Below are positions 1 through 64,000 of a stretch of DNA of 64,000 nucleotides, piece by piece. Position numbers and translations under genes: made by a program. Origin of the DNA: Trachythela sp. YZ-2020 (Eukaryota; Cnidaria; Anthozoa; Malacalcyonacea; Clavulariidae); NCBI GenBank assembly GCA_016169945.1, contig JADLSH010000333.1:806001-870000 (forward strand). The letters run 5' to 3'. The notes under the pieces were generated by a model that saw nothing but the letters and a program-made list of their open reading frames with translations, did no database searches and was not told the DNA's origin. Within the stretch, counting starts at the first letter, position 1, and each line of letters begins with the position of its first letter.

Positions 1-51
1 AAAGAACAATTTAGGCAAACATGTCAATCAAAATAGAAGTGTCAATTTGAA

Positions 52-125
52 CAGGGCTGCCCAGAGGGGGGGGGGAGACGGCAATTTGCCCCAGGCCCCC
101 AGCCAAATGTCTCCGGGCGGCCCTG
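52..125. mobile_element. 74-bp hAT-type MITE with 8-bp target duplication
   Basis: The ends form an imperfect 14-bp inverted repeat: CAGGGCTGCCCAGA at the left, and CAGGGCCGCCCGGA when the right end is read in reverse. The element is flanked by identical 8-bp copies AATTTGAA at 44-51 and 126-133. An 8-bp duplication with ends starting CAG is typical of hAT transposons. The interior is a G tract and a C-rich stretch with no coding capacity. Confidence 0.8.
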
Positions 126-168
126 AATTTGAATTTATGTTGTGCAAATGAATTTAATATTCATATAC

Positions 169-921
169 CTCGGTTAGTTGGCTGTTTCCCATTTCAGTGG
201 TTGGTTGCAAAGGTTTGCTATCCAAGTCCTTTTGAATAGGTCTTATGTACGCAATCGCTTGACCCAGACCTGAGGAATCGCGCAGAAATGTAACAGAATA
301 CCCACAGTTCGGGGGTGCCATGACGTCCAAGTCACGGGGTGATACACTGCTCCTCAACAGTTCAAACCCGCCTCCAGTTGCCAGCTTGGGGTATGTTTGT
401 TCCAACTTTGCCTTTACTTGTTGATAGGCATCGTCATTTTTGTGAAAGGTAATTCGCTTTCGACCCAGCCCAGCGTTTTGAAGCTTGACTTTTTCTGTCC
501 TTGTGGGGACACCTCTCTGCTGGGTAGTAGCCAAACAAAAAAAGTCGTGTGTCCACGTATCATTAGGCTTGAAGAAACGTGTTTTCCCCCAAGCATTAGC
601 TCGACTTCGTTTGGTCGGTGGCTGCTGTACAAGCCTGCCATTGTTAGCTGTGTTATATGGGGCAAAAAGTCTTCGAAATTCTTCATTCGTTACTTGGCTA
701 GTGGTGGCGTGGTTAGAGCCAGAAGGTCCCGGTCTACTGGAATGAACTACGGACTGGACCGACTGATTTTGGTTATTTAAACTCGCTGTAGCCGTGGGAA
801 TAGTGGCATTGACGACATTGTTGTTATTCGTTGTATTTCTACTATTACTTTGTGTCAACAAACTTGCTGCACACCGTAATAAAGCTGCTGCTTCATTTGT
901 TGTTGTACGTTCGTCCGCCAT
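169..921 (-). CDS. First exon of a HECT/G2E3-like protein
   Basis: About 250 residues read from ATG at 921 (MADERTTT). I prefer it to the upstream in-frame ATG at 996 because the leader up to there is hydrophobic and AT-rich. The N-terminal third is rich in Asn, Thr and Ser. The C-terminal half contains W-T-H-D-F-F-C-L-A, GLGRKRITFH, GGGFELLR and YIRPIQKDLD, which I associate from memory with the N-terminal region of G2/M-phase-specific E3 ubiquitin ligase-like proteins expanded in fish and cnidarians. The ORF runs into a good splice donor (GAG then GTATAT) at about 168, so the catalytic HECT part, if present, lies to the left of the window. The family assignment is recall, not a search result. 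Confidence 0.55.
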
Positions 922-1033
922 GTTTGCGATGGCATTTACTGCGTAATAAATTATCGTTAAAATAATTACAATATTTGGCGGCAAATAAATTATCATTAAA
1001 CAATGATCACAAATTGTGTTCTGAGTGTCACAA

Positions 1034-1101
1034 ATAATGTTACGTCATCACAATGGAATGCTTAAGGATAATGTTACGTCATCACAATGGAACGCTTAAG
1101 G
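1034..1101. promoter_or_regulatory. Tandem 34-bp repeat carrying two CRE-like sites
   Basis: Two adjacent 34-bp units (1034-1067 and 1068-1101) differ at one base. Each contains TTACGTCA (1040-1047 and 1074-1081), one base from the palindromic ATF/CREB site TGACGTCA. They lie 110-180 bp upstream of the start codon chosen for the minus-strand gene ending at 921, where a proximal promoter would be expected. Regulation is inferred. Confidence 0.4.
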
Positions 1102-1457
1102 ACAGAATACACAAACACAAGTGCAAATGCAGATTGCGAACATCAAAATTCAAATCTTTAATAACAAAATTCCATTCTTTAATATCACAAAGCACCAACT
1201 GAACAACAAAATCTAGAAGTTGAGCTGAAAATTTCAAATAATACTTTGGCGGTGATTACCCTCCATAATCGAATGCCAATTGTTTTGTCTAATCATTTTT
1301 AATTTGGCACAGTAATATACAATAACTTACCATAAAGATGTGTGCAAATAAAAATAATCACTCTCATATGTTGCTGATATCTGCATACAAACACACACAT
1401 AAGCTTAAATTGCCAGACTGTGTTCTCTATTTCTTGTTAATGAATTTCAGAGCATAT
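1102..1457. other. No gene seen
   Basis: A+T-rich sequence with no supported ORF. A short (AC)n-like stretch lies near 1387. I see nothing else. Confidence 0.6.
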
Positions 1458-1485
1458 GTTTTTGTGGTTACTATATCGAGCCACC
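1458..1485. mobile_element. End fragment of the TTAA-flanked MITE family
   Basis: The last 28 bp match the left terminus of the complete copy at 51151-51782 in reverse (TACTATATCGAGCCACC) and are followed by TTAA at 1486-1489. The other end is missing, so this is a truncated relic. Confidence 0.65.
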
Positions 1486-1639
1486 TTAAATGGCTTCCAA
1501 ATTTTGGCTAATTAACGATGTTCTAAAATGTTAAAATATAATTATACGCTATTCCGCGCCCGCGCGCGCATACATTGTGTTTGTTTTTCGTTTGTGAACT
1601 TTTCTTGCTGTTTAAATAAAAAGATAAACTAATGATATC

Positions 1640-1762
1640 TATGATACCGGTATATCTGACAGTATACCGCCGATAACGGTATACCGGTATAGCGTCAAAA
1701 CCAATACCGCCATACCGGTATTAACTAAATACCGTGAATAACTAAGAATACCGGTATACCGC
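1640..1762. repeat. Cluster of palindromic ACCGGTAT motifs
   Basis: Repeated ATACCGGTAT and TACCGC units in alternating orientation fill about 120 bp. The region can fold into several short hairpins. It could be a degenerate minisatellite or a MITE end. I could not define borders or a target duplication. Confidence 0.6.
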
Positions 1763-2003
1763 CCAACTTTACATCCCACATCTTTTGACCAGGTTTGAGC
1801 TTTGTTTCAACTTAATTTTCTAGTCTATTCAAATCTGAAATGCCCTGTGATACATAACTAATATCCTGTGGTTTTGAACTTCTGCTTGACTGAAGGAAAT
1901 TACCCCACCTTCTAGTATTTAAGGGTAATGACTCCTCAATTATACATATTTTAAACTTGTTATTAAATCTGTCAAAATTTTAAAACCCACTTTAATATTA
2001 ACT

Positions 2004-2145
2004 ACTTACTAACAGAGCGTGATGACTGTACGGTAAAATATCAAGCCGAGGTCTTGCTGTATTGACCGAGCGATAGCGAGGTAAATACAGCAAGACTGAG
2101 GCTTGATATTTTACTGTATAGACCGAACAGTCGAAGTTAGTAAGT
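2004..2145. repeat. Imperfect inverted repeat, hairpin MITE relic
   Basis: Arms of roughly 65 bp surround a short loop near 2075. The inner parts (TAAAATATCAAGCC and GTCTTGCTGTATT with their complements) match almost completely and the outer tips (ACTTACTAAC) also pair. The shape suggests a foldback MITE. No convincing target duplication was seen. Confidence 0.65.
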
Positions 2146-2690
2146 TGTTTATTATATGGCATTTTAGACAACAAAAAACAACTCATTTTGCCAACAATTG
2201 GTCACACGAGGGCAAAGTACAAAGTCCGAAACTCAAAGCCGGTCATTTTCAAAAGTAAAAATAATTTCAATAACACAAATTTGTCTTAGTTTTTTACAAA
2301 TTTATCTAATCTTAGCTTAGTAAAACTACTCTACAGTACCATTTATAGAATAAAATTCATAGAAAATATAGTGATATTGAGCCATCCGATCAAAGACAAA
2401 CACAACTTTGCATGTTCGAAAAAATTTATATATTCTTGACTGTTTTAGTTAAAAACATCGTAAAATTTACCTTAATATTTCGACTTCAGCCAACAAAACT
2501 TGATTTTACCCTTGTAGTTATCCCTTTTCCGTATTTTCCGTTTATTTTTCATTGTTTTAAATTATTTTTAAGGATTTTTTAATGCTTTTATTGGTTTGAA
2601 ATGTGTTCAAGTCGTGGCAGGGCAATAAGAATACCGTATTGCCCGGTATTACCTACCAGTGACAATACGGGAAATTCCGGACTGCTCAGG
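2146..2690. other. No gene seen
   Basis: A+T-rich, apparently non-coding. A short hairpin-like stretch of AATACCG repeats occurs near 2630-2660. Nothing else recognised. Confidence 0.6.
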
Positions 2691-2979
2691 AACCAATCAA
2701 ATTGTGCGATACACCAAAACAAACGCTTGCCATATAATATTATTTATTGAACCATTTTGTATATTAATACCAACTGAGTACTTGAATAGTTTAATGCCAA
2801 TATACACATTAATTGATTCCAAAGGCAAAGGCACAACAATTCCAATATATTTATAGAGTATATATAGTGTGGGATATCTATAAAATGTGAAATATCGAAT
2901 TTGAATAATTTGGTCACAATGGGTTTTCATGATTGTATATTTAAAAATGGACGATGTTTCAATTAAAAGTATTACCCAC

Positions 2980-3341
2980 CTGATTGTTTTAATATAATGG
3001 CATTTCTTAACAGCATGACTCTCTCCACTGTTGTTTTCCTGTTGCTTTATTTTTGTTGCAGAAGCATTTTTAAGTTCTTCGATGGCAACATAAAATCGCT
3101 TTAAGTGTCTCTTCTTTGAAGTGAAATCGACATCGCGGTGAACTTCAACTAAATCATTCAGATACATTTTAGCTAACTGTTGAAGATAATTGTAGCCATT
3201 ATCAAGGTACTTTTCCGCATATTGTGACAAATTGATTATATTCAACCACTCGGGTACACTGACAAAACTACCTTCATCAATATTCATGTCCTGACGTACA
3301 ATTTCTTCGCAATTGTACTTGTCTCCTGCTAATGCCGCCAT
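2980..3341 (-). CDS. Exon with a SAM-like (sterile alpha motif) domain
   Basis: ATG at 3341 (MAALAGDKYN) is preferred over in-frame upstream ATGs at 3452, 3377 and 3350 because of its AAAATGGCG context. Residues about 30-90 fit a SAM domain: VPEWLNIINLSQYAEKYLDN, then G-Y-x2-L-x2-L, a D-L-x-E-V turn and a final K-R-H-L-K-R-F helix. SAM domains mediate protein-protein or RNA contacts. The exon ends at a good donor (CAG then GTGGGTAAT, intron from 2979). The ORF continues open but with A+T-rich, unlikely residues, so I stop at the donor. Downstream exons are not visible. Confidence 0.5.
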
Positions 3342-3599
3342 TTTGGGCATTCCATGTGCACTCTGCGAACGAACCATTATAACTGTGTAATATGAAGCAC
3401 TGACTTCCAGTAAATATCGTTCACAAAAACACAACGTGCCACATTGGCTCAATACATGCTTCGATTATGCTATATTCAACTTTTATATTATAAATATCTT
3501 AAATCTATAAATATTATTGACAATACCGCGAGGTTGAAACAATTTAGAAACTACGGTTTTATTATTAAATATCATATAAAACTGATATAAAATACAAGA

Positions 3600-4660
3600 T
3601 CTGCCAACACATTCGAAAATGGATCATGGATGAGTTTTCCTTAATAAAGGCATCGAGGGCTGATGTTAGAGCAACCAGCAAGGTTTCAGATGTTGTAAGA
3701 GAAGCTACAATCATGCTCTTGGGATACAAACTACCGAAGACTAGAATATTTTCAGCGTTGCTATAACAGGTTTACAAGAAGTGTACAACATTCTAAATTC
3801 GTACTTTAAAAACTCTAGAATTCTTTATACGACATTTGAGGAGGCATATGACGTCTTTATATCATTCCAGACAAGACTCTGGGACCACACCGAATTTAAA
3901 GATGTGTTGTTAAATTATCAGTACAGACTTGCGGTGTATTTATTTACTCCTCGGCCTGAGGAGAACAATCAAATATTTGTTGTTGTGAAGACAGAGAATT
4001 CATTCTTTCCTTAATTTGCTGAACTCTTCACAAATGAGATTTGTAAAAGCAGTATTGCAGCTTCAAATTATCCCAGGATGCCAATCGATAGATGCGAGGA
4101 TGCGAATGTGCTAACGCTTTGTTGCTAGGTGAAAAATCACAAAATCAAGTACGTTAACTAGGTTTTAAGCCAGATAGTGTTGTAAAAGTTATCTCAACAG
4201 TGCAAGAGAGATCAATTATAGCAGAGGAAACTGTAATGGCACCAAGTGACATTGTTCAATGTTGCCTGAACAAAAAAAAAACAGAAAGCTGGTCCAAGGA
4301 TAGACTGGATGCTCTCCAAGAAGAATTTTAAGTTTTTACTGAATGTTTAGAGGAGCTGAATAATGTTTCAAATCCAGTTAGCAAAAATGCTGAGAGAAAG
4401 CATGTGAGAATGGTAAAACGAAAAGCTACAGAGCTGCTGGAGAGTATTTGAGTTAATTGGGTGCAGGAACACACAAGGAAATTGATAGCGAAGCTGAAAA
4501 GCATATTGAAGGAAGTCATCAGCACATGGAAGCAGGGCGCACATTCCAAAAATGTTTGGGGGGTGTCCATTGTTCAGGGACCGACTTTTTATATTTGTGT
4601 GACCACATCAAAACATGTATTGCGGGTTAATGTAAAAATATGTGTAGTGCTAGGGGTGTA
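3600..4660 (+). pseudogene. Decayed coding region, family unknown
   Basis: Coding-like plus-strand stretches are interrupted by stops and frame changes. One reads roughly 3624-3765 (FSLIKASRADVRATSKVS). Another is 3781-4014 (FEEAYDVFISFQTRLWDH). A third, about 4200-4570, is Lys/Glu-rich with several in-frame stops. The amino-acid make-up is protein-like, but I do not recognise a family. It may be the gag or N-terminal part of an old retroelement. Confidence 0.35.
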
Positions 4661-5595
4661 GAAGGATTGCTAAAAAATAGGGGGCCAAACCCTCAACAAG
4701 GCGACACCGTGGTTGGCGCAGACAGGAATATTTTGAAAAATTTGAGTCTGTAGATCGTCAGAAATGGCCTTTTCAGAGTCTTCTCTACCTCTTCCGTTAT
4801 ATGCCCTTTCATAAATATATATAAGATTTCAAACACTCTAGTTTCGAATTCAAATATTTCGAATTTTATTAACAATTTTTGTATCGTTTATTATATGTTT
4901 TGGACCAACTCGGACCAAATTAGTAGTGTCATTTTACAATATGGGCACAGAATTAACCAGAAGGTTCACTTAATACTAAAGTATAGTCACGCTTGTTCTC
5001 GCCTCGCGGAGCTTGACCGCGCTCGTTTCCAGATCCCAAAACAAGTGTATTCTGTCGATTTAACTGGAGATAGTATGGGCGTGAAGCGAAAAAATGGTCT
5101 TATGTGAACGTTTTAATTTCGATTTTCATTTTGAAAGAAAACTTGATAAAACCGAAGGTAAGTCCATCATATTTTATACAAATAATGTAGTCCTGAGCGT
5201 AAAATACGCCAATAATTCGATTTTTTGCTGAGTCATGCTGTACTTGACAGCATGTTTTGCCAAATATTTACAGTAATACTATACAGTATTTACAAATAGG
5301 TCATAGTTATTTACAGTACAGTATGTAGTATATAAGCAGCGATGTGACCATGTGATTAAATTGCTCTCTCACTGGACTCTGGCTTAGAGTGTTTACATAC
5401 CTAGTATATAGGTGGGTATTAAACCTCATACCTCGACATTAAAATCCTTTATAATAAAATATAATTTTCACTTCATTGACATTGTATTGTCAATCATGCA
5501 AACATATTCATTTGGCAAATGTGTAAACACAGTAGCATGATTTTGGCCAAAGTATGTTAGTTTCCATGTTTTTGATGTTAGAAAGAGAATGAAGC
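4640..5595. other. Non-coding; includes a diverged repeat at 4937-5165
   Basis: The stretch 4937-5165 contains ACCAGAAGGTTCACTTAA, then ACAAGTGTA and ATAGTATGGG. The same motifs in the same order occur in inverted orientation at 9045-9260. Both copies end at a splice-donor-like GGTAAG. The rest is A+T-rich with no supported gene. Confidence 0.45.
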
Positions 5596-5601
5596 CACAT
5601 G

Positions 5602-5834
5602 TATGGTGTCCGAGGAGAGACATCGACATTTTTAACATTTTTGTTTCACCTCTACATTTGTTTGCATTTAATTTACATTGAATTTATTTGTATTTTCAAA
5701 ATTTAACTTAATTTTGTTTTTATTTTGTTTTTAATGATTTGAAAAACGTTTCAATTCAATTGGTTTTATTTTAAAAATTAAAATTGAAAATATCTCCGAG
5801 AAGAGACACACATAAAATTAACCCGCTGACCATT
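5602..5834 (+). repeat. Left terminal inverted repeat of the alpha-kinase transposon
   Basis: It pairs with 7273-7508 over its whole length with only scattered mismatches and small indels. It is very A+T-rich in the middle. The inner edge (GCTGACCAT) is the last clearly shared sequence. A repeat this long and well preserved suggests fairly recent movement or TIR homogenisation. Confidence 0.9.
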
Positions 5835-5891
5835 ATTGTCCCTATACGGCGCATGCTCTCTCCAGTCTCTCGACAACAGTACGCTGAAAAC

Positions 5892-6745
5892 ATGGCGGAC
5901 GAAGAAAACATGGCAGCAAAAAGGACAAGAAAAACAGAGAAAAACAACGCTAGAAAGGGTAAAGATCGGCCTTTACCAGAAAAATTAACAATTCAACGAT
6001 TATCAGCGCAAGTTAAAGGATCTTCCCAAAAGTATGCAAGGATGGGGCCTTTAAAAAGAGTAGATGTTTTGGAAGAGGACATGTGTGCACCACCAACTAT
6101 CGATATTGTGAGAAGGGCTTGTATTGCTGGTTTCAACTTGAAGGGTTTTGATTGTGATTTACTGGAGACTGAGCGAGGACCATCTATCGAAAGTCTAAAC
6201 GAGATCAAGAATTTAAATGGCACGATTTTTGTCAGATTCACTCACAAACAATATACTGTTGGTGAATTTGTTGGTGAATCGGATGAAGAAGATGGGAAAT
6301 CAGTGCCCCTAGAGTCATTAGAGTCACTAGAGTGCAAACGTCCACCTACAAAACGTAAGTCTAGCCATACCAAACAGCAAAATTCTGAACCATTGAAATC
6401 CAGTGATACAAAGTCAAAGAGATCCTTCCCTCCTTCTTTGTCAGTGGCAACAATGCTAAATATGGGAAAGCTGATCAAGCCTGCAAAACGTGATACAATC
6501 CAAGTAGAAATTGAAAGCTTTGAAGTCAAGAATGGGTGGACTGTGGCAAAACTGTAACGTTCTCAGTGGAGAGTGAGAGTTTTGCTGAAGGGGGCTTCAG
6601 AAAGGCTTACAAGTGTGAAAGTATTGATGGAAAATTGCCTGGCAAGTGGGTATTGAAGAAGTATAAAGAAAATTCCCTTGAAGATATGAAGTCTCTCAAC
6701 ATAACAGAAGAAGAACATGCATACAATGCAATGGGAAACGTCCAA
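5892..6745 (+). pseudogene. Alpha-kinase domain protein, 5' part
   Basis: The start at 5892 (MADEENMAAK) sits in AAACATGG just inside the TIR. The N-terminal 215 residues are Lys- and Ser-rich with no domain I know. From about 6525 the sequence fits the start of an atypical alpha-kinase (myosin heavy-chain kinase/eEF2K/TRPM7 type): VTFSVESESFAEGGFRKAYK, then GKWVLKKYKE with the candidate ATP-binding Lys, then ITEEEHAYNAM. A one-base loss in the A run at 6548-6551 shifts the frame at the start of the domain. The zinc-binding and catalytic C-terminal half is missing because of the internal deletion, so this copy cannot encode an active kinase. The intact parent element presumably does. Alpha-kinase identity is from motif recognition. 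Confidence 0.7.
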
Positions 6746-7217
6746 TTCTGAAAACCCATCAACTTGTCATGCCCATCCAAACTCCAAACCCAGTTGACAC
6801 CGTTTGTAACAAAGTTTCCTTTCTTCTGTTTACTTTTGTTACATGGCTTTCTTTCTTCTAGACCATCTGGGTCGTATTCGCACATCACATCATTTACCAA
6901 ATCATGAGGCACTTTGATATTGTGAACCATTCGAAGTTTCTTTGTCATTGCTCTTACCCCAAGAAGTTTCCAGGTCCTTCAAGTTCATTTTCAACTGCAT
7001 TTTTCACATCTTGCAAAGGAGTGTCGTAATTTATGTAGTTAATGTTAAAATGGCGCAGTCGACGATCAAGAGTTTTCGTACATCCCCATGCATATTGTGG
7101 GAACTGCTTTTTCATAACAATAAGAATTTCACTCCTCTGATACGCTTTCTTAACCAAGGATTCAAGTTGAAGTCTTAAACTTTCATCGTTCTTCCATTCA
7201 GTTGCTTGGGAGGCCAT
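6720..7217 (-). pseudogene. DDE integrase-like transposase, 5' part
   Basis: ATG at 7217 (MASQATEW, context AAAATGG). An N-terminal helix-turn-helix-like part (residues 10-65) is followed by EGPGNFLG. After a one-base shift at the C run 6957-6960 comes VRAMTKKLRMVHNIKVPHDL, DPDGLEERK and then VNWVWSLDGHDKLMGFQNW, which holds the first candidate catalytic Asp of an integrase-core fold. I recall this organisation from animal and fungal 'integrase core domain' proteins. The ORF breaks off at the deletion junction shared with the alpha-kinase gene. The GGGGTAAGAG at the frameshift also resembles a splice donor, but coding resumes immediately, so a frameshift is more likely. It presumably mobilised this TIR family. 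Confidence 0.65.
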
Positions 7218-7629
7218 TTTGATTTGTTTAGTTTGTTTATTCAAAGAATGTGAGCCCGCAAATATGCATGCTATGGTCAGCGGTTAATTTTACGTGTGTC
7301 TCTTCTCGGACATGAGATATTTTCAATTCTAATTTTTAAATTAAAACCAATTGAATTGAAACGTTTTTCAAATCATTAAAAACAAAATAAAAACAAAATT
7401 AAGTTAAATTTTGAAAATACAAATAAATTCAATGTAAATTAAATGCAAACAAATGTAGAGGTGAAACAAAAATGTTAAAAATGTCGATGTCTCTCCTCGG
7501 ACACCATACACATGCCTTTTGGTATAATTTATTCCTCCCATAATTCCTAGTAGCCACACCCTGCCCCCAATGGTCCCATGTTTGGATTTGATTGGAAAAT
7601 AAATATATTGTATATACAGTAGCTATGAA

Positions 7630-7822
7630 CCAGACTGGAAACTTTGCAGTGTGCACGGAAGATCTTCCGTGCGCACCCAAAAGTTTAGGTGCGCAAAATA
7701 CTATATCTGCAAGTGTCAAGTGCGCACTTGGCCTGTGAAAGATAAAAATATTAAGTGTTGGGTGTGCAAAATTTTGTGAAATAAAGTTCTCCTGTGCGCA
7801 TGTAACAAAGTTTCCAGTCTGG
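7630..7822. mobile_element. 193-bp MITE with perfect 17-bp TIRs and 8-bp target duplication
   Basis: CCAGACTGGAAACTTTG at 7630-7646 is exactly inverted at 7806-7822. GCTATGAA flanks both sides (7622-7629 and 7823-7830). The interior contains several GTGCGCAC-type palindromes. The 8-bp duplication points to hAT (Merlin is an alternative). Confidence 0.9.
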
Positions 7823-7830
7823 GCTATGAA

Positions 7831-9040
7831 ACATATATAAATACAGCATTTTGCCTGATGCATCTGCCACATTTATTTAGATACATTTGAATTTGGTGGG
7901 ATGAACTAGACTGACTAACAACATCAGTGGATTCATTAGAAGAGAATAATGAAAGATATATAACCCTCAAGTAGCATCAAACACTTTCAAAGTTTAGAAT
8001 TTATTGTACAGCATGGTTTTATTTAGCTTTGCCTGTTATGTATAATATAAGATTAAACGAGACAAAATATTATATGTATAAAGAAGGTGGGAACAACACA
8101 ACAGTTTAACTCCAATTACTGTGATCCACTGAATGTAAATAATTTTATGGATTTGTTTTACATGTATATTTGTGAGTTTCATTAAGCAACATACACAGCG
8201 AATCACTGTCGTGGGGGTTAACTTCAAATGTATTGGTTCTTACATTGTATGAGACCGAGCAAACAATGAAATCAAAACAATGAAATCACTCTGATAACTG
8301 TGTTTTGTTTTAACCCCCATGGCCCATGTGCTGCTGTGAATTCATATGAGACCCAAGAATTGCTTACTGGTCTAACACTAGATGCTTAATAAAGTTCAGA
8401 AAATATTGACAACATCCCATCAATCATTTGAATAAGAATTAAGAGTAAATAGTGAATTCGATTTTTTATATTGTTTTGATTTCTATGGTGAAGTATTTTA
8501 CAATAACTCTGAAAGTAACTGTGTAATATAACATTTTTTATAGAATTTCAATAGCAACTGATAGTATATGATTAACTCATTAAGACAGTTCCCCGTTTAT
8601 ATATCATATGTGTTTATATGAAAATTATTTGGCAGTGATTTGTCCTGGATGCAGACCTAACAAGCTGAGTGCCATTAAAAGTTGTAGTATCCATTTATAT
8701 CAACAGCTGGATCTCTGATAATGCAGGTGCTTCAGTATTAAAAATCAGTATGAATGTCAAATTAAGTACGTGTCTTTCTTGCCACTGAAACTGATGCCTA
8801 AAAAACCCAGTTAAATGCAATGTTAAGGCTAAATATGATAGTCAAATACACGAGAGATACAAACTATATAATAACAAGTAGGAAAAACATGAAAACTACA
8901 AGAAATCTTGTCTTGACTGAAGCCGGTTGAACAACAAATATCACTGAAATACGAGTTTATGACACTCGACATGACACTCAAACAAAGTTACATTTCGATT
9001 AAAATACCTAAATATTCGGCCTGTAAATACAGCAAAATGA
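7831..9040. other. No gene seen
   Basis: A+T-rich intergenic sequence with short ORFs of no recognisable kind. I see no repeat structure I can define. Confidence 0.55.
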
Positions 9041-9044
9041 CTTC

Positions 9045-9360
9045 CTTACCTACAATTCACACGCTGCCTCCAATAAATCGAGGTTAAATTTCACAGTATA
9101 CCAAATAAAGCTGTTTTTGTTGTCGAAATGCCATATTCACCCATACTATTCCTATTGCGAAAGTTGCATTACACTTGTTTAGCTCGGCGCATGCGCAGTT
9201 ACAACGAGGACAGATTTTCGCTTAAGTGAACCTTCTGGTTTATTCTGTGATATGGGACCGACTTTTTTAAAAAATTCACAAATTATGGGGGGTGTCACAA
9301 CCCCCCACACCCCACACCCCCCTAATGTGCGCCCCTGCATGGAAGACGTCATGACCAGTA
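9045..9360 (-). repeat. Diverged inverted copy of 4937-5165
   Basis: In reverse this reads ACCAGAAGGTTCACTTAA, then CGCATGCGCC, ACAAGTGTAA, ATAGTATGGGTG and a splice-donor-like GGTAAGGAAG at about 9050. Motif order matches 4937-5165. The outer part (GGGACCGACTTTTT) also has a relative at 4578-4590. The segment ends in a C/G-rich stretch (ACCCCCCTAATGTG). It may be a repeated promoter plus first exon, or an old transposon end. Confidence 0.4.
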
Positions 9361-9469
9361 TCTAAATCACAGAGTTAAATGCAGATATAAGCTAAATATT
9401 ATTAACCAGAAGCGTTATGAGCAGGGACAGCGATTACTTTGATCTTCTACTACACTCTACAATAGATCA

Positions 9470-9940
9470 ATGGCACGTAACAGCCAATCTCTTCAATGTA
9501 AAAAACATATTGGGAAAGGGCTTTGGTGTTCCAAAAAACCGCCAAAGACTGAGGATTGTGAGAATGAGAACACCCATCATCAACATGCACACATAAAAAA
9601 TGTTCAGCATTTCCTTTTCTCAGAGAAAATGCTACAGTATCGTCCATTTTGCTTTGGCAGATCAATCGATGATCAAGCCTACGTAAGACCGGGTACGTCA
9701 GAGGGATTTGTGAAGTCAAGAAATGTACGCTTTGCAACTCTTAGTGATGAGACAAAGTCAAGGAAGCTACCTAAGTATGACTTCCTTGAGCGCTTGATGT
9801 GTGTAACACCAGCAACACACCGAATCGAATTGTTTATTTCACGGTCGGCACCTGGATTACGGTTACGTAATACAGATTTTGGTTGTTTATTGTGTGTTAA
9901 TTCTCAAGATTTGGTCAAGGTAAATATAGACTATAGTTAA
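9470..9940 (+). CDS. Uncharacterised ORF, probable exon
   Basis: A 156-codon ORF from ATG at 9470. Residues 60-118 are protein-like and contain RPFCFGRSIDDQAYVRPGTS, FVKSRNVRFATL and KLPKYDFLERLM-x-VTPATHRI. I have the impression of a cnidarian protein family with this pattern but cannot name it. The last 35 residues look less coding, so an intron or a break may lie near 9825. It ends directly before the copia fragment. Confidence 0.35.
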   Translation: MARNSQSLQCKKHIGKGLWCSKKPPKTEDCENENTHHQHAHIKNVQHFLFSEKMLQYRPFCFGRSIDDQAYVRPGTSEGFVKSRNVRFATLSDETKSRKLPKYDFLERLMCVTPATHRIELFISRSAPGLRLRNTDFGCLLCVNSQDLVKVNIDYS

Positions 9941-10272
9941 GTGTAATGGCAAACTGTGTATCTCTATGCCCCCATTGATTGTAAGATATACATTGGGCAG
10001 GCGAAAGGTTTTTAAAACCCTTCCAATTCTGGAGAGAAGGTGGTATACTTTGAACATTTGTGTGGTTTGAAACAGTATGTTGCATAAGTATTTAATCGAA
10101 AATATTTTTGTCAAAGTCATGTTGATCATTGTCTGTACATAAAAGATGTTTGGTGGTAAACTCATTGTTGTGCTTGTGTGGGTGGTTGATTTGATCATTG
10201 CAGTGAGCAACGACATCTTAATGTCTGATACAGAAGAGATGTTGAAAGATAAATTCCACATGAAAGACCTAG
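9936..10272 (+). pseudogene. Ty1/copia reverse transcriptase, central part
   Basis: The degraded reading includes LYAPIDCKIYIGQAKGF, YFEHLCGLKQ, DHCLYIKDV, then CVGG, DLI and LKDKFHMKDLG. This is the copia-type RT order (NAPIDxEIYxxQPEGF, LYGLKQ, VDDLI, FxMKDLGxLxYFLGI). Stops and frame changes are numerous. The same KLKDKFHMKDLG segment recurs at 13917-13949, where RT/RNase H coding continues, so the element is split by about 3.6 kb of inserted sequence. Confidence 0.7.
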
Positions 10273-11160
10273 GTTTTCTGAGTGGGTGCACAAGATTGAA
10301 TCCACGATAGGGAAAGTTTGAAAGGAAGCTGAAATTAAATGGCTTGATGAAATCTTCTCACAACTAGATAGCATGATTTCAAAAATTTGCCCATCACCAA
10401 AGCAACATAGAAATTTAGACATGTTGCATCCCTTAGTGATTCACTGGTAAAAAGTATGAAGAGGTTAGGCGAAACAAGATTTATATGTTACTTGGTTAGT
10501 TCGATTGAAGCCGTTTTAATTAATGCATATGTACTTGAACTACTATGGCAAGGGGAAGCTGCCAAGGGAGACAACAAAATTCGTGGATAATTTAGTAAGC
10601 CCACTATTTCTACCAACTCTACTTATCATTGCCGACGTATTTAGCCAGTCAACATTCGTGAGTGAGACTGCACAATCAGATATATATCCATTATCGGATG
10701 ACAAAGCAAATGTAGATACATTTATTGAAACCACCGTTGACACCAGTGGACATCATCAGAACAGTTCAGGAAAGATGGAAGCAGTTAACACCTCTGCAAT
10801 ATTACAAGAAACACGAACATTTTTAGGAATGGACGAGCAGGAAGAAAATGTTGTAAAAATGTTTGATGTCAAGGCTTTGACTATCACAATGAAGGAGTCT
10901 ACATGAACAGTATAATGATGAATTTACATCATTTGCCAGGTATGTCAACAACAGTAACGTTTTATTCCCCCGGAACAGTTGTGGTGAAGTTTGTGCTGGA
11001 ATAGATTCCTCGTACTTTCTGGACCAGGAACAATTTCAAATGTTTGGTTTGATGAAAATGAAAAACACCAGATCACATGGAATACTACTACCAATGTTTT
11101 ATCCTACTATCAAAATACTGAGCATGGTTTACATAAAGGCATACCAGATTTGGTGGAAAT
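10273..11160 (+). other. Coding-like stretch of unknown origin inside the copia element
   Basis: Short plus-strand coding-like stretches: LDEIFSQLDSMISKICPSPK near 10340; 10600-10906 with SQSTFVSETAQSDIYPLSDD; and 10940-11150 with FPRNSCGEVCAGIDSSYFLD. They lie in different frames with stops between them. I recognise no domain. They could be the 5' part of the LINE that follows or an independent relic. Confidence 0.3.
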
Positions 11161-11162
11161 AA

Positions 11163-13350
11163 TTGAAAGATGTCTGGTTATGTCCAGATCGCAGTCAGAC
11201 ATCAAATGATTTGGAAAACTTACAAGAGATGTATAAAAAAAATGGTTTGACCCATCAGGATCGAAATAAAAGGTACAGGGTATTTCACTGGTTTGACAGT
11301 ATCCACCACCTGTGGAACAAAAAAGGAACTGCCAGAAGAAAATCCAAAAAGAGCTGCAGTAATAACATCTGTGAAAACCTCCGAAACCTTTGCAGTTTGT
11401 GTAAGTCGCTGATATCACAAAAGCGAAAAGTGTTCTTTCAGTCTTTGCCTAGTCTTATGAAAACAAACACAAAAAGATTCTGGTAATTGTTCAAATTCAC
11501 ATCAAATTCATCCAGTGTACCAAACCAAATGAGCTGGAAACATGAGGAGGGAACTGTCACAGCTGAAAATCCTCAGAATATTGCAAACCTCTTAAACAAG
11601 GTCTTCTTTTCTATGTTTAACCAACCTCTTTCCCAAGAAGAATATGACGCTCGTCCAGCTTCCACCACTGCCTTCTGTGACCCCATCAGTGATATCAACA
11701 TCTCACCTGATATGTTCAATGCATTCTTCTGTCTCTCGATGAGAACAAAGCTACTGGTCCAGACAGAATTCCGGGAAAGTTGCTTAGATGTTGTGCACCA
11801 TACATTTCCGTAGTCAAGCTTTTGTTGAAGTGATCTCTTCAACAAAAGCTTGACTACTGGCAGTGTCCCAGCTCAATGGGAAGGTCTCTAACATAATACC
11901 CATCCCTAAAGGTGGTCAAAAGAACGAAGTTTCAAATTATCAACCCATATCTTTACTTCCTATAATATAAAAAGTCCTCGAGCATTACATATACAACCAA
12001 TTGATCAATCATATCTCAAATGAGCTGCATAATCTGCAATTTGGATTTCTCAGGGTAAATCTGCAACATCACAACTCTTACAAGTTCTGCACGAGTTCGG
12101 TGAGTCACTCGATAAAAGAATCCAAACTGATGTTCTTTATCTTGCTTTTCAAGAAACTGAGTAATTTTGGAGTTTGTGGAAACCTACCGAGCTGGTTTCA
12201 AAACTATCTTACTGACCGCCACCAAAAAGTTACCATTTTGGGCAAAACATCGCTATCCATACCAGTTATAACCAGTGTTCCTCAGGGTTCAATTATTGGT
12301 CAGTTACTGTTTCTAGTATATGTGAATGACCTGCCTCAAAAGTCCACTACATTGTCTGTTGCATTATTTGCTGATGACACCAAGTGTTATCATGCTATAA
12401 GAACAACAAAGGACGTAAACGATCTTCAATGTGACCTTGAAGGTATTAGCCAATGGTGTCGGACATGGCGCATGGACCTTAACAAATGTAAGTGTGGAGT
12501 TCTTAAAGTAACAAGGAATCTCAAACCCATACAGTCATCTTATAACCTCAGCAACAACAACTCGGCCAATACCACCGTCATCAGTAAAAGGGGTAAAAAA
12601 GATCTTGGCGTTCTGATCACTGCAGATCTCAAATGGAACCACCAAGTGTCTGCTGTGTGTGCGAAAGCAAACAAAATGCTTGGGTTTGTAAGAAGGTCCA
12701 CTCTCAAAATGCATACTGCATTATATAAAACGTTAGTACAAAGTCGTATCACTTACAGCTCGCAAGTCTGGTCCCCGCAGTTGAGAAGGTTCAAAGACGT
12801 GCAACCAGGTTCATTCTATCGCTGCTGTTTAGATCTGAAACCAGTTACCAGGAAAGATTACTAAAAACAGGACTAATTCCTTTGTCCTACTGACACGAGT
12901 ACCTGGACTTAGTATACCTTTTTAAGGCAATTAAATTTAATGCCCCCCAGATTGCTTTACTATCAAATGATCGTATCACCAGGCGTTCCACAACTAACAG
13001 TGTAACATTAAAAGTTGCCAAAGTTAACACTTTAATAGAACTACTAGAGTCTTCAACTCTCTACCACCACATATCCGAGAAGCAGGCGTCACTATTGGCC
13101 AATTCAAATCCTACCTGTTAACTTACTATCATACCATGACTGAACAAACATATGATATTGATGCTCCACAAACGTTTAAAAGTATATGTGTTAAGTGTCA
13201 CGTGTGTCGTCCGTTGTCAGGTCTTGTGGTTAAAATGTGTTGTAAATAATGTATTATTGTTTGTATTTAGGAACCCTGTAAATGGAACAATAAGCTCTGT
13301 AGGGTTAACCTGCCTAATGGCTAAGTTTGTAAAATAAAATAAAAAATAAT
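11163..13350 (+). pseudogene. CR1/Jockey-type LINE, 3' portion (RT)
   Basis: Fragments in order: the endonuclease-RT linker (KRKVFFQSLPSLMKTNTKRF), NKATGPDRIP at about 11745, IIPIPKGGQKNEVSNYQPIS near 11895, then 12001-12864 with WFQNYLTDRHQKVTILG, VPQGSIIGQLLFLVYVNDLP and the catalytic FADDTK (about 12368). The thumb follows, with KKDLGVLITADLKWNHQVS and LYKTLVQSRITYSSQVWSPQ. Frame breaks occur near 11730, 11815, 11970, 12065 and 12790. The 3' end is an A+T-rich tail at about 13335-13357. The order and motifs match non-LTR retrotransposons. It lies between the two copia halves. Confidence 0.75.
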
Positions 13351-13916
13351 ATTAAAATCCCTTCGAACTAAAGAACAAAAAGTTAAGTTCTGGTTTGATA
13401 AATGCACACTTTTGGTATTGGCTTGTTGATTTTTTTGCGAAATTATATCTCCATTATTCAACCTTGAAAATGATGCCAAATACTTATAATTTTGTCACAA
13501 TTTACGGCACAACTTAGCTGTGCAGTTGGTACATTTATTTGAAAAACACTAAATATACCAAGAATTTGTATTTTTCAGGATCTTGATGTAGATGGTTTGT
13601 AGGGGCATGTATGTTTGCCATTCAGTTCACACAGTATCAAGGTAAAAATTCTATAATCGGACGATAAACTAACCACAACGGTGAGAATTTAAGCAATTGT
13701 GGTCTTGTTAGTTTGAGTATGATATTAGTCACTGCTAACATTTTGTACAAGTATTTACAAGTGTACATACAAGAAAATCATGGCTGAGGGCTTTTAGCAT
13801 CAAAGAAGCTGGGCTGGGCTGGTTATATGGACGGATAATATATGAAGAATTTCATCCCTATTTCTGGGATGAAATTCTTCTTTGTTATTAGAAATTTCTC
13901 AACAATTGCTTGCAGA

Positions 13917-14880
13917 AGTTGAAAGATAAATTTCACATGAAAGACCTAGGTAGGCTTTCATACTTCTTACGGCCGTTGACTGTTGTGTAAAACTACCTGA
14001 AAAATTACAACGAACTTTGACATTTTGAGCTAATGCCCTTCATCTGGAAGTTAGTGAAATAACTAACTTCCAGATGAAGGGCCTTCACTCAAAACGTAGA
14101 AGTTCTCATTGTATTTTTCAGGTAGTTTTACACAACAGTCAACAGCCGTATTTGCTATACTCTTCCCACACTGGCACAGCATTTTCATATTTCCTAGGTA
14201 TAAGGTTTCAGCAAGGGGCAGATTATGTCAAAATGAACCATAGGAGGTATTTTACAAAGCTTCTGGAGAGATTTGAAATGTCTGACTACCCCTTCAGAAC
14301 AAAAATTAGAGTGTGCTGGTGAAAATCTTGCTGATCCTCGGAAATATTGTGAGCTCATTGGTAGTTTGATCTGTGCAATGACATGCACTCGACCTGATAT
14401 ATGTTGGATAATCACAACATTATCACAGTATTGATTGGTTATAGTGATGCTGATTGGGCATCTTCCACCCATTACAGATGAAGTATTAGTGGGTATTGTT
14501 TCAGTTTAACCAGAACAGGACCTTTGATTTATTGGAAATCAAGGAAGGAACACACTTTTGCCCTTTCATCTTGTGAAGCAGAATATATTACTTTAGCAGC
14601 AACAGTTCAGGAAGCCTCATATCTAGCACAGTTATTAGATAAGATTATCAAAATAGCTAGTCCAGTATAATCAGGGTGTGATTGCTTTATCTAAATATCC
14701 CAATAACCCTAAGAGGTCAAAACATATAGATGTTCAGTATCATTTTATTCATTCAACCATAAACACAGGTAAGGTGATTGCATGTTATTGTCCTACTACT
14801 GAAATAATAGCGGATATTATGGCTAAGTCAGCAACACATTGTAAGTTACAAAAGTTTAAAAACTTTTGGCCATTTTGGTC
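13917..14880 (+). pseudogene. Ty1/copia RT end and RNase H
   Basis: After KLKDKFHMKDLGRLSYFL the frame is interrupted by a MITE (13970-14183) and resumes with YFLGIRFQQGADYVKMN. Then come LADPRKYCELIGSL, MTCTRPDICW, GYSDADWASS (RNase H first Asp), SGYCFSLTRTGPLIYWKSRK, SSCEAEYITLAA (RNase H Glu) and, in another frame, RSKHIDVQYHFIHSTINTGK and CPTTEIIADIMAKSAT. This is the C-terminal order of copia Pol. It carries several frameshifts and stops. I could not define LTRs. Confidence 0.75.
13970..14183. mobile_element. Hairpin MITE inserted in the copia RT
   Basis: A long near-palindrome (arms about 80 bp, 13970-14148, pairing GTTGACTGTTGTGTAAAACT with its complement) plus an extra tail (GCTATACTCTTCCCACACTG). 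The flanks TTTCATACTTCTTA (13956-13969) and TTTCATATTTCCTA (14183-14196) look like a 14-bp target duplication with two differences, and the copia frame continues across it. A relative lies inverted at 16632-16775. Confidence 0.65.
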
Positions 14881-14992
14881 TGCGTTGCATAAACGCCAGC
14901 GGTGTGCGACAGCCGCTACGTCATTTTCTTGTATTTTATGTCCGATGTCAAAATAAAAAGATGGCGGATCATAAAAGCATTTTTGAATGTGT

Positions 14993-15587
14993 GATGTTTG
15001 GTGCTTTTACTCAGGCAGAGTCAGAGCTCAGAAAAAAACAACTTGGACAAATTAGAATTAGCGAAAGCACTTAAAGAACTTTGACAACTCATGCAACCGG
15101 TGGCAAATGGCCATTTCGACATCGGTTTAATTTTGGTGTTGGAAATTTTGTTCCGATTCTTAATCGTACGGTGAATCAGTGGTATAAACAATTCTTGCGA
15201 TGGATGGGAACATGTTGTAGTGTAAATAATCCATGGAAAGTTGTTCTTGATGTTGTTATTCCTGTGGAAATATTTACTATCCTTAAAGACATTGTGAGCG
15301 AGTCAAATTTTGGACTATACACCCATGAGACAAGGGGAACAAGGTCAACTAAGAAAAGATGTGTAATGGCTTTTACTTGTCGTCTTCGTGTGGCAAATTT
15401 GTTTTTGAGATTAATGCAATCTGACTTGCCAGAAGAGGATTTTCTAAGAAAAACCTTTAAAAGCATTCAAGCAATTATTACTGATGAGAAACAGTTTGGA
15501 ATCACGTATAACTATAACAAAGAGATATGTACATTTGATTTCTTTTATGGCTTTTGGAATGACCATGGTTTTCCGCAACATTTGTAG
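14993..15587 (+). CDS. Orphan ORF downstream of the copia element
   Basis: From ATG at 14993 (MFGAFTQAESELRKK) the frame runs to TAG at about 15587 with a single in-frame TAA near 15072; after it, 168 codons are open. Composition is protein-like: RHRFNFGVGNFVPILNRTVN, WMGTCCSVNNPWKVVLDVV, RGTRSTKKRCVMAFTCRLRV, FDFFYGFWNDHGFPQ. No domain is recognised, and no signal peptide or membrane segment is evident. The single stop suggests a recently broken gene or a sequencing or assembly error. It could belong to the transposon at its left or be independent. Confidence 0.4.
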
Positions 15588-15599
15588 TGAAATGTGCGC

Positions 15600-16260
15600 A
15601 TAATGTGTGTATATATAGTACTGTTGATTAACTCATTCAAAATCTTTAAATTCTGTTATTGATATTAAAAGCCACAATCATGGCAAATGTTATGAGGTGT
15701 GACGCGAAATCTCTGACCTGCAAAATCTCTGACTTTTGTATTTCTGCTCATGCGCAAAGATATGCATGATTGATTTTTGCTCATAAATTTCGCAAGTGTT
15801 CAAGCTACAGAGAAACGTGTGTCTTAAAAGCTTTCTTTACATGTTTAATCGTTGTTAAATGGCTAATTTTACAACCGAGACTGACACTGCCTGTGTCAAC
15901 ATTGCATCGACAAAGCCTACAACAAAGATGAATAAACACAAGGTATGTAGAACTTTGAATTTTATAGCGATGAGATTGTTGGTATTTATATATCAGTTGT
16001 GTTGAACAGATGACAGTCAGGACACTTTGCATTTTATTTTCTTTCGTATTTTGAATGCCAAGGAGAAAGATCATTTACTAGCAGTGTTAACATGGTTAGT
16101 TTATTAAAAAATGTTCTTGGTATGTCATAAAAATAGGTTTCTTTGCAAGATGTTCTTGAGTCAGGACGCCAGTCGCCAGATGCCTGCACACTTAGAAAAT
16201 CTGAGCAAAATTAACCTTGGGGCCTACGTGCAGCATAGTCAAATAATGTAATTTTTTTGT
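15600..16260. other. Mostly non-coding; possible small first exon at 15858-15932
   Basis: ATG at 15858 opens 25 codons (MANFTTETDTACVNIASTKP) that end at a donor AAG then GTATGTAG. It could be the first exon of the PHD-finger relic that follows. Near 15702-15730 the motif GCGAAATCTCTGACCTG occurs twice in tandem and returns inverted at 18199-18250. Confidence 0.3.
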
Positions 16261-16278
16261 TATAGTGGATGAAATGCA

Positions 16279-16400
16279 GGTGTCTGCAAAATCTGCAGGA
16301 AAGATGATGGGGATGACTGATGTGGTAAATTTTTCCATGCAAACTGCATTGGTGTGGACTTTGCAACTGCCCTTGCAGAAAACTTTTATTGTAATAGACA
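16279..16400 (+). pseudogene. Broken PHD finger
   Basis: The frame starting 16279 reads VCKICRKDDGDD, stop, CGKFFHANCIGVDFATALA, ENFYCN. This is the PHD-finger zinc ladder: C-x2-C, a C-G pair, H-x2-C and a last Cys. A premature TGA sits where the second Cys-x2-Cys region should begin, and a few residues (typically W/L-x-CD) are missing. PHD fingers read histone tails, and cnidarian transposon proteins often end in one. This copy cannot be functional as it stands. Confidence 0.6.
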
Positions 16401-16420
16401 ATATCAGTTATTATAAAGTG

Positions 16421-16596
16421 AATTGTGGTTCACAAAATGTCAGAGAGTGCTCAAATATATATCATAAAGATAGAGCAAATATACAAGGTTACAGGAACTT
16501 CCTGTGTTATGTTTGCCTGAAGATTCTATTTTATATTTATCTCTATCTTCATGATATTGAACACTCTCCGACTTTTTGGTGAACCACAATTACCAA
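16421..16596. repeat. Imperfect inverted repeat (hairpin MITE)
   Basis: Arms of about 54 bp (16421-16474 and 16542-16596) pair AATTGTGGTTCAC and AGAGAGTG with a few mismatches and small gaps around a 65-bp centre. No target duplication was found. Confidence 0.6.
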
Positions 16597-16631
16597 TACC
16601 CTTTAATTGTAAATATCTCAAACGTGTGGTG

Positions 16632-16775
16632 CCAGTGTGGGTAGGGTATAGCAAATACGGCGGTTGACTGTTGTGTAAAACTACCTGAAAAATACAATGA
16701 GAACTTCAACGTTTCGAGGAAGGTCCTTGGTCTGGAAGTTAGTAGAATGGGTCGGGGGAAAACATGTGCTTTTAT
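16632..16775 (-). mobile_element. Second copy of the hairpin MITE family at 13970
   Basis: GTGCCAGTGTGGG, GTATAGCAAATACGG and GTTGACTGTTGTGTAAAACT run in the same order as the complement of 14040-14180. Downstream sequence differs, so only one arm is preserved. Confidence 0.65.
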
Positions 16776-18180
16776 AGTGAATACAAAAGCGATCACGTGA
16801 TAAAAAATAAACCAATCAGATGGATTTAATCAAAACAAACTATAAACAAAATATGGAAATCACATCACAAAATATATTAGCATGTACATATAAGGAGCAG
16901 CGAACAAAGATAACAAAGCAAGAATGACAAAAAAACAAGGAACAAAATATTAGATAACATGAGATGTAGAGTTTCTGCTGATGACAGGCATAAACAGATA
17001 GGAGTTAAATGTAAGAGAGGCGCTCAATGCCGAGAGGATGAATGGTGCCAAGTTGGGAAATGAGACGCATTTCTTGGCTTTTGTAAATAACTAACCTCTG
17101 GATGTAAATATATGTAAATGTTGCAAGAAATTAAGATAATAATGAGGTTAAATATTTCTTTAATGAACTGAATTGGCTTTGTCTTCTTTGTTATTTTTTA
17201 AAGTATTAATAAATACCATCAGATGTTGGGAAATTAGAGTTATAATCCCCATGTAAGCCAATGGAGGTTTGTGAAAATTGCAAAACTGTAGGGTGATGCC
17301 AGGCCCAACCCAACCCAAGGCTTAATGTGGTGATATTTAATTACTAATTTCTCATAATACCATGGCTAAAAAAATAGTGCCATGGCTGTAGGACAGCATG
17401 CCCTTTTCCTTCAGTGTGGCAATGGACATGGCTCACTAGGTCATGGCACCGCATAGTACTGTATCATAAATGCCCTGAATAGCATAGCACTTGATTGTTG
17501 TTGTCAGACAACCTGGTGTTGTGTGTTACCAAAGAACAATATTAATGAGACAAGGGTGAAGACAAGCATTTGGTATTTTCCCATCTGTTATGGGACTTTA
17601 ATATCTCAATATTTATATCATTTTTATGACTTATGAGTCAAATGTTGTCGATAACAGGGTACAAGCCAAGGTTCTGTTGGTCGATAACTGGATATAGAGC
17701 ATGTACATGCACCAACACATGTTGTCCACACATATAGACAAACCTATGTGGACAATGATATACTGTCACATATTAATGTGGCAGTGCACACATGACCTGT
17801 CATATAGGTGGCCATACTTGATACTGACAGTAACATATTTGCAATTTCAAACATAAATTTGCTAAAAAGGCATTCTAAAGTCTCGTTTTCCTATATTTAC
17901 TATACCAAAGCTAGAAATTAACGTTTCTTACAGTGGATTTGTGTTAAGAATGAAGCAATAAACCCACAGGAATCTTTCAGAATGTGAAATAAATTATATA
18001 AAAATATTTCTGAGCTCTGTCCAGTCACCAGTGCGCCATTGCTAAAATATACTTTAAAATTACTGTAGTTTATGCCCTAAATAACTTCAGGTTTTAAGCA
18101 TTTATTCTTCGATAACGATATCAAATTGAATCCAGTTTCGAAATACTTTTATAAAGACCTTTAATATTATTTATAAATAT
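16776..18180. other. No gene seen
   Basis: A+T-rich, apparently non-coding sequence. Around 17690-17830 short inverted pieces (TGTCCACA with TGTGGACA, ATGTGGCAGTG) could form small hairpins. No supported ORF. Confidence 0.5.
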
Positions 18181-18189
18181 AAAATACTA

Positions 18190-18437
18190 AAATTCGGTCG
18201 AGTCAGAAATTTCACGGAGGTCAGAGATTTCGCAGAGGTCAGAGATTTCGCTTGACAGAAGGAAGCATGCTCTATAAATTCTGGCATGACTGTACATGTG
18301 TTGGTGATTTTCCATGAGCAATACCAGAGCATGCAGTGAGCTCCACTTACAATAGACGTGTCTTTTCTGAGGGGACTCCTTGTCCAGCACTGATTTGCAC
18401 ATATTAATGTTAAGCTGCAGGGGTGGAGGCCGGGCAT
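18190..18437 (-). other. Possible coding relic ending in a short tandem repeat
   Basis: Minus strand from about 18403 reads NMCKSVLDKESPQKRHVYCK and HALVLLMENHQHMYSHARIY, which look protein-like, then a tandem repeat GAGGTCAGAGATTTCGCA translating as ISDLCEISDLREISD. No family is recognised. Confidence 0.3.
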
Positions 18438-19130
18438 ACCCAGGGATTTGACAAATTACTTATTTCCATGGTGGTGCAATTTGATTAGGCAAGAATCCTC
18501 GACATTGGATTTTCTTAATTATTCTTACTACCTGTAGTGGGGAATTTGATCACTTTTGACTGTTGACTACCAGTGTGTCCCTAAGGTGGGATAATTGACA
18601 ACAAAATGATATTTTCAATAAAATCCCCTTGGGTAGGTCTGGTATCCCCTTTCTGCTGCTTCATGGCAATTGTACTAATTTGAAAAGCAAAAAACTCAAA
18701 ACTTTTATTATAAATTACATCAATAAAATTGACAACCGTTTCATAATAAGTTAAAACTTTACAACAAATAATTTAACACTAATAAGTTAAAAATAGTTTT
18801 TTCAAGCATTCTTCTATCCTTAACAACCATGCAAACTAACTTCATGCATGCAAATGACAGCATTTAACAGTGCTCAAAGGAAGGAATGAAGCTTTTTTGT
18901 TATTTTGCAAGCAACAACAGACCTGCAATCATGGACATAACAGTTGATAAAATTGCTTAAATTTTCCGGAACACACATTCGACTAACTTTGTTAGGCTTT
19001 CGCCCCCTCTCTATTATTATCCCAGACTTAAAACGCAACATAACAACATTGTCTAGGGGGAAGGGGGGATATCCAAGGTCAGATACAGAAATTATAGTAC
19101 AATTTATACTCTGACAGATGCACCTTGGAA
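18438..19130. other. No gene seen
   Basis: A+T-rich non-coding sequence without definable repeats. Confidence 0.5.
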
Positions 19131-19135
19131 TTTTA

Positions 19136-19664
19136 TTAACAAGTTATGTCCAGGATTGTGGCAATTTCCAACATAAAATCATGATTGCAATAAAAACATT
19201 TATCTGTTGAGCTACTTTCAACAAACCCACACTTGCAGTTAAGATCACTATTATCCACACCCTCAGGAACAACACTTGGTACACCAAAGAGATGGTTCTT
19301 GAAGCGGCAACCAAATATTTCTAGTATAGTCATGCCTAAAACTCATCAACCACCTATTTCTAACATGGCTATGCCTTGCATAAGCAGCAATGTGCATATG
19401 TTTGGCCTCTCTTCCCTGCATCGTATTAATACCAAGCCCAACCTGATACTTTTCAAATATCCACTTGGCATGCACAGCAACAACCTTGCCGATACTCCAC
19501 CCACTTGGTGAAGGTGAATAACTGAAAAGAGCAGTCCAGTACTTAGAGGTAACCAAAAATAATGTCTCAAGTTTCTCTTCAGAGAAATGATACATTGAGA
19601 AAAGGGAAATGGCCTCTCCGAGCCTAAGGGCAATAAATACAATTATAAGGAGTTTTGCAATCAA
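19136..19664 (-). pseudogene. Relic of an uncharacterised, probably transposon-linked protein
   Basis: The minus-strand reading in order: FLVTSKYWTALFSYSPSPSG, WSIGKVVAVHAKWIFEKYQ, GLGINTMQGREAKHMHIAAY, then RWLMSFRHDYTRNIWL. After a frame change come CKCGFVESSSTDKCFYCNHD, a C-x-C...C-x2-C pattern that may bind zinc. I have seen this arrangement in multicopy cnidarian proteins but cannot give a name. Frame changes and the stop near 19263 show decay. Confidence 0.4.
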
Positions 19665-19966
19665 TTTAAATGCACGACTTCAGTCAACATTTTTGTTACC
19701 TGCCTGATTGATTAGTCTCCAACGGGCCTACTAAATACGGTCCAATTAATGCCCAATGGGTCTACTAAACACTGTAAAAACGGAAAATTTGCAGCTGTGA
19801 CTTGCAGTTTATGCTGTGAAATGCTTCTTGTATTCGCAATCAAATAGGATTGTATGTACATGCATCATGACCACGGATGCCAAACGACTAGACTGCTTTG
19901 GATTACGTTGGGTTATAGCTTATATATTAGCATGTCTAGGTCATACTCAGAAAGGAAAAGTGCTAT

Positions 19967-20078
19967 GATGACTAGTCAACCACTATAACCCATATGATTA
20001 GTCAACCACTATAACCCATAATTAGACCAGACTCGCCACTATGACTTATATAATGACCAGTCAACCACTGACTAGTTC
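19967..20078 (-). repeat. Minisatellite, about 30-bp unit, copy cluster 1 (inverted)
   Basis: About four units related to ATAGTGGTTGACTAGTCAT, here in reverse complement. The same unit occurs on the plus strand at 28417-28566, 29488-29695 and 46728-46950. Confidence 0.8.
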
Positions 20079-20089
20079 ATCAAAATGCG

Positions 20090-20500
20090 TAGTTCATCCT
20101 GTGTGGTCAATGACAACATTGACTAATCTTAAAAATTGTTTTAGTATCAATTCAAATGCGTTATATAGAATAAGAAATAACATATTTTATCTCAAAAAGG
20201 TCATAGTATAAAAATGCTGTTAAAAAACAGTTGAAGTTTATGACAATTTCGAAACGTTTTGTGAGATGTCTAAGATTGAATTTTACAGTAAATCAAAGCT
20301 AAAAGAGCACAAAATAACATACCTACTTTATATAGTTGGGCAATTGGTAATTTTATAGTTAAAACTAAAAATCTTATCACTATTTTACCAGTTTGTACAG
20401 AAAAGTGTTCACTTGTGTGTTACCATGATTACAGTAATTGATTGAGTACTTCATGTTACTTTGGGGGTGTTTGGGAGAAACTGTTAATTGTTTGGTTCAT
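20090..20500. other. No gene seen
   Basis: A+T-rich flank between the minisatellite and the Ngaro terminal repeats. Nothing recognised. Confidence 0.55.
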
Positions 20501-20507
20501 AAAACGA

Positions 20508-20757
20508 CCACACAAGGCTTACTTAAGTGGGTCTGATATGTTTCTATCACTGACTTGTTAGTAAAAACACTGCAACACTCGATCAATGCTTGTCAGCTTT
20601 AAGACAACTATCTTATGATGTGATATCAATGTCTTGAGAGTTTGGTGTAATTTGGGTGGGTACTTAATAAGTTACTAGGGTTTTATCCTGTGTACCATTA
20701 TACAGTACTAATAACTATGGTAATTCTGATCTCTTGATTGTGTCTGATAGGTTATAT
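20508..20757 (-). repeat. Ngaro split repeat B2
   Basis: It matches 20859-21109 with few differences, e.g. ACTCGATCAATGCTTGTCAG and TATGATGTGATATCAATG. The outer edge marks one end of the element. Confidence 0.85.
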
Positions 20758-20760
20758 CTA

Positions 20761-20858
20761 TTTATTCTAAATATTCCTTTAGTTATAATACTGGTTCACC
20801 TAGCAAAATGATTGTTGTAGTTCCCTTAATTAGTAACCAGAGTTTCATGTGTGTACGA
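20761..20858 (-). repeat. Ngaro split repeat A2
   Basis: It matches 24941-25038 with about ten differences over 98 bp (TTTATTCTAA to TGTACGA). It lies between the two B copies. Confidence 0.85.
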
Positions 20859-21109
20859 CCACATGAGGCTAAGTTAAGGGGGTCTGATATGTTTCTATTA
20901 TCTGACTTGTTAGTAAAAACACTGCAGCACTCGATCAATGCTTGTCAGCTTTAAGACAACTATCTTATGATGTGATATCAATGTCTTGAGAGTTTGGTGT
21001 AATTTGGGTGGGTACTTAATGAATTACTAGGGTTTTATCCTGTGTACCATTATACAGTACTAATAACTATGGTAATTCTGATCTCTTGATTGTGTCTGAT
21101 AGGTTATAT
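20859..21109 (-). repeat. Ngaro split repeat B1
   Basis: It adjoins the 3' side of the coding region. It is the partner of B2 and differs by a few substitutions and an extra base near 20889. Confidence 0.85.
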
Positions 21110-21960
21110 TAATTGATCGCTTCCTTTCCTTAACACTAGGTCTGCAAGATATCTTGTAACGATTAGCTCCGTTTTCTGTGCGCAAACATTGTGCAATTGA
21201 CCAAGTCAGACAGCAACTGGAATAATTATGGCAATGTGCATCTTGCGCAACGCACATGCCGATTTATTATTTTTTTAAAACAATGAGATAATGATTAACA
21301 TAACAAATTATTAACCAAAGTTAATTATTAAAAGTTTGCACAGAAAAGGTGGGTTAATAAATATGCCACAAGTCTCCTTGGGTAAAGGAGGCAAACCCCA
21401 TCCAATCGTCACAAGGGTCAGCAGATGTAGTGAAGTTAAAATCTATAAAGAAAAACAACTACAAAGCAAATCAATGCGTGGATTATTACTGTCATTATAA
21501 AAGGAAAAACATGGTGAGCAATCTGACAGTTCGTGCCTATGCAGGGGACCGCCAACCTGCTAAATGCAAACATTTGTGTGAGCCGTGCCCATGTGTGAGC
21601 CGTGCCCATGTGTTAGCCTCGCAGAGAACGTAAATTAGTGATTAAGTGACACATACATTCCTAGTATCTTAACATGCGCATTCCTATATAATATCAGGTC
21701 TTGCCCTTGCATTGACCTGACAAATTGTACTAAGTCCGGAATGCTTATCAACGAGCAGCCATAATCATTCCCGCCAAAACGCCCAGCCTGCATAGGCGCA
21801 GTGTCTGAAGTAAGTCACAGTATTTGGGCATAGGAAAAATCACATTCGGCAGCAAAAGTAGAAGCACCGACGCGAAAACTATGGCCTTTGTACTTGTTTG
21901 CATCGGGACCGCACATGCAAAATATAATAGCTAATGGTCTGTGAACATTTTGCGTGAAAT
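21110..21960. other. 3' untranslated part of the Ngaro-like element, no ORF
   Basis: Lies between B1 and the recombinase end. A short duplication occurs at 21578-21612 (GTGAGCCGTGCCCATGTG twice). No supported gene. Confidence 0.5.
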
Positions 21961-21970
21961 TGCATGCCCG

Positions 21971-22234
21971 TCACGAGTTTGAAAGAGGGCCATCAGCCAA
22001 ACAACGATGTGCAAAATAGTCTAGTAAGCTATGCACTGGGCATATGTCTGAACGTCGTTGAAGTGTGAGCGAGACATTAGATTGCTTGTAAGAATGCTTA
22101 AAATTCAAAAATGTTATTTTTAAACTGCTGATATTGCCTGCATTATCAACGAGTTGAGTGACCTGGTTCAAATGGAGTATGTCCGGTGACCGGGGACAAA
22201 ATGATTTCCCCAACTCTAAAAAAAGGCAAAACAT
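21971..22234 (-). pseudogene. Ngaro-like tyrosine recombinase fragment
   Basis: Readable: DILHLNQVTQL, LKITFLNFKHSYKQSNVSL, DICPVHSLLDYFAHR and GPL. This matches the middle of DIRS/Ngaro recombinases (a beta-strand pair, a K-H-S motif, then CPVxALxxYxxxR-GPLF). The catalytic Arg box before it and the H-x-x-R...Tyr part after it are missing or unreadable, so it cannot be active. Confidence 0.65.
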
Positions 22235-22289
22235 GAAACATGTACAAAATAAATAGGCTTAAGTTTGCCGGGTGATATAGGTAGTGGGA

Positions 22290-22538
22290 CTAAAGCAGAG
22301 TGAAAAACTGCACTTGAAAATTGGCTATATAGTTTCCAGATCCGGCGATAAGTACCGAGACTGACGATGGCTGCAAACAATTGGGAGGCCATGCACCGAA
22401 AAACCACTCATCGGCAAATATAGCAACGTAGCCCAAACTACCAGCAGCATCGGTACATAGGTTTAAACTGAATGAATCATTCCAAACATTACTGAGAAAA
22501 AACGATCGGCCATTAAAATCGTCCAAAAGGACTGCCAA
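22290..22538 (-). pseudogene. Ngaro-like RNase H fragment
   Basis: LLDDFNGRSFFLSNVWNDS, LNLCTDAAGSLGYVAIFADE and WFFGAWPPNCLQP form the characteristic start of the RNase H of this group (TDAxGxxGYGA with the first catalytic Asp). A frame change follows near 22390. It sits directly downstream of the RT. Confidence 0.7.
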
Positions 22539-22553
22539 ATGGTGAGATCGTCC

Positions 22554-23024
22554 TTACCGATTTAGTAAGACGAAATGGGCTTCCATGCGCAATGTGTCTA
22601 ATTCAATGCCAGCAAAAGAAAGAATCATGTGTGGGCCGACAGTTTTTTCCGGTGCGATTGGTATGCAAAGAGATAAGAAATGGACAAGGTCAATGCGACA
22701 TTGGTGATATGTAGATGACGCCATTAGATGTGGGATTTGCAAGTGTTTCTTAGCAACCCACTCGATAGCAGTGCTAAACATCTCCAAAGTGCGACAAGAT
22801 GACGCACAGCCAAAGGGCATAACACGATAATAGTAATACTTCCCTTGCCAAAACATTCGTACAAGATCGTAATCGGCAGGCCTTATTGGGATAATACGAA
22901 ATGCACTCTTTATATCTGTTTTTCCCAGGAAACAGCCTCGCCCTTGTTTGATCATTTTAACAACATCAACAACACAAGCATAATGTACAGTCAAATGTTT
23001 GTGAGCAATGCCTTCATTATCCAC
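22554..23024 (-). pseudogene. Ngaro-like reverse transcriptase
   Basis: 156 open codons: HKHLTVHYACVVDVVKMI, FLGKTDIKSAFRIIPIRPAD (first catalytic Asp in KTDIKSAFR), MFWQGKYYYYRVMPFGCASS, MFSTAIEWVAKKH, then PEKTVGPHMILSFAGIELDT. The LDDFL catalytic box expected between IPHL and APEKT is damaged (ASSTYHQCRIDL), so the copy is inactive though the ORF is open. The order is diagnostic of DIRS/Ngaro RTs. Confidence 0.8.
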
Positions 23025-23039
23025 ATATAACCGGTGTTG

Positions 23040-24035
23040 GCAGTACGGGACTTGGTGACACTTGGGGCTGAGCCAGAGGAGAGCTTTTGGTCACGAAAAT
23101 TACAACAAATAGCCAGGTGAACGACATCACATTTAAAGCAGTTGTGTTTGTAGTTACACCCTGAACATTCAGCGCCCTGGTGGAACTTGCAGCAAAACCC
23201 CCTAGGAACAAAGAGTCCGGCGACAAGAGGACAAATTGTTTGAATTTGTGGGCATATTTGATTGAGGTTTGCTCAAACACGCAAAACCAAAAGTTTGTGC
23301 ACGGATCCAAAGTCCCCAGTGAGTATAACCCCAAGGTAGTTCAGCCGGGTTGCTTTGCCGCCAGAGACGAAATTGCATGTCATAACACCAATCAGCCCCT
23401 CGTGTGGCCAAATCCCATATTACCTAATTGGAAAATTTTGCAGAGCCTGACTCTGTTGACTGTGAGACGTTAATAAAGTTGGTCTCACCTGTTTTGTTAT
23501 GTAAAGCGGATACTACCGGCCCATGCATAGTGGTAGCATCTGCTAAATTACGATTGGATCCTACAACTAGAGGTACTTATCTCTGTTCTGGTTCCATGGA
23601 CGGAGGCGACAGGATAGTTGGTTGACTTGCCCCAAACGACGCCATTACTGCCTGTGAAACAGCCGAGACAATTCTCTACATAGCTTCGTCTGGGAGGTCT
23701 GGCAGCATAATGTTCTGCAACGCTGGAGGTGTAGCAATCACGACAGGCGGTGGATTGACCCTGGCTGCACTGATGGCAGTTGTAGACGCTGCTGTGGCCT
23801 GCCGCCTCAAAGAGACACTAGGTGCTGCCGCCGACTGAGCTTGGCACTGGATACTGGGCACTTGGGCGAGTTGCAGGCATTCTAAAAGAAAAATGTCAGA
23901 ATGCAGACAGGCAAAATTGTGTTTGGCCATAGACAGGCAAAGCTGGGCCGTTTTTTCCGTACAGTGAAGCGATTGGTGATATAATTCTATAGATATAAAT
24001 GTATACGCAGGAACACAAAAACATGAACACACAAT
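23040..24035 (-). pseudogene. Ngaro-like gag region with Cys/His motif
   Basis: The minus strand gives, in changing frames, a Pro/Ala/Ser/Thr-rich N-terminal part (23676-23900, with PSVSLRRQATAAST), then WCYDMQFRLWRQSNP and HWGLWIRAQTFG (about 23290-23400), then KFHQGAECSGCNYKHNCFKC at about 23130-23180. The last is a C/H-rich, nucleic-acid-binding-like motif. The arrangement is what I know of gag-like ORFs of this group. It is heavily frameshifted. Confidence 0.55.
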
Positions 24036-24435
24036 GCAGCCAAATAATCATGACATACAGCGGAGGTGGCCGCAAAAGATCATCCTTATAATAGCTGCAA
24101 TATATACAGCGGAACATTAAACATGAACAAACAAACAAATGCAGTGGAATAATCATGGCATACAGCAAAGGTAGCCGCAATAGATCATCCATTATAAATG
24201 CTGCAAAATAATATAAAAACGGGCAATCTGAAAATCCCATGTTCCCCCTCTAGGACCACGGACAAATATTGCCGCAAAATAGTGGCCTTGGCATTAAAGC
24301 CAAGGTCGGGTCCTTGAGCAAAAGGGATATTGCGGTTTATAACCTGGCACAACCCAACAACTCAAACGTTGTATGTATGCCTTAAAACATGCACAAGGTC
24401 GTCGTTTTTAGACCCCACAACCTCAGGGGTGTGGG

Positions 24436-24675
24436 TCAACAAATCGTTAGTCCCAACCTTACAATATTGGGCTTATACTTATGCACCAAATACAAATCAT
24501 ATTTAAGGACCTTTTCTACAGTTCGGCCACCTGTCCCTAACAAATAAATATAGCCTGATTCGGGGAGATGAAAATTATAAGCAGCACATGTATCAAAGTG
24601 CACATCTAAATCATCTCGCAAATGACGGACAAAAGAATGACCGAGAATTAAAATACTTTGGACACAACCTGACAT
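24436..24675 (-). pseudogene. SGNH/GDSL-hydrolase-like ORF of the Ngaro element
   Basis: 80 codons: ILILGHSFVRHLRDDLD (block I, with the nucleophile Ser of G-x-S), GTGGRTVEKVLKYDLYLV (block II-like) and HKYKPNIVRLGL. The frame is lost just before the expected GTND block. Some DIRS/Ngaro elements are known to carry a hydrolase-like ORF. Its role there is unclear. Confidence 0.6.
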
Positions 24676-24940
24676 GATAAAGAATATCAGAGAAAGATGA
24701 ATACCTTATAAATTGACTTCAGCCAGAGAGTTGACCTTGCGCTACCAAGTTGAAGAGCAGAATGAACTGATGCACATACTGCTGTAGATTATATCGCCAC
24801 TCCTATCCGCTTCCTGTGCATTACATTCATGTGACCACAAATTACAGGGAAAATACCCATGTGTCCCATTACAATAGCTCCTTATCTATAAAACTAGATA
24901 CAAGAAGCAATAAAATCTTTATTGGTATTCCAATAATTCC

Positions 24941-25038
24941 TTTATTCTAAGTATTCCTTTAGTTATAATACTGGTTCATCTAGCAAAATGATTGTTGTAG
25001 TTTCGTTAATCAGTAATCAGAGTTTCATGTATGTACGA
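24941..25038 (-). repeat. Ngaro split repeat A1
   Basis: 5' terminal repeat of the element in minus orientation; a direct copy of A2 (20761-20858). Outside it the sequence changes abruptly to an unrelated stretch with repeated AAAAAACCCGAAA motifs. Confidence 0.85.
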
Positions 25039-25404
25039 GTAGGCTGGGGCGTTTCTTAAAAAAACCCGAAAACCATCAAGAAAAAACCCGAAATAACACA
25101 CAGACATAAAATAGTGTAGCACATGTTTTTATTATGTGAAGAATTTTAGTTTTAGATGCTTAATATCAAAAGCTTACAGAGGTATAAAAATACAAGTAAG
25201 AAGACAAGGTTAAAAGAACGTATTTACAATTTTTCAGCTAGGAATGTAAGCAAGTCAACTTGTTCTGGTTTTAATTGTGCTTGAGATAATCATTCTGATG
25301 GAGAACTGATCGTTAAGAAGTAACTATGGTACTGTAATTCTGATCTCTTGATTGTTTCTAATACGTTTTATTATTTGTCTCTAGTATTCCTTTCATTCTA
25401 AATC

Positions 25405-26572
25405 ATGGAGAAAACTGTTCCTGAGCAAGTTGAGCTGGAGGGAGCGATGGCCGAACAGGTTGATCATACTTCAAAGAAATTGAAAAGGAAAAGTAGCCAG
25501 GAACTGTTAAGTCTTATCTTGGAGCTCTTAATCAGTTTTATTTATTCTTAAAAGGAGAATGCACTGATATTCTTGAAAGTCTCGAAGTATCTGTGCCGGA
25601 CTTAATAGCTCTCTCAGACCAAGTAAAGTTGTGGGCTAGGTCATATAGGAAGCTAACCCAAGATCGGTTTTGGGAAAAGCGATGAAAAAGCTCCAAGATG
25701 TCAACAAATTCGACACATCTGAAGTAGCAAGGAATGCAGTGAAAATTCTTGGTTAGTTTCAGAATGCTGGAGAGGATGAAATTTTATCCCAATCAGAATA
25801 CACAACAGTGCGAGACTATCTTATGACGGAGATTTGTATCAATAATGGTAGTAGGTCTGGTCCTTTGGCGAACATGAAACTTGAAGAATTTAAAATGCAA
25901 CACGAGAGGATGATTGCCATGTTGTCCATTTAACAAAAAACACAAGTTGGTTACACCACACAGCACTGCCAACACTTCATAAATACATGTTAATTTTGAT
26001 TGGCAAGTTTCGGAAAATCAACTTGTAGGCGTAGACACAAGTGACACGTCCACTGTATTCTTAAGCCGGATGGGAATCGTGTTAGACTCCTCAAGTTGGT
26101 GCGCAAATCGGTTCTTGCTGGGGCACAATCAAAGAAGCAGCATGTGGGGGTGCAACTTCCATACAGAAAGCAGTTGTGTCCACAGTTCTTGCCAATTTGA
26201 TGGTCCACAACAAAAAAACACAGCGGATCGGTATTACTTGCTTCAGGACAAAGGAAAATCGGTGGTGAGAACATCGAGAGAAACCATTCAAGGATATATT
26301 CACATCTCATAGACATCAGTGGCAAGAAGAAGAGGTATCTGCAATCGAGACTTTGTTTTCAAAGAGCATTGAAGAACAAATTGTATCTTTAAACGAAGTT
26401 CATGATTTAGTACAGCACCACCTTGTTTTGGGAAAAATATCTCCCAAGAAAATCGTGGACAAAGTAAGATCTATGCATAAAAAGGATAACAATGAAAATG
26501 ATTGTGCTCCAACCGAGGAAACAGAATCCACAGAGGATAAACTAAAAATAATTGGAATTCAGATTCCGGCTG
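25405..26572 (+). pseudogene. Crypton-like tyrosine recombinase, 5' and central exons
   Basis: ATG at 25405 (MEKTVPEQVELEG) opens a frame followed by changing frames: EDEILSQSEYTTVRDYLMTE, then NNGSRSGPLANMKLEEF near 25840-25890. The latter fits box I of tyrosine recombinases, with the Arg in SRSG. AGAQSKKQHVGVQLPYRKQL, then LANLMVHN and RYYLLQDKGKS (about 26200-26260), hold a candidate Tyr. 26353-26572 (IEEQIVSLNEVHDLVQHHLV, SPKKIVDKVRSMHKK) is an open exon ending at a donor GGTAAG at about 26572. Crypton assignment is from memory of such GSRSGxLxNMTxxEF proteins. Confidence 0.5.
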
Positions 26573-26639
26573 GTAAGTTAAAAGTCCATATTTTAATTTT
26601 GATTTCTCAAGGACCCTGATGAGACGAGGAAGTTATTGT

Positions 26640-27165
26640 CTGTCTTTTTAAAAAACTAGCATTTCAGAGTTCCTTATAGTTTGCATGGTTACAAAAAACA
26701 TCATGTTTATTTACTTGGTATACAGTAGCTTTTGATTCTTAAGGTCGAATCTTCATCAGTACAAACATTTTTTTAATTATATATATTAATTTACCCTAAC
26801 AAAAGGACATGAAACTCCATAATACTATATTATAACATCATATTACAGTATATGCAAAATGCCCCTATCTTAAGGATCCAGGCTTATGGATCAAAAGCTT
26901 CAGCCAAATACCGTAAACTAACATGGTGTTCTTGAAGCAGTCAGTTAAAATTTGGCCCTCCCAGCGGGGTAAGATTACGTGCACAAAAATATTTCTCTTT
27001 CATCTTTACCCGAATCACAACCCTATTCCTAACCATCTTGTGACCGTAACATAACAATATAACCACATTCTTTCGCTCACACTGTAATGAGGGGAATTTT
27101 CGATCAGCTGAAAGCAGTTGCAGCGAAGGAACAGTCTCAAAATATTCTTTCCATTTTTGTGTTAT
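26640..27165. other. Intron-like stretch, no gene seen
   Basis: A+T-rich, probably the intron of the recombinase-like gene. The minus-strand ORF here is judged a shadow. Confidence 0.4.
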
Positions 27166-27169
27166 TTTC

Positions 27170-27474
27170 AGACTTGTGTGGAAACCTTTCAACCTCCGAA
27201 GACCAAGGTGAACAAGCCTTATCCATTGTGCCTCCATCATCTCGAGCATCGAACGTGCCCCTTCACTGAATGCAAAAGAAAACACAGAGTTCCAACAACT
27301 TTATAAGGATATAATCCAATCTAAAGGGTATTGCTGCAAGCGTACTTAGAGCAAGATTAAATGGACACAAAACATTGTCTCATCTTGCAGACACGTTAAC
27401 GGTTCGTCAGCTCGGAGACAAAATTCGCACTGAAAGGCGACTTGCATTGAAAAACAAAGGAAAAAGTAATTGAA
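27170..27474 (+). pseudogene. Probable last exon of the Crypton-like gene
   Basis: A good acceptor (TGTTATTTTCAG) precedes TCVETFQPPKTKVNKPYPLC and LEHRTCPFTECKRKHRVPTT, a small C/H-rich unit. After a shift near 27303, LRARLNGHKTLSHLADTLTV and DKIRTERRLALKNKGKSN lead to a stop at 27472-27474. Same strand and spacing as the preceding exons. I infer they belong together. Confidence 0.4.
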
Positions 27475-27479
27475 GGAAT

Positions 27480-28255
27480 TTTAGGTTCATTATAGTTCAA
27501 TATGTACGGTAGTATAGATCATTTGCAGCATCATTGGAACATAGCGTTATTCACACAGAGCCTCGATTTCGTTTTTTGATTTCTTTTGAATTTTATCCAG
27601 TCTTACTTAATGTTTGCAGTTCCTCTTTTTACAAAACTCAAAAGAATCAAGTTGAGGTGTGGGTAATATGACACTCCAGTAATTCTGTGAATGGACAACT
27701 GATTTTTATTCAAGTTTGAGTTAAAAGTGAAAGCATTTCAAGCATAGAACAAACCTTGAGAAATGCTGAGACATTAAAAAAAAGTTGCTTTAAGAAAGTA
27801 TGTAAATAGTTCATTTGTAACTGCCAAATTGGAGGTTTTGCAATAAAAAGAGAAACCAAATATACTCAAGTACACAGGGCATCTTGCAGAATATGAAAAA
27901 CACAATATTTTGAACAATTATTTACAGGGTATGTGTAAAACTGCTGGCAGCTATTAATGATTGCTTTTTGAACAATGAATCTGGCATTCGATAACATTAA
28001 ATTGTTTTATTGCTGTAAATATTGTTGTTGAAGTTACAAATACAAGTTTGAATGTTCTGATGATAAAATGTGTTATCAATTGCTTTGCCATTAACGTAGG
28101 TACAGTAGCATCAACAAAATATCATCCATTTCTTTGAGGTTTATACTGTACATTAATGGCAACAAATGACATTGAACAAACCTAAAATTAAAGAAAAAAA
28201 CAATAATAATCTTGCTTGCAACCAAGTTCTTACTCACCCACGATGACGTAGGATT
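27480..28255. other. No gene seen
   Basis: A+T-rich sequence without a supported gene or clear repeat. Confidence 0.5.
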
Positions 28256-28261
28256 AAGGGC

Positions 28262-28406
28262 ATGTTAAGGTTACAAAAAGGATCGTTTAGGTTACCAAAA
28301 GGAACAACTTAGTTACTAAGAGGAACACTTAGGTTACCAAAAGTAACACAAGCTCCTTTTTGTAACTATTAAGTTACAAAAAGGAACACTCTAAGTTACA
28401 ATAAGG
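28262..28406. repeat. Minisatellite of about 23 bp, AGGTTACAAAAAGGAACA-like
   Basis: Six to seven degenerate units of GGTTAC-CAAAAGGAACA-ACTTA; the last units are in inverted orientation (CTCCTTTTTGTAACTATTAA), so the right half can fold on the left half. Confidence 0.7.
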
Positions 28407-28416
28407 ATTGTCAATA

Positions 28417-28566
28417 TGTCATTATATGAGTTAGTGGTTGACAGTCACTGTATGAGTTAGTGGTTGACTAGTCATGATTTGGGTATAGAGTGGTTGACTA
28501 GTCATTATATAAGTCATAGTGGTTGACTGGTCATTATATGAGTTATAGTGGCGAGTCTAGTCATTG
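28417..28566 (+). repeat. Minisatellite, about 30-bp unit, cluster 2
   Basis: About five copies of a unit like ATGAGTTATAGTGGTTGACT plus AGTCATTAT, with internal variants (GGCGAGTCTAG). Same unit as the clusters at 19967, 29488 and 46728. Confidence 0.85.
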
Positions 28567-29480
28567 CTGCGAGCGAAGCGAGCGGCTTACTAATCGTGGA
28601 TATAGTCGATTTTGGTATTTTTCATTCGAGATGATCCTCTGAGCCTGCGATGTATTGGACAGCGACAGTGATTTTCAGAGTTTTTTTAACCAGACAAATA
28701 CACAATATAAACACAAATACACAATATAACCGCAACAAATACACAATATAAACTAGAATTGCCGTAAAAGGGCTAGCTGATTATGTCCTATGATTATAAA
28801 AATGGTATCAAACTAAAGGGATTGGGAATCCCCGTCGAATGGTGGTATTTACGAGTATGTGGTGTGTAAACCAAAGGTAGGAAAGCGAAATGAATATTTA
28901 ATTAGTTTGTATTATTGTTAATTTGTAAACAATACAAAGTTCAGAGGCGTTTGAATGGGGATAAAGCGGCCGCATAGCGTTGTAAACAAACACAATTTAC
29001 TTGGCTAAAGAGATTGTAAAACGCTGAATCGAACGGTGGTATTGTCATCTACATAGCATGCACTGAACCGAAGATATGAACCTGCAAAGTCTTATAGCCA
29101 TGTGGCTATATAAACATTAGCACTTAACGATAAAGGTGCTTGCTGTTCAACAATGAACAATAATCGATATATTACAATACATCAAATAAACAAATATGGT
29201 TGGTTTAATTTATGTTATTACAAAGGTATCTGTTTCTAAATGTTCACGAACAATTTATCAGGTCAACAAACTGTCCATTAAATAGTTGTGTTTGGTAGTG
29301 AATAGTTCGGTTTCGTAGTTAATAGTTCTGTTGGGTTTGGTTCTTAATAATAGGGTTTGGTAGTTAATAATAAATAAAGATCTTATGTAATCTACAAATA
29401 TCTACTGGTAATATTTCAAGGGTTTTAAATTTAATCAGGACTGATCTGATCCCTCTCAGCAATTATCTTTCTATTAGAAA
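28567..29480. other. No gene seen; short degenerate tandem repeat at 29278-29372
   Basis: A few TAATAGTTNNGTTTGGTAG-like units lie at 29278-29372. Otherwise A+T-rich non-coding sequence between two clusters of the same minisatellite. Confidence 0.5.
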
Positions 29481-29487
29481 TTGCTAG

Positions 29488-29695
29488 TTATATGAGTTAT
29501 AGTGGTTGACTAGTCTAATTATGAGTTATAGTGATTGACTAGTCATGATATGAGTTATAGTGGTTGAGTCGAGTCTAGTCATTATATGAGTCATAGTGGT
29601 TGACTAGTCCTTATATAATTGAGTTATAGTGGTTGACTAGTCATTATTTTGGTCATAGCGGTTGACTAGTCATTATACTAGTTGACTAGTGACTA
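29488..29695 (+). repeat. Minisatellite, about 30-bp unit, cluster 3
   Basis: Six to seven units GAGTTATAGTGGTTGACTAG plus TCATTATAT, degenerate at the right end where it becomes ACTAGTTGACTAGTGACTAG. Confidence 0.85.
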
Positions 29696-29859
29696 GTTTG
29701 ATTTGATTAACCATGAGATTCTGTTACAAAAGCTTAAATACCAGTTTGGAATTCATGGTACAGAATTTAGGATTTATTATTTTTCATTTACATAAATATT
29801 TACAAAATATATACACCCGCAAATAGCAATAGCTAATTGAGCCGGGTGTTATAATAATA

Positions 29860-31385
29860 ATAATAAAAATAATAGTAATAATAGTTGGATACATCTTAAT
29901 TAATAATCTTAAATTTTTTTGTGCTGACAAACTATTTATCACGCAACACAACACGGATCATTCAGATAATCTCTGTATAATCATCGGTATCTCAAGGTAG
30001 TCCTTCTCTTCACTCAGGATCCGAAGAAGTAAATCATGAATCTTTTTAGAACACATTTTTCTCCCTAAATTACGAATATGTATCAGAACATTGTTCCAAA
30101 CTTTAGCACCAATTCTGGAAAAAGCATTTTTTGTTGATTTGTACGAGAGTATTTTTTATAGTAATTATCAAGGGTCGATGATCTAGTAATATAGGAATGC
30201 ACATTAAAAGTTTGAATAAACAAGTCAGAAATATTTTTTGGTATCATTTTGTTAGTAATGTCATACATTAATTTAGAAACAGATTCAACACAAAGCATAC
30301 TTATTGGTAATGTTAAAAAATGGAATAGCATGATATCTATTTTTAGCAAAATGCAATGGAAGAGCTCGTTTTTGAAGTTAAGAAATTTTTAATTGTTTTT
30401 GTGTAGCATTACCCCAAACAGTTAGATCATGGGATAAATAAGGATATATCAGAGAACGATAGATTTTTGTCAGAATTTGAAAAGGCACAAAATGACGAAG
30501 CCTGGCGATTACCCCAATTGTTTTACTTCTTTTTGAGGCTATATAACTAATATGATTTTTCCATGATAAATGTGCATCAAGTAAAATGCCTAGGTATTTG
30601 ACATACTCCTTGCGTTCAAGAGAGATGTATTTATTGTCTTTTTTGTCAAATATTTTAATATTTATTTGATGGAGGTGAAAAATAACAAAGTTTGATTTTT
30701 TTATATTCAAAGTTAATCTGTTTGCATTCAACCAGTCATACATTTTAAGTAACTCTTCATTTACTACACTTTCAAGTGTTTTTAGGTTTTTATCAGAATA
30801 AAGTAAGTTAGTGTCATCAGCAAACAAATGGAAACTAAATTTATTAGAGGACTGATAAATATCATTGATATAGATTAGAAAAAGTAAAGGTCCAATTACT
30901 GATCTTTGTGGTACCCCACATAGATTTATTTCCTTATTTGAAATATTTGTACCAACTTGTGTAGTTTGGACACAATTATTTAAATATGAGGAAAACCAAT
31001 CTTGGATTATACCTCTAAATCCATAGTAATGTAGTTTGTTTAACAGAATTGAGTGATCAACTGTGTCAAAGCTTTTTTGAAGATCAATGAAGATACCACA
31101 AGTAAAACGCTTATTGTCTATATTTTCTTGAATTCTATATACAATACTAAGAATTACATGTTCTGTGGAATGTTTCCTCCGAAAACCACACTGTGAATGA
31201 TAAAGAATGTTCTTACTTTGAACAAATGACATGATGCGCTTATACATTAGTTTTTCAAAAATTTGGTTGAAGTTAGGTAAAAGTGAAATAGGCCTGTAGT
31301 TACCAGTCTCAGTGTCATCACCTCCTTTAAAAATAGGAATTATTTTAGCATGTTTTAAAATGGAAGGATAAATTCCATATACAAC
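29860..31385 (-). pseudogene. CR1/Rex-like LINE, RT and 3' end
   Basis: 338 open codons (31394-30378) with ILKHAKIIPIFKGGDDTETG, NYRPISLLP, QCGFRRKHSTEH, GIFIDLQKSFDTVDHSILLN (first catalytic Asp), CGVPQRSVIGPLLFLIYIND, the catalytic FADDTN (near 30815), the thumb KYLGILLDAHLSWKNHI and YRSLIYPYL. A frame change near 30378 leads into the C-terminal part (ISDLFIQTFNVHSYITRSS, 30083-30349). The 3' end has a TTATTATTA tail near 29855. The 5' continuation is at 32552-32760, displaced by the foldback element 31386-32544. The first few codons of the ORF derive from that element. Confidence 0.85.
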
Positions 31386-32544
31386 CACAGGCATCCCAAG
31401 CTCACATTGTTGCTATTTAATTTTTTTTTTATTAATAATTTTTTATTATTGCTGTTTGTATTTTATGGTATATTATGTGTATGTGTTCTGTCTGTTATGT
31501 TATGTGCCAGAAATGGTACGATGGAATTAAATATATATTTATTATTGATGGTTAGGGTACTTCATATTAGCAAATTATAGTAGACTTAATAGTCAAATAT
31601 ATATTGCTAAAATATTGTGTCAAATGTAGAAATAAAGTTACTTACTTCTACTACAAGTTGCAATCGACTTTTCGGTGTTGACTTGGTGTGATTTTAAATC
31701 CACTTTGAGGGGATGGTATCATGTTATGAGGGGATGGTAAGGCAGGTAAATATAGCTCAATGCACATCAGTCTTCAGCAACACAAGAGATTTGTTCAGAA
31801 AATCCATAATTTGTTCGATTTTCTGACAATCTCAGGCTCCGTGGCTGTCGACACCTGAGGATATTCAGTTGAGAGCTTGCGAGTTCGAATTACACTCTCT
31901 ATTGTTATTGGTTGATTACAATTCGAACTCGCGAGCTCTCAACTGAATATCCCCGGGTAACGACAGCCACGCTGCCTGAGATTGTCAGAAAATCAAACAA
32001 ATTATGGATTTTCACCGACAAAAAATCTCTTGTGTTTGCTGAAGACGATGAATGTGATGTGAAATGTAATGGGCTTTATGGATCTGTTTTTTTTTTTGGC
32101 GATTCGATGCATTATTATGCGATGCGAGAAGAATTTGTGAAGCCGATGCGAGTTCGTTGGAGCTATATTTACCTGCCTTCTCCTTAATATTACATAGAAT
32201 ACCATCCCCTCAAAGTGGATTTAAAATCACACCAAGTCAACACCGAAAAGTCGATTGCAACTTGTAGTAGAAGTAAGCAACTTTATTTCTACATTTGACA
32301 CAATATTTTAGCAATTTTTTGACAATATATATTTGACTATTAAGTCTGCTATAATTTGCTAATATGAAGTACCCTAACCATCAATAATAAATATATATTT
32401 ACAAATAATTCCATCATACCATTTCTGGCACATAACATACATAACACATACACATAATATACCATAAAATACAAACAGCAATAATAAAAAATTATTAATA
32501 AAAAAAAAATTAAATAGTAACAATGTGAGCTTGGGATGCCTGTG
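31386..32544. mobile_element. 1.16-kb foldback (near-palindromic) transposon
   Basis: The left arm (31386-31891) and right arm (31920-32544) are inverted copies around a 28-bp loop. The ends read CACAGGCATCCCAAGCTCAC. ATACAAC (31379-31385, 32545-32551) flanks both sides as a 7-bp target duplication, an eighth base matching by overlap. The insertion splits a LINE, whose coding reads across the empty site. The right arm is about 110 bp longer because the left arm has lost a segment inside the ORF region. The outer 170 bp of each arm are very A+T-rich. Superfamily uncertain; 7-8 bp duplications fit hAT or P-like elements. Confidence 0.9.
31912..32187 (+). CDS. ORF inside the right arm of the foldback element, unknown
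   Basis: About 91 codons with no in-frame ATG early (the first codon of the open frame is TTG; the first ATG lies about 55 codons in). Content looks protein-like: IRTRELSTEYPRVTTATLPE, KLWIFTDKKSLVFAEDDECD, CNGLYGSVFFFGDSMHYYAM, REEFVKPMRVRWSYIYLP. The left arm carries a decayed, shortened inverted copy. It may be an exon captured by the element or a relic of its own protein. No family recognised. Confidence 0.35.
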   Translation: MITIRTRELSTEYPRVTTATLPEIVRKSNKLWIFTDKKSLVFAEDDECDVKCNGLYGSVFFFGDSMHYYAMREEFVKPMRVRWSYIYLPSP

Positions 32545-32551
32545 ATACAAC

Positions 32552-32760
32552 CAGCTAGTGGGTCTGCTGATGACACTACTTGCACATTTCAAAATTCTTG
32601 TTGGACATGAATATAAACCATGAGCTTTACCATTTGGTATTGAGGTTATTTCCAATTCTATTTCTGAAGGTACAATTGGAGAAAAGAAAAATGAATCATT
32701 AAATCGCCTATCTATTAAATAGTCCCTAAAATTAGATTCTGACTGTGAAACAATTGTCTA
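32552..32760 (-). pseudogene. 5' continuation of the LINE interrupted by the foldback element
   Basis: The minus strand reads FRDYLIDRRFNDSFFFSPI, SEIELEITSIPNGKAHGLYS and CPTRILKCASSVISRPTSWL, the endonuclease-RT linker and RT start that precede ILKHAKIIPIFKGG at 31370. The element is 5'-truncated near 32760. No endonuclease part is seen. Confidence 0.75.
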
Positions 32761-33134
32761 GACAATATGCAAATTAGGTAAAGGCGTAAATTAAGCATGC
32801 AAAGCTGATTTTTTCTTAAAAATGAAAGTTTGCGCGACGTTTTGAAGGGCTTACACTTAAGCAAATTTTCTGAAATTTTGAACAGCAATGCAACACCCAA
32901 CACATTTTCCACCCACTAATTCAAAATAACGTTTAAGCATTCAAATTTCGTGCGCAAGCCATTTTTGATCTGTTGGACAAGACACCCCCCTGGGTTTTGA
33001 AAAATGTAAGTTTCAGAATTTTTTAGTTTATTCTACATTATAAATACCCAAACAATATATATTACTAAAAAACTTCGTACCTGGAGCCGCTTCGCGAAGT
33101 TGAGAGCAATTTCAATTTTGTTCAGTTTTTTTTT

Positions 33135-33722
33135 ATACACCCTGCATATCAATGACATGCCTGATTATTTAGAAAAAAAACTGTGCCTCTATGCAGATGA
33201 TACTCAAATTTAAAATTTAAACAATATCCAGAATTGGCTTTCCAGGAATTGGGGTGATGAGACGCATAAAGCCCTATGTCCCACCTGCAACTCTACAAAC
33301 GATTTACAAAGCATTGATACAACCCTATTTCGATTACTGCTCCCCTTTATGGGATAACTGCAGTAAAGTTCTCCAGGACAAATTTCAGTCTTGTGCGGCT
33401 CTTAGAGTGCTTACTGGAGCCAGCTACAATATTAGATCTGTTGATGTTTTGGAGACTCTTGGTTGGGAAACACTTGATATAAAACGATCGCAAAGTAAAA
33501 CGATATTTATGTACAAAATACTCAATAACCACAGTTCTGCAAAAGAAATATATGTCAGAACACATATAGTCTTCGAAATAGTGCAACAGATTTATCCCTG
33601 CCAAAGCCAAAACAGAATTTTGAAGAGACGCTTTGGATATAGTGGTGCCATGCGGTGGAATGGTCTTTTGCAAGATGCTAAACAGGCTTAAACACTCCAT
33701 TCTTTCAAGCGAACGATACGTC
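33135..33722 (+). pseudogene. LINE RT C-terminal fragment
   Basis: INDMPDYLEKKLCLYADDTQ (catalytic YADD at about 33195) and NNIQNWLSRNW are followed, after an internal deletion near 33250, by the thumb and C-terminus: VMRRIKPYVPPATLQTIYKA, LIQPYFDYCSPLWDN, LTGASYNIRSVDVLETLGWE and RFGYSGAMRWNGLLQDAKQA. A second, shorter 3' end of the same family is at 46475-46722. Confidence 0.7.
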
Positions 33723-33730
33723 AAACTTAA

Positions 33731-34255
33731 GGTGGCTCGATACAGTTTTCAAAAATTCAGGTGTTCAACATTTTTGAAATGATTAAACTCCCTACTTTTA
33801 GGTTTTATTCATCAGGTATCAGGGTTTTCATATATTTTGATGTTTCTAGTTTCAAATTATGTTAGTAACACATAGTTCGTTGCTATGGCAACATACGCGT
33901 AAGAAATTCACTCTAAAATAGCCTCGTGTAGTTGGAAAAGAAGCACGGTGACCCCCAATTTTTTTCGTGCATTATTTTACTTGCAAGACAGACTAACAAT
34001 TAGCAAAATATAAAAAAATTCTGTAATGCCATTTTTTTTAAAAAGGCGAAAATGTCGTTTTCTTCGATAAAATTGTTTTGGCATTACAGAATTTTTTTAT
34101 TTTTGGTGCAATGAAAGATTTTTGCGGTGCAATACAGCATGCAAAATTTGAACATAGGTCACCGGACAAAATAATGAGATATAGCGCATTGTTTTTCAAA
34201 ATTGGAATTTTTTAATGACGTCAGCAATTGACATGAAATTTTTCTATTATGTTAT
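33731..34255 (+). mobile_element. Truncated copy of the TTAA-flanked MITE family
   Basis: TTAA at 33727-33730 precedes GGTGGCTCGATACAG. About 500 bp match the reverse complement of the complete copy at 51151-51782 (e.g. GAAGCACGGTGACCCCCAAT, TTCTGTAATGCCATTTTTTT, GAGATATAGCGCATTG). The far end is missing beyond 34255. It has inserted exactly behind the LINE fragment. Confidence 0.85.
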
Positions 34256-34436
34256 TCTCGTTGACATCTATTGTCCTTTGTCAACACCATTCATGTCACT
34301 GATACATCAGGTATTCTATCAAGTTGTGATTTATCAGGACCATGAACGTGCGCTGATAGACTGGCTGTTTCTTTACTAATATAAGACACAAAATATGCTG
34401 GTGTCAAATTTTATTTCTTAGAGTATAATCTAATTA

Positions 34437-34745
34437 ATAAAATGCTATCTCAAAAAGATGTGTCTTTACTAGTTCTTTAAAATGATCCACTGTTTTAAGC
34501 ATTGCGAATTTCATTTGGTAGTGAGTTCCACAGATTGGTTGCTGCTGATATAAATGTGCGGTCACCCAAAGTTTTCAGTGTTTTGAACTTTGGCAGTGAA
34601 AGCAATAATTCATCATTCGATCTTAGACTGTATCTGGATGGTCTTCTTACACTGATCAGTTCATCCAAATATTCAGGAGCTAGTCCGTGAATAACTTTAA
34701 ATGTTATTAGTAGAATCTTGAAGTCTATCCTTAGTTTCACCGGAA
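34437..34745 (-). pseudogene. LINE RT C-terminal fragment
   Basis: IDFKILLITFKVIHGLAPEY, LISVRRPSRYSLRSNDELLL and LGDRTFISAATNLWNSLPNE are the extreme C-terminus of CR1/L2-like RTs. After a one-base shift, FKELVKTHLFEIAFY and a stop complete the family's usual ending. Only the 3' tip is present. Confidence 0.75.
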
Positions 34746-34749
34746 GTCA

Positions 34750-35910
34750 GTGTAGGTAAATTATTGTAGGAGTTATAGTGTTATACTGTATGGTCAAATC
34801 GGGAAATGTTGCAAATGAGCCGCGAAGCAGTGTTTTGTTCTCTTTATAATTTTTGCAATCGAAACAGTGTATGAAGCTGTAATACATGCTATCTTGTATA
34901 ATAAATACACATACTGCAACTCCACTCACTTATGTCAACCAATCTGGGTTTCTTGCATACACTCGGTGAAGACATTCCTAAGTCGCATTTAAGACTATCT
35001 GATTCGCTATACAAAAGAAGTATGTGAAAATAGGATCAAAATTATGCCAGTTCCACTTTTAAAGGAAACAACATCTACATTTAGATCTTGACAGTTATTT
35101 GTACAGTACGTAAAACATGCCTCCAAAATCAATCACAGTCATTTCATAATTTGTTACATGCTAAGCACTGCAAGGAGGCAACCAATGGTTGACAATTAAC
35201 AATATTGTTAGAGAGATGAAATAGGTCATATATTCGAATATGCTGATTTCCCACTAAATGTCCCCCCCCCCCCATCCCCTCCTCCTTCATCAAGTGGAAA
35301 GTTTGGATTCTCAGCACTTGATTGCATTAAAGATGTTGATGAAACGAGTCATGTGCACACATGTCTGTTTTAGGCATGCTTGCTCAATGGTGCACCTTTT
35401 CAAACACGGCCTGCTGTTGTGGATTTGGTACAAAGTAAATTGTAAACCTAAAATCAACAAGCTCCTCTGATTCTTTATTACCCTTTCTCAAGCTTACCCA
35501 TTCTTCTTCCAGCAACCAGGAAAAAACAAGGATTGATGCCATATTTTGACTGAAACTAATGCAAAGAAGGCAGAAAAGCAAGCTAGCCACTTAAAGTTAA
35601 ACTTACCTTGCTAGATTCTGCATTTGTGCTGCTTTCATCATCTTTCCTTGTGCATTGCTCAAGATCAACAAAGTTGCTATTTTACAGAAACAAGGAAATA
35701 TGGATTCTCAGTGGATATGGAGTGGATATCAGTTGACATCACAGTTGCAAAACTACACAAAAAGCAAAGTTCAGGGGGGGGGCAGAATAATTGGAAAATG
35801 TGGATAATAATTTGATAATCTTTGAAAAACCCTCTTGTGCATATTATTAATATTACATATATAAATTATTTACAAATCAGTCAAGTGGCAAACATAGAAG
35901 AGATTGCTAC
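34750..35910. other. No gene seen
   Basis: A+T-rich sequence with a C tract at 35262-35273. ORFs here have no recognisable content. Confidence 0.5.
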
Positions 35911-35914
35911 TTAC

Positions 35915-36143
35915 ATGTTTTGAGTTGTCACAACAGCCAGTGATTGTCCTGTTTCTTGCCCAACAACACCATGGTACAGTCTATCCCACAGCCACAAGCA
36001 AATAGACATCCAGACACTAGGGGTATTCTCCTTCCCAACTAAAATAGAACCATTGCCATTGGTGCCAGGATGTGTATCGATGACATAGGGCTTATTGTTA
36101 ATGCATCCTATAACAATCGCAAGTGGCTCACTGATGAACACAG
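35915..36143 (-). CDS. C-terminal exon linked to the kinase gene (VIDTHP domain)
   Basis: A clean exon: acceptor TTTACAG before 36143, donor CAT then GTAAGTA at 35914. It encodes AVFISEPLAIVIGCINNKPY, VIDTHPGTNGNGSILVGKEN, VWMSICLWLWDRLYHGVVG and QETGQSLAVVTTQNM. The D-T-H-P motif within beta-rich sequence recalls papain-fold deubiquitinase-like domains (D/H pairs), but that is a weak suggestion. It lies downstream of, and on the same strand as, the kinase exon. I recall the same combination in multicopy cnidarian proteins, so I infer one gene. Confidence 0.5.
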
Positions 36144-36551
36144 CTGTAAACGTTCCTTGACAAAAGCAGAGTCAAAGTGTTAAATTATGATTTCTATTAA
36201 AAAACAAAAGTAGTATTAATTCATTAATTAACCATATCTCACTAATATTTCTTTCATTTCTACAAATTTTCATATTACATCACCATGAGAGCAAGTTACA
36301 ATATATAATAATAATTATACAAATGTAATTTATTTTTAATATTTTCATTATTTATTTCAAAAGATAAAGTAGTTTTTAAATCTTATCTGTCAAGCATTAA
36401 TGCCCCTAAAACTAGTCCAACATCATCCTACTTAACAATGATGGATGCAACATTGTGTTGTTTTCTTGCAGCGAAATTGACAAGCAAAGGTCAGCATGCA
36501 TATGTGATGAGAATTTGTAAATTAATCGAGTTAAAAAAAGTATTTTGAGTT

Positions 36552-36720
36552 ACATTTTTTCCTGTATTTCTATACACTTATAGAAACACTTGTGGGAGTT
36601 TCGGATAACTCGAAATAACGTGGAAAAACTCGCCCTACAGGCTCATTTTCCCTCTGATTATTTTGCGTTCTCCCAAACTCCCACTTGTGTTTCTATAAGT
36701 GTATAGAAACACGGAAAATG
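36552..36720. mobile_element. Short MITE in the kinase-gene intron
   Basis: Inverted arms of about 40 bp (TTTCTATACACTTATAGAAA, then ACACTTGTGGGAGTTT and its complement) enclose roughly 65 bp. The arms are themselves partly palindromic. No target duplication was identified. Confidence 0.7.
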
Positions 36721-36805
36721 TTTTCTATTTCTTAAATATGGGGCCTACAGTGTATATTTTATAATCAACTTACTTTCACTAAGTGTGCAGAGCAATTCAT
36801 AAAGC

Positions 36806-37927
36806 TTAGTTCTTCCACCAAAGGGAGAAAAGATGATCCACAAATGGAAGTTCTTCTGAGAAATCATACTTTGAGGAGAGGAGATTTTGATCACACAAAA
36901 CTGTGTATGCTTCCAGTACGTCATACAGTTTGTCTAACCTACAGTATTGATTAATAATAGCAGGCAGGTACCAAATAGTCTCATCCACCATGTTAGCTAT
37001 GGTATTGAAATCAATACATCCTTCATGCCCAAGCTCACTAATCAAAACAATCAGTCGGTCAGCAATTTTGACAGCAAGAAAAGAACATGCATTGGTTCCA
37101 TATTTTCTGGCAGACTTGGTGATTGAAGAGGTTTAACTAACTCAGATGCCAAATTTGCTGCAAATTCTTGGTCTGCTTGTGAACTAATCGATGCTTCTCC
37201 ACTTTCTCTAATTTCAGAAAGAAATGGACATTTCAGGCTTGGGTTTATCATTGTGAAAATTGTCATACCAAGTACCCAATGGTCACAAAGCATCAGGTCA
37301 CTCATGAAAGCTTTGGATGGACGTTGTTCTGGCAGTAAAATTTCTGGTGCCATGTAGACTACTGTGCCTCGGTCTAATCTGTCTGTCCTTGAGGACAAAA
37401 CTGTTTGAGTTTGCACAAGTAGTGACCTGCTTTCGCCAAAGTCAGCTAGCTTACAAACGACAGGGCGAGATTGATAATAAACATCAAGTTCATCTTTATC
37501 TGTGACAGTGTCATAGTGTTGGTTACTAACAAGTACATTTGCTGGCTTCATATCTCTATGTGCGATCCCATTACTGTGTACATATGCGAGTCCTTCAACA
37601 ATTTCATAAGCTGCACTAGAAATTAACTCCGTAAAGCCATCACAATTAAATGAATCGAGATGCAAGAGGAGATCTGACAAGGAGCTCACTCGAATGGTTT
37701 AAAGCTGAAATAGATGTATTCCAACATCATCGCAGAGGGCGAAAAACACACAGCTTTGCACTGTACGATATGATCACTTTTTAACTGGCAAAGAAGTGAA
37801 ACCTCTTTGGCAAACATCTTCCTTTCATCGTTATCCAATGCTTGAAATAATTTCTTGATGGTCAATTTCTTGATGGTTATTGCTACCTGGCACCTGATAT
37901 TTTGTGGTATAAACATCACCAAAGCTA
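36806..37927 (-). pseudogene. Ser/Thr protein kinase, frameshifted
   Basis: An acceptor (ATAATACAG) precedes 37927. In order: SFGDVYTTKYQ (glycine loop), VAITIKKL (ATP-binding Lys), FAKEVSLLCQLKSDHIVQCK (C-helix Glu), HRDMKPANVLV (catalytic loop), CKLADFGESRS (Mg-binding DFG), GTVVYMAPEI (APE), DHWVLGMTIFTMINP. After the kinase comes AVKIADRLIVLISELGHEGC and an all-helical stretch (FNTIANMVDETIWYLPAIIN). The frame is lost near 37888, 37690 and 37068, each by about one base. The catalytic residues are intact, so it is a young pseudogene, or the indels are assembly errors. It resembles a kinase family I recall as expanded in cnidarians. Confidence 0.75.
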
Positions 37928-37929
37928 CT

Positions 37930-38130
37930 GTATTATAGGGACTATTGTTACAATTACTGTGTACAAAGCCAATGAATTGATGGTTAAAAAATACTTAGTA
38001 AATGTCAGAATGAGCACAAATAAATTTTCGAGGTCTGAATTTTCGAGGTCTGGGTTTTGATATTTCCTGGTCTATGGGTTTCCCATATTACTTTAATAGT
38101 TTATTCACGAAACTAGAGTTTCTGCAAAAT
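37930..38130. other. No gene seen
   Basis: A+T-rich flank upstream of the kinase exon; the earlier kinase exons were not found. Confidence 0.4.
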
Positions 38131-38420
38131 ACTATAGTTGTTTTCCTAAATAAACTATAGTTTAAAGATAACTTTGGTAGAACTATATAGTCCATATTTT
38201 AATGAAACAAAAAACATTTAGAAAATCGTAAACATTTTCATTTATTAAGAATGAAAATGTTTACGATTTTCGGGGTGTCTATTGTTTTGTGTTTTATTAA
38301 AATACTCTATGGCAACCATAATTTTTATAGTCCATATATTGTTTCAAAACAACACTTACATATTTTTTTAGTAAACCATAAAGTATAGTCTTCAACTGCA
38401 ATACTGAAGTATATTTTAGT
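38130..38420. repeat. Large imperfect hairpin with a perfect core
   Basis: The core AATCGTAAACATTTTCATT is followed by its exact complement around 38245. Outer segments (ACTATATAGTCCATATTTTA) pair loosely with sequence at 38300-38400. It looks like a foldback MITE; borders are uncertain. Confidence 0.6.
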
Positions 38421-38453
38421 ATATTTTCTGCTCAAAATAGTGGAAATGTTTAT

Positions 38454-38931
38454 CGCGTTTGTTGTAGGCGTTACAATTTGACGTTTCTAGGCGGATTGTT
38501 AGGGTTTCTAGGCGGGCAACGCTAAGTTAACAGTTTCCAAACTTCTCAGTGGAAACTATTTTAATTGCTCACACTGGTAAAAACTTTTAGAAATTTTGAT
38601 TTTGGTCGATGGATTAATATTTGTTTTGGGTTTCTTTGAAATTTACTTTCATTGTTTGTAGCCACCGTTTGTTTATATATTTGTTTACGTAGCCTCGGCA
38701 CGTGGAATTTACCATTCTATTTGCCCATATTGCGTATTTACGGGCTAGCAATCGATGTGGGTTTATCTACATTTTCGTGTCACTTTTGGCATCTTTTGTG
38801 AAGGTTTTCGCAAATACGTTGTAATTTTCAAATTTCAACTTGTGTTTGTTTTAAATAATAGAACTTGTCCGCCTAGAAACGGCTATCAATCCGCCTAGAA
38901 ACGTCAAATTGTAACGGCTAAAACAAACGCG
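38454..38931. mobile_element. 478-bp MITE with about 60-bp TIRs
   Basis: GCGTTTGTTGTAG, GCGTTACAATTTGACG and TTTCTAGGCGGATTG at the left are inverted at 38869-38930. The motif TTTCTAGGCGG occurs twice in each arm. The ends read TCGCGTTTG. The flanking bases show no clear duplication. Confidence 0.75.
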
Positions 38932-38934
38932 ACC

Positions 38935-39615
38935 AACACTTCCGCTAAACACTCAACCTGAATCGGCTGTATACCCTACAGTACAAGTTTCTTATACACT
39001 GTTTCAAATGGGGGCAGAAAGGAATAACCACATCCAGGATGAACGTGCATCTTGCATCCAGTATCTAACTAATAAAATGTGTGTATAGGATTAGGTGTGT
39101 TGTAAAAGCCTTCTGCCAAATACAACTACTAAGGATTGGGTTTTACCAGTTGTTTTTTTATTGCAATGATATGCAAAGAGTATATATTATAATGCGTATG
39201 CCTTGTGGAATAAGCAAATTTAATTTGTTTGATATGCTGTACATAGCAAACACCCTATGCATACAGTCTAGCTTACAGGCAAGACTTAGGATGGATTGTC
39301 TGTAACTCTTCTTGACAGAAACGTCAACCATTTATTGGGAATTGCCAAAACAAAAAGAGCTATTGTCATAGGCTACATTTTAAACAACTAAAATAAATAT
39401 CTAAATAAGATATATATCAATGCATCATGCTGTTCGTATAATTGAGATAGGTATAGAGCTTAAGCTATTTACAGAAAACTATTCCATTTCAACCATATTT
39501 GGAAGATCAATCAGATACATCTTTCTGTTATGTTCACCGTTGATGCACTTGCTGACCATTTCATGCATGTTCAATGTAACCACCTCTGATGATTCTGTTA
39601 CCTCTGATATAAAAT
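38935..39615. other. No gene seen
   Basis: A+T-rich sequence with ORFs lacking recognisable content. It may include the 3' part of the CACTA-like element that follows. Confidence 0.45.
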
Positions 39616-39621
39616 CAGATG

Positions 39622-42540
39622 TTATGTTCGAAAATACAGTTGATTTCTTACAATATTGAGAAGGGTGCATGCAAGAACATTCGATTTATAACAAGCACAT
39701 TGCTCATGATGCTGGATGGGACAATTGCACTTCTTCAAGATAACTAATCCTGTTATCTTACAGTAGAATGTTCTGCCTTGACGTCTTACTTTGATGTAAC
39801 AGTTTTTACACTTAATAGATCTCTTATACAGATTACTTTCGTAAAGCTTTCCGTCCTCTGTCAAAGGTACACTTTTGTCTATGGAAATATCCCGAATTTT
39901 TGCTTTACTTAATGCTGTTAGATTCTGAGATAATTTCACAGCTCTTTTTGTTACAGATTTTCCATGCACCAGATTGTCTAAGATTTTGGAGACCAGATCA
40001 TTTCCTTGCACACATTGTTCCATGAATACAGGCAAAGTCTTCATGATAGCATACGTTTGGCATACCTGGCCAGAAACATATTGCGTGCCTTGGATCATGT
40101 TCTTGAGAGTAGCATTGTTACTCTCAAATAAGAATGTAGATACAGCCCATGATGGTCCACACATCTCAGTACTCTTAGCCAAGTGGGACAGTTGATGAAC
40201 ATTAAATGTACAATGTGCAACTCCATACAGCTCTTCCATCTTCACAATAAAGAGGTCAAGTGCTGCTTTAACTTTCGCCAAGTCATCTCTTGAAATGAAC
40301 GTACCAAGCAGCTTATGAAGACTCGACAAAAACAGGAAAAAATTATTGCGGTATTGTAATGGATAGACTCCTTGCAAGAGTATAAGTGAGTAATACAAAA
40401 CAAACCGTTTTGTATTCATTACCTTTCCAGTGCTTGTGTGTAGTTTCGACCTTGGTAGCTGTCATACTTCTTTTGGAACAACAATGTTCTTTAGATGACT
40501 TGTAAATTGTTTATTTGAACGGCTGTCCAATGTACCATGGGCTTTCATGGTTACTGCTGTCAAACCAAAGAGACACAAGTTGACGTGCCACTCCAAGTAG
40601 GGCACAATGGAGGAAATCAGGAAACGAAACCATCAACCAGGTCAAAGTGACTAACTTTAGATAACATACTTGGCCCTTTTACACCAAACTGGAGTTTTCT
40701 TCTGCAGGGCCTCTAATGCCAATAATTCCATTTCATGATGAGTGCATTCTTTTTTAGCCTCATCAAAAGGATACACTCTCGTGCTCCCTCTACCACATAC
40801 TACTTGTATTCCTAAAACGTGCACAATATACAAGTATTATGAATAAGAAGCTTACAAACCTGTTCAATCCGGCTTGCTTAGTATGCAATAATATGGTTAA
40901 CCTTACTTTTTAGTTAGAGGCCAATGCTCAAAACTTACAGTAAGCTAGCAACAAAAATTGAAAGTTTATATGCGAGAAATATCGTTGATGGCAAATTTGC
41001 AATGCCAATTGGAATCAATCGTTGACAAGAATGTCTAGATAATTCTTGACTTCATTACAAAATAGAAAACGTTTCACTTTAACGCAATATATGATACAGT
41101 ATGTTTTACAGAACACTGAAGAACTGATTTTGAATCTACCAATAAAACTGTAGCCTACATCGTAGACCCCAGTAAGGATACGTTTAGAAAACTGAAATAA
41201 TGGCAAATTGTCATTACAGTTTTCTAAACGTAATAATGGCAAATTGGCAAACTGTAATAGTGGCAAAATTACTGAGATGAATATGCAGAATGTTAGTCGT
41301 TACACAACATATATTTATCTTAATTCAGAATGAACTTGATTAGATAAGCAGTCCAGAATAAAGAGGCGCAAGTCTTTTTTAATACTTTCACTGCGTACAA
41401 TAGCTGCAAACAGCGTCTGTTAAATAAGAACCCTAAAGAAAATTGATACTGTAAACATGGATGGATGCTCATTTATTTAATAATCCCAAGCCTGATTTTT
41501 TGCACATCATTTTGAAAAGAAGTATGCCATTTGCATTATTTGGGCCAAATTAATGTGCAAATTGCACATTGTTAATTCAAAAATTTGGTACATGTATATC
41601 ATATTTCTACCTTCAACAACAGGCTGTAGTAGAGATTCATGTTCAATACACTTGGAAAACCACAATGCTGGCATGACAATATTCTTCTTGCAGAGATCCA
41701 TAGGCAGCTCTAAAATGGTACACTGTATTGGCGGATTGGCTATAGATCTTTATTAGATGACCTGGATAAAAATAAAATAGAGTATTGTAGTAAAAATACA
41801 GAGTTCATTGCATGTTTTCAAAATTATTAGCCAGCTCAATTCTTTATTCTGAAAGAAGATCGAAATGATAACCAGCATGTGTGGTGTCATGGTCGTGGCT
41901 TGCCTATCATCCTGCAGTATCAATTCAAGTTGAGACTGCAATGACCAATAAGAAAAATAGGATTTATTGATATTTGAACTTTCCACATCCGTTGACACAT
42001 GGCACGAGCACACTTTATCCACATCACATTTGTTACTTGGGCTAAAGTAAAATGAGCATTCTTCACAATAGTAATGATGTACGAAAGTTTGGTGATTAAA
42101 TTTCTTGTAAAAGAGGTACTTTGGTGTAAATGCATGTTCATAATAGTTAAAGTCACCCAATGCTTGATCTGTCAGACAGTTGGTGCTTCAGAACAAATGA
42201 CATTAAGAGCACAAGGGACTGGTTGTGGGTCAAATCTGCACCCTCGTATATTGGCTGGTTTCCACCACTTACAAAACCATAATGCTCTTGAATACACCTT
42301 GTGTTGCTATGCGAGTTATCACTCCATCCATCCATCCCAGACATCACTACTTTCTTCAAAAGGGTCACTCCTTCAGAACTATGGTCCCACATGAAACTGT
42401 TGCAGGAATGCTCACTGTCCGAACTATCAACTAAAGCACCAGGTTCATTTAAGTCAAAATCATCAACATCCCACAATGCATCATCAGAATCTGTGGTGGG
42501 TTCCCAAATCCACCTGTGTTTAATTGGCTCAAAGGTTAGC
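39622..42540 (-). pseudogene. EnSpm/CACTA-type transposase relic
   Basis: Minus-strand order: an acidic N-terminus (42476-42153: WDVDDFDLNEPGALVDSSDS, YEGADLTHNQSLVLLMSFVL); after a shift, FTPKYLFYKKFNHQTFVHHY, CEECSFYFSPSNKCDVDKVC (zinc-binding-like) and YWSLQSQLELILQDD (about 41880). Then CKKNIVMPALWFSKC (41700) and FDEAKKECTHHEMELLALEA (about 40740). Last, 40419-39622 open: VYPLQYRNNFFLFLSSLHKL, YGVAHCTFNVHQLSHLAKST, FLFESNNATLKNMIQGTQYV and a Cys-rich C-terminus. The final block matches the conserved C-terminal part of CACTA transposases (LNVHxLxHL, FExxNxxLKxxxHGT). Frameshifts, stops and missing segments are present. CACTA termini were not found. Confidence 0.7.
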
Positions 42541-42559
42541 CTTACCCTCGTTTAATGAA

Positions 42560-43340
42560 AAAGTTCAAATCAAAATTCCCAACAGCTTATTGATAAGGTT
42601 GAATATGTTTTCCACGAATCTTTTCTAAATCAATATAAGTTTTATTTTCTAAAGTTTTGAAACAAACAGTATAGATAAACTCTAAGCACTCTGTTTTCCA
42701 TTGTTCACAGCTGACATGCTAGTGATTTCTGTAAAATATACAGCATCAACTTAGAGGATTGTATACTACAGTCCCAAAATTATACAACCCCTTCAAAACC
42801 TCAAGGTCCACCCTGCATATAACATGTATGTATCAACTTCAGGTGTAATTGATTTGAATACTGCTAGCTAGGTTTTGAAAAATATAGGATGTTCTTGTTG
42901 TTGATTATGCAAATACTCTATTAGTCCATTTTTATAATTTGTTTATATGTCCCATACTATTTTCTAAACTTGACAAAACATTTTAAGACTAAAGACCTGA
43001 AACCCACTGTCAACTTGCTCCCATGAATATATAAACTCCTAACAATATAGATTTGTTACATGGTGTCATAGTTGAATTACTAAATACCTTATACAACTTA
43101 TAAATGTTGCTAAATAATTTATTTGTTGAGATGCTTTGTAGTAGATTTCTATAGATCTTAAGTAAAATATTTGCCAAAACAGTCTTGATCACACTGACAA
43201 CAGTATAAACCACAATTCACAATATTACACGATTCTATAATGACCATACGAATTGGAAGCGAGTGTAAACGAACATCACCAAATTTGGTCATGTTCGTTT
43301 GACACACGATCATGCACGCTTTTTATTCATATGATCTAGG
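42560..43340. other. No gene seen
   Basis: A+T-rich, apparently non-coding. Nothing recognised. Confidence 0.5.
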
Positions 43341-43389
43341 CGGCCATTTTTGAAAATCACTTCTGTTGGATATTTTCTCGGGTGTTTAC

Positions 43390-43615
43390 ACAACTTTTTT
43401 TATCGAAATTTACTGGAGAATATGGGCATTTGCTTTAGTGCATTTTTATGACGAAGATACATGGGATGTTATTCCATATTCTGACATCATTTGTGAGGAT
43501 GAAAACATGCAAAAACATACACTTGAGGGATTCAAAACGTTAGTTCTATGGAGCGACGCAAAAGCAAGGGGAAAGGACAAATCATAAATTTTCTGTGGAG
43601 AATAATAAAGATTTC
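43390..43615 (+). CDS. Probable first exon of the coiled-coil gene
   Basis: The open frame reads WAFALVHFYDEDTWDVIPYS, DIICEDENMQKHTLEGFKTL and VLWSDAKARGKDKS then TAA. I associate WAxVxFxDDxxxxVVP N-termini with multicopy cnidarian proteins that continue into coiled coils or BEN-type domains. No in-frame ATG precedes it; the codon before WAF is ATA, which could be a lost ATG. After the TAA the shifted frame continues KFSVENNKDF to a donor (TTTCAG then GTTAGT, about 43619), so the stop may reflect a one-base deletion. Likely a damaged gene. Confidence 0.4.
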
Positions 43616-43619
43616 AGGT

Positions 43620-44210
43620 TAGTATTTTTAATCTTTCTGTAACAGTATACCTTTGGCAATATTTGTGGTATTTTAGGGTATAAAACAGTCATATAAACAG
43701 ATCCATATTCAATGAAAAATATGTATCCTCATGAAAAATATAATATATTTTATGTTTGTTTACTAAATTGCCCTGCCAAATCCAAAATTTGGATTTGATA
43801 TGGTAATTGCACCTCCCATGGCTAGCAAAGCAGGTATTTGTTTGGGTTTGGGTACTTTAAAAGATGTATTTAAATACTAATGATGTCTCATTCCTTTAGA
43901 AGATATATTTTCCCTTGAAGGCTTATCTAAAACATTTCTAAACTTCGATTTCAGGCAAACAGTTTTGAGGTGGCCTCGAACTTGGGTCTTATTAAATAAG
44001 CCTGAATCAGGTCTGGCCCATTGTACCGTGTTGCGTCGTTTTTCAAAATACATCGACCTGAACTTACCAATTCAAGTCCTGTATCATCCCTTTATATAAT
44101 TATGGTGACAAGGAATCTTCTATATATCTATATAAACAGATAGCAAAGATTATTTTCTGTGATAAAAATTGTTCTCTATTTGTTTTCTCGTTTTCCTTCA
44201 CCTTGATTGA
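43620..44210. other. Intron-like stretch, no gene seen
   Basis: A+T-rich sequence between the first and second exon of the proposed gene. Nothing recognised. Confidence 0.4.
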
Positions 44211-44214
44211 AACG

Positions 44215-44375
44215 ATCATACAGGAATTTCTCTAGGTCCTATAGGAATTCCTATAGGAAAACTAATAACATTCCTATTATATTTTGGCCCAATTTCCTAT
44301 AGGAATTCCTACAGGATCGATCCTATAGGAAATTGGGTCAAAATCTAATAGGAATTCCTATAGTATTTTTTTAGC
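44215..44375. repeat. Array of palindromic TCCTATAGGA units
   Basis: At least six occurrences of TCCTATAGGAATTCCTATAG-like sequence. The central part pairs CCCAATTTCCTATAGGA with its complement around GGATCGATCC, giving a strong hairpin. Confidence 0.8.
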
Positions 44376-44412
44376 AAAGTCAGTCTCACGAAGATGATAT
44401 TGATTCATTGTG

Positions 44413-44515
44413 CAATGATGAATGCAGACATAAAAAAGAACCTGCTACTTAAAGAAAGGATCAAGATGCTGGAAATGGAAAACAAAAGCCTTGATGACCA
44501 CATTGAAGATGGCAA
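44413..44515 (+). CDS. Second exon of the coiled-coil gene
   Basis: MNADIKKNLLLKERIKMLEM then ENKSLDDHIEDGN, a short leucine-heptad coiled coil, ends at a donor (AATG then GTAAGC). It leaves one base that joins in phase with the AT of the next exon (GAT, Asp), supporting the pair. The 5' border of the exon is uncertain. Confidence 0.5.
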
Positions 44516-44858
44516 TGGTAAGCTTGAGTTATATTTATTATAGTGGTGTTGAGTGCAGTAAACTGTATTTATGGAAATATAGTCACGAGTGTAGTCACCC
44601 ATCTTTGTGTGGTCATTTGTGGTTTTCTGGTGTTCACGTCTTTATGCCCATTTTTTATCCAAACCCATTTGCTAATACTGTATCAGCTGCTCTTTTCAGT
44701 TTTCCAAAATTGTGTACTACTACATTCACCATCCAATGTGGAAGAATTGTCTGAATTGCTGATTACTGTTAGCGATAGCCAATTCTTAAACTGAATGTTT
44801 CTGTGATCCATAGCAATTCAATATTATCAACCTAAGCTATTTGTATATTATTTTGTAG

Positions 44859-46223
44859 ATTTAAAAACCTCATTAAGAAAGCTGAGGAGGTATATGTCTT
44901 CCTTGGAAGGTTTTGACAGAATGTCACCTTCATCAACATCTTCGCCTGTACCAATTAGCAACTACCCATCAACCAACCTGTTTCCCAGGGTCTCACCTTC
45001 GCACAACCCCCTGCTGCGGAGAGACCCTGGTACTGTCTGGTCACATGAGTCAAAGTCGTCTGCTATACTCAGTAGGGGTAGGCGATCCAGTCTGTTGACA
45101 TCGCGTTGATAAACAAAACAATTATCCCATATATGGTAATGAAACTGTTCATCTAATTATAGAATTTCTGTTATTGTTCTGAGTTTGTTTAACAATTTAT
45201 ACTAAAATTCAATTTACTGACGAATTTCCTGATATTGAAGTCTGACTTAGATTATTTGTTAACCGAATAAAATTAGAGTTCTAAATATATTTTTGCGCGA
45301 AGTCGAATGCTGCTAGCTTTTAACCGAACGGATATGTCGGGCAGCAGAGCCTAAGATTTGTAAACAATACAATTACAAGTTTCAAATTAAATCCTTCAAA
45401 CGAGGATATTAATATCTGCTGCAGCATTGTAAACCAACCACTATCATTTAAAAGATCTGTTTAAAGGACGCTGTTTTAGTCTAATATATAACCATTTAGT
45501 TTTATATCCTTGGAATTATTATTAATACAATAAGCTTTCTCGCATATTATCGTCTACAGACTACACATAAAGATCGTGCCGGTCATACGGCACAGAATCG
45601 TCTTGCTGTAGCTGTTTACCAACTAATTGTTAGATTCCGCTGTAAGGAGAATGTGTGTATCAATTTCGTGAACTATAAATATTATATGGCTGTAAAAGTT
45701 TAACACATAAAGCTTGAATTATTTGTACAAACTGAATTTTGCATACAAACTGACTTTGGGTCAAATAATAAATGAAAAAGAATCGAAAACAATACGAGTA
45801 AAGAAAAGTAAATCGTACAAGTTAATTAATATGCACTACTCATATAAACTCTGCCCAACGTACCCACCCTAACGACAAATTAATCTACATCCCAAAATCT
45901 GGGATGTCACATGACCAGACAGTAACAGGGTTTCGGCGGAGCAGCTGTTGGGGGGCGTGGCGGAGGTGAAACCCTGGGAAACAGGTTGCCCATCAACTCC
46001 ATCTAGCAGATATTTGGCATCTATTGAATGTTCACCTGTTGGACCTGGGAGATCCACCTCTCTGGAGTCCAGCCCTTCAACCATGCCAAACACCAACACT
46101 TCCCCTATACCAACTGCTGTGTGTCAGAGTCCCACAAGTGGACTGCCAGATGGAACAACTACACATAGCCCTCTGGATTGCTTGGATCAAATGACAGATA
46201 CCAATTTATCCTTTTGGGACTAA
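44859..46223 (+). pseudogene. Last exon of the coiled-coil gene, split by a transposon
   Basis: An acceptor (TTTTGTAG) precedes 44859; the coding DLKTSLRKLRRYMSSLEGFD continues the coiled coil. A Ser/Pro/Thr-rich tail follows (SPSSTSSPVPISNYPS). At 44974 a 1015-bp transposon interrupts; beyond it, at 45998, the same frame resumes with PSSRYLASIECSPVGPG and ends NLSFWD, TAA at 46221-46223. The frame is exact across the insertion once one copy of the 9-bp duplication is discounted, so the break is recent relative to the exon. With the insert, translation would run into foreign sequence and stop. Confidence 0.65.
44974..45988. mobile_element. 1015-bp transposon inserted in an exon, 9-bp target duplication
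   Basis: The ends are inverted: CAACCTGTTTCCCAGGGT (44974) and its complement ending at 45988. Similarity between the two ends extends about 85 bp inward with gaps and ends in ACTGTCTGGTCA. CCCATCAAC is repeated exactly at 44965-44973 and 45989-45997. A 9-bp duplication fits Mutator-like elements (Merlin is less likely). The interior is A+T-rich with no supported ORF, so the element is non-autonomous. Confidence 0.9.
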
Positions 46224-46474
46224 ACATATCTATTTTGCAGCATGTTGATTTTATGAAGAAAAAGTATTGTTAATGTTGTACACTTCCTCTCTATTTTTTC
46301 TAGAGCATGCAAAAACTGTACAGTGTTCAAATATGCCACCCCAGGTTATCGAAGAAGATGTTGTAAAAGCAATTAAGTTCAAACTTAATAATGAGAAACA
46401 AGCATTTTTGTTCCAAAATACTATAGTTTTTGTTCCAAAATACTATAGTTTTCAGGTCAAATTCATTTTTGTAA

Positions 46475-46722
46475 GGGTGGTCTTTCGCAAGATGCTAAAT
46501 AGGCTGAAACCCTCAAGCGAATGATAGATCAAACTTAATTGGGTGGATCCACCAATGATATTTGTCTTTTTCTATTAAAAATTTTGTAATAATTTTTAAC
46601 CTCCGGATTAGTTCTGTAAATAGTTTTGTATATAGTTACTGTGTGACGCCCCTTGTGGAAACCAGCTACTGTTGTTCGAGGCCAGCGTGTTTAAATAAAG
46701 TTTTACATACATACATACATAC
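46475..46722 (+). pseudogene. LINE 3' end with (CATA)n tail
   Basis: The segment begins with QDAK, a stop, AETLKRMIDQT, which resembles the last residues of the LINE at 33135-33722. It then runs through a 3' untranslated region and ends with AATAAAGTTTTA and a CATACATACATACATACA tail. It is followed at once by minisatellite cluster 4. Confidence 0.6.
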
Positions 46723-46727
46723 ATTAT

Positions 46728-46950
46728 ATGTGTTATAGTGGTCGAGTCTAGTCATTATAAGAGTTATAATGGTCGAGTCTAGTCATTATAAGAGTTAGTG
46801 GTTGACTAGTCATTATATGAGTCATAGTGGTTGACTAGTCATATGGGTTATAGTGGTTGAATAATCTTCATATGGGTTATAGTGGCTGACTAATCATTAT
46901 ATGAGTCATGGTGGTTGACTGGTCATTATACAAGTTATAGAGGTGAGTCT
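46728..46950 (+). repeat. Minisatellite, about 30-bp unit, cluster 4
   Basis: Seven or so units GTTATAGTGGTTGACTAGTC plus ATTATATGA, with variants GGTCGAGTCTAG and GGCTGACTAATC. The ends are degenerate. Confidence 0.85.
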
Positions 46951-46959
46951 AGTTCCCAA

Positions 46960-47390
46960 GCCAATGGAGCAAAGTGCCGTTCCGGGCGATAGCCTGGGGT
47001 GAGGGTACTAATTCCACTTGGCTATTTATTACACCAGTGGAAAAAAATAAAGCTATGTGAAACCAAAGGGACTTTATAAAGAGGAGCCATGAGCCAAATT
47101 TTATCACTTTTGTTTTATATAAAAGAATAGGAAGGGATATATGAGCGAAAAAAGTAAAATATAAGGCAAGTTTGTTATAATTGTTGATGTATTTGTTCGT
47201 GGCATAGTGGCATTGTTGCTCTAAAAACTGTTGCTTTATATAAGTAGTCAGTTTTGTTTAATTCCAATTTATATATCCTATATTTTATGTTGCAAAAGGC
47301 TTGAAATTAAAAGGAAAGCGGAACCATTTTTACGAGAGAATTGTATACTTTTAACAGCACGATTTGATTTACAAAAAAACATAGGTAAAA
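46960..47390. other. No gene seen
   Basis: A+T-rich sequence. A weak ORF at 47231-47416 (KLEIKRKAEPFLRENCIL) may be upstream coding of the helicase relic. Confidence 0.4.
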
Positions 47391-47400
47391 TTATGAGGAA

Positions 47401-49180
47401 GTGGTCCATATGTTAAACTCTCTTTTGTCGCATGAGTTTGCGTTGAAAAAAGAGCAAGAGGTAGCCGTCAAAGAGTTACTGAAAGGAAATGATGTTCTTG
47501 CCATCTTGCCGACTGGATTTGGGAAAAGTTTGATCTTTATTGTGTTTTTGCTTGCACACAGTAATTTGATGAGACAGACTGAATTATGTGCTTGTAGAGA
47601 CAGCATTCTTGTGGTCTCTCCTCTGAAACGTTTCTGACCAGATTTCAGAAGCAGTTTCATTTAACTACTCTGCAATTGAGCTCTCAAAGGAAACGATGTA
47701 CTTGTAAAGTATTATATTTTATCGATTTGCAATTTTTGCATTAGATATGTAACAACAGACGTGGATATTTCTCATAAATAAATCATAAGTATTAAAATTA
47801 TACTCGAGATTTCCATCTGTAAATATATAACTTCTGTTTAGAAGTGCTAGGGGCAAATTGTCAAAGGCAAAGGACAAGAAAGCATTCAGAGAAGCTTATG
47901 GAAGCTTACAGTGCTGAGGTCTATGTGCAAACAAGGTAAGCTACAGTAGTTCATTTTTATTCTGTCCGGACTATTACTGTATATAACATGCCCAAATACA
48001 CACAACCTGTCTAAATGCTAGGCGATTTAATGCTCACATTGTATTTTTTTATAGCTCAGGGGCCCTCTCAGATAAGGGCTTCTCTGGTAAGCTCTTGCTC
48101 ACTGTGTTAAGCAGAGAGTCTTCCCCCATTGACCAAGTTAATGTTGTAATGTCATTTGCTACATTTCTACAAAATTATACCACCTAATAATTATACCACA
48201 TAATCCATATAAACATTAGGTATATTTTCCTACATGTGTCCCGCATTGCATTGCAATTCATTGCGACATAAGCACTTCTAAGGTCTATTTTACTACAATC
48301 AATCTAAAAGTCAATCTCCTTTCTGGGCAGATTGCATTTGATTATAGTTTTGAAAAGTTCAAATATTTAAACTTTGTGCAATGTTTAATTAGATGTAACT
48401 ATTTTTCTTTAAGGTACCCCAGTCTTAGCTCTAACTGGTACAGCAAACCAAGTATAAGGAAATAATTGTGAATTCTTTGAAAGCCAATGGATTGAAGAAG
48501 ATTGTGATTGCAACACCAGCACTTAGTATGGGTGTCAATTTTCCTGACATAAGATTTATTGTCATGTATGGACCACCGAGAGATATGTTAGACATGCACC
48601 AAAAAGCTGGAAGAGCTGGACGTGATGGATTATTCATCTGACATTTTGATTTACTATTATGGTCAGCAGGTATCACATGTTGACAAAGACATCAGAGAGT
48701 TTCTGGCTGCAACAAATTGCGTACGTGTAGCAGCATATAAGGTGTTTGAGGAAGGTGTAATTCCCTTACTACCTGCACACAGTTGTTGTAATTTTTGTGC
48801 CATGTTATGTCATTGTAATGAGGATGCTGGTACCTGTGGAAAAATTGCTACTCCATATGAACTGATTGTAAAGGATGTGCCTGGCTCTCAAAATTTATAT
48901 CGAAATTTATTGGGTTGACATGTCATGGTTTTTCAGAACAAGTTATTTTGGATGTTGTTGAAAGCTGTCAAGATATTTTCTGTTGAGGATGTCTTAACTT
49001 ATTCACCCATATAAAAAGTCAAGCTGTGGAAATTCTTTGAATTATTAGTGAAGTTTTTAATGATATTGATGAATTGCCCTTGATTGCTGGCCTTGGCTAT
49101 TCAGATGATGATGGTCAACACTTTACTATAGAGAATTTGCTGTCACAGATATTGATCTTAATGAAGAGGTATTTGATTTG
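47401..49180 (+). pseudogene. RecQ-like helicase relic with introns
   Basis: Exon 1 (to 47703): FALKKEQEVAVKELLKGNDV, then LAILPTGFGKSLIF (Walker A) and SILVVSPLK (motif Ia). After a frame loss near 47631, VSDQISEAVSFNYSAIELSK follows. Intron 47704-47841. Exon 2 (47842-47935): LSARGKLSKAKDKKAFREAY, frame loss, LRSMCKQG. Intron 47936-48413. Exon 3: TPVLALTGTANQ (motif III), then a large internal deletion near 48451 joins to IIVNSLKANGLKKIVIATPA, MGVNFPDIRFIVMYGPPRDM and HQKAGRAGRDG (motif VI). After another shift come FCAMLCHC-like Cys residues, and lastly IISEVFNDIDELPLIAGLGY. The DEAH box and motif IV are lost. This RecQ-like type is multicopy in cnidarians and possibly carried by transposons. 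Confidence 0.7.
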
Positions 49181-49189
49181 GACATAGTA

Positions 49190-49895
49190 AAATAAGTTTA
49201 TCACAGTATTGTGTATACTATATTGTGTATTACTATATTATATGCAATTTATATAATGTAGAAATAAAATACAATTTATTATTTGTTTTCATGGCACATA
49301 GTAGACCCTTCCATTGTTAAGTACATAAGTGTACATGCTGGGTAAGCATATCAAAACTATGAAAATAACACTCGATCATCATGTTTTTAACTTCTGTTTT
49401 TATCATCTAGTATGCTCTTTAATTAATCCATTAATGTGCAAGACTCTCCCACTGACATCTTCTGTTATAAAGGAGAGTAAAGTAATAAATTTGAGGGAAT
49501 ATTTCAGCTTTAATGGGTTAAAATGAAAGGGTCTACTGTGTGCTAGATTCAATGCAAAGAGCAAATTTAAAGCTCTGGTTGTTTTGGGTCTCAATTATCA
49601 TAATCATAAGATCTATGGTCTAGTTCATATGCATATGCTTGGAAATATCAAGAAAATTTGGGAAGATTTGTCAGAAAATACATTAAATTCAGGTTATTTA
49701 ATTACAATCCTCAATGAAAATTCAGGCAAACTTTCAACTGTCCCCCTCCCCCTGGAAATTATCGGCCTTGAATGCCTATGGTCTAGTTCAAAACATGAAA
49801 GTGGAAAATGTTTATTCACACAATATCAGTATGAAGAATAGAGAATATTCTTATAGTTAAATCTTATTTAAATCGTGCAGTGGTTCTCAAGTTTT
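49190..49895. other. No gene seen
   Basis: A+T-rich intergenic sequence between the helicase relic and the 3' end of the DUF6589-like gene. Confidence 0.45.
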
Positions 49896-49898
49896 AAT

Positions 49899-50613
49899 AA
49901 GTGAAATAATCTATGAATGTAAATCTCTGAAATTTAAATATTTAAGCAGGCTTTTTGGAAATTTTGAAAATGATGGATGCACTGGTCTGCCTTTGTGATA
50001 AGTAAATGCATCTATTGTGATTAAATCTTTGGTGATATGTTGGACAGAAGGATAGGAGTTACCCTTTGTTTGGTAACCTATGGCTGATTTAATTCCACAA
50101 TCTTTGTCAATACTGGTTAGAATACGTTCCATTTCATCCACTGTGTTTGCTAGTCGGGCAGCTGATGCTTCATTTAGATTAGCCCCAAGTGACCTCCACA
50201 TAGTCTTCACAATCTTGTTCATTTGCTCCATTCTGAGGTCAAGGGGAATGTTGCCTGCTTTTGTTCCATGTTTATTATAAAATATATTCCATTTCAAAGA
50301 GTGTGCATCCTTCTTAGACAGAATTGCAACAATCTTGACCAGGTATAGGAGGAGGACTACATAAGCATACTTGCTCTTCTTGTTTGCTTTGAACAACAAC
50401 AGGCAAACCTTGTAGACTTCAAAAAGTCTTTCACCATCACCTTCTTTAATTCCACCTTGATAATCGAACAAGATAAATCCAAATGCAATCTTAGATCTGC
50501 GGTAGTTGTAAAGGCAGTCTTTGCATTTTTCTTTTGCTACCATCTCCACTGGTGGTTTCTGCACATGATCATCTATGTCTGACTCAGCTTGTTGATGTTT
50601 ATTAGTTTCATGC
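49899..50613 (-). CDS. DUF6589-like gene, C-terminal exon
   Basis: An acceptor (CTTATATAG) precedes 50613. About 230 open codons read HETNKHQQAESDIDDHVQKP, KCKDCLYNYRRSKIAFGF, GIKEGDGERLFEVYKVCLLL, KKSKYAYVVLLLYLVKIVAI, IPLDLRMEQMNKIVKTMWRS, LGANLNEASAARLANTVDE and HPSFSKFPKSLLKYLNFRDL. I recall this order (EGDGxRL, KYAYxxLxYL, DLRxExxNKxxKxxxRxLGxN) from DUF6589 proteins of cnidarians and fungi. Function unknown; they are multicopy and may be transposon-derived. The stop shortly after RDLHS truncates the usual end or marks the last exon. Confidence 0.55.
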
Positions 50614-50648
50614 CTATATAAGAAAAGTATAATATTGTCTAAATGTCT

Positions 50649-50683
50649 TGTGATACAGTGTAAACAGTTTACACTGTATCACA
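50649..50683. repeat. 35-bp near-perfect palindrome
   Basis: TGTGATACAGTGTAAAC and its exact complement meet around a single central base, within an intron of the DUF6589-like gene. It could be a small hairpin MITE or a recombination product. Confidence 0.85.
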
Positions 50684-50774
50684 TGCAATATATCTACTGT
50701 ATTTTACGTTTCATAGACAGTTTTTGCAGACAACATAGTATAAAGATACTTTATACTTATTTGTGTACACATAC

Positions 50775-50906
50775 TTATTTCTTGTTGTTTTAGCTGAAAA
50801 GACAAGGCCACACGAGCATCTACAATGATAGAATCCAAATTAATCTCTTTCACCACTGCTTGCTTCATATTTCGAAAATATGACATTATGAACAGTAATC
50901 TCATGT
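50775..50906 (-). CDS. DUF6589-like gene, internal exon
   Basis: The exon is bounded by an acceptor (TTTAATTACAG before 50906) and a donor (AATAA then GTATGTGT at 50774). It encodes MRLLFIMSYFRNMKQAVVKE and LDSIIVDARVALSFQLKQQE. Its first two bases complete the one-base overhang of the exon ending at 61907 (G+AC), so the two can splice in frame across an 11-kb intron. Joining it to the next exon at 50613 needs a one-base phase adjustment as I place the sites. Confidence 0.5.
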
Positions 50907-50944
50907 CTGTAATTAAATAAAACATGATATGGCAACACATTAAT

Positions 50945-51146
50945 ACAACTTGTGTAATGTGTAATAATTTTTCTCATTAACCCATTAACCAAGACTGATT
51001 CCCCTCAACAAGTAAAATTATCTGTTGTTAGTAAAATATTATAAAGTTGGGTGCATTTGGCCATTGCAGCATTAATAGGTTAATGTGGCAAGACGCACGC
51101 GACATCAATTACTTCGACGAAGAAACGTTCAAATTAGAACTTTCAA
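50945..51146. other. Intron sequence, nothing recognised
   Basis: Non-coding start of the large intron of the DUF6589-like gene. Confidence 0.4.
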
Positions 51147-51150
51147 TTAA

Positions 51151-51782
51151 GGTGGCTCGATATAGTAATCACAAAAACCTTATTAAAAGAATCGCGAAAA
51201 CAAAACTTCATACTCTATGAACAAATCTGTGTGACCATTTGTGCGCATGGGAATATTAACGAAAGAACTTACAAAATGATCTGAGGTAAGCAGTTGCTCG
51301 CGTCATCTCGCGCCATTGCGCATGTTATGTACGGGTTTCATGTCCATTGCTGATGTCATTAAAAAATTCCATTTTTGAAAAACAATGCGCTATATCTCAT
51401 TATTAGGTCTGGTGACCTATGTTCAAATTTTGCATGCTGTATTGCACTGCAAAATCTTTCCTTGTACCAAAAATAAAAACATTCTGTAATGCCAAACAAC
51501 ATTTTTCCCTTTTTCCAAAAAATGGCATTACAGAATTTTTTTATACTTTGCTTATTGTTAGTCTGTCTTGCAAGTAAAATAATGCACCAAAAAAATTGGG
51601 GGTCACCGTGCTTCTTTTCCAAGTGAATTTCGTACGCATGTGTTGCCATAGCAATGAACTAAGTGTTACTAAAACTAACATAATTTGAAAGTAGAAACAT
51701 CAAAATATATGAAAACCCTGATAGCTGATGAATAAAACCTATTGTTGATCATCTGAATTTTTGAAAACTGTATCGAGCCACC
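51151..51782 (-). mobile_element. 632-bp TTAA-flanked MITE, complete copy
   Basis: TTAA flanks both ends (51147-51150, 51783-51786). The termini are GGTGGCTCGATATAGT and ACTGTATCGAGCCACC. TTAA duplication fits piggyBac (or Kolobok) type elements. The interior holds an inverted pair around 51490-51540 (ATTCTGTAATGCCA and its complement) and a GCGTCATCTCGCGCCATTGC-like G+C-rich patch. Copies: 33731-34255 (opposite strand) and 1458-1485 (end only). Confidence 0.9.
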
Positions 51783-51867
51783 TTAAAGCTTATTTAATCT
51801 CAATAATTGGATTTCTTCACGTTTTCAGAAATTTGTTTGAAATTATTTTATTCAGTTCTTTGTACAT

Positions 51868-52289
51868 TAATAATAATAATATTTATTTCATCGATAAAAT
51901 ACATATTGTATGTTACATGGTAAAACTTTCTTCTTCTACTTCTAATTACAATTATTTTTGTTAAATTATTTTCTGAAACCTAGATTGCCAACTCATGTTT
52001 AAAAATTAGCCGATTCTTAAAACAGTTTTTATACCTAGTGGTGTTAATCTTTGGCTTAGGGATATGTTCAGTCCTGAGATTGTATCCAGTATTTCTTATC
52101 TTCGGCAAGAATTCATATAATGGATGGTTCTCTAATTTCCTAACCTTGTTAAAAATCCTTTTATCTTGTTCATTTAACAATAGTTTGACATCAATTGGCT
52201 TAGATGTATAGCCACGCTTTTTACAGCGTTCTAAAAACTGCTGAACACTATAAAGTTCTGCATTAGACGCTCCATACACTGACAATCCA
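51868..52289 (-). pseudogene. LINE C-terminal fragment
   Basis: 101 open codons: YSVQQFLERCKKRGYTSKP, DVKLLLNEQDKRIFNKVRKL, ENHPLYEFLPKIRNTGYNL, RTEHIPKPKINTTRYKNCF, NRLIFKHELAI and stop, the usual end of a LINE RT protein. A 3' region with an ATTATTATTAAT tail closes it at about 51868. It lies head to head with the LINE starting at 52290, but the families differ, so it is a separate insertion. Confidence 0.65.
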
Positions 52290-53421
52290 TATTAATGCTT
52301 GTGATCAGACCAATAATGAATCTAATCAAGATTTCTCGCCATGTTGTACTTATCATCCTGTTTTGTGGATTTAACTTTTCTCAGTTATTTCATGAGAGAA
52401 GTAACTTTGATCTTACGAGATGGTCGAACTTTCATGACTCTAATTTATCATTCATGGCAACTCGCACAGAGAACAGTTATCGTGTTTGTTATATTCAACC
52501 ATACAGTCACAAGAAATTTCTCAAACGAAGAATTCCCTATACTCGTAATGGCACGGCTTCTTTTAATCCTGAAATACTTGTACTAAGTTTAAGTGGTGAC
52601 ATTCATGCCAATCCAGGTCCAATAACATATCAAACTGATCAGCAAAAGTCGAAGAAAAACAACTCAAACGACAACAACGCACACTCTAGTCCAGCGCGAG
52701 CTCCAACACTGTGTAGTGATTTACCAAGTGGATTTCGCATCACTCAATGGAATCTCCGAAGCTTAGCACCAAGGATTAATAACACCAAACTTGATGAAAT
52801 AAAGTTAATTCTAAGGCACCCAGACAGCGAAACACAAATTCTAGGTGTTATGGAATCTTGGTTAGATGACACTATTGATGATTCACGCATCAAAATCAAT
52901 GGTTATACACACAAAAGGGCTGATAGATCCTCGAAAGCATTACCAATTGATAAAAACCATGCAGGTGGGATTATTGTTTACATTAAAGAGGATATTCCAT
53001 ATTTTAGAAGAAACAACCTTGATTCGAATGATGTCGAATCAGTCTGGTTGCAACTCTATCCTCCTTATTAGAACGGCTCACCTATTTGTGTAGCATATAG
53101 ATGTCCCGAGTATGTCTCATCACAATGGATTGAAAATTTTGAAATGCAAGTGAATAATGCTTATGTGGAAGGTCATCAACTCACAGTGATGGGAGATTTC
53201 AACATTGATGTTCTGAAAGATACCAGCGACTTGCAACTTTGGCTGGAAACTATGAGTGACTTACATCTTCACCAGATTGTTAAAGAACCAACAAGAGTTA
53301 CTGAAACTTCATCGACACTTTTAGATCACATCTTTACATCTGTCACACACATCTATTAAATATCGTTGCTACAAGAACTTTAATGAAGAAAACTTTTGTA
53401 AAGATTTGTCTGAAGTCCCTT
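52290..53421 (+). pseudogene. LINE (older host of nested insertion), 5' part: endonuclease
   Basis: The frame from ATG at 52295 runs to a TAG at 53071 and then on to 53421. It contains LSLSGDIHANPGPITY (a common LINE start motif), WNLRSLAPRINNTKLDEIKL, ILGVMESWLDD (catalytic Glu region), GGIIVYIKEDI, VAYRCPEYVSSQW, VMGDFNIDVLKD (APE-type catalytic Asp/Asn), STLLDHIFTS, then KYRCYKNFNEENFCKDLSEV. There it is interrupted by the nested LINE at 53422. The continuation at 57824 keeps the same frame. Confidence 0.8.
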
Positions 53422-53779
53422 TACTATTGGTTTATTGGTTTATTTATTTGCCCAAAAAAAAAAAGAAAGATTAGCTATTTACAAGATATTAATAAAATAA
53501 AGTCGGCGAGGAGACCTCAAGAAGCTTAGAGCTTGTGTAAAGAGGCCACCTCATCTCAAAAATTCAAAGTTAAATATTTAATTAATCAGTATAATTTAGG
53601 GTTACAGACATATATAATATGAAATTGAATTAAGTTACAGACACATATAATGAAATTGAAACATAATAAAGTTAAGAGAGAAAATTTACGAAAATATAAA
53701 ATAGATTTTCCAATAATTTTTTATATTGTTACTGAATATTCGATAAACATGGTCATAGCATATCAGAGTTAGCTGTTCC

Positions 53780-56700
53780 TTATTCGTTAAGCAGAAAATT
53801 ACGAAGTTGCATCTTGAAAGACGAGATTGTGTTTATCACAGTTATATTTGTAGGTAAAGAATTCCAAATATTTGGTCCTGAGTATAAGATTGTGAACTGC
53901 TTGATATTAGTTCGACAAGCATGAGATCTATAGTTACCGGCAAATCTGGTGTTATAACCATGTATTTGATTGTTTGTTGTAAACAGATTATCAAAGCAGG
54001 TTGGCAACATGCAATGTTGATATAAAAACATAAACTTGCCAATGTGAAATGTATTTAACTTAAATATATCCAATATTTTGAGTTGTTTAAAAAGTGGATC
54101 AGAGTGCACGGTATTCGGAATTTGTAAGAATACGTACAGCTCGTTTTTGTAAAAGGAGAATTCTATTGAGGTTGGTTACATAAGTGGAAGACCATACAAT
54201 ATTACAATAAGTAAGATAGGGATAAATAAGTGTGTAGTACAAGGATAATCTTGTTGCGGATGACAGTAGATATCGTGATCGGTAAATAATTCCAACAGAC
54301 TTGGCGATTTTATTGCAAATATAATTAATATGTTCCTTCCATGACAAATGTTCGTCTATATATACTCCTAAAAATTTTATATATTGTTTTTGGGTGATCA
54401 TTTGATTGTTATATTGGATAACTAGATTTAAATTAATTTTCTTTTGTCTCGGCCAATGAAAAATGATATAATTTGTTTTACTGATGTTCACAGACAATTT
54501 ATTTGACTTCATCCAGATATCCAGCTTTGAAGTTCACTGTTCAAAACAAATTCAAGTTGCTTGATATCGGAATTTGAATAATATATACTAGTGTCATCAG
54601 CAAAAGATAAGATTTTGACAGTTCTAATGCATTCGTAGATCATTGATATATAAAATAAAGAATAATGGGCCTAAAATAGAACCTTGCGGAACTCCACATT
54701 TTAATCTTTCCATGGAGGAACAGGTTTCATTATATTGAACAAATTGTTCACGATTGCAGAAATAGCTCTTGATCCATTGGAGTGCAAAGCCTCTTATACC
54801 ATAATGTTGTAATTTAGTAAATAATATTTCATGATCTAAGGTATCAAAAGCCTTTGAAAGATCAATGAACACTCCAGCAGCTATCTGATTCTGATCAATG
54901 GCCGTGGCAACGTTATTTATTAGAGAAACAAGTGAATGCATAGTAGAATGGTTACTGCGAAAACCAAACTGAAATCTATACAAAATTTCACATTGCTCAA
55001 TGAATGATGTTAACCTGATTTGCATAACTTTTTCAAATAATTTTGAAAAGTTTGTCAGGACTGATATAGGTCTATAGTTTGTAAAGAAACTTTGATTTCC
55101 AGTTTTAAAAATTGGTATAATTTTAGCGATCTTTAGTTTACTTGGAAAGACCCTTTGGATAAAGAGAGATTTATAACATTAACAAGAGGTTCTACTATTA
55201 GGTCAATAGATTTTGTGATTACATACATGGATAGATTATCATAACCAGGAGCTTTAGCTGTTTTAAAAGAGTTACAGATTTCTAAAAGCTCAATTACATT
55301 TGTTGGATGAAGTGAAATAGATTCTTCGCTATTTGAATTTAGGAAAGAAAGAAAAGAGTTTGGGGTCTCAGGAATCTTACTTGCAAGATCAGGGCCAATG
55401 TTAGCAAAATATTTGCAAAACCTGTTAGCAATGTCTTTAGGATCAGAGAGAAGGGTGTTATTTGATATAAACGAGGAAGGCAGTGAGGTTTTTGTTCTAC
55501 GTTTATTAATTACTTCGTTTATTAGCTTCCAAGTTGTTTTGTGATCGTTTTTTGCAGTTTCAAATTTATTCTCATAATATGTTTTCTTAGCAATCTTAAT
55601 CAAATGAGTAAGCTTGTTTTTGTATTTCTTGTATTGTCTTTCTTTGACAGGACTTCGTGAAATAATGAACTTTTTATAGAGTTTATTCTTTTTCCTAACA
55701 CAGGTTAATAGCCCTCTTGTCATCCAAGGTGTTAATGGTTTGTTCGAGTTTTTTGCTCTAACTGATTTAGAAGGAAAGCTAAGATCATATAATTTAGAAA
55801 ATTCATACTGAAAAGCATCGAAAGCACTGTCTGCATCTTGATTAGGGAGATTTTCCCAATTGACATTAGTAAGATGTGAACGAAATTTAATAATATTGCT
55901 GTCGCTAAAGTCCCTAAATATGGTCTTTTCAGCACTTTTGCGAGGGGGAGGAGTTTCTGAAAAGACATAAACAAAGACCGGTAAATGATCTGACAGGTCA
56001 TTAATAATAATTCCACTGAATAAATTTTGTGTCAAATGGTTGGTAAAAATATTGTCGATAAGCGTTGCCGAATGTGCTGTGATGCGCGTCGGCATACTTA
56101 TTAGAGGCAAGTACATATGGGAAAACAGATTTTCGACAAATTCATTAGTTGCGGAATGCGCGTTTAAGCAGTACATATCTATGTTATAATCTCCCATTAT
56201 GTAACAGTGCTTGTTGTTTTTTGAAATGGTAGAAAGAATTTCATTAAACTTATCCAAAAATAAAGATAAATTTTGGTTTGGTGATCGATAAACTACACCA
56301 ACTACAATGTTCTTGCTATTTGGTACGAATATTTCAACAAACAACGACTCAATCATATTTGGATCTGAAAAGTTACACTCCGAGCATATTCGATATTCAA
56401 GATCATTTCGCAAGTACAAACCCACCCCACCGCCGGACCTCGCAGTTCTATGACAAGACAAAAAGTTATATCCAGGGAGATTAACTCTGTCTGATGTAGT
56501 ATCATTCAACCAGGTTTCAGAGATACCTATTGCAGTGAAAGATTGGCGACTATTTGCTGCAAGAGATTTTAGATCATCAAAGCTACTGAGCAAACTACGA
56601 GCATTTACATGCAGGAGCGAAAAGCTAGCATTTTCTTGTTTTGATTCAAGGATTGCGTTGACCTCGTCCTGAACCATATAACTGCTGGTAGGAGAAAGCG

Positions 56701-56908
56701 CGGAAAAAGTAAAATTCGGATCTAGATTCTGCGTTAGGTAATCTAAATGAGATTCGTCAATTGGATTGAATAATAAGGTATCGAGGCGGTCCGCATCAAA
56801 GTGCAGTGGACCATGAGCCATTTCGTACAATGCAATATTAAAAGAACAATCATCTAAGTGATTAAAAGGGAGAACTGTCAGGGAATTTTGATTTATGTTA
56901 CAGGGCAT
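53780..56908 (-). pseudogene. ORF2 of the nested LINE: endonuclease and reverse transcriptase
   Basis: 591 open codons (56908-55133): LLHVNARSLLSSFDDLKSL, IGISETWLND, GGGVGLYLRND, VVGVVYRSPNQN, IMGDYNIDMY, TLIDNIFTN and DLSDHLPVF give a complete APE endonuclease. The RT then begins with KTAKAPGYDNLSMYVI. The frame is lost near 55133 and continues with NYRPISVLTNFSKLFEKVM, FGFRSNHSTMHSL, GVFIDLSKAFDTLDHEIL, CGVPQGSILGPLFFILYIND (55025-54624). Another shift gives FADDTSIYYS (about 54600), then KTNYIIFHWPRQKK, KFLGVYIDEHLSWKEHINYI and the C-terminus (54109-53780). All RT catalytic residues are present. Only about four indels separate it from an open ORF2. Confidence 0.85.
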
Positions 56909-56948
56909 GTTAAAATTTTTTTAACACCATTAAATTTACTTATCTTGT

Positions 56949-57761
56949 TTATGACACATTTAGTCCTTCTAGATCACTTAAATTGTTGATGAAAATATGA
57001 CGACTCTCTTCATTCTTTCTTAGGTATATTTTAGCGTTTTTCACCCAACAAAACTTGAAGTTATGCTGTTTTGAGAACCGTTTAGCTTCGGCGAGAAGAT
57101 TTTGTGTTTTCGGCGTAAGATGTTCCATGACCAAAACATTACAAAGGGAAGCGTCTGACGAGAGGCCCAAGGCTTCAGATTTTACTTTACTCGCTTCTTT
57201 TCGTTGTCGAATAACTTCATCTTTGACCACTCTTCGAACAAATTTACAGACGATAGGTTTCGGGCCTGTAGCGGATGCATTTCTGTACGGGACTCGATGT
57301 GCTATATCGATATCGTAGGCTTTTACTTCTACACCCATTCCGTTAAATAGTCGAACGCATAACTCAGTCGACATGGCAGCTGTTTCTCTTTCATTACATT
57401 CGGGAACACCGAGAAGTTTGACGTTGTACTGATAACTGTACTTTTGAATATCATCTATAGCATCTGAAAGTTCATCTGATTTTTTTGCCACTCCTTCGAG
57501 ACGTTTATTTAGTCGTTTGAATTCTTTCTCGGCAAACTCACGGAAGCGACTCATATCGTCGACTTGGTTTCCAAGGAAGTTAAGACTTTTTTCTGCCTCG
57601 CTATCCGATAGATTGACGGTCTTATCGTTGCAAACACGCGGCAATTTGGCGAGTTTCTTGTCCATAGCTTCTTGAAAAGATTTGAAATCTTTCTGTAGGA
57701 TTACGATTTGACTTTTAAGTGAATCGTTTTCTATCTTAAGAGATTTGATAGTCTCAGGCAT
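56949..57761 (-). CDS. ORF1 of the nested LINE: RNA-binding coiled-coil protein
   Basis: ATG at 57761 (MPETIKSLKIEN) is preferred over 57878, because the latter lies outside the element, in the host LINE. Residues 1-120 form a long coiled coil (SLKIENDSLKSQIVILQKDF, FREFAEKEFKRLNKRLEG). Then comes an L1-ORF1p/transposase_22-like RRM: YNVKLLGVPECNERE, FNGMGVEVKAYDIDIAHRVP, PIVCKFVRRVVKDEVIRQRK; and the C-terminal LLAEAKRFSKQHNFKFCWVK. ORF1 proteins of this type trimerise and bind element RNA. The 271-codon ORF is intact and separated from ORF2 by about 40 bp. Confidence 0.8.
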   Translation of the reverse strand: MPETIKSLKIENDSLKSQIVILQKDFKSFQEAMDKKLAKLPRVCNDKTVNLSDSEAEKSLNFLGNQVDDMSRFREFAEKEFKRLNKRLEGVAKKSDELSDAIDDIQKYSYQYNVKLLGVPECNERETAAMSTELCVRLFNGMGVEVKAYDIDIAHRVPYRNASATGPKPIVCKFVRRVVKDEVIRQRKEASKVKSEALGLSSDASLCNVLVMEHLTPKTQNLLAEAKRFSKQHNFKFCWVKNAKIYLRKNEESRHIFINNLSDLEGLNVS

Positions 57762-57823
57762 TTCAGAATTCGTTATTGACGGAGCAAAAAATACACGTCC
57801 GTCCCGTTCAATGAACGGAGGTT

Positions 57824-59815
57824 GTCCCTTGGAATACAATCGATATATTTGATGATGTTGATGATGCTTTAAATGCACGGTACAACTTATTTCTCGATGT
57901 CATTGACAAACATTTACCTTGGCGAGAAAATAGAGTAAAAAAACAACCTGATTGGATGACTGGCGAAATAATCCAGTGTATGGCCCAAAGGGATCATTTC
58001 AAATCAATCAACGATATGGGTAATTACAAGACTCTTAGAAACCGTTGTGTCTCGTTAATTAGGGATGCAAAAACATATTATAAAACATGCGTTGAAAGGT
58101 GACTCAAAGAAACTGTAGCAATATCTGTGTGACATTATTGCAACCAATGTTAAAACTGTTCCGTAAAGTTTGCAAAACGACTCGGATCACTCTACTATAT
58201 CAGACTCTCAAGGTATGTGTGAACATTTCAATAACTTTTTCTCCACCATTGTTAACAAGTATATTGCGAATCAAAAATGTTCCAGTAATTTTGATAAATT
58301 AACGGAAATGGTCAACTCCAACATTGACGATGATGTAAAGTTTAGTATTCCGCTACTAACCGAAGAGGAAGTTAGCAATTATTTACGTAACTTGGACACA
58401 CACAAAGCAACTGGACTTGACGGCTTAAGTTGTAAGATTTTAAAGATGTCAGCCAATTTGATAGCTCCATCATTGACCAAGGTGTTCAATAAAAGTTTAG
58501 AATGTGGCATATTTCCAACAAAATGGAAAACATAAAAAATAATCCCGGTTTATAAATCTGGTGCCCAGTCTGATGTCAACAACTACAGACCCATTGCCAT
58601 ACTCTGCGCTGTCAGTAAAGTACTTGAGCATCATGTTCATAATAATTTTTATCAGTTTCTCGCGGGTCATAATTTATTACATCATGTCCAGTCTGGTTTT
58701 AGGAGAAATCACTTGTGTGAAACGGCATTATGCAAACTTGTAAATATGTGGACATCCAATATGGAGAGCGGCCTCTTAAATGGAGTCGTATTTATTGATC
58801 TTCACAAAGCTTTCGACATGGTAGATACAAATGTGATGATCTGACACTAACATGATTTAAGTCGTACTTGCAAGAGAGGAACCAACTTGTACAGTTCCGA
58901 GGAACTTTATCATCAAAGAAATCGTCCCAGTATGGTGTCCCCCCGGGAAGTATTCTGGGTCCTGTTGTTCATAGCATTTATCTGTATGCTGATGATTTGA
59001 CGATTCCTACTGGTGCTAGAACAGTCGAGGAACTTAATGTTAAATTAACTGAGGATATGGCAAACGTTCAGACGTGGTGTACCAATAACAACATGGTAGT
59101 AAATAACAGCAAGACAAAGGCAATGATGATAACAACTTATCAGTGTGCAGCCACACTAAATTAAGACTTACAAGTAGAATTTAAAGGAGTTCAGTTAAAA
59201 AATACAGACAACGAGAAATTACTTAGTGTTGTTATCAATGAACATCTATCCTGGAAACAACAGATCGACAAAGTAGCAAAGTCTCTGAGAAAAGGAATAC
59301 ATCTTTTGAGACAGATTAAGTAGTATTTACCAATTGGTCACAGAGTAATTTATTACAAATGCTTTTTGCAACCTCACATTGACTATTGCTGCACAGTTTG
59401 GGGACAATCAAGTCATATTACTCGCATACATAAACTGCAAAAGTTGGCTCTGAGAGTTATCTATGACAAACCAAGACTAACATCTTAAACTAACAATTAG
59501 AGAGAAGACTTTGCCATACAGTGTCACTATCTTGTATAATAGTTTACCACTTGAGATAAGACAATCAACAACTCTTTTAAAACAAAAGTGTACATATACT
59601 TTTTAGGATACAAGTATATAGAAAAATATAGATTAACGTAGTAGTTTTTCAATTTGTACTTTGTCTGTGTTACTGTTCTAGTTTATGTCATGTAAGTTTA
59701 ACATGTATTTTAGTTAAGTAGATAATAATAGGACAGAAGGCCCAGTGTAAGATTAGCTTTTATAAACTGGTTTTTGTAATTTACCTTCTTTAAATAAAGT
59801 TTATTATTATTATTA
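57824..59815 (+). pseudogene. LINE (older), 3' part: RT and 3' end
   Basis: Continues the frame left at 53421: IDIFDDVDDALNARYNLFL, KKQPDWMTGEIIQCMAQRDH, GNYKTLRNRCVSLIRDAKTY. In changing frames then come 58170-58535 (VSNYLRNLDTHKATGLDGLS), NNYRPIAILCAVSKVLEHHV, SGFRRNHLCETALCKL, VFIDLHKAFDMVDTN (58780), YGVPPGSILGPVVHSIYLYA, YADDLTIPTG (near 58990; the stretch between LGP and YADD is shortened) and LLSVVINEHLSWKQQI. The 3' untranslated end AATAAAGTTTATTATTATTA closes it at 59815. Multiple stops and indels indicate an old copy. Confidence 0.8.
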
Positions 59816-59819
59816 TGAA

Positions 59820-60867
59820 AATAATGATTCTGTAGTCAACCAGTACATCTGGAAATGGCTTGAAATACCAATATCAGGAACACTGAGTACTGTCTATCTA
59901 ACACGTAACAAATTTGGTCAGAGTATATATCCGCCATTGGTAAAATTTATCCAGTGCCAAGCAGTTCTTCATACAGCTTTAAAAACCTCTCCTAATGAAT
60001 CAATTAACGAACTATGGAAATCTACTAATACCCATACTAATATTCAATACGACATATATAACTCTACCAAGGAAGTGCTAAAAGATTTTCGTTCTGCACA
60101 TGAAGATAAACTCCAAAATCAATTGACCTGTCAAGGCTCCTTTTTCTCCAGCGTTACCAAGTTCTCCTTAGCACAGCTCAACAAGGTGTGGTCTTCTGCA
60201 CAATCTAAACTGCCTAAAAACATTTATAACTTTACTATACACTATATTAACAATTCTCTTCCGAACATGCAGAAACCTTAACAGATGGGGAATATCTTCA
60301 AGTTCAGAATGTACCTTTTGTCTCAGTCCAGAAACACTGTCACACGTGGTTGCTGGATGTCAATCCTATCTTGACAGTTTTACATGGAGGCACAATTCAA
60401 TCCTGAACTTTCTTGCCAATACACTACAAACTGTAGATGGTTCTAATCTCTTCACTGATATACCTGGATTCAAAAGTCCATCAATACTTACTGGTGATGC
60501 ATATCGTCCAGATTTATTGTTGGCATGTTCAAATGGTACCCTCTTTGTTGTCGAGCTTACCATCGGTTATGAAACAAACCTCGAAAACAACGCTAAACGT
60601 AAAGAAAATAAATATAAATAATTATTAGTAAGACAGCAACGTCAATATTTTAACCAAGTTAAATTTATAAATCTCTCTATGAGCTCCCTAGGTGTGTTTG
60701 CAAAAGAGTGCTCTACTTTTTTAAGTATGTTAGATGCTGTTGGTCTAGATAGAAACCACCAAATGTATTGCATTAGAAAAATTATGACCATTGCCATTAG
60801 AACTACTTATTATATCTTCTGCTGTCAAAACAAAGAATGGGGAAATCCCAAATTATTAGCTATTTGA
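59820..60867 (+). pseudogene. R2-like LINE, 3' part with restriction-like endonuclease
   Basis: Open at first: WLEIPISGTLSTVYLTRNKF, QCQAVLHTALKTSPNESINE, YDIYNSTKEVLKDFRSAHED and LAQLNKVWSSAQSKLPKN. After a shift near 60275 comes C-T-F-C-x7-H-x4-C (60309-60359), the zinc motif that precedes the endonuclease in R2-type elements. Then GDAYRPDLLLACSNGTLFVV, ELTIGYETNLENNAKRKENK is a PD-(D/E)xK nuclease core (R-P-D, then V-E-L-T, then K). Last, MYCIRKIMTIAIRTTYYIFC and stop. Unlike all other LINEs here, it uses a restriction-like instead of an APE endonuclease. The 5' part, including the RT core, is missing. Confidence 0.75.
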
Positions 60868-61065
60868 AATATTTGGTTGATTTGTATAAAAATATATATA
60901 TTTGCATGTTACATTTATTGCATTAGAAAAATTATGACCATTGCCATTAGAACTACTTATTATATTTTCTGTTGTCGAAACAAAGAATGGGGAAATCCCA
61001 AATTATTAGCTATTTGAAATATTTGGTTGATTTGTATAAAAATATATATATTTGCATGTTACATT
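60766..61065 (+). repeat. Tandem duplication of the R2-like 3' end
   Basis: Two adjacent copies of about 150 bp (60766-60915 and 60916-61065) differ by three or four bases. The unit starts in the last codons (TTGCATTAGAAAAATTATG) and covers the stop codon and the beginning of the 3' untranslated region. The element tail with ATTATTATTATTATT lies at 61155-61172. Confidence 0.85.
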
Positions 61066-61174
61066 ATTTAGAGTTAAATTGGCCAATTGTAAGTTACCTT
61101 AATAAGCAAGATTTACAATTGTATGTATGTAGAAAGAAAAACATTTAATAAAGTTTCCATTATTATTATTATTA

Positions 61175-61900
61175 GATAAACAATTGAAGACACCTTTATC
61201 TTGCCATATTTAATGGTTTATGATGTGCAATATGGATTTCAATTTCTATACTTACTTAACTCTTGATGAATGGATAATATACTTCTTTTCACACCCGTTA
61301 AAACGGCACATAAACTGTTGAGCATGAGGAGTGTTAAGGCTGATTTCCATTCAGTGCAAAATGTTGTGTGATGTCAGGAATTTCATAATTTCATATAAAA
61401 AGTCCAAGTATTCCTGCAATAAGTTTTATGCACATAGAAATTTGCTTAACTGGTTAGTGTGCATGACTCCATTGTCTGGCATTTATATCAAATCACATGC
61501 AATTTTAATTTCATCAGCTAAAAGATAGGCCTGAATGGTTTTATGCCACTCAGAGGGTTAATTAATTTCAAACAGCATTGCATGCAATTCAACAAAATGT
61601 GAGATTTGTAATGTTACAGGCACATATAGCAAACCAGCAAGTTTTAGAAAATATTTGAAAACAAAAACAATAAGAGTACAAAGACATTCAAGAACTTCTT
61701 GATAAATTCTTAGATTAGGACTTTCAATAGACCTTAGAGGCATATTTTTGCATAAAAAGCTGGCTACATGTTGCATCACCGAGTGGCCCTACTGGTCGTC
61801 TCTATACTGTGGTAATGTTTTCAAATTCAAAGACTCACAAACAACTTTGTACGGACACTGTCTTTCCAGGGACACCAATAGTGCCAACCCGGTCCGATAT
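61175..61900. other. Intron sequence, nothing firm
   Basis: A minus-strand ORF at 61558-61779 (NMPLRSIESPNLRIYQEVL) looks partly coding but has no clear splice borders. Otherwise non-coding. Confidence 0.35.
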
Positions 61901-61906
61901 ATTTAC

Positions 61907-62108
61907 CATCCATGTTTGACATACTGGACATTTTCATAAATGATTCACATATGTGTGCATCGACTTCAGAATGATGAAAATCTAAATACTCGTTATAATG
62001 TTGTTCTATGCCTTTGGGTGTGTTTGTTTTGTTGGTTCTGTTCATGCTGGCTCGAGATGTCCCAATCTCAGATGATGAAGAATGACTTGTAAAAGTGTCA
62101 AATTCGAC
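61907..62108 (-). CDS. DUF6589-like gene, internal exon
   Basis: Acceptor GTTATTTTTAG before 62108, donor ATG-GATG then GTAAATAT at 61906. It encodes VEFDTFTSHSSSSEIGTSRA and NTPKGIEQHYNEYLDFHHSE, then VDAHICESFMKMSSMSNMD. It joins in phase 0 to the preceding exon (62249) and leaves one base for the next (50906). Clean borders and phases support a real gene. Confidence 0.55.
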
Positions 62109-62248
62109 CTAAAAATAACATACTTAGCAATGCACCATTACGGATCCTACTTTATTTTATTCTGTCTAACACCTGGCAATTTTACTCAGTAAGGGGAGAG
62201 TGCTAGCACTACTCAATGGTTTAATTATATATCTATACTTTTACTTAC

Positions 62249-62516
62249 CATAAACAAATTAAATTTGGCATGCCAATCTGTTAATTTTGTAGTACCATCC
62301 AATCTATCCCATGCATCATCTCCATCCTGGAAGGTCCATTTTGTGTTTCTTGCTCTTTCCTCAAAAAGCTGATCTCTGTGCAGTGGAACAGTTTCTAAAA
62401 TGACATTTCCCTCAGAGGTAGTGCAGCTGGGGACATATTTCTTTTGATTATCCTGGATAAGCTGAGCAATCTCACTTGCCACATTGGGGTTAGCAAACTG
62501 AATACCAAGGCTAACA
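62249..62516 (-). CDS. DUF6589-like gene, upstream exon
   Basis: Acceptor TTTATTTTATTAG before 62516, donor TTTATG then GTAAGT at 62248. It encodes VSLGIQFANPNVASEIAQLI, QDNQKKYVPSC and VPLHRDQLFEERARNTKWTF, then DRLDGTTKLTDWHAKFNLFM. The D-Q-L-x-x-E-R-A-R and D-W-H-A-K motifs are what I remember from the N-terminal half of DUF6589 domains (GDQLTxERAR, EDWHxK). Strand and order agree with the C-terminal exons at 49.9-50.9 kb. Earlier exons would lie right of 62516 but were not found. Confidence 0.55.
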
Positions 62517-62686
62517 CTAATAAAATAAATTATCTGTATTCTCATATGCTGTACTAATTGAAACAACTTAATTTGCACTCCATGCAATATGGTCAGCTAT
62601 TACAATTAATACATCATTCACTAATTAGGTCATCATGGATATACTTATATAATTGACCTGGGAGCCTCGCTCTCAAGAATCAAGAC

Positions 62687-63120
62687 CAGTGGCAGCGCCA
62701 CAGGGAGGACATGCCCCCCCAATTATGTTCAAGATAAATTTTCTAATTTGTCCAAATACGATGAGAAAAGTGTGTGTGTATGTGGGGGGGGGGGCAAGCT
62801 ACGTTTGTAGCAGCGAACGAGACCTAGCCAACAATATAGAACTCAGCAAATTAGTGGAAATATTTAAGCTTGCCAAACCCCATAAGTTTCTCTTGTGAAT
62901 TGGTTTATGATTATACAGATGAACTATTAATTGATATTCTTCCCAGGCCATATTCATAGGTATAGGTATTCTGTATAATCTTGCCCCCCAAAATGCCGAT
63001 CAGAGACTCTAGATTTAAAAAAATTTACTGCAGGAGTATGCCCCCAGACCCCCCTAGAGGTGTCTCACACCTTCAACGCTCGATATCCTCCTCACTTTAA
63101 CTACCCTGGCACCACCACTG
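62687..63120. mobile_element. 434-bp hAT-type MITE
   Basis: The ends CAGTGGCAGCGCCA and TGGCACCACCACTG are inverted (CAGTGGTGGTGCCA in reverse) and typical of hAT elements. The flanks ATCAAGAC (62679-62686) and GTCAAGAC (63121-63128) form an 8-bp duplication with one difference. The interior has G and C tracts (62784-62794, 63041-63056) and no ORF. Confidence 0.85.
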
Positions 63121-63129
63121 GTCAAGACA

Positions 63130-64000
63130 AAAGCCAATTGATGCCCACAATTAATAGAATGAACCTCTTGGGTTTAGAGGAGAAGAGCTTTGTGACATAA
63201 TTATCATGCATGAGGGTAATAATAGATGACAAGTCAGCAATTATTTTGCAAATTTGTTTCAGTATGAAATAGGCCAAATTCCAAACACTGTCTAACACCT
63301 CTTTTAATAAATGCCTTGCTTGAAGAATTGTTCTTAAATTGTAATTTGTCATGCATGCAATGTAATTCCTCAAAATCCTGCAATTAATGTAAGGGACTGT
63401 TTATAAGCAAGATCCCACCTCGACTGACTACAGATCTCTTCTAGGTGGGATTTTCATATAAATGCAATTAGCCAGGCTAGCTCGCCTAAGTGGGTTGAGT
63501 GTTATTGCTCTGTTTACGCGAATATATTTTTGTAAATAGGATTTTCTTGACAGATTTTGAAGATTTCTATCTTAAAAGGTCTTCGTGATCGATTTTATGG
63601 GTTATAGCCGTGAAATTGCTCACGACAGTGCGAATTTCAATTTTGTGACAAAATATGTTCATATTATGCTATTTATAGCACTGCAACTGTGGTGAGCTAG
63701 CCCGCCTCAAAAGCTCTCATGTAAACACAGGATGAAATCAGCTTGGCAAAGCGAGCTAGCTCGCCTCCATATAAACAAACACCCCCTAAGTTCCTGACTT
63801 CCTGTAAATCCTGTTCGCATAGTTCATGGGTTTCCAAACATCCTCAATTATACTGATTCTTCCAAGATAAACTGCACTTTGCCCTTTCAGATTAAGACCA
63901 TCATAAGACGAGAAAGTATATCCATTTGAAAAATTTGACAATTTTAAATTCTAAATGCTGTGTTAAAATTATCGAAATAAAAGCAACACTGAGTTTTCCT
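63130..64000. other. No gene seen; repeated GCTAGCTCGCCT motif
   Basis: GCTAGCTCGCC occurs at 63476 and 63757, with a variant (GAGCTAGCCCGCC) at 63695. Together with AGCCAGG and GCTTGGCAAAG pieces these suggest a degraded MITE of about 350 bp. No gene is recognised up to the window end. Confidence 0.35.

Follow-up and report, generated by a model that had tools for sequence, protein, structure and literature searches.

A transposon of about 4-5 kb in the genome of the anthozoan Trachythela sp. YZ-2020 carries, between long terminal inverted repeats (TIRs), two inward-facing genes, one encoding an integrase-like transposase of the DD(38)E type and the other an alpha-kinase. The copy from which we started lies in the window, that is, the whole 64,000-nucleotide stretch analysed here (contig JADLSH010000333.1, positions 806,001 to 870,000), and is very probably a non-autonomous, internally deleted copy of an IS3EU-type cut-and-paste DNA transposon whose parent has two genes. 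At the level of sequence, the conserved gene order, the co-divergence of both genes and an invariant active site support the view that the kinase belongs to this transposon clade as a permanent gene under constraint and is not transient cargo.

The deleted copy in the window

The window element spans positions 5602-7508 (1907 bp). Its left TIR (5602-5833, plus strand, 232 bp) starts with TATGG and its right TIR (7273-7508, minus strand, 236 bp) ends with CCATA, both arms being 96.2% identical, and a perfect 6-bp target site duplication (TSD), CACATG, is found at 5596-5601 on the left and at 7509-7514 on the right. Since an inverted repeat of 232 bp at 96% identity comes together with a matching 6-bp flank, we do not regard the pair as a product of chance. 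These measurements bear out the TIRs of about 235 bp and the CACATG flanks that had been described in a first-pass annotation of the same DNA.

The 5' part of the alpha-kinase gene occupies 5892-6720 on the plus strand and covers a basic N-terminus, a possible ubiquitin-like domain, a linker and the start of the catalytic domain. It is read as a plus-strand open reading frame (ORF) at 5775-6557, with its first ATG at 5892, and resumes in another frame at 6524-6751. The frame is thus broken near 6.55 kb, and the catalytic domain starts after the frame change and is cut at 6720/6721. The 5' part of the DDE transposase gene lies on the minus strand (6722-7217), is divided between two frames (ORFs 6954-7283 and 6607-6978) and stops just past the first catalytic Asp. 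Both fragments end at this single junction (6720/6721), as the first-pass annotation had noticed. CA is common to the two junction sides, and about 2.4 kb is absent there relative to a fuller copy, L043. The window copy encodes neither complete protein and would rely on other copies.

Taken alone, the kinase and transposase pieces of the window had no Pfam match above cut-off. Among the homologues scanned, all of which are partial proteins, PF02816 (Alpha_kinase) was matched by 4 of the 5 kinases, and 1 of the 4 transposases was over the cut-off of PF24764. The closest named relative of the kinase ORF is P0001 from Paramuricea clavata, with 76% identity, which points to an octocoral as the host; P0001 and the L043 kinase share 86%.

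Three other repeat structures were seen in the window. First, immediately to the right of the IS3EU copy (7622-7830), a 193-bp TIR element at 7630-7822, CCAGACTGG..CCAGTCTGG, is flanked by 8-bp GCTATGAA copies; it resembles a hAT-type miniature element. Second, a foldback about 1.16 kb long at 31386-32544 is made of nested inverted repeats, with four arm pairs of 90-117 nt that are 91-99% complementary. Third, two 90-nt inverted repeats (94% complementary) lie 2.45 kb apart at 14088-16718, with similarity continuing outwards, and possibly delimit another TIR element.

Other copies and genome-wide pairing of the two genes

By using the left TIR as a query against the host genome (578 Mb, 396 contigs), we obtained 12 matches that correspond to six elements, the one of the window included, so that the TIR pair is also found at other sites. 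L044 (contig C255) is 99.6% identical to the window element over its whole length and has the same deletion junction, at its own site and with its own duplication (TAGGAG). Its transposase is split in two ORFs like that of the window, and its kinase frame is intact past the window's break (ORF of 325 aa). Because this junction recurs in L044 at another locus and next to another TSD, the deleted form itself has transposed; the two copies descend from a common deleted ancestor and were presumably mobilised in trans by other copies. L045 (CATTTG), L046/L047 (CTATAG) and L048/L049 (CACTAC), each with its own duplication, are relatives that are either rearranged or longer.

L043 (contig C19) is the closest fuller copy. 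Both its genes are open and convergent, with an ORF of 425 aa for the transposase and one of 481 aa for the kinase, PF02816 is matched with 112.6 bits (cut-off 21.3) and PF24764 is also over its cut-off. No TSD is seen in L043 because its right TIR has lost the outer part. Between its two genes (L043:2490-3211), we observed several hairpin-like inverted repeats, which are perhaps nested miniature elements. L050, from another family, is complete in every respect that we read, with both ends, a TSD, and a kinase ORF (450 aa) convergent with a transposase ORF (423 aa). The two-gene parent that the first-pass annotation had proposed, with an alpha-kinase inside one TIR and an integrase-like gene inside the other, is therefore found with both genes open in L043 and L050, and the kinase is present in the fuller relatives of the window copy.

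Five elements of further families (L050, L051, L053, L055 and L056) measure 4.0-5.4 kb and have TATGG..CCATA ends and perfect 6-bp duplications. The kinase of L051 and the transposase of L055 are each spread over two ORFs, and the transposases of L053 and L056 match in several pieces. In total, these ends with a perfect 6-bp TSD were found by script in 8 of 10 sources, extra matches inside the TIRs of L053, L054 and L055 (mostly self-complementary 6-mers) being discarded, and by eye in two more elements; all ten TSDs are different. In L052 and L054, the script found no TATGG ends with a TSD, although L054 does have long inverted arms. The TIRs were 221-394 bp long in all eight elements measured, and no ORF of at least 150 aa besides the transposase and the kinase was seen in the elements read. 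In most copies read, the kinase consists of one uninterrupted frame, while several kinase-bearing families (L056, L062-L067) seem to have an intron near residue 272 of the transposase (numbered as in L043).

Then, we searched the genome for both genes. The kinase P0001 gave 95 matches (the best 94 of 391 candidates scored), the L043 transposase 116 (the best 103 of 1501 candidates scored) and the Pfam alpha-kinase profile 150 (the best 150 of 232 candidates); for PF24764, the best 150 of 1659 candidates were retained. The merged set holds at least 156 kinase loci and at least 99 transposase loci, these genome counts being lower bounds. Among these best matches, a kinase was found within 6 kb of the transposase at 61 of the 99 loci, where a simple density estimate predicts 0.32. 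The two genes were convergent at 60 of these loci and on the same strand at one. Counted from the kinase side and without the Pfam matches, a transposase was found within 6 kb at 42 of 90 loci, all 42 convergent, and not at the other 48. Since only the best-scoring candidates were covered, the searches may explain part of the unpaired transposase and kinase loci.

Pairing depended on the identity of the transposase to the L043 query. A kinase accompanied 61 of the 81 loci at 36% identity or more, with no kinase found within 6 kb at the remaining 20, and none of the 18 loci at 30-36%. The best 150 PF24764 matches (of 1659 candidates) have no overlap with the 99 transposase loci and appear to form a separate, numerous transposase lineage. 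A kinase lies within 10 kb of none of these 150 (0.81 expected), within 20 kb of three (1.62 expected) and within 50 kb of nine (4.05 expected). The contrast of 61/81 with 0/18 and 0/150 indicates that the kinase is a property of one transposase clade, and the two latter values that PF24764 (rva_4) transposases need no kinase in general. In two 5-kb stretches around kinase-free rva_4 genes (L057 and L058), we found no inverted repeats of at least 20 bp spaced by at least 1.2 kb.

Relation to described IS3EU elements

As far as sequence features can assign them, the elements described here fit published descriptions of IS3EU in their ends, the length of their duplications, their TIRs, the kind of transposase and the order of the genes. 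According to the available text of PMC10045372, the IS3EU/GingerRoot superfamily has TA..TA ends, usually a 6-bp TSD and an integrase-like DDE transposase. We found the same combination, with 6-bp TSDs and TATGG..CCATA ends in ten elements, TIRs of 221-394 bp and a PF24764 DDE transposase; a kinase is present here, whereas that text mentions none. Ginger1, for which the same text gives a TSD of 4 bp, differs from our elements in this respect.

The closest match is with fungal elements. In the accessible part of the report by Kojima (2025; PMC12730594), fungal IS3EU families have TAYGG..CCRTA ends, a 6-bp TSD and TIRs longer than 30 bp, and all TET+ families carry a TET/JBP gene between a transposase and an alpha-kinase in opposite orientations. 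All these features except the third gene are also seen in our elements, the kinase being opposite to the transposase at 60 of the 61 paired loci. As far as that part of the report goes, the differences are that the host here is an animal, that the TIRs are 221-394 bp long and that no third ORF of at least 150 aa is seen. Since this arrangement was thus already reported in fungi, the suggestion of the first-pass annotation that no described superfamily carries an alpha-kinase does not hold, whereas its two-gene reading does. Styx of Zymoseptoria (PMC10853768, in the portion available) is also related to IS3EU, has a 6-bp TSD and includes copies that are mobilised although their transposase is degenerate, but it has four coding sequences, none of them stated there to be an alpha-kinase. 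In a literature search judged mostly from titles and abstract openings, with few subscription journals, we found no report of animal IS3EU alpha-kinases.

Constraint on the kinase and its possible roles

The element kinase has the alpha-kinase fold, with TRPM7 (1ia9) and MHCK-A (3lkm) as best PDB matches. It shares their fold and their catalytic and zinc residues, which we aligned to MHCK-A, but the identity over the fold alignment is about 20%, the N-terminal part differs and the element kinase is encoded by a transposon. For this N-terminal domain, the fold matches obtained with VIA and Foldseek were middling and no family is claimed; a ubiquitin-like (beta-grasp) domain is possible.

In alpha-kinases, a lysine binds ATP, Asp-x-Gln-Gly and an aspartate are catalytic, and two histidines and two cysteines bind zinc. 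The ATP lysine, the Asp-x-Gln-Gly motif, an Asp-Pro and the four zinc ligands (His/His/Cys/Cys) are unchanged in all 14 kinase families, for which representatives were hand-picked from the identity table. The dN/dS values given below come from 21 kinases, without L002, L004-L010 and L016; of 21 loci read first, L027, L028 and L029 were left out (ORFs below 380 aa), and L054, L055 and a 314-aa piece of L051 took their place. On the transposase side, D170 and D234 are present in 13 of 13 alignments and E273 in all 7 of the 13 that reach it, the other six stopping just before it at an apparent exon end.

Kinase and transposase also diverged together. In a Mantel test on 13 pairs, corresponding to the families for which both gene sequences were available, six of the transposase stretches being retrieved for this test, the correlation was r = 0.736, a value reached by none of 5000 permutations. 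When three close relatives were left out (10 pairs), r was 0.769, a value reached by 8 of 5000 permutations.

A profile search with the kinase retained 32 proteins of 4871 candidates, Paramuricea clavata being the sole named organism, and no fungal relative was recognisable among them. We also considered two other origins of the gene. A viral source was rejected after the kinase alignment had been run against IMG/VR, where 41 pattern matches yielded no confirmed case (records near the window's genome were possibly left out). A capture of a host gene specific to the window locus is ruled out by the existence of 14 kinase families.

The cut-and-insert chemistry of DDE transposases is established. 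From this chemistry and the duplications seen, the transposase would bind the TIRs, excise the element and insert it with a 6-bp staggered cut. The transposase gene starts about 56 bp, and the kinase gene about 59 bp, inside the inner TIR edges. Because both genes start at a similar distance inside near-identical TIRs, these probably act as matched promoters and allow joint expression of the two genes. The kinase may then phosphorylate the transposase or partner proteins and so control the element's own transposition, with its N-terminal domain picking the substrate. Given that the kinase is constrained and travels with the transposase, the role that we infer as most likely, with about an even chance, is control of mobility by way of the transposase or of proteins that work with it. 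More broadly, a protein kinase could be a core and ancient part of an animal and fungal transposon clade, long kept beside the transposase, co-expressed from the matched TIR promoters and required for turning the transposase or a host factor on or off; we put this forward tentatively, at somewhat less than an even chance.

Alternatively, the kinase could serve in anti-silencing or host manipulation, by phosphorylating host factors of silencing, stress or translation and thereby keeping the element expressed. We consider this possible but lean against it. It would agree with the TET/JBP gene of TET+ fungal IS3EU, which the accessible part of PMC12730594 places between transposase and alpha-kinase and proposes to counter silencing. 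Other rva_4 transposases, moreover, seem to do without a kinase, which is also in its favour. Myosin heavy chain kinase, eEF2 kinase and ALPK1 are among the alpha-kinases of known structure. However, co-divergence with the transposase would be expected equally or more if the transposase is the substrate.

That the kinase is a neutral passenger trapped in one lineage seems improbable. The 20 close transposase loci (of 81) at which no kinase was detected within 6 kb are consistent with it, as is the movement of the window copy and of L044, neither of which has a complete kinase, but three observations argue otherwise. First, the catalytic and zinc residues are invariant in all 14 families despite an identity of 30-62% between kinases of different families (13 pairs compared). 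Second, synonymous sites between families are saturated while dN is 0.32-0.55 in the 30 pairs listed. Third, the orientation is kept at all but one of the paired loci. The dN/dS comparison across copies that the first-pass annotation had suggested was workable within families only: the ratio was 0.24-0.87 in 8 close pairs with few changes each, and 2 more close pairs had no synonymous change. Between families, saturation defeated it, and a single pair of 210 fell inside 0.3 < dS < 2.5, with a ratio of 0.32.

Finally, a segmental inversion, or a host kinase gene standing beside a transposon fragment by chance, would be suggested only by the window taken alone and can practically be discarded, being ruled out by the TIR copies at other sites and by a gene arrangement that recurs genome-wide. 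In the kinase tree, moreover, the three genes of this genome that score best against PF02816 stand apart on a long branch of their own.

The pairing of a transposase with an alpha-kinase was already known from fungal IS3EU, as the available part of PMC12730594 describes. What is new here is the animal lineage, the co-inheritance of both genes, the constraint on catalytic residues, an N-terminal domain that is possibly ubiquitin-like, and the kinase-free PF24764 lineage as a contrast. There is also a consequence for annotation, in that P0001 of Paramuricea clavata, a kinase of the element type, is labelled as a TRPM6-like channel. Likewise, the alpha-kinase expansion reported in rust fungi, according to the accessible text of PMC4469406, may consist of transposon copies. 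If the kinase is indeed a core component, these elements would represent a cut-and-paste transposon with built-in phospho-regulation. With many kinase copies, 14 families with intact active sites and the kinase-free PF24764 lineage for contrast, the function of a signalling enzyme beside a transposase is now testable.
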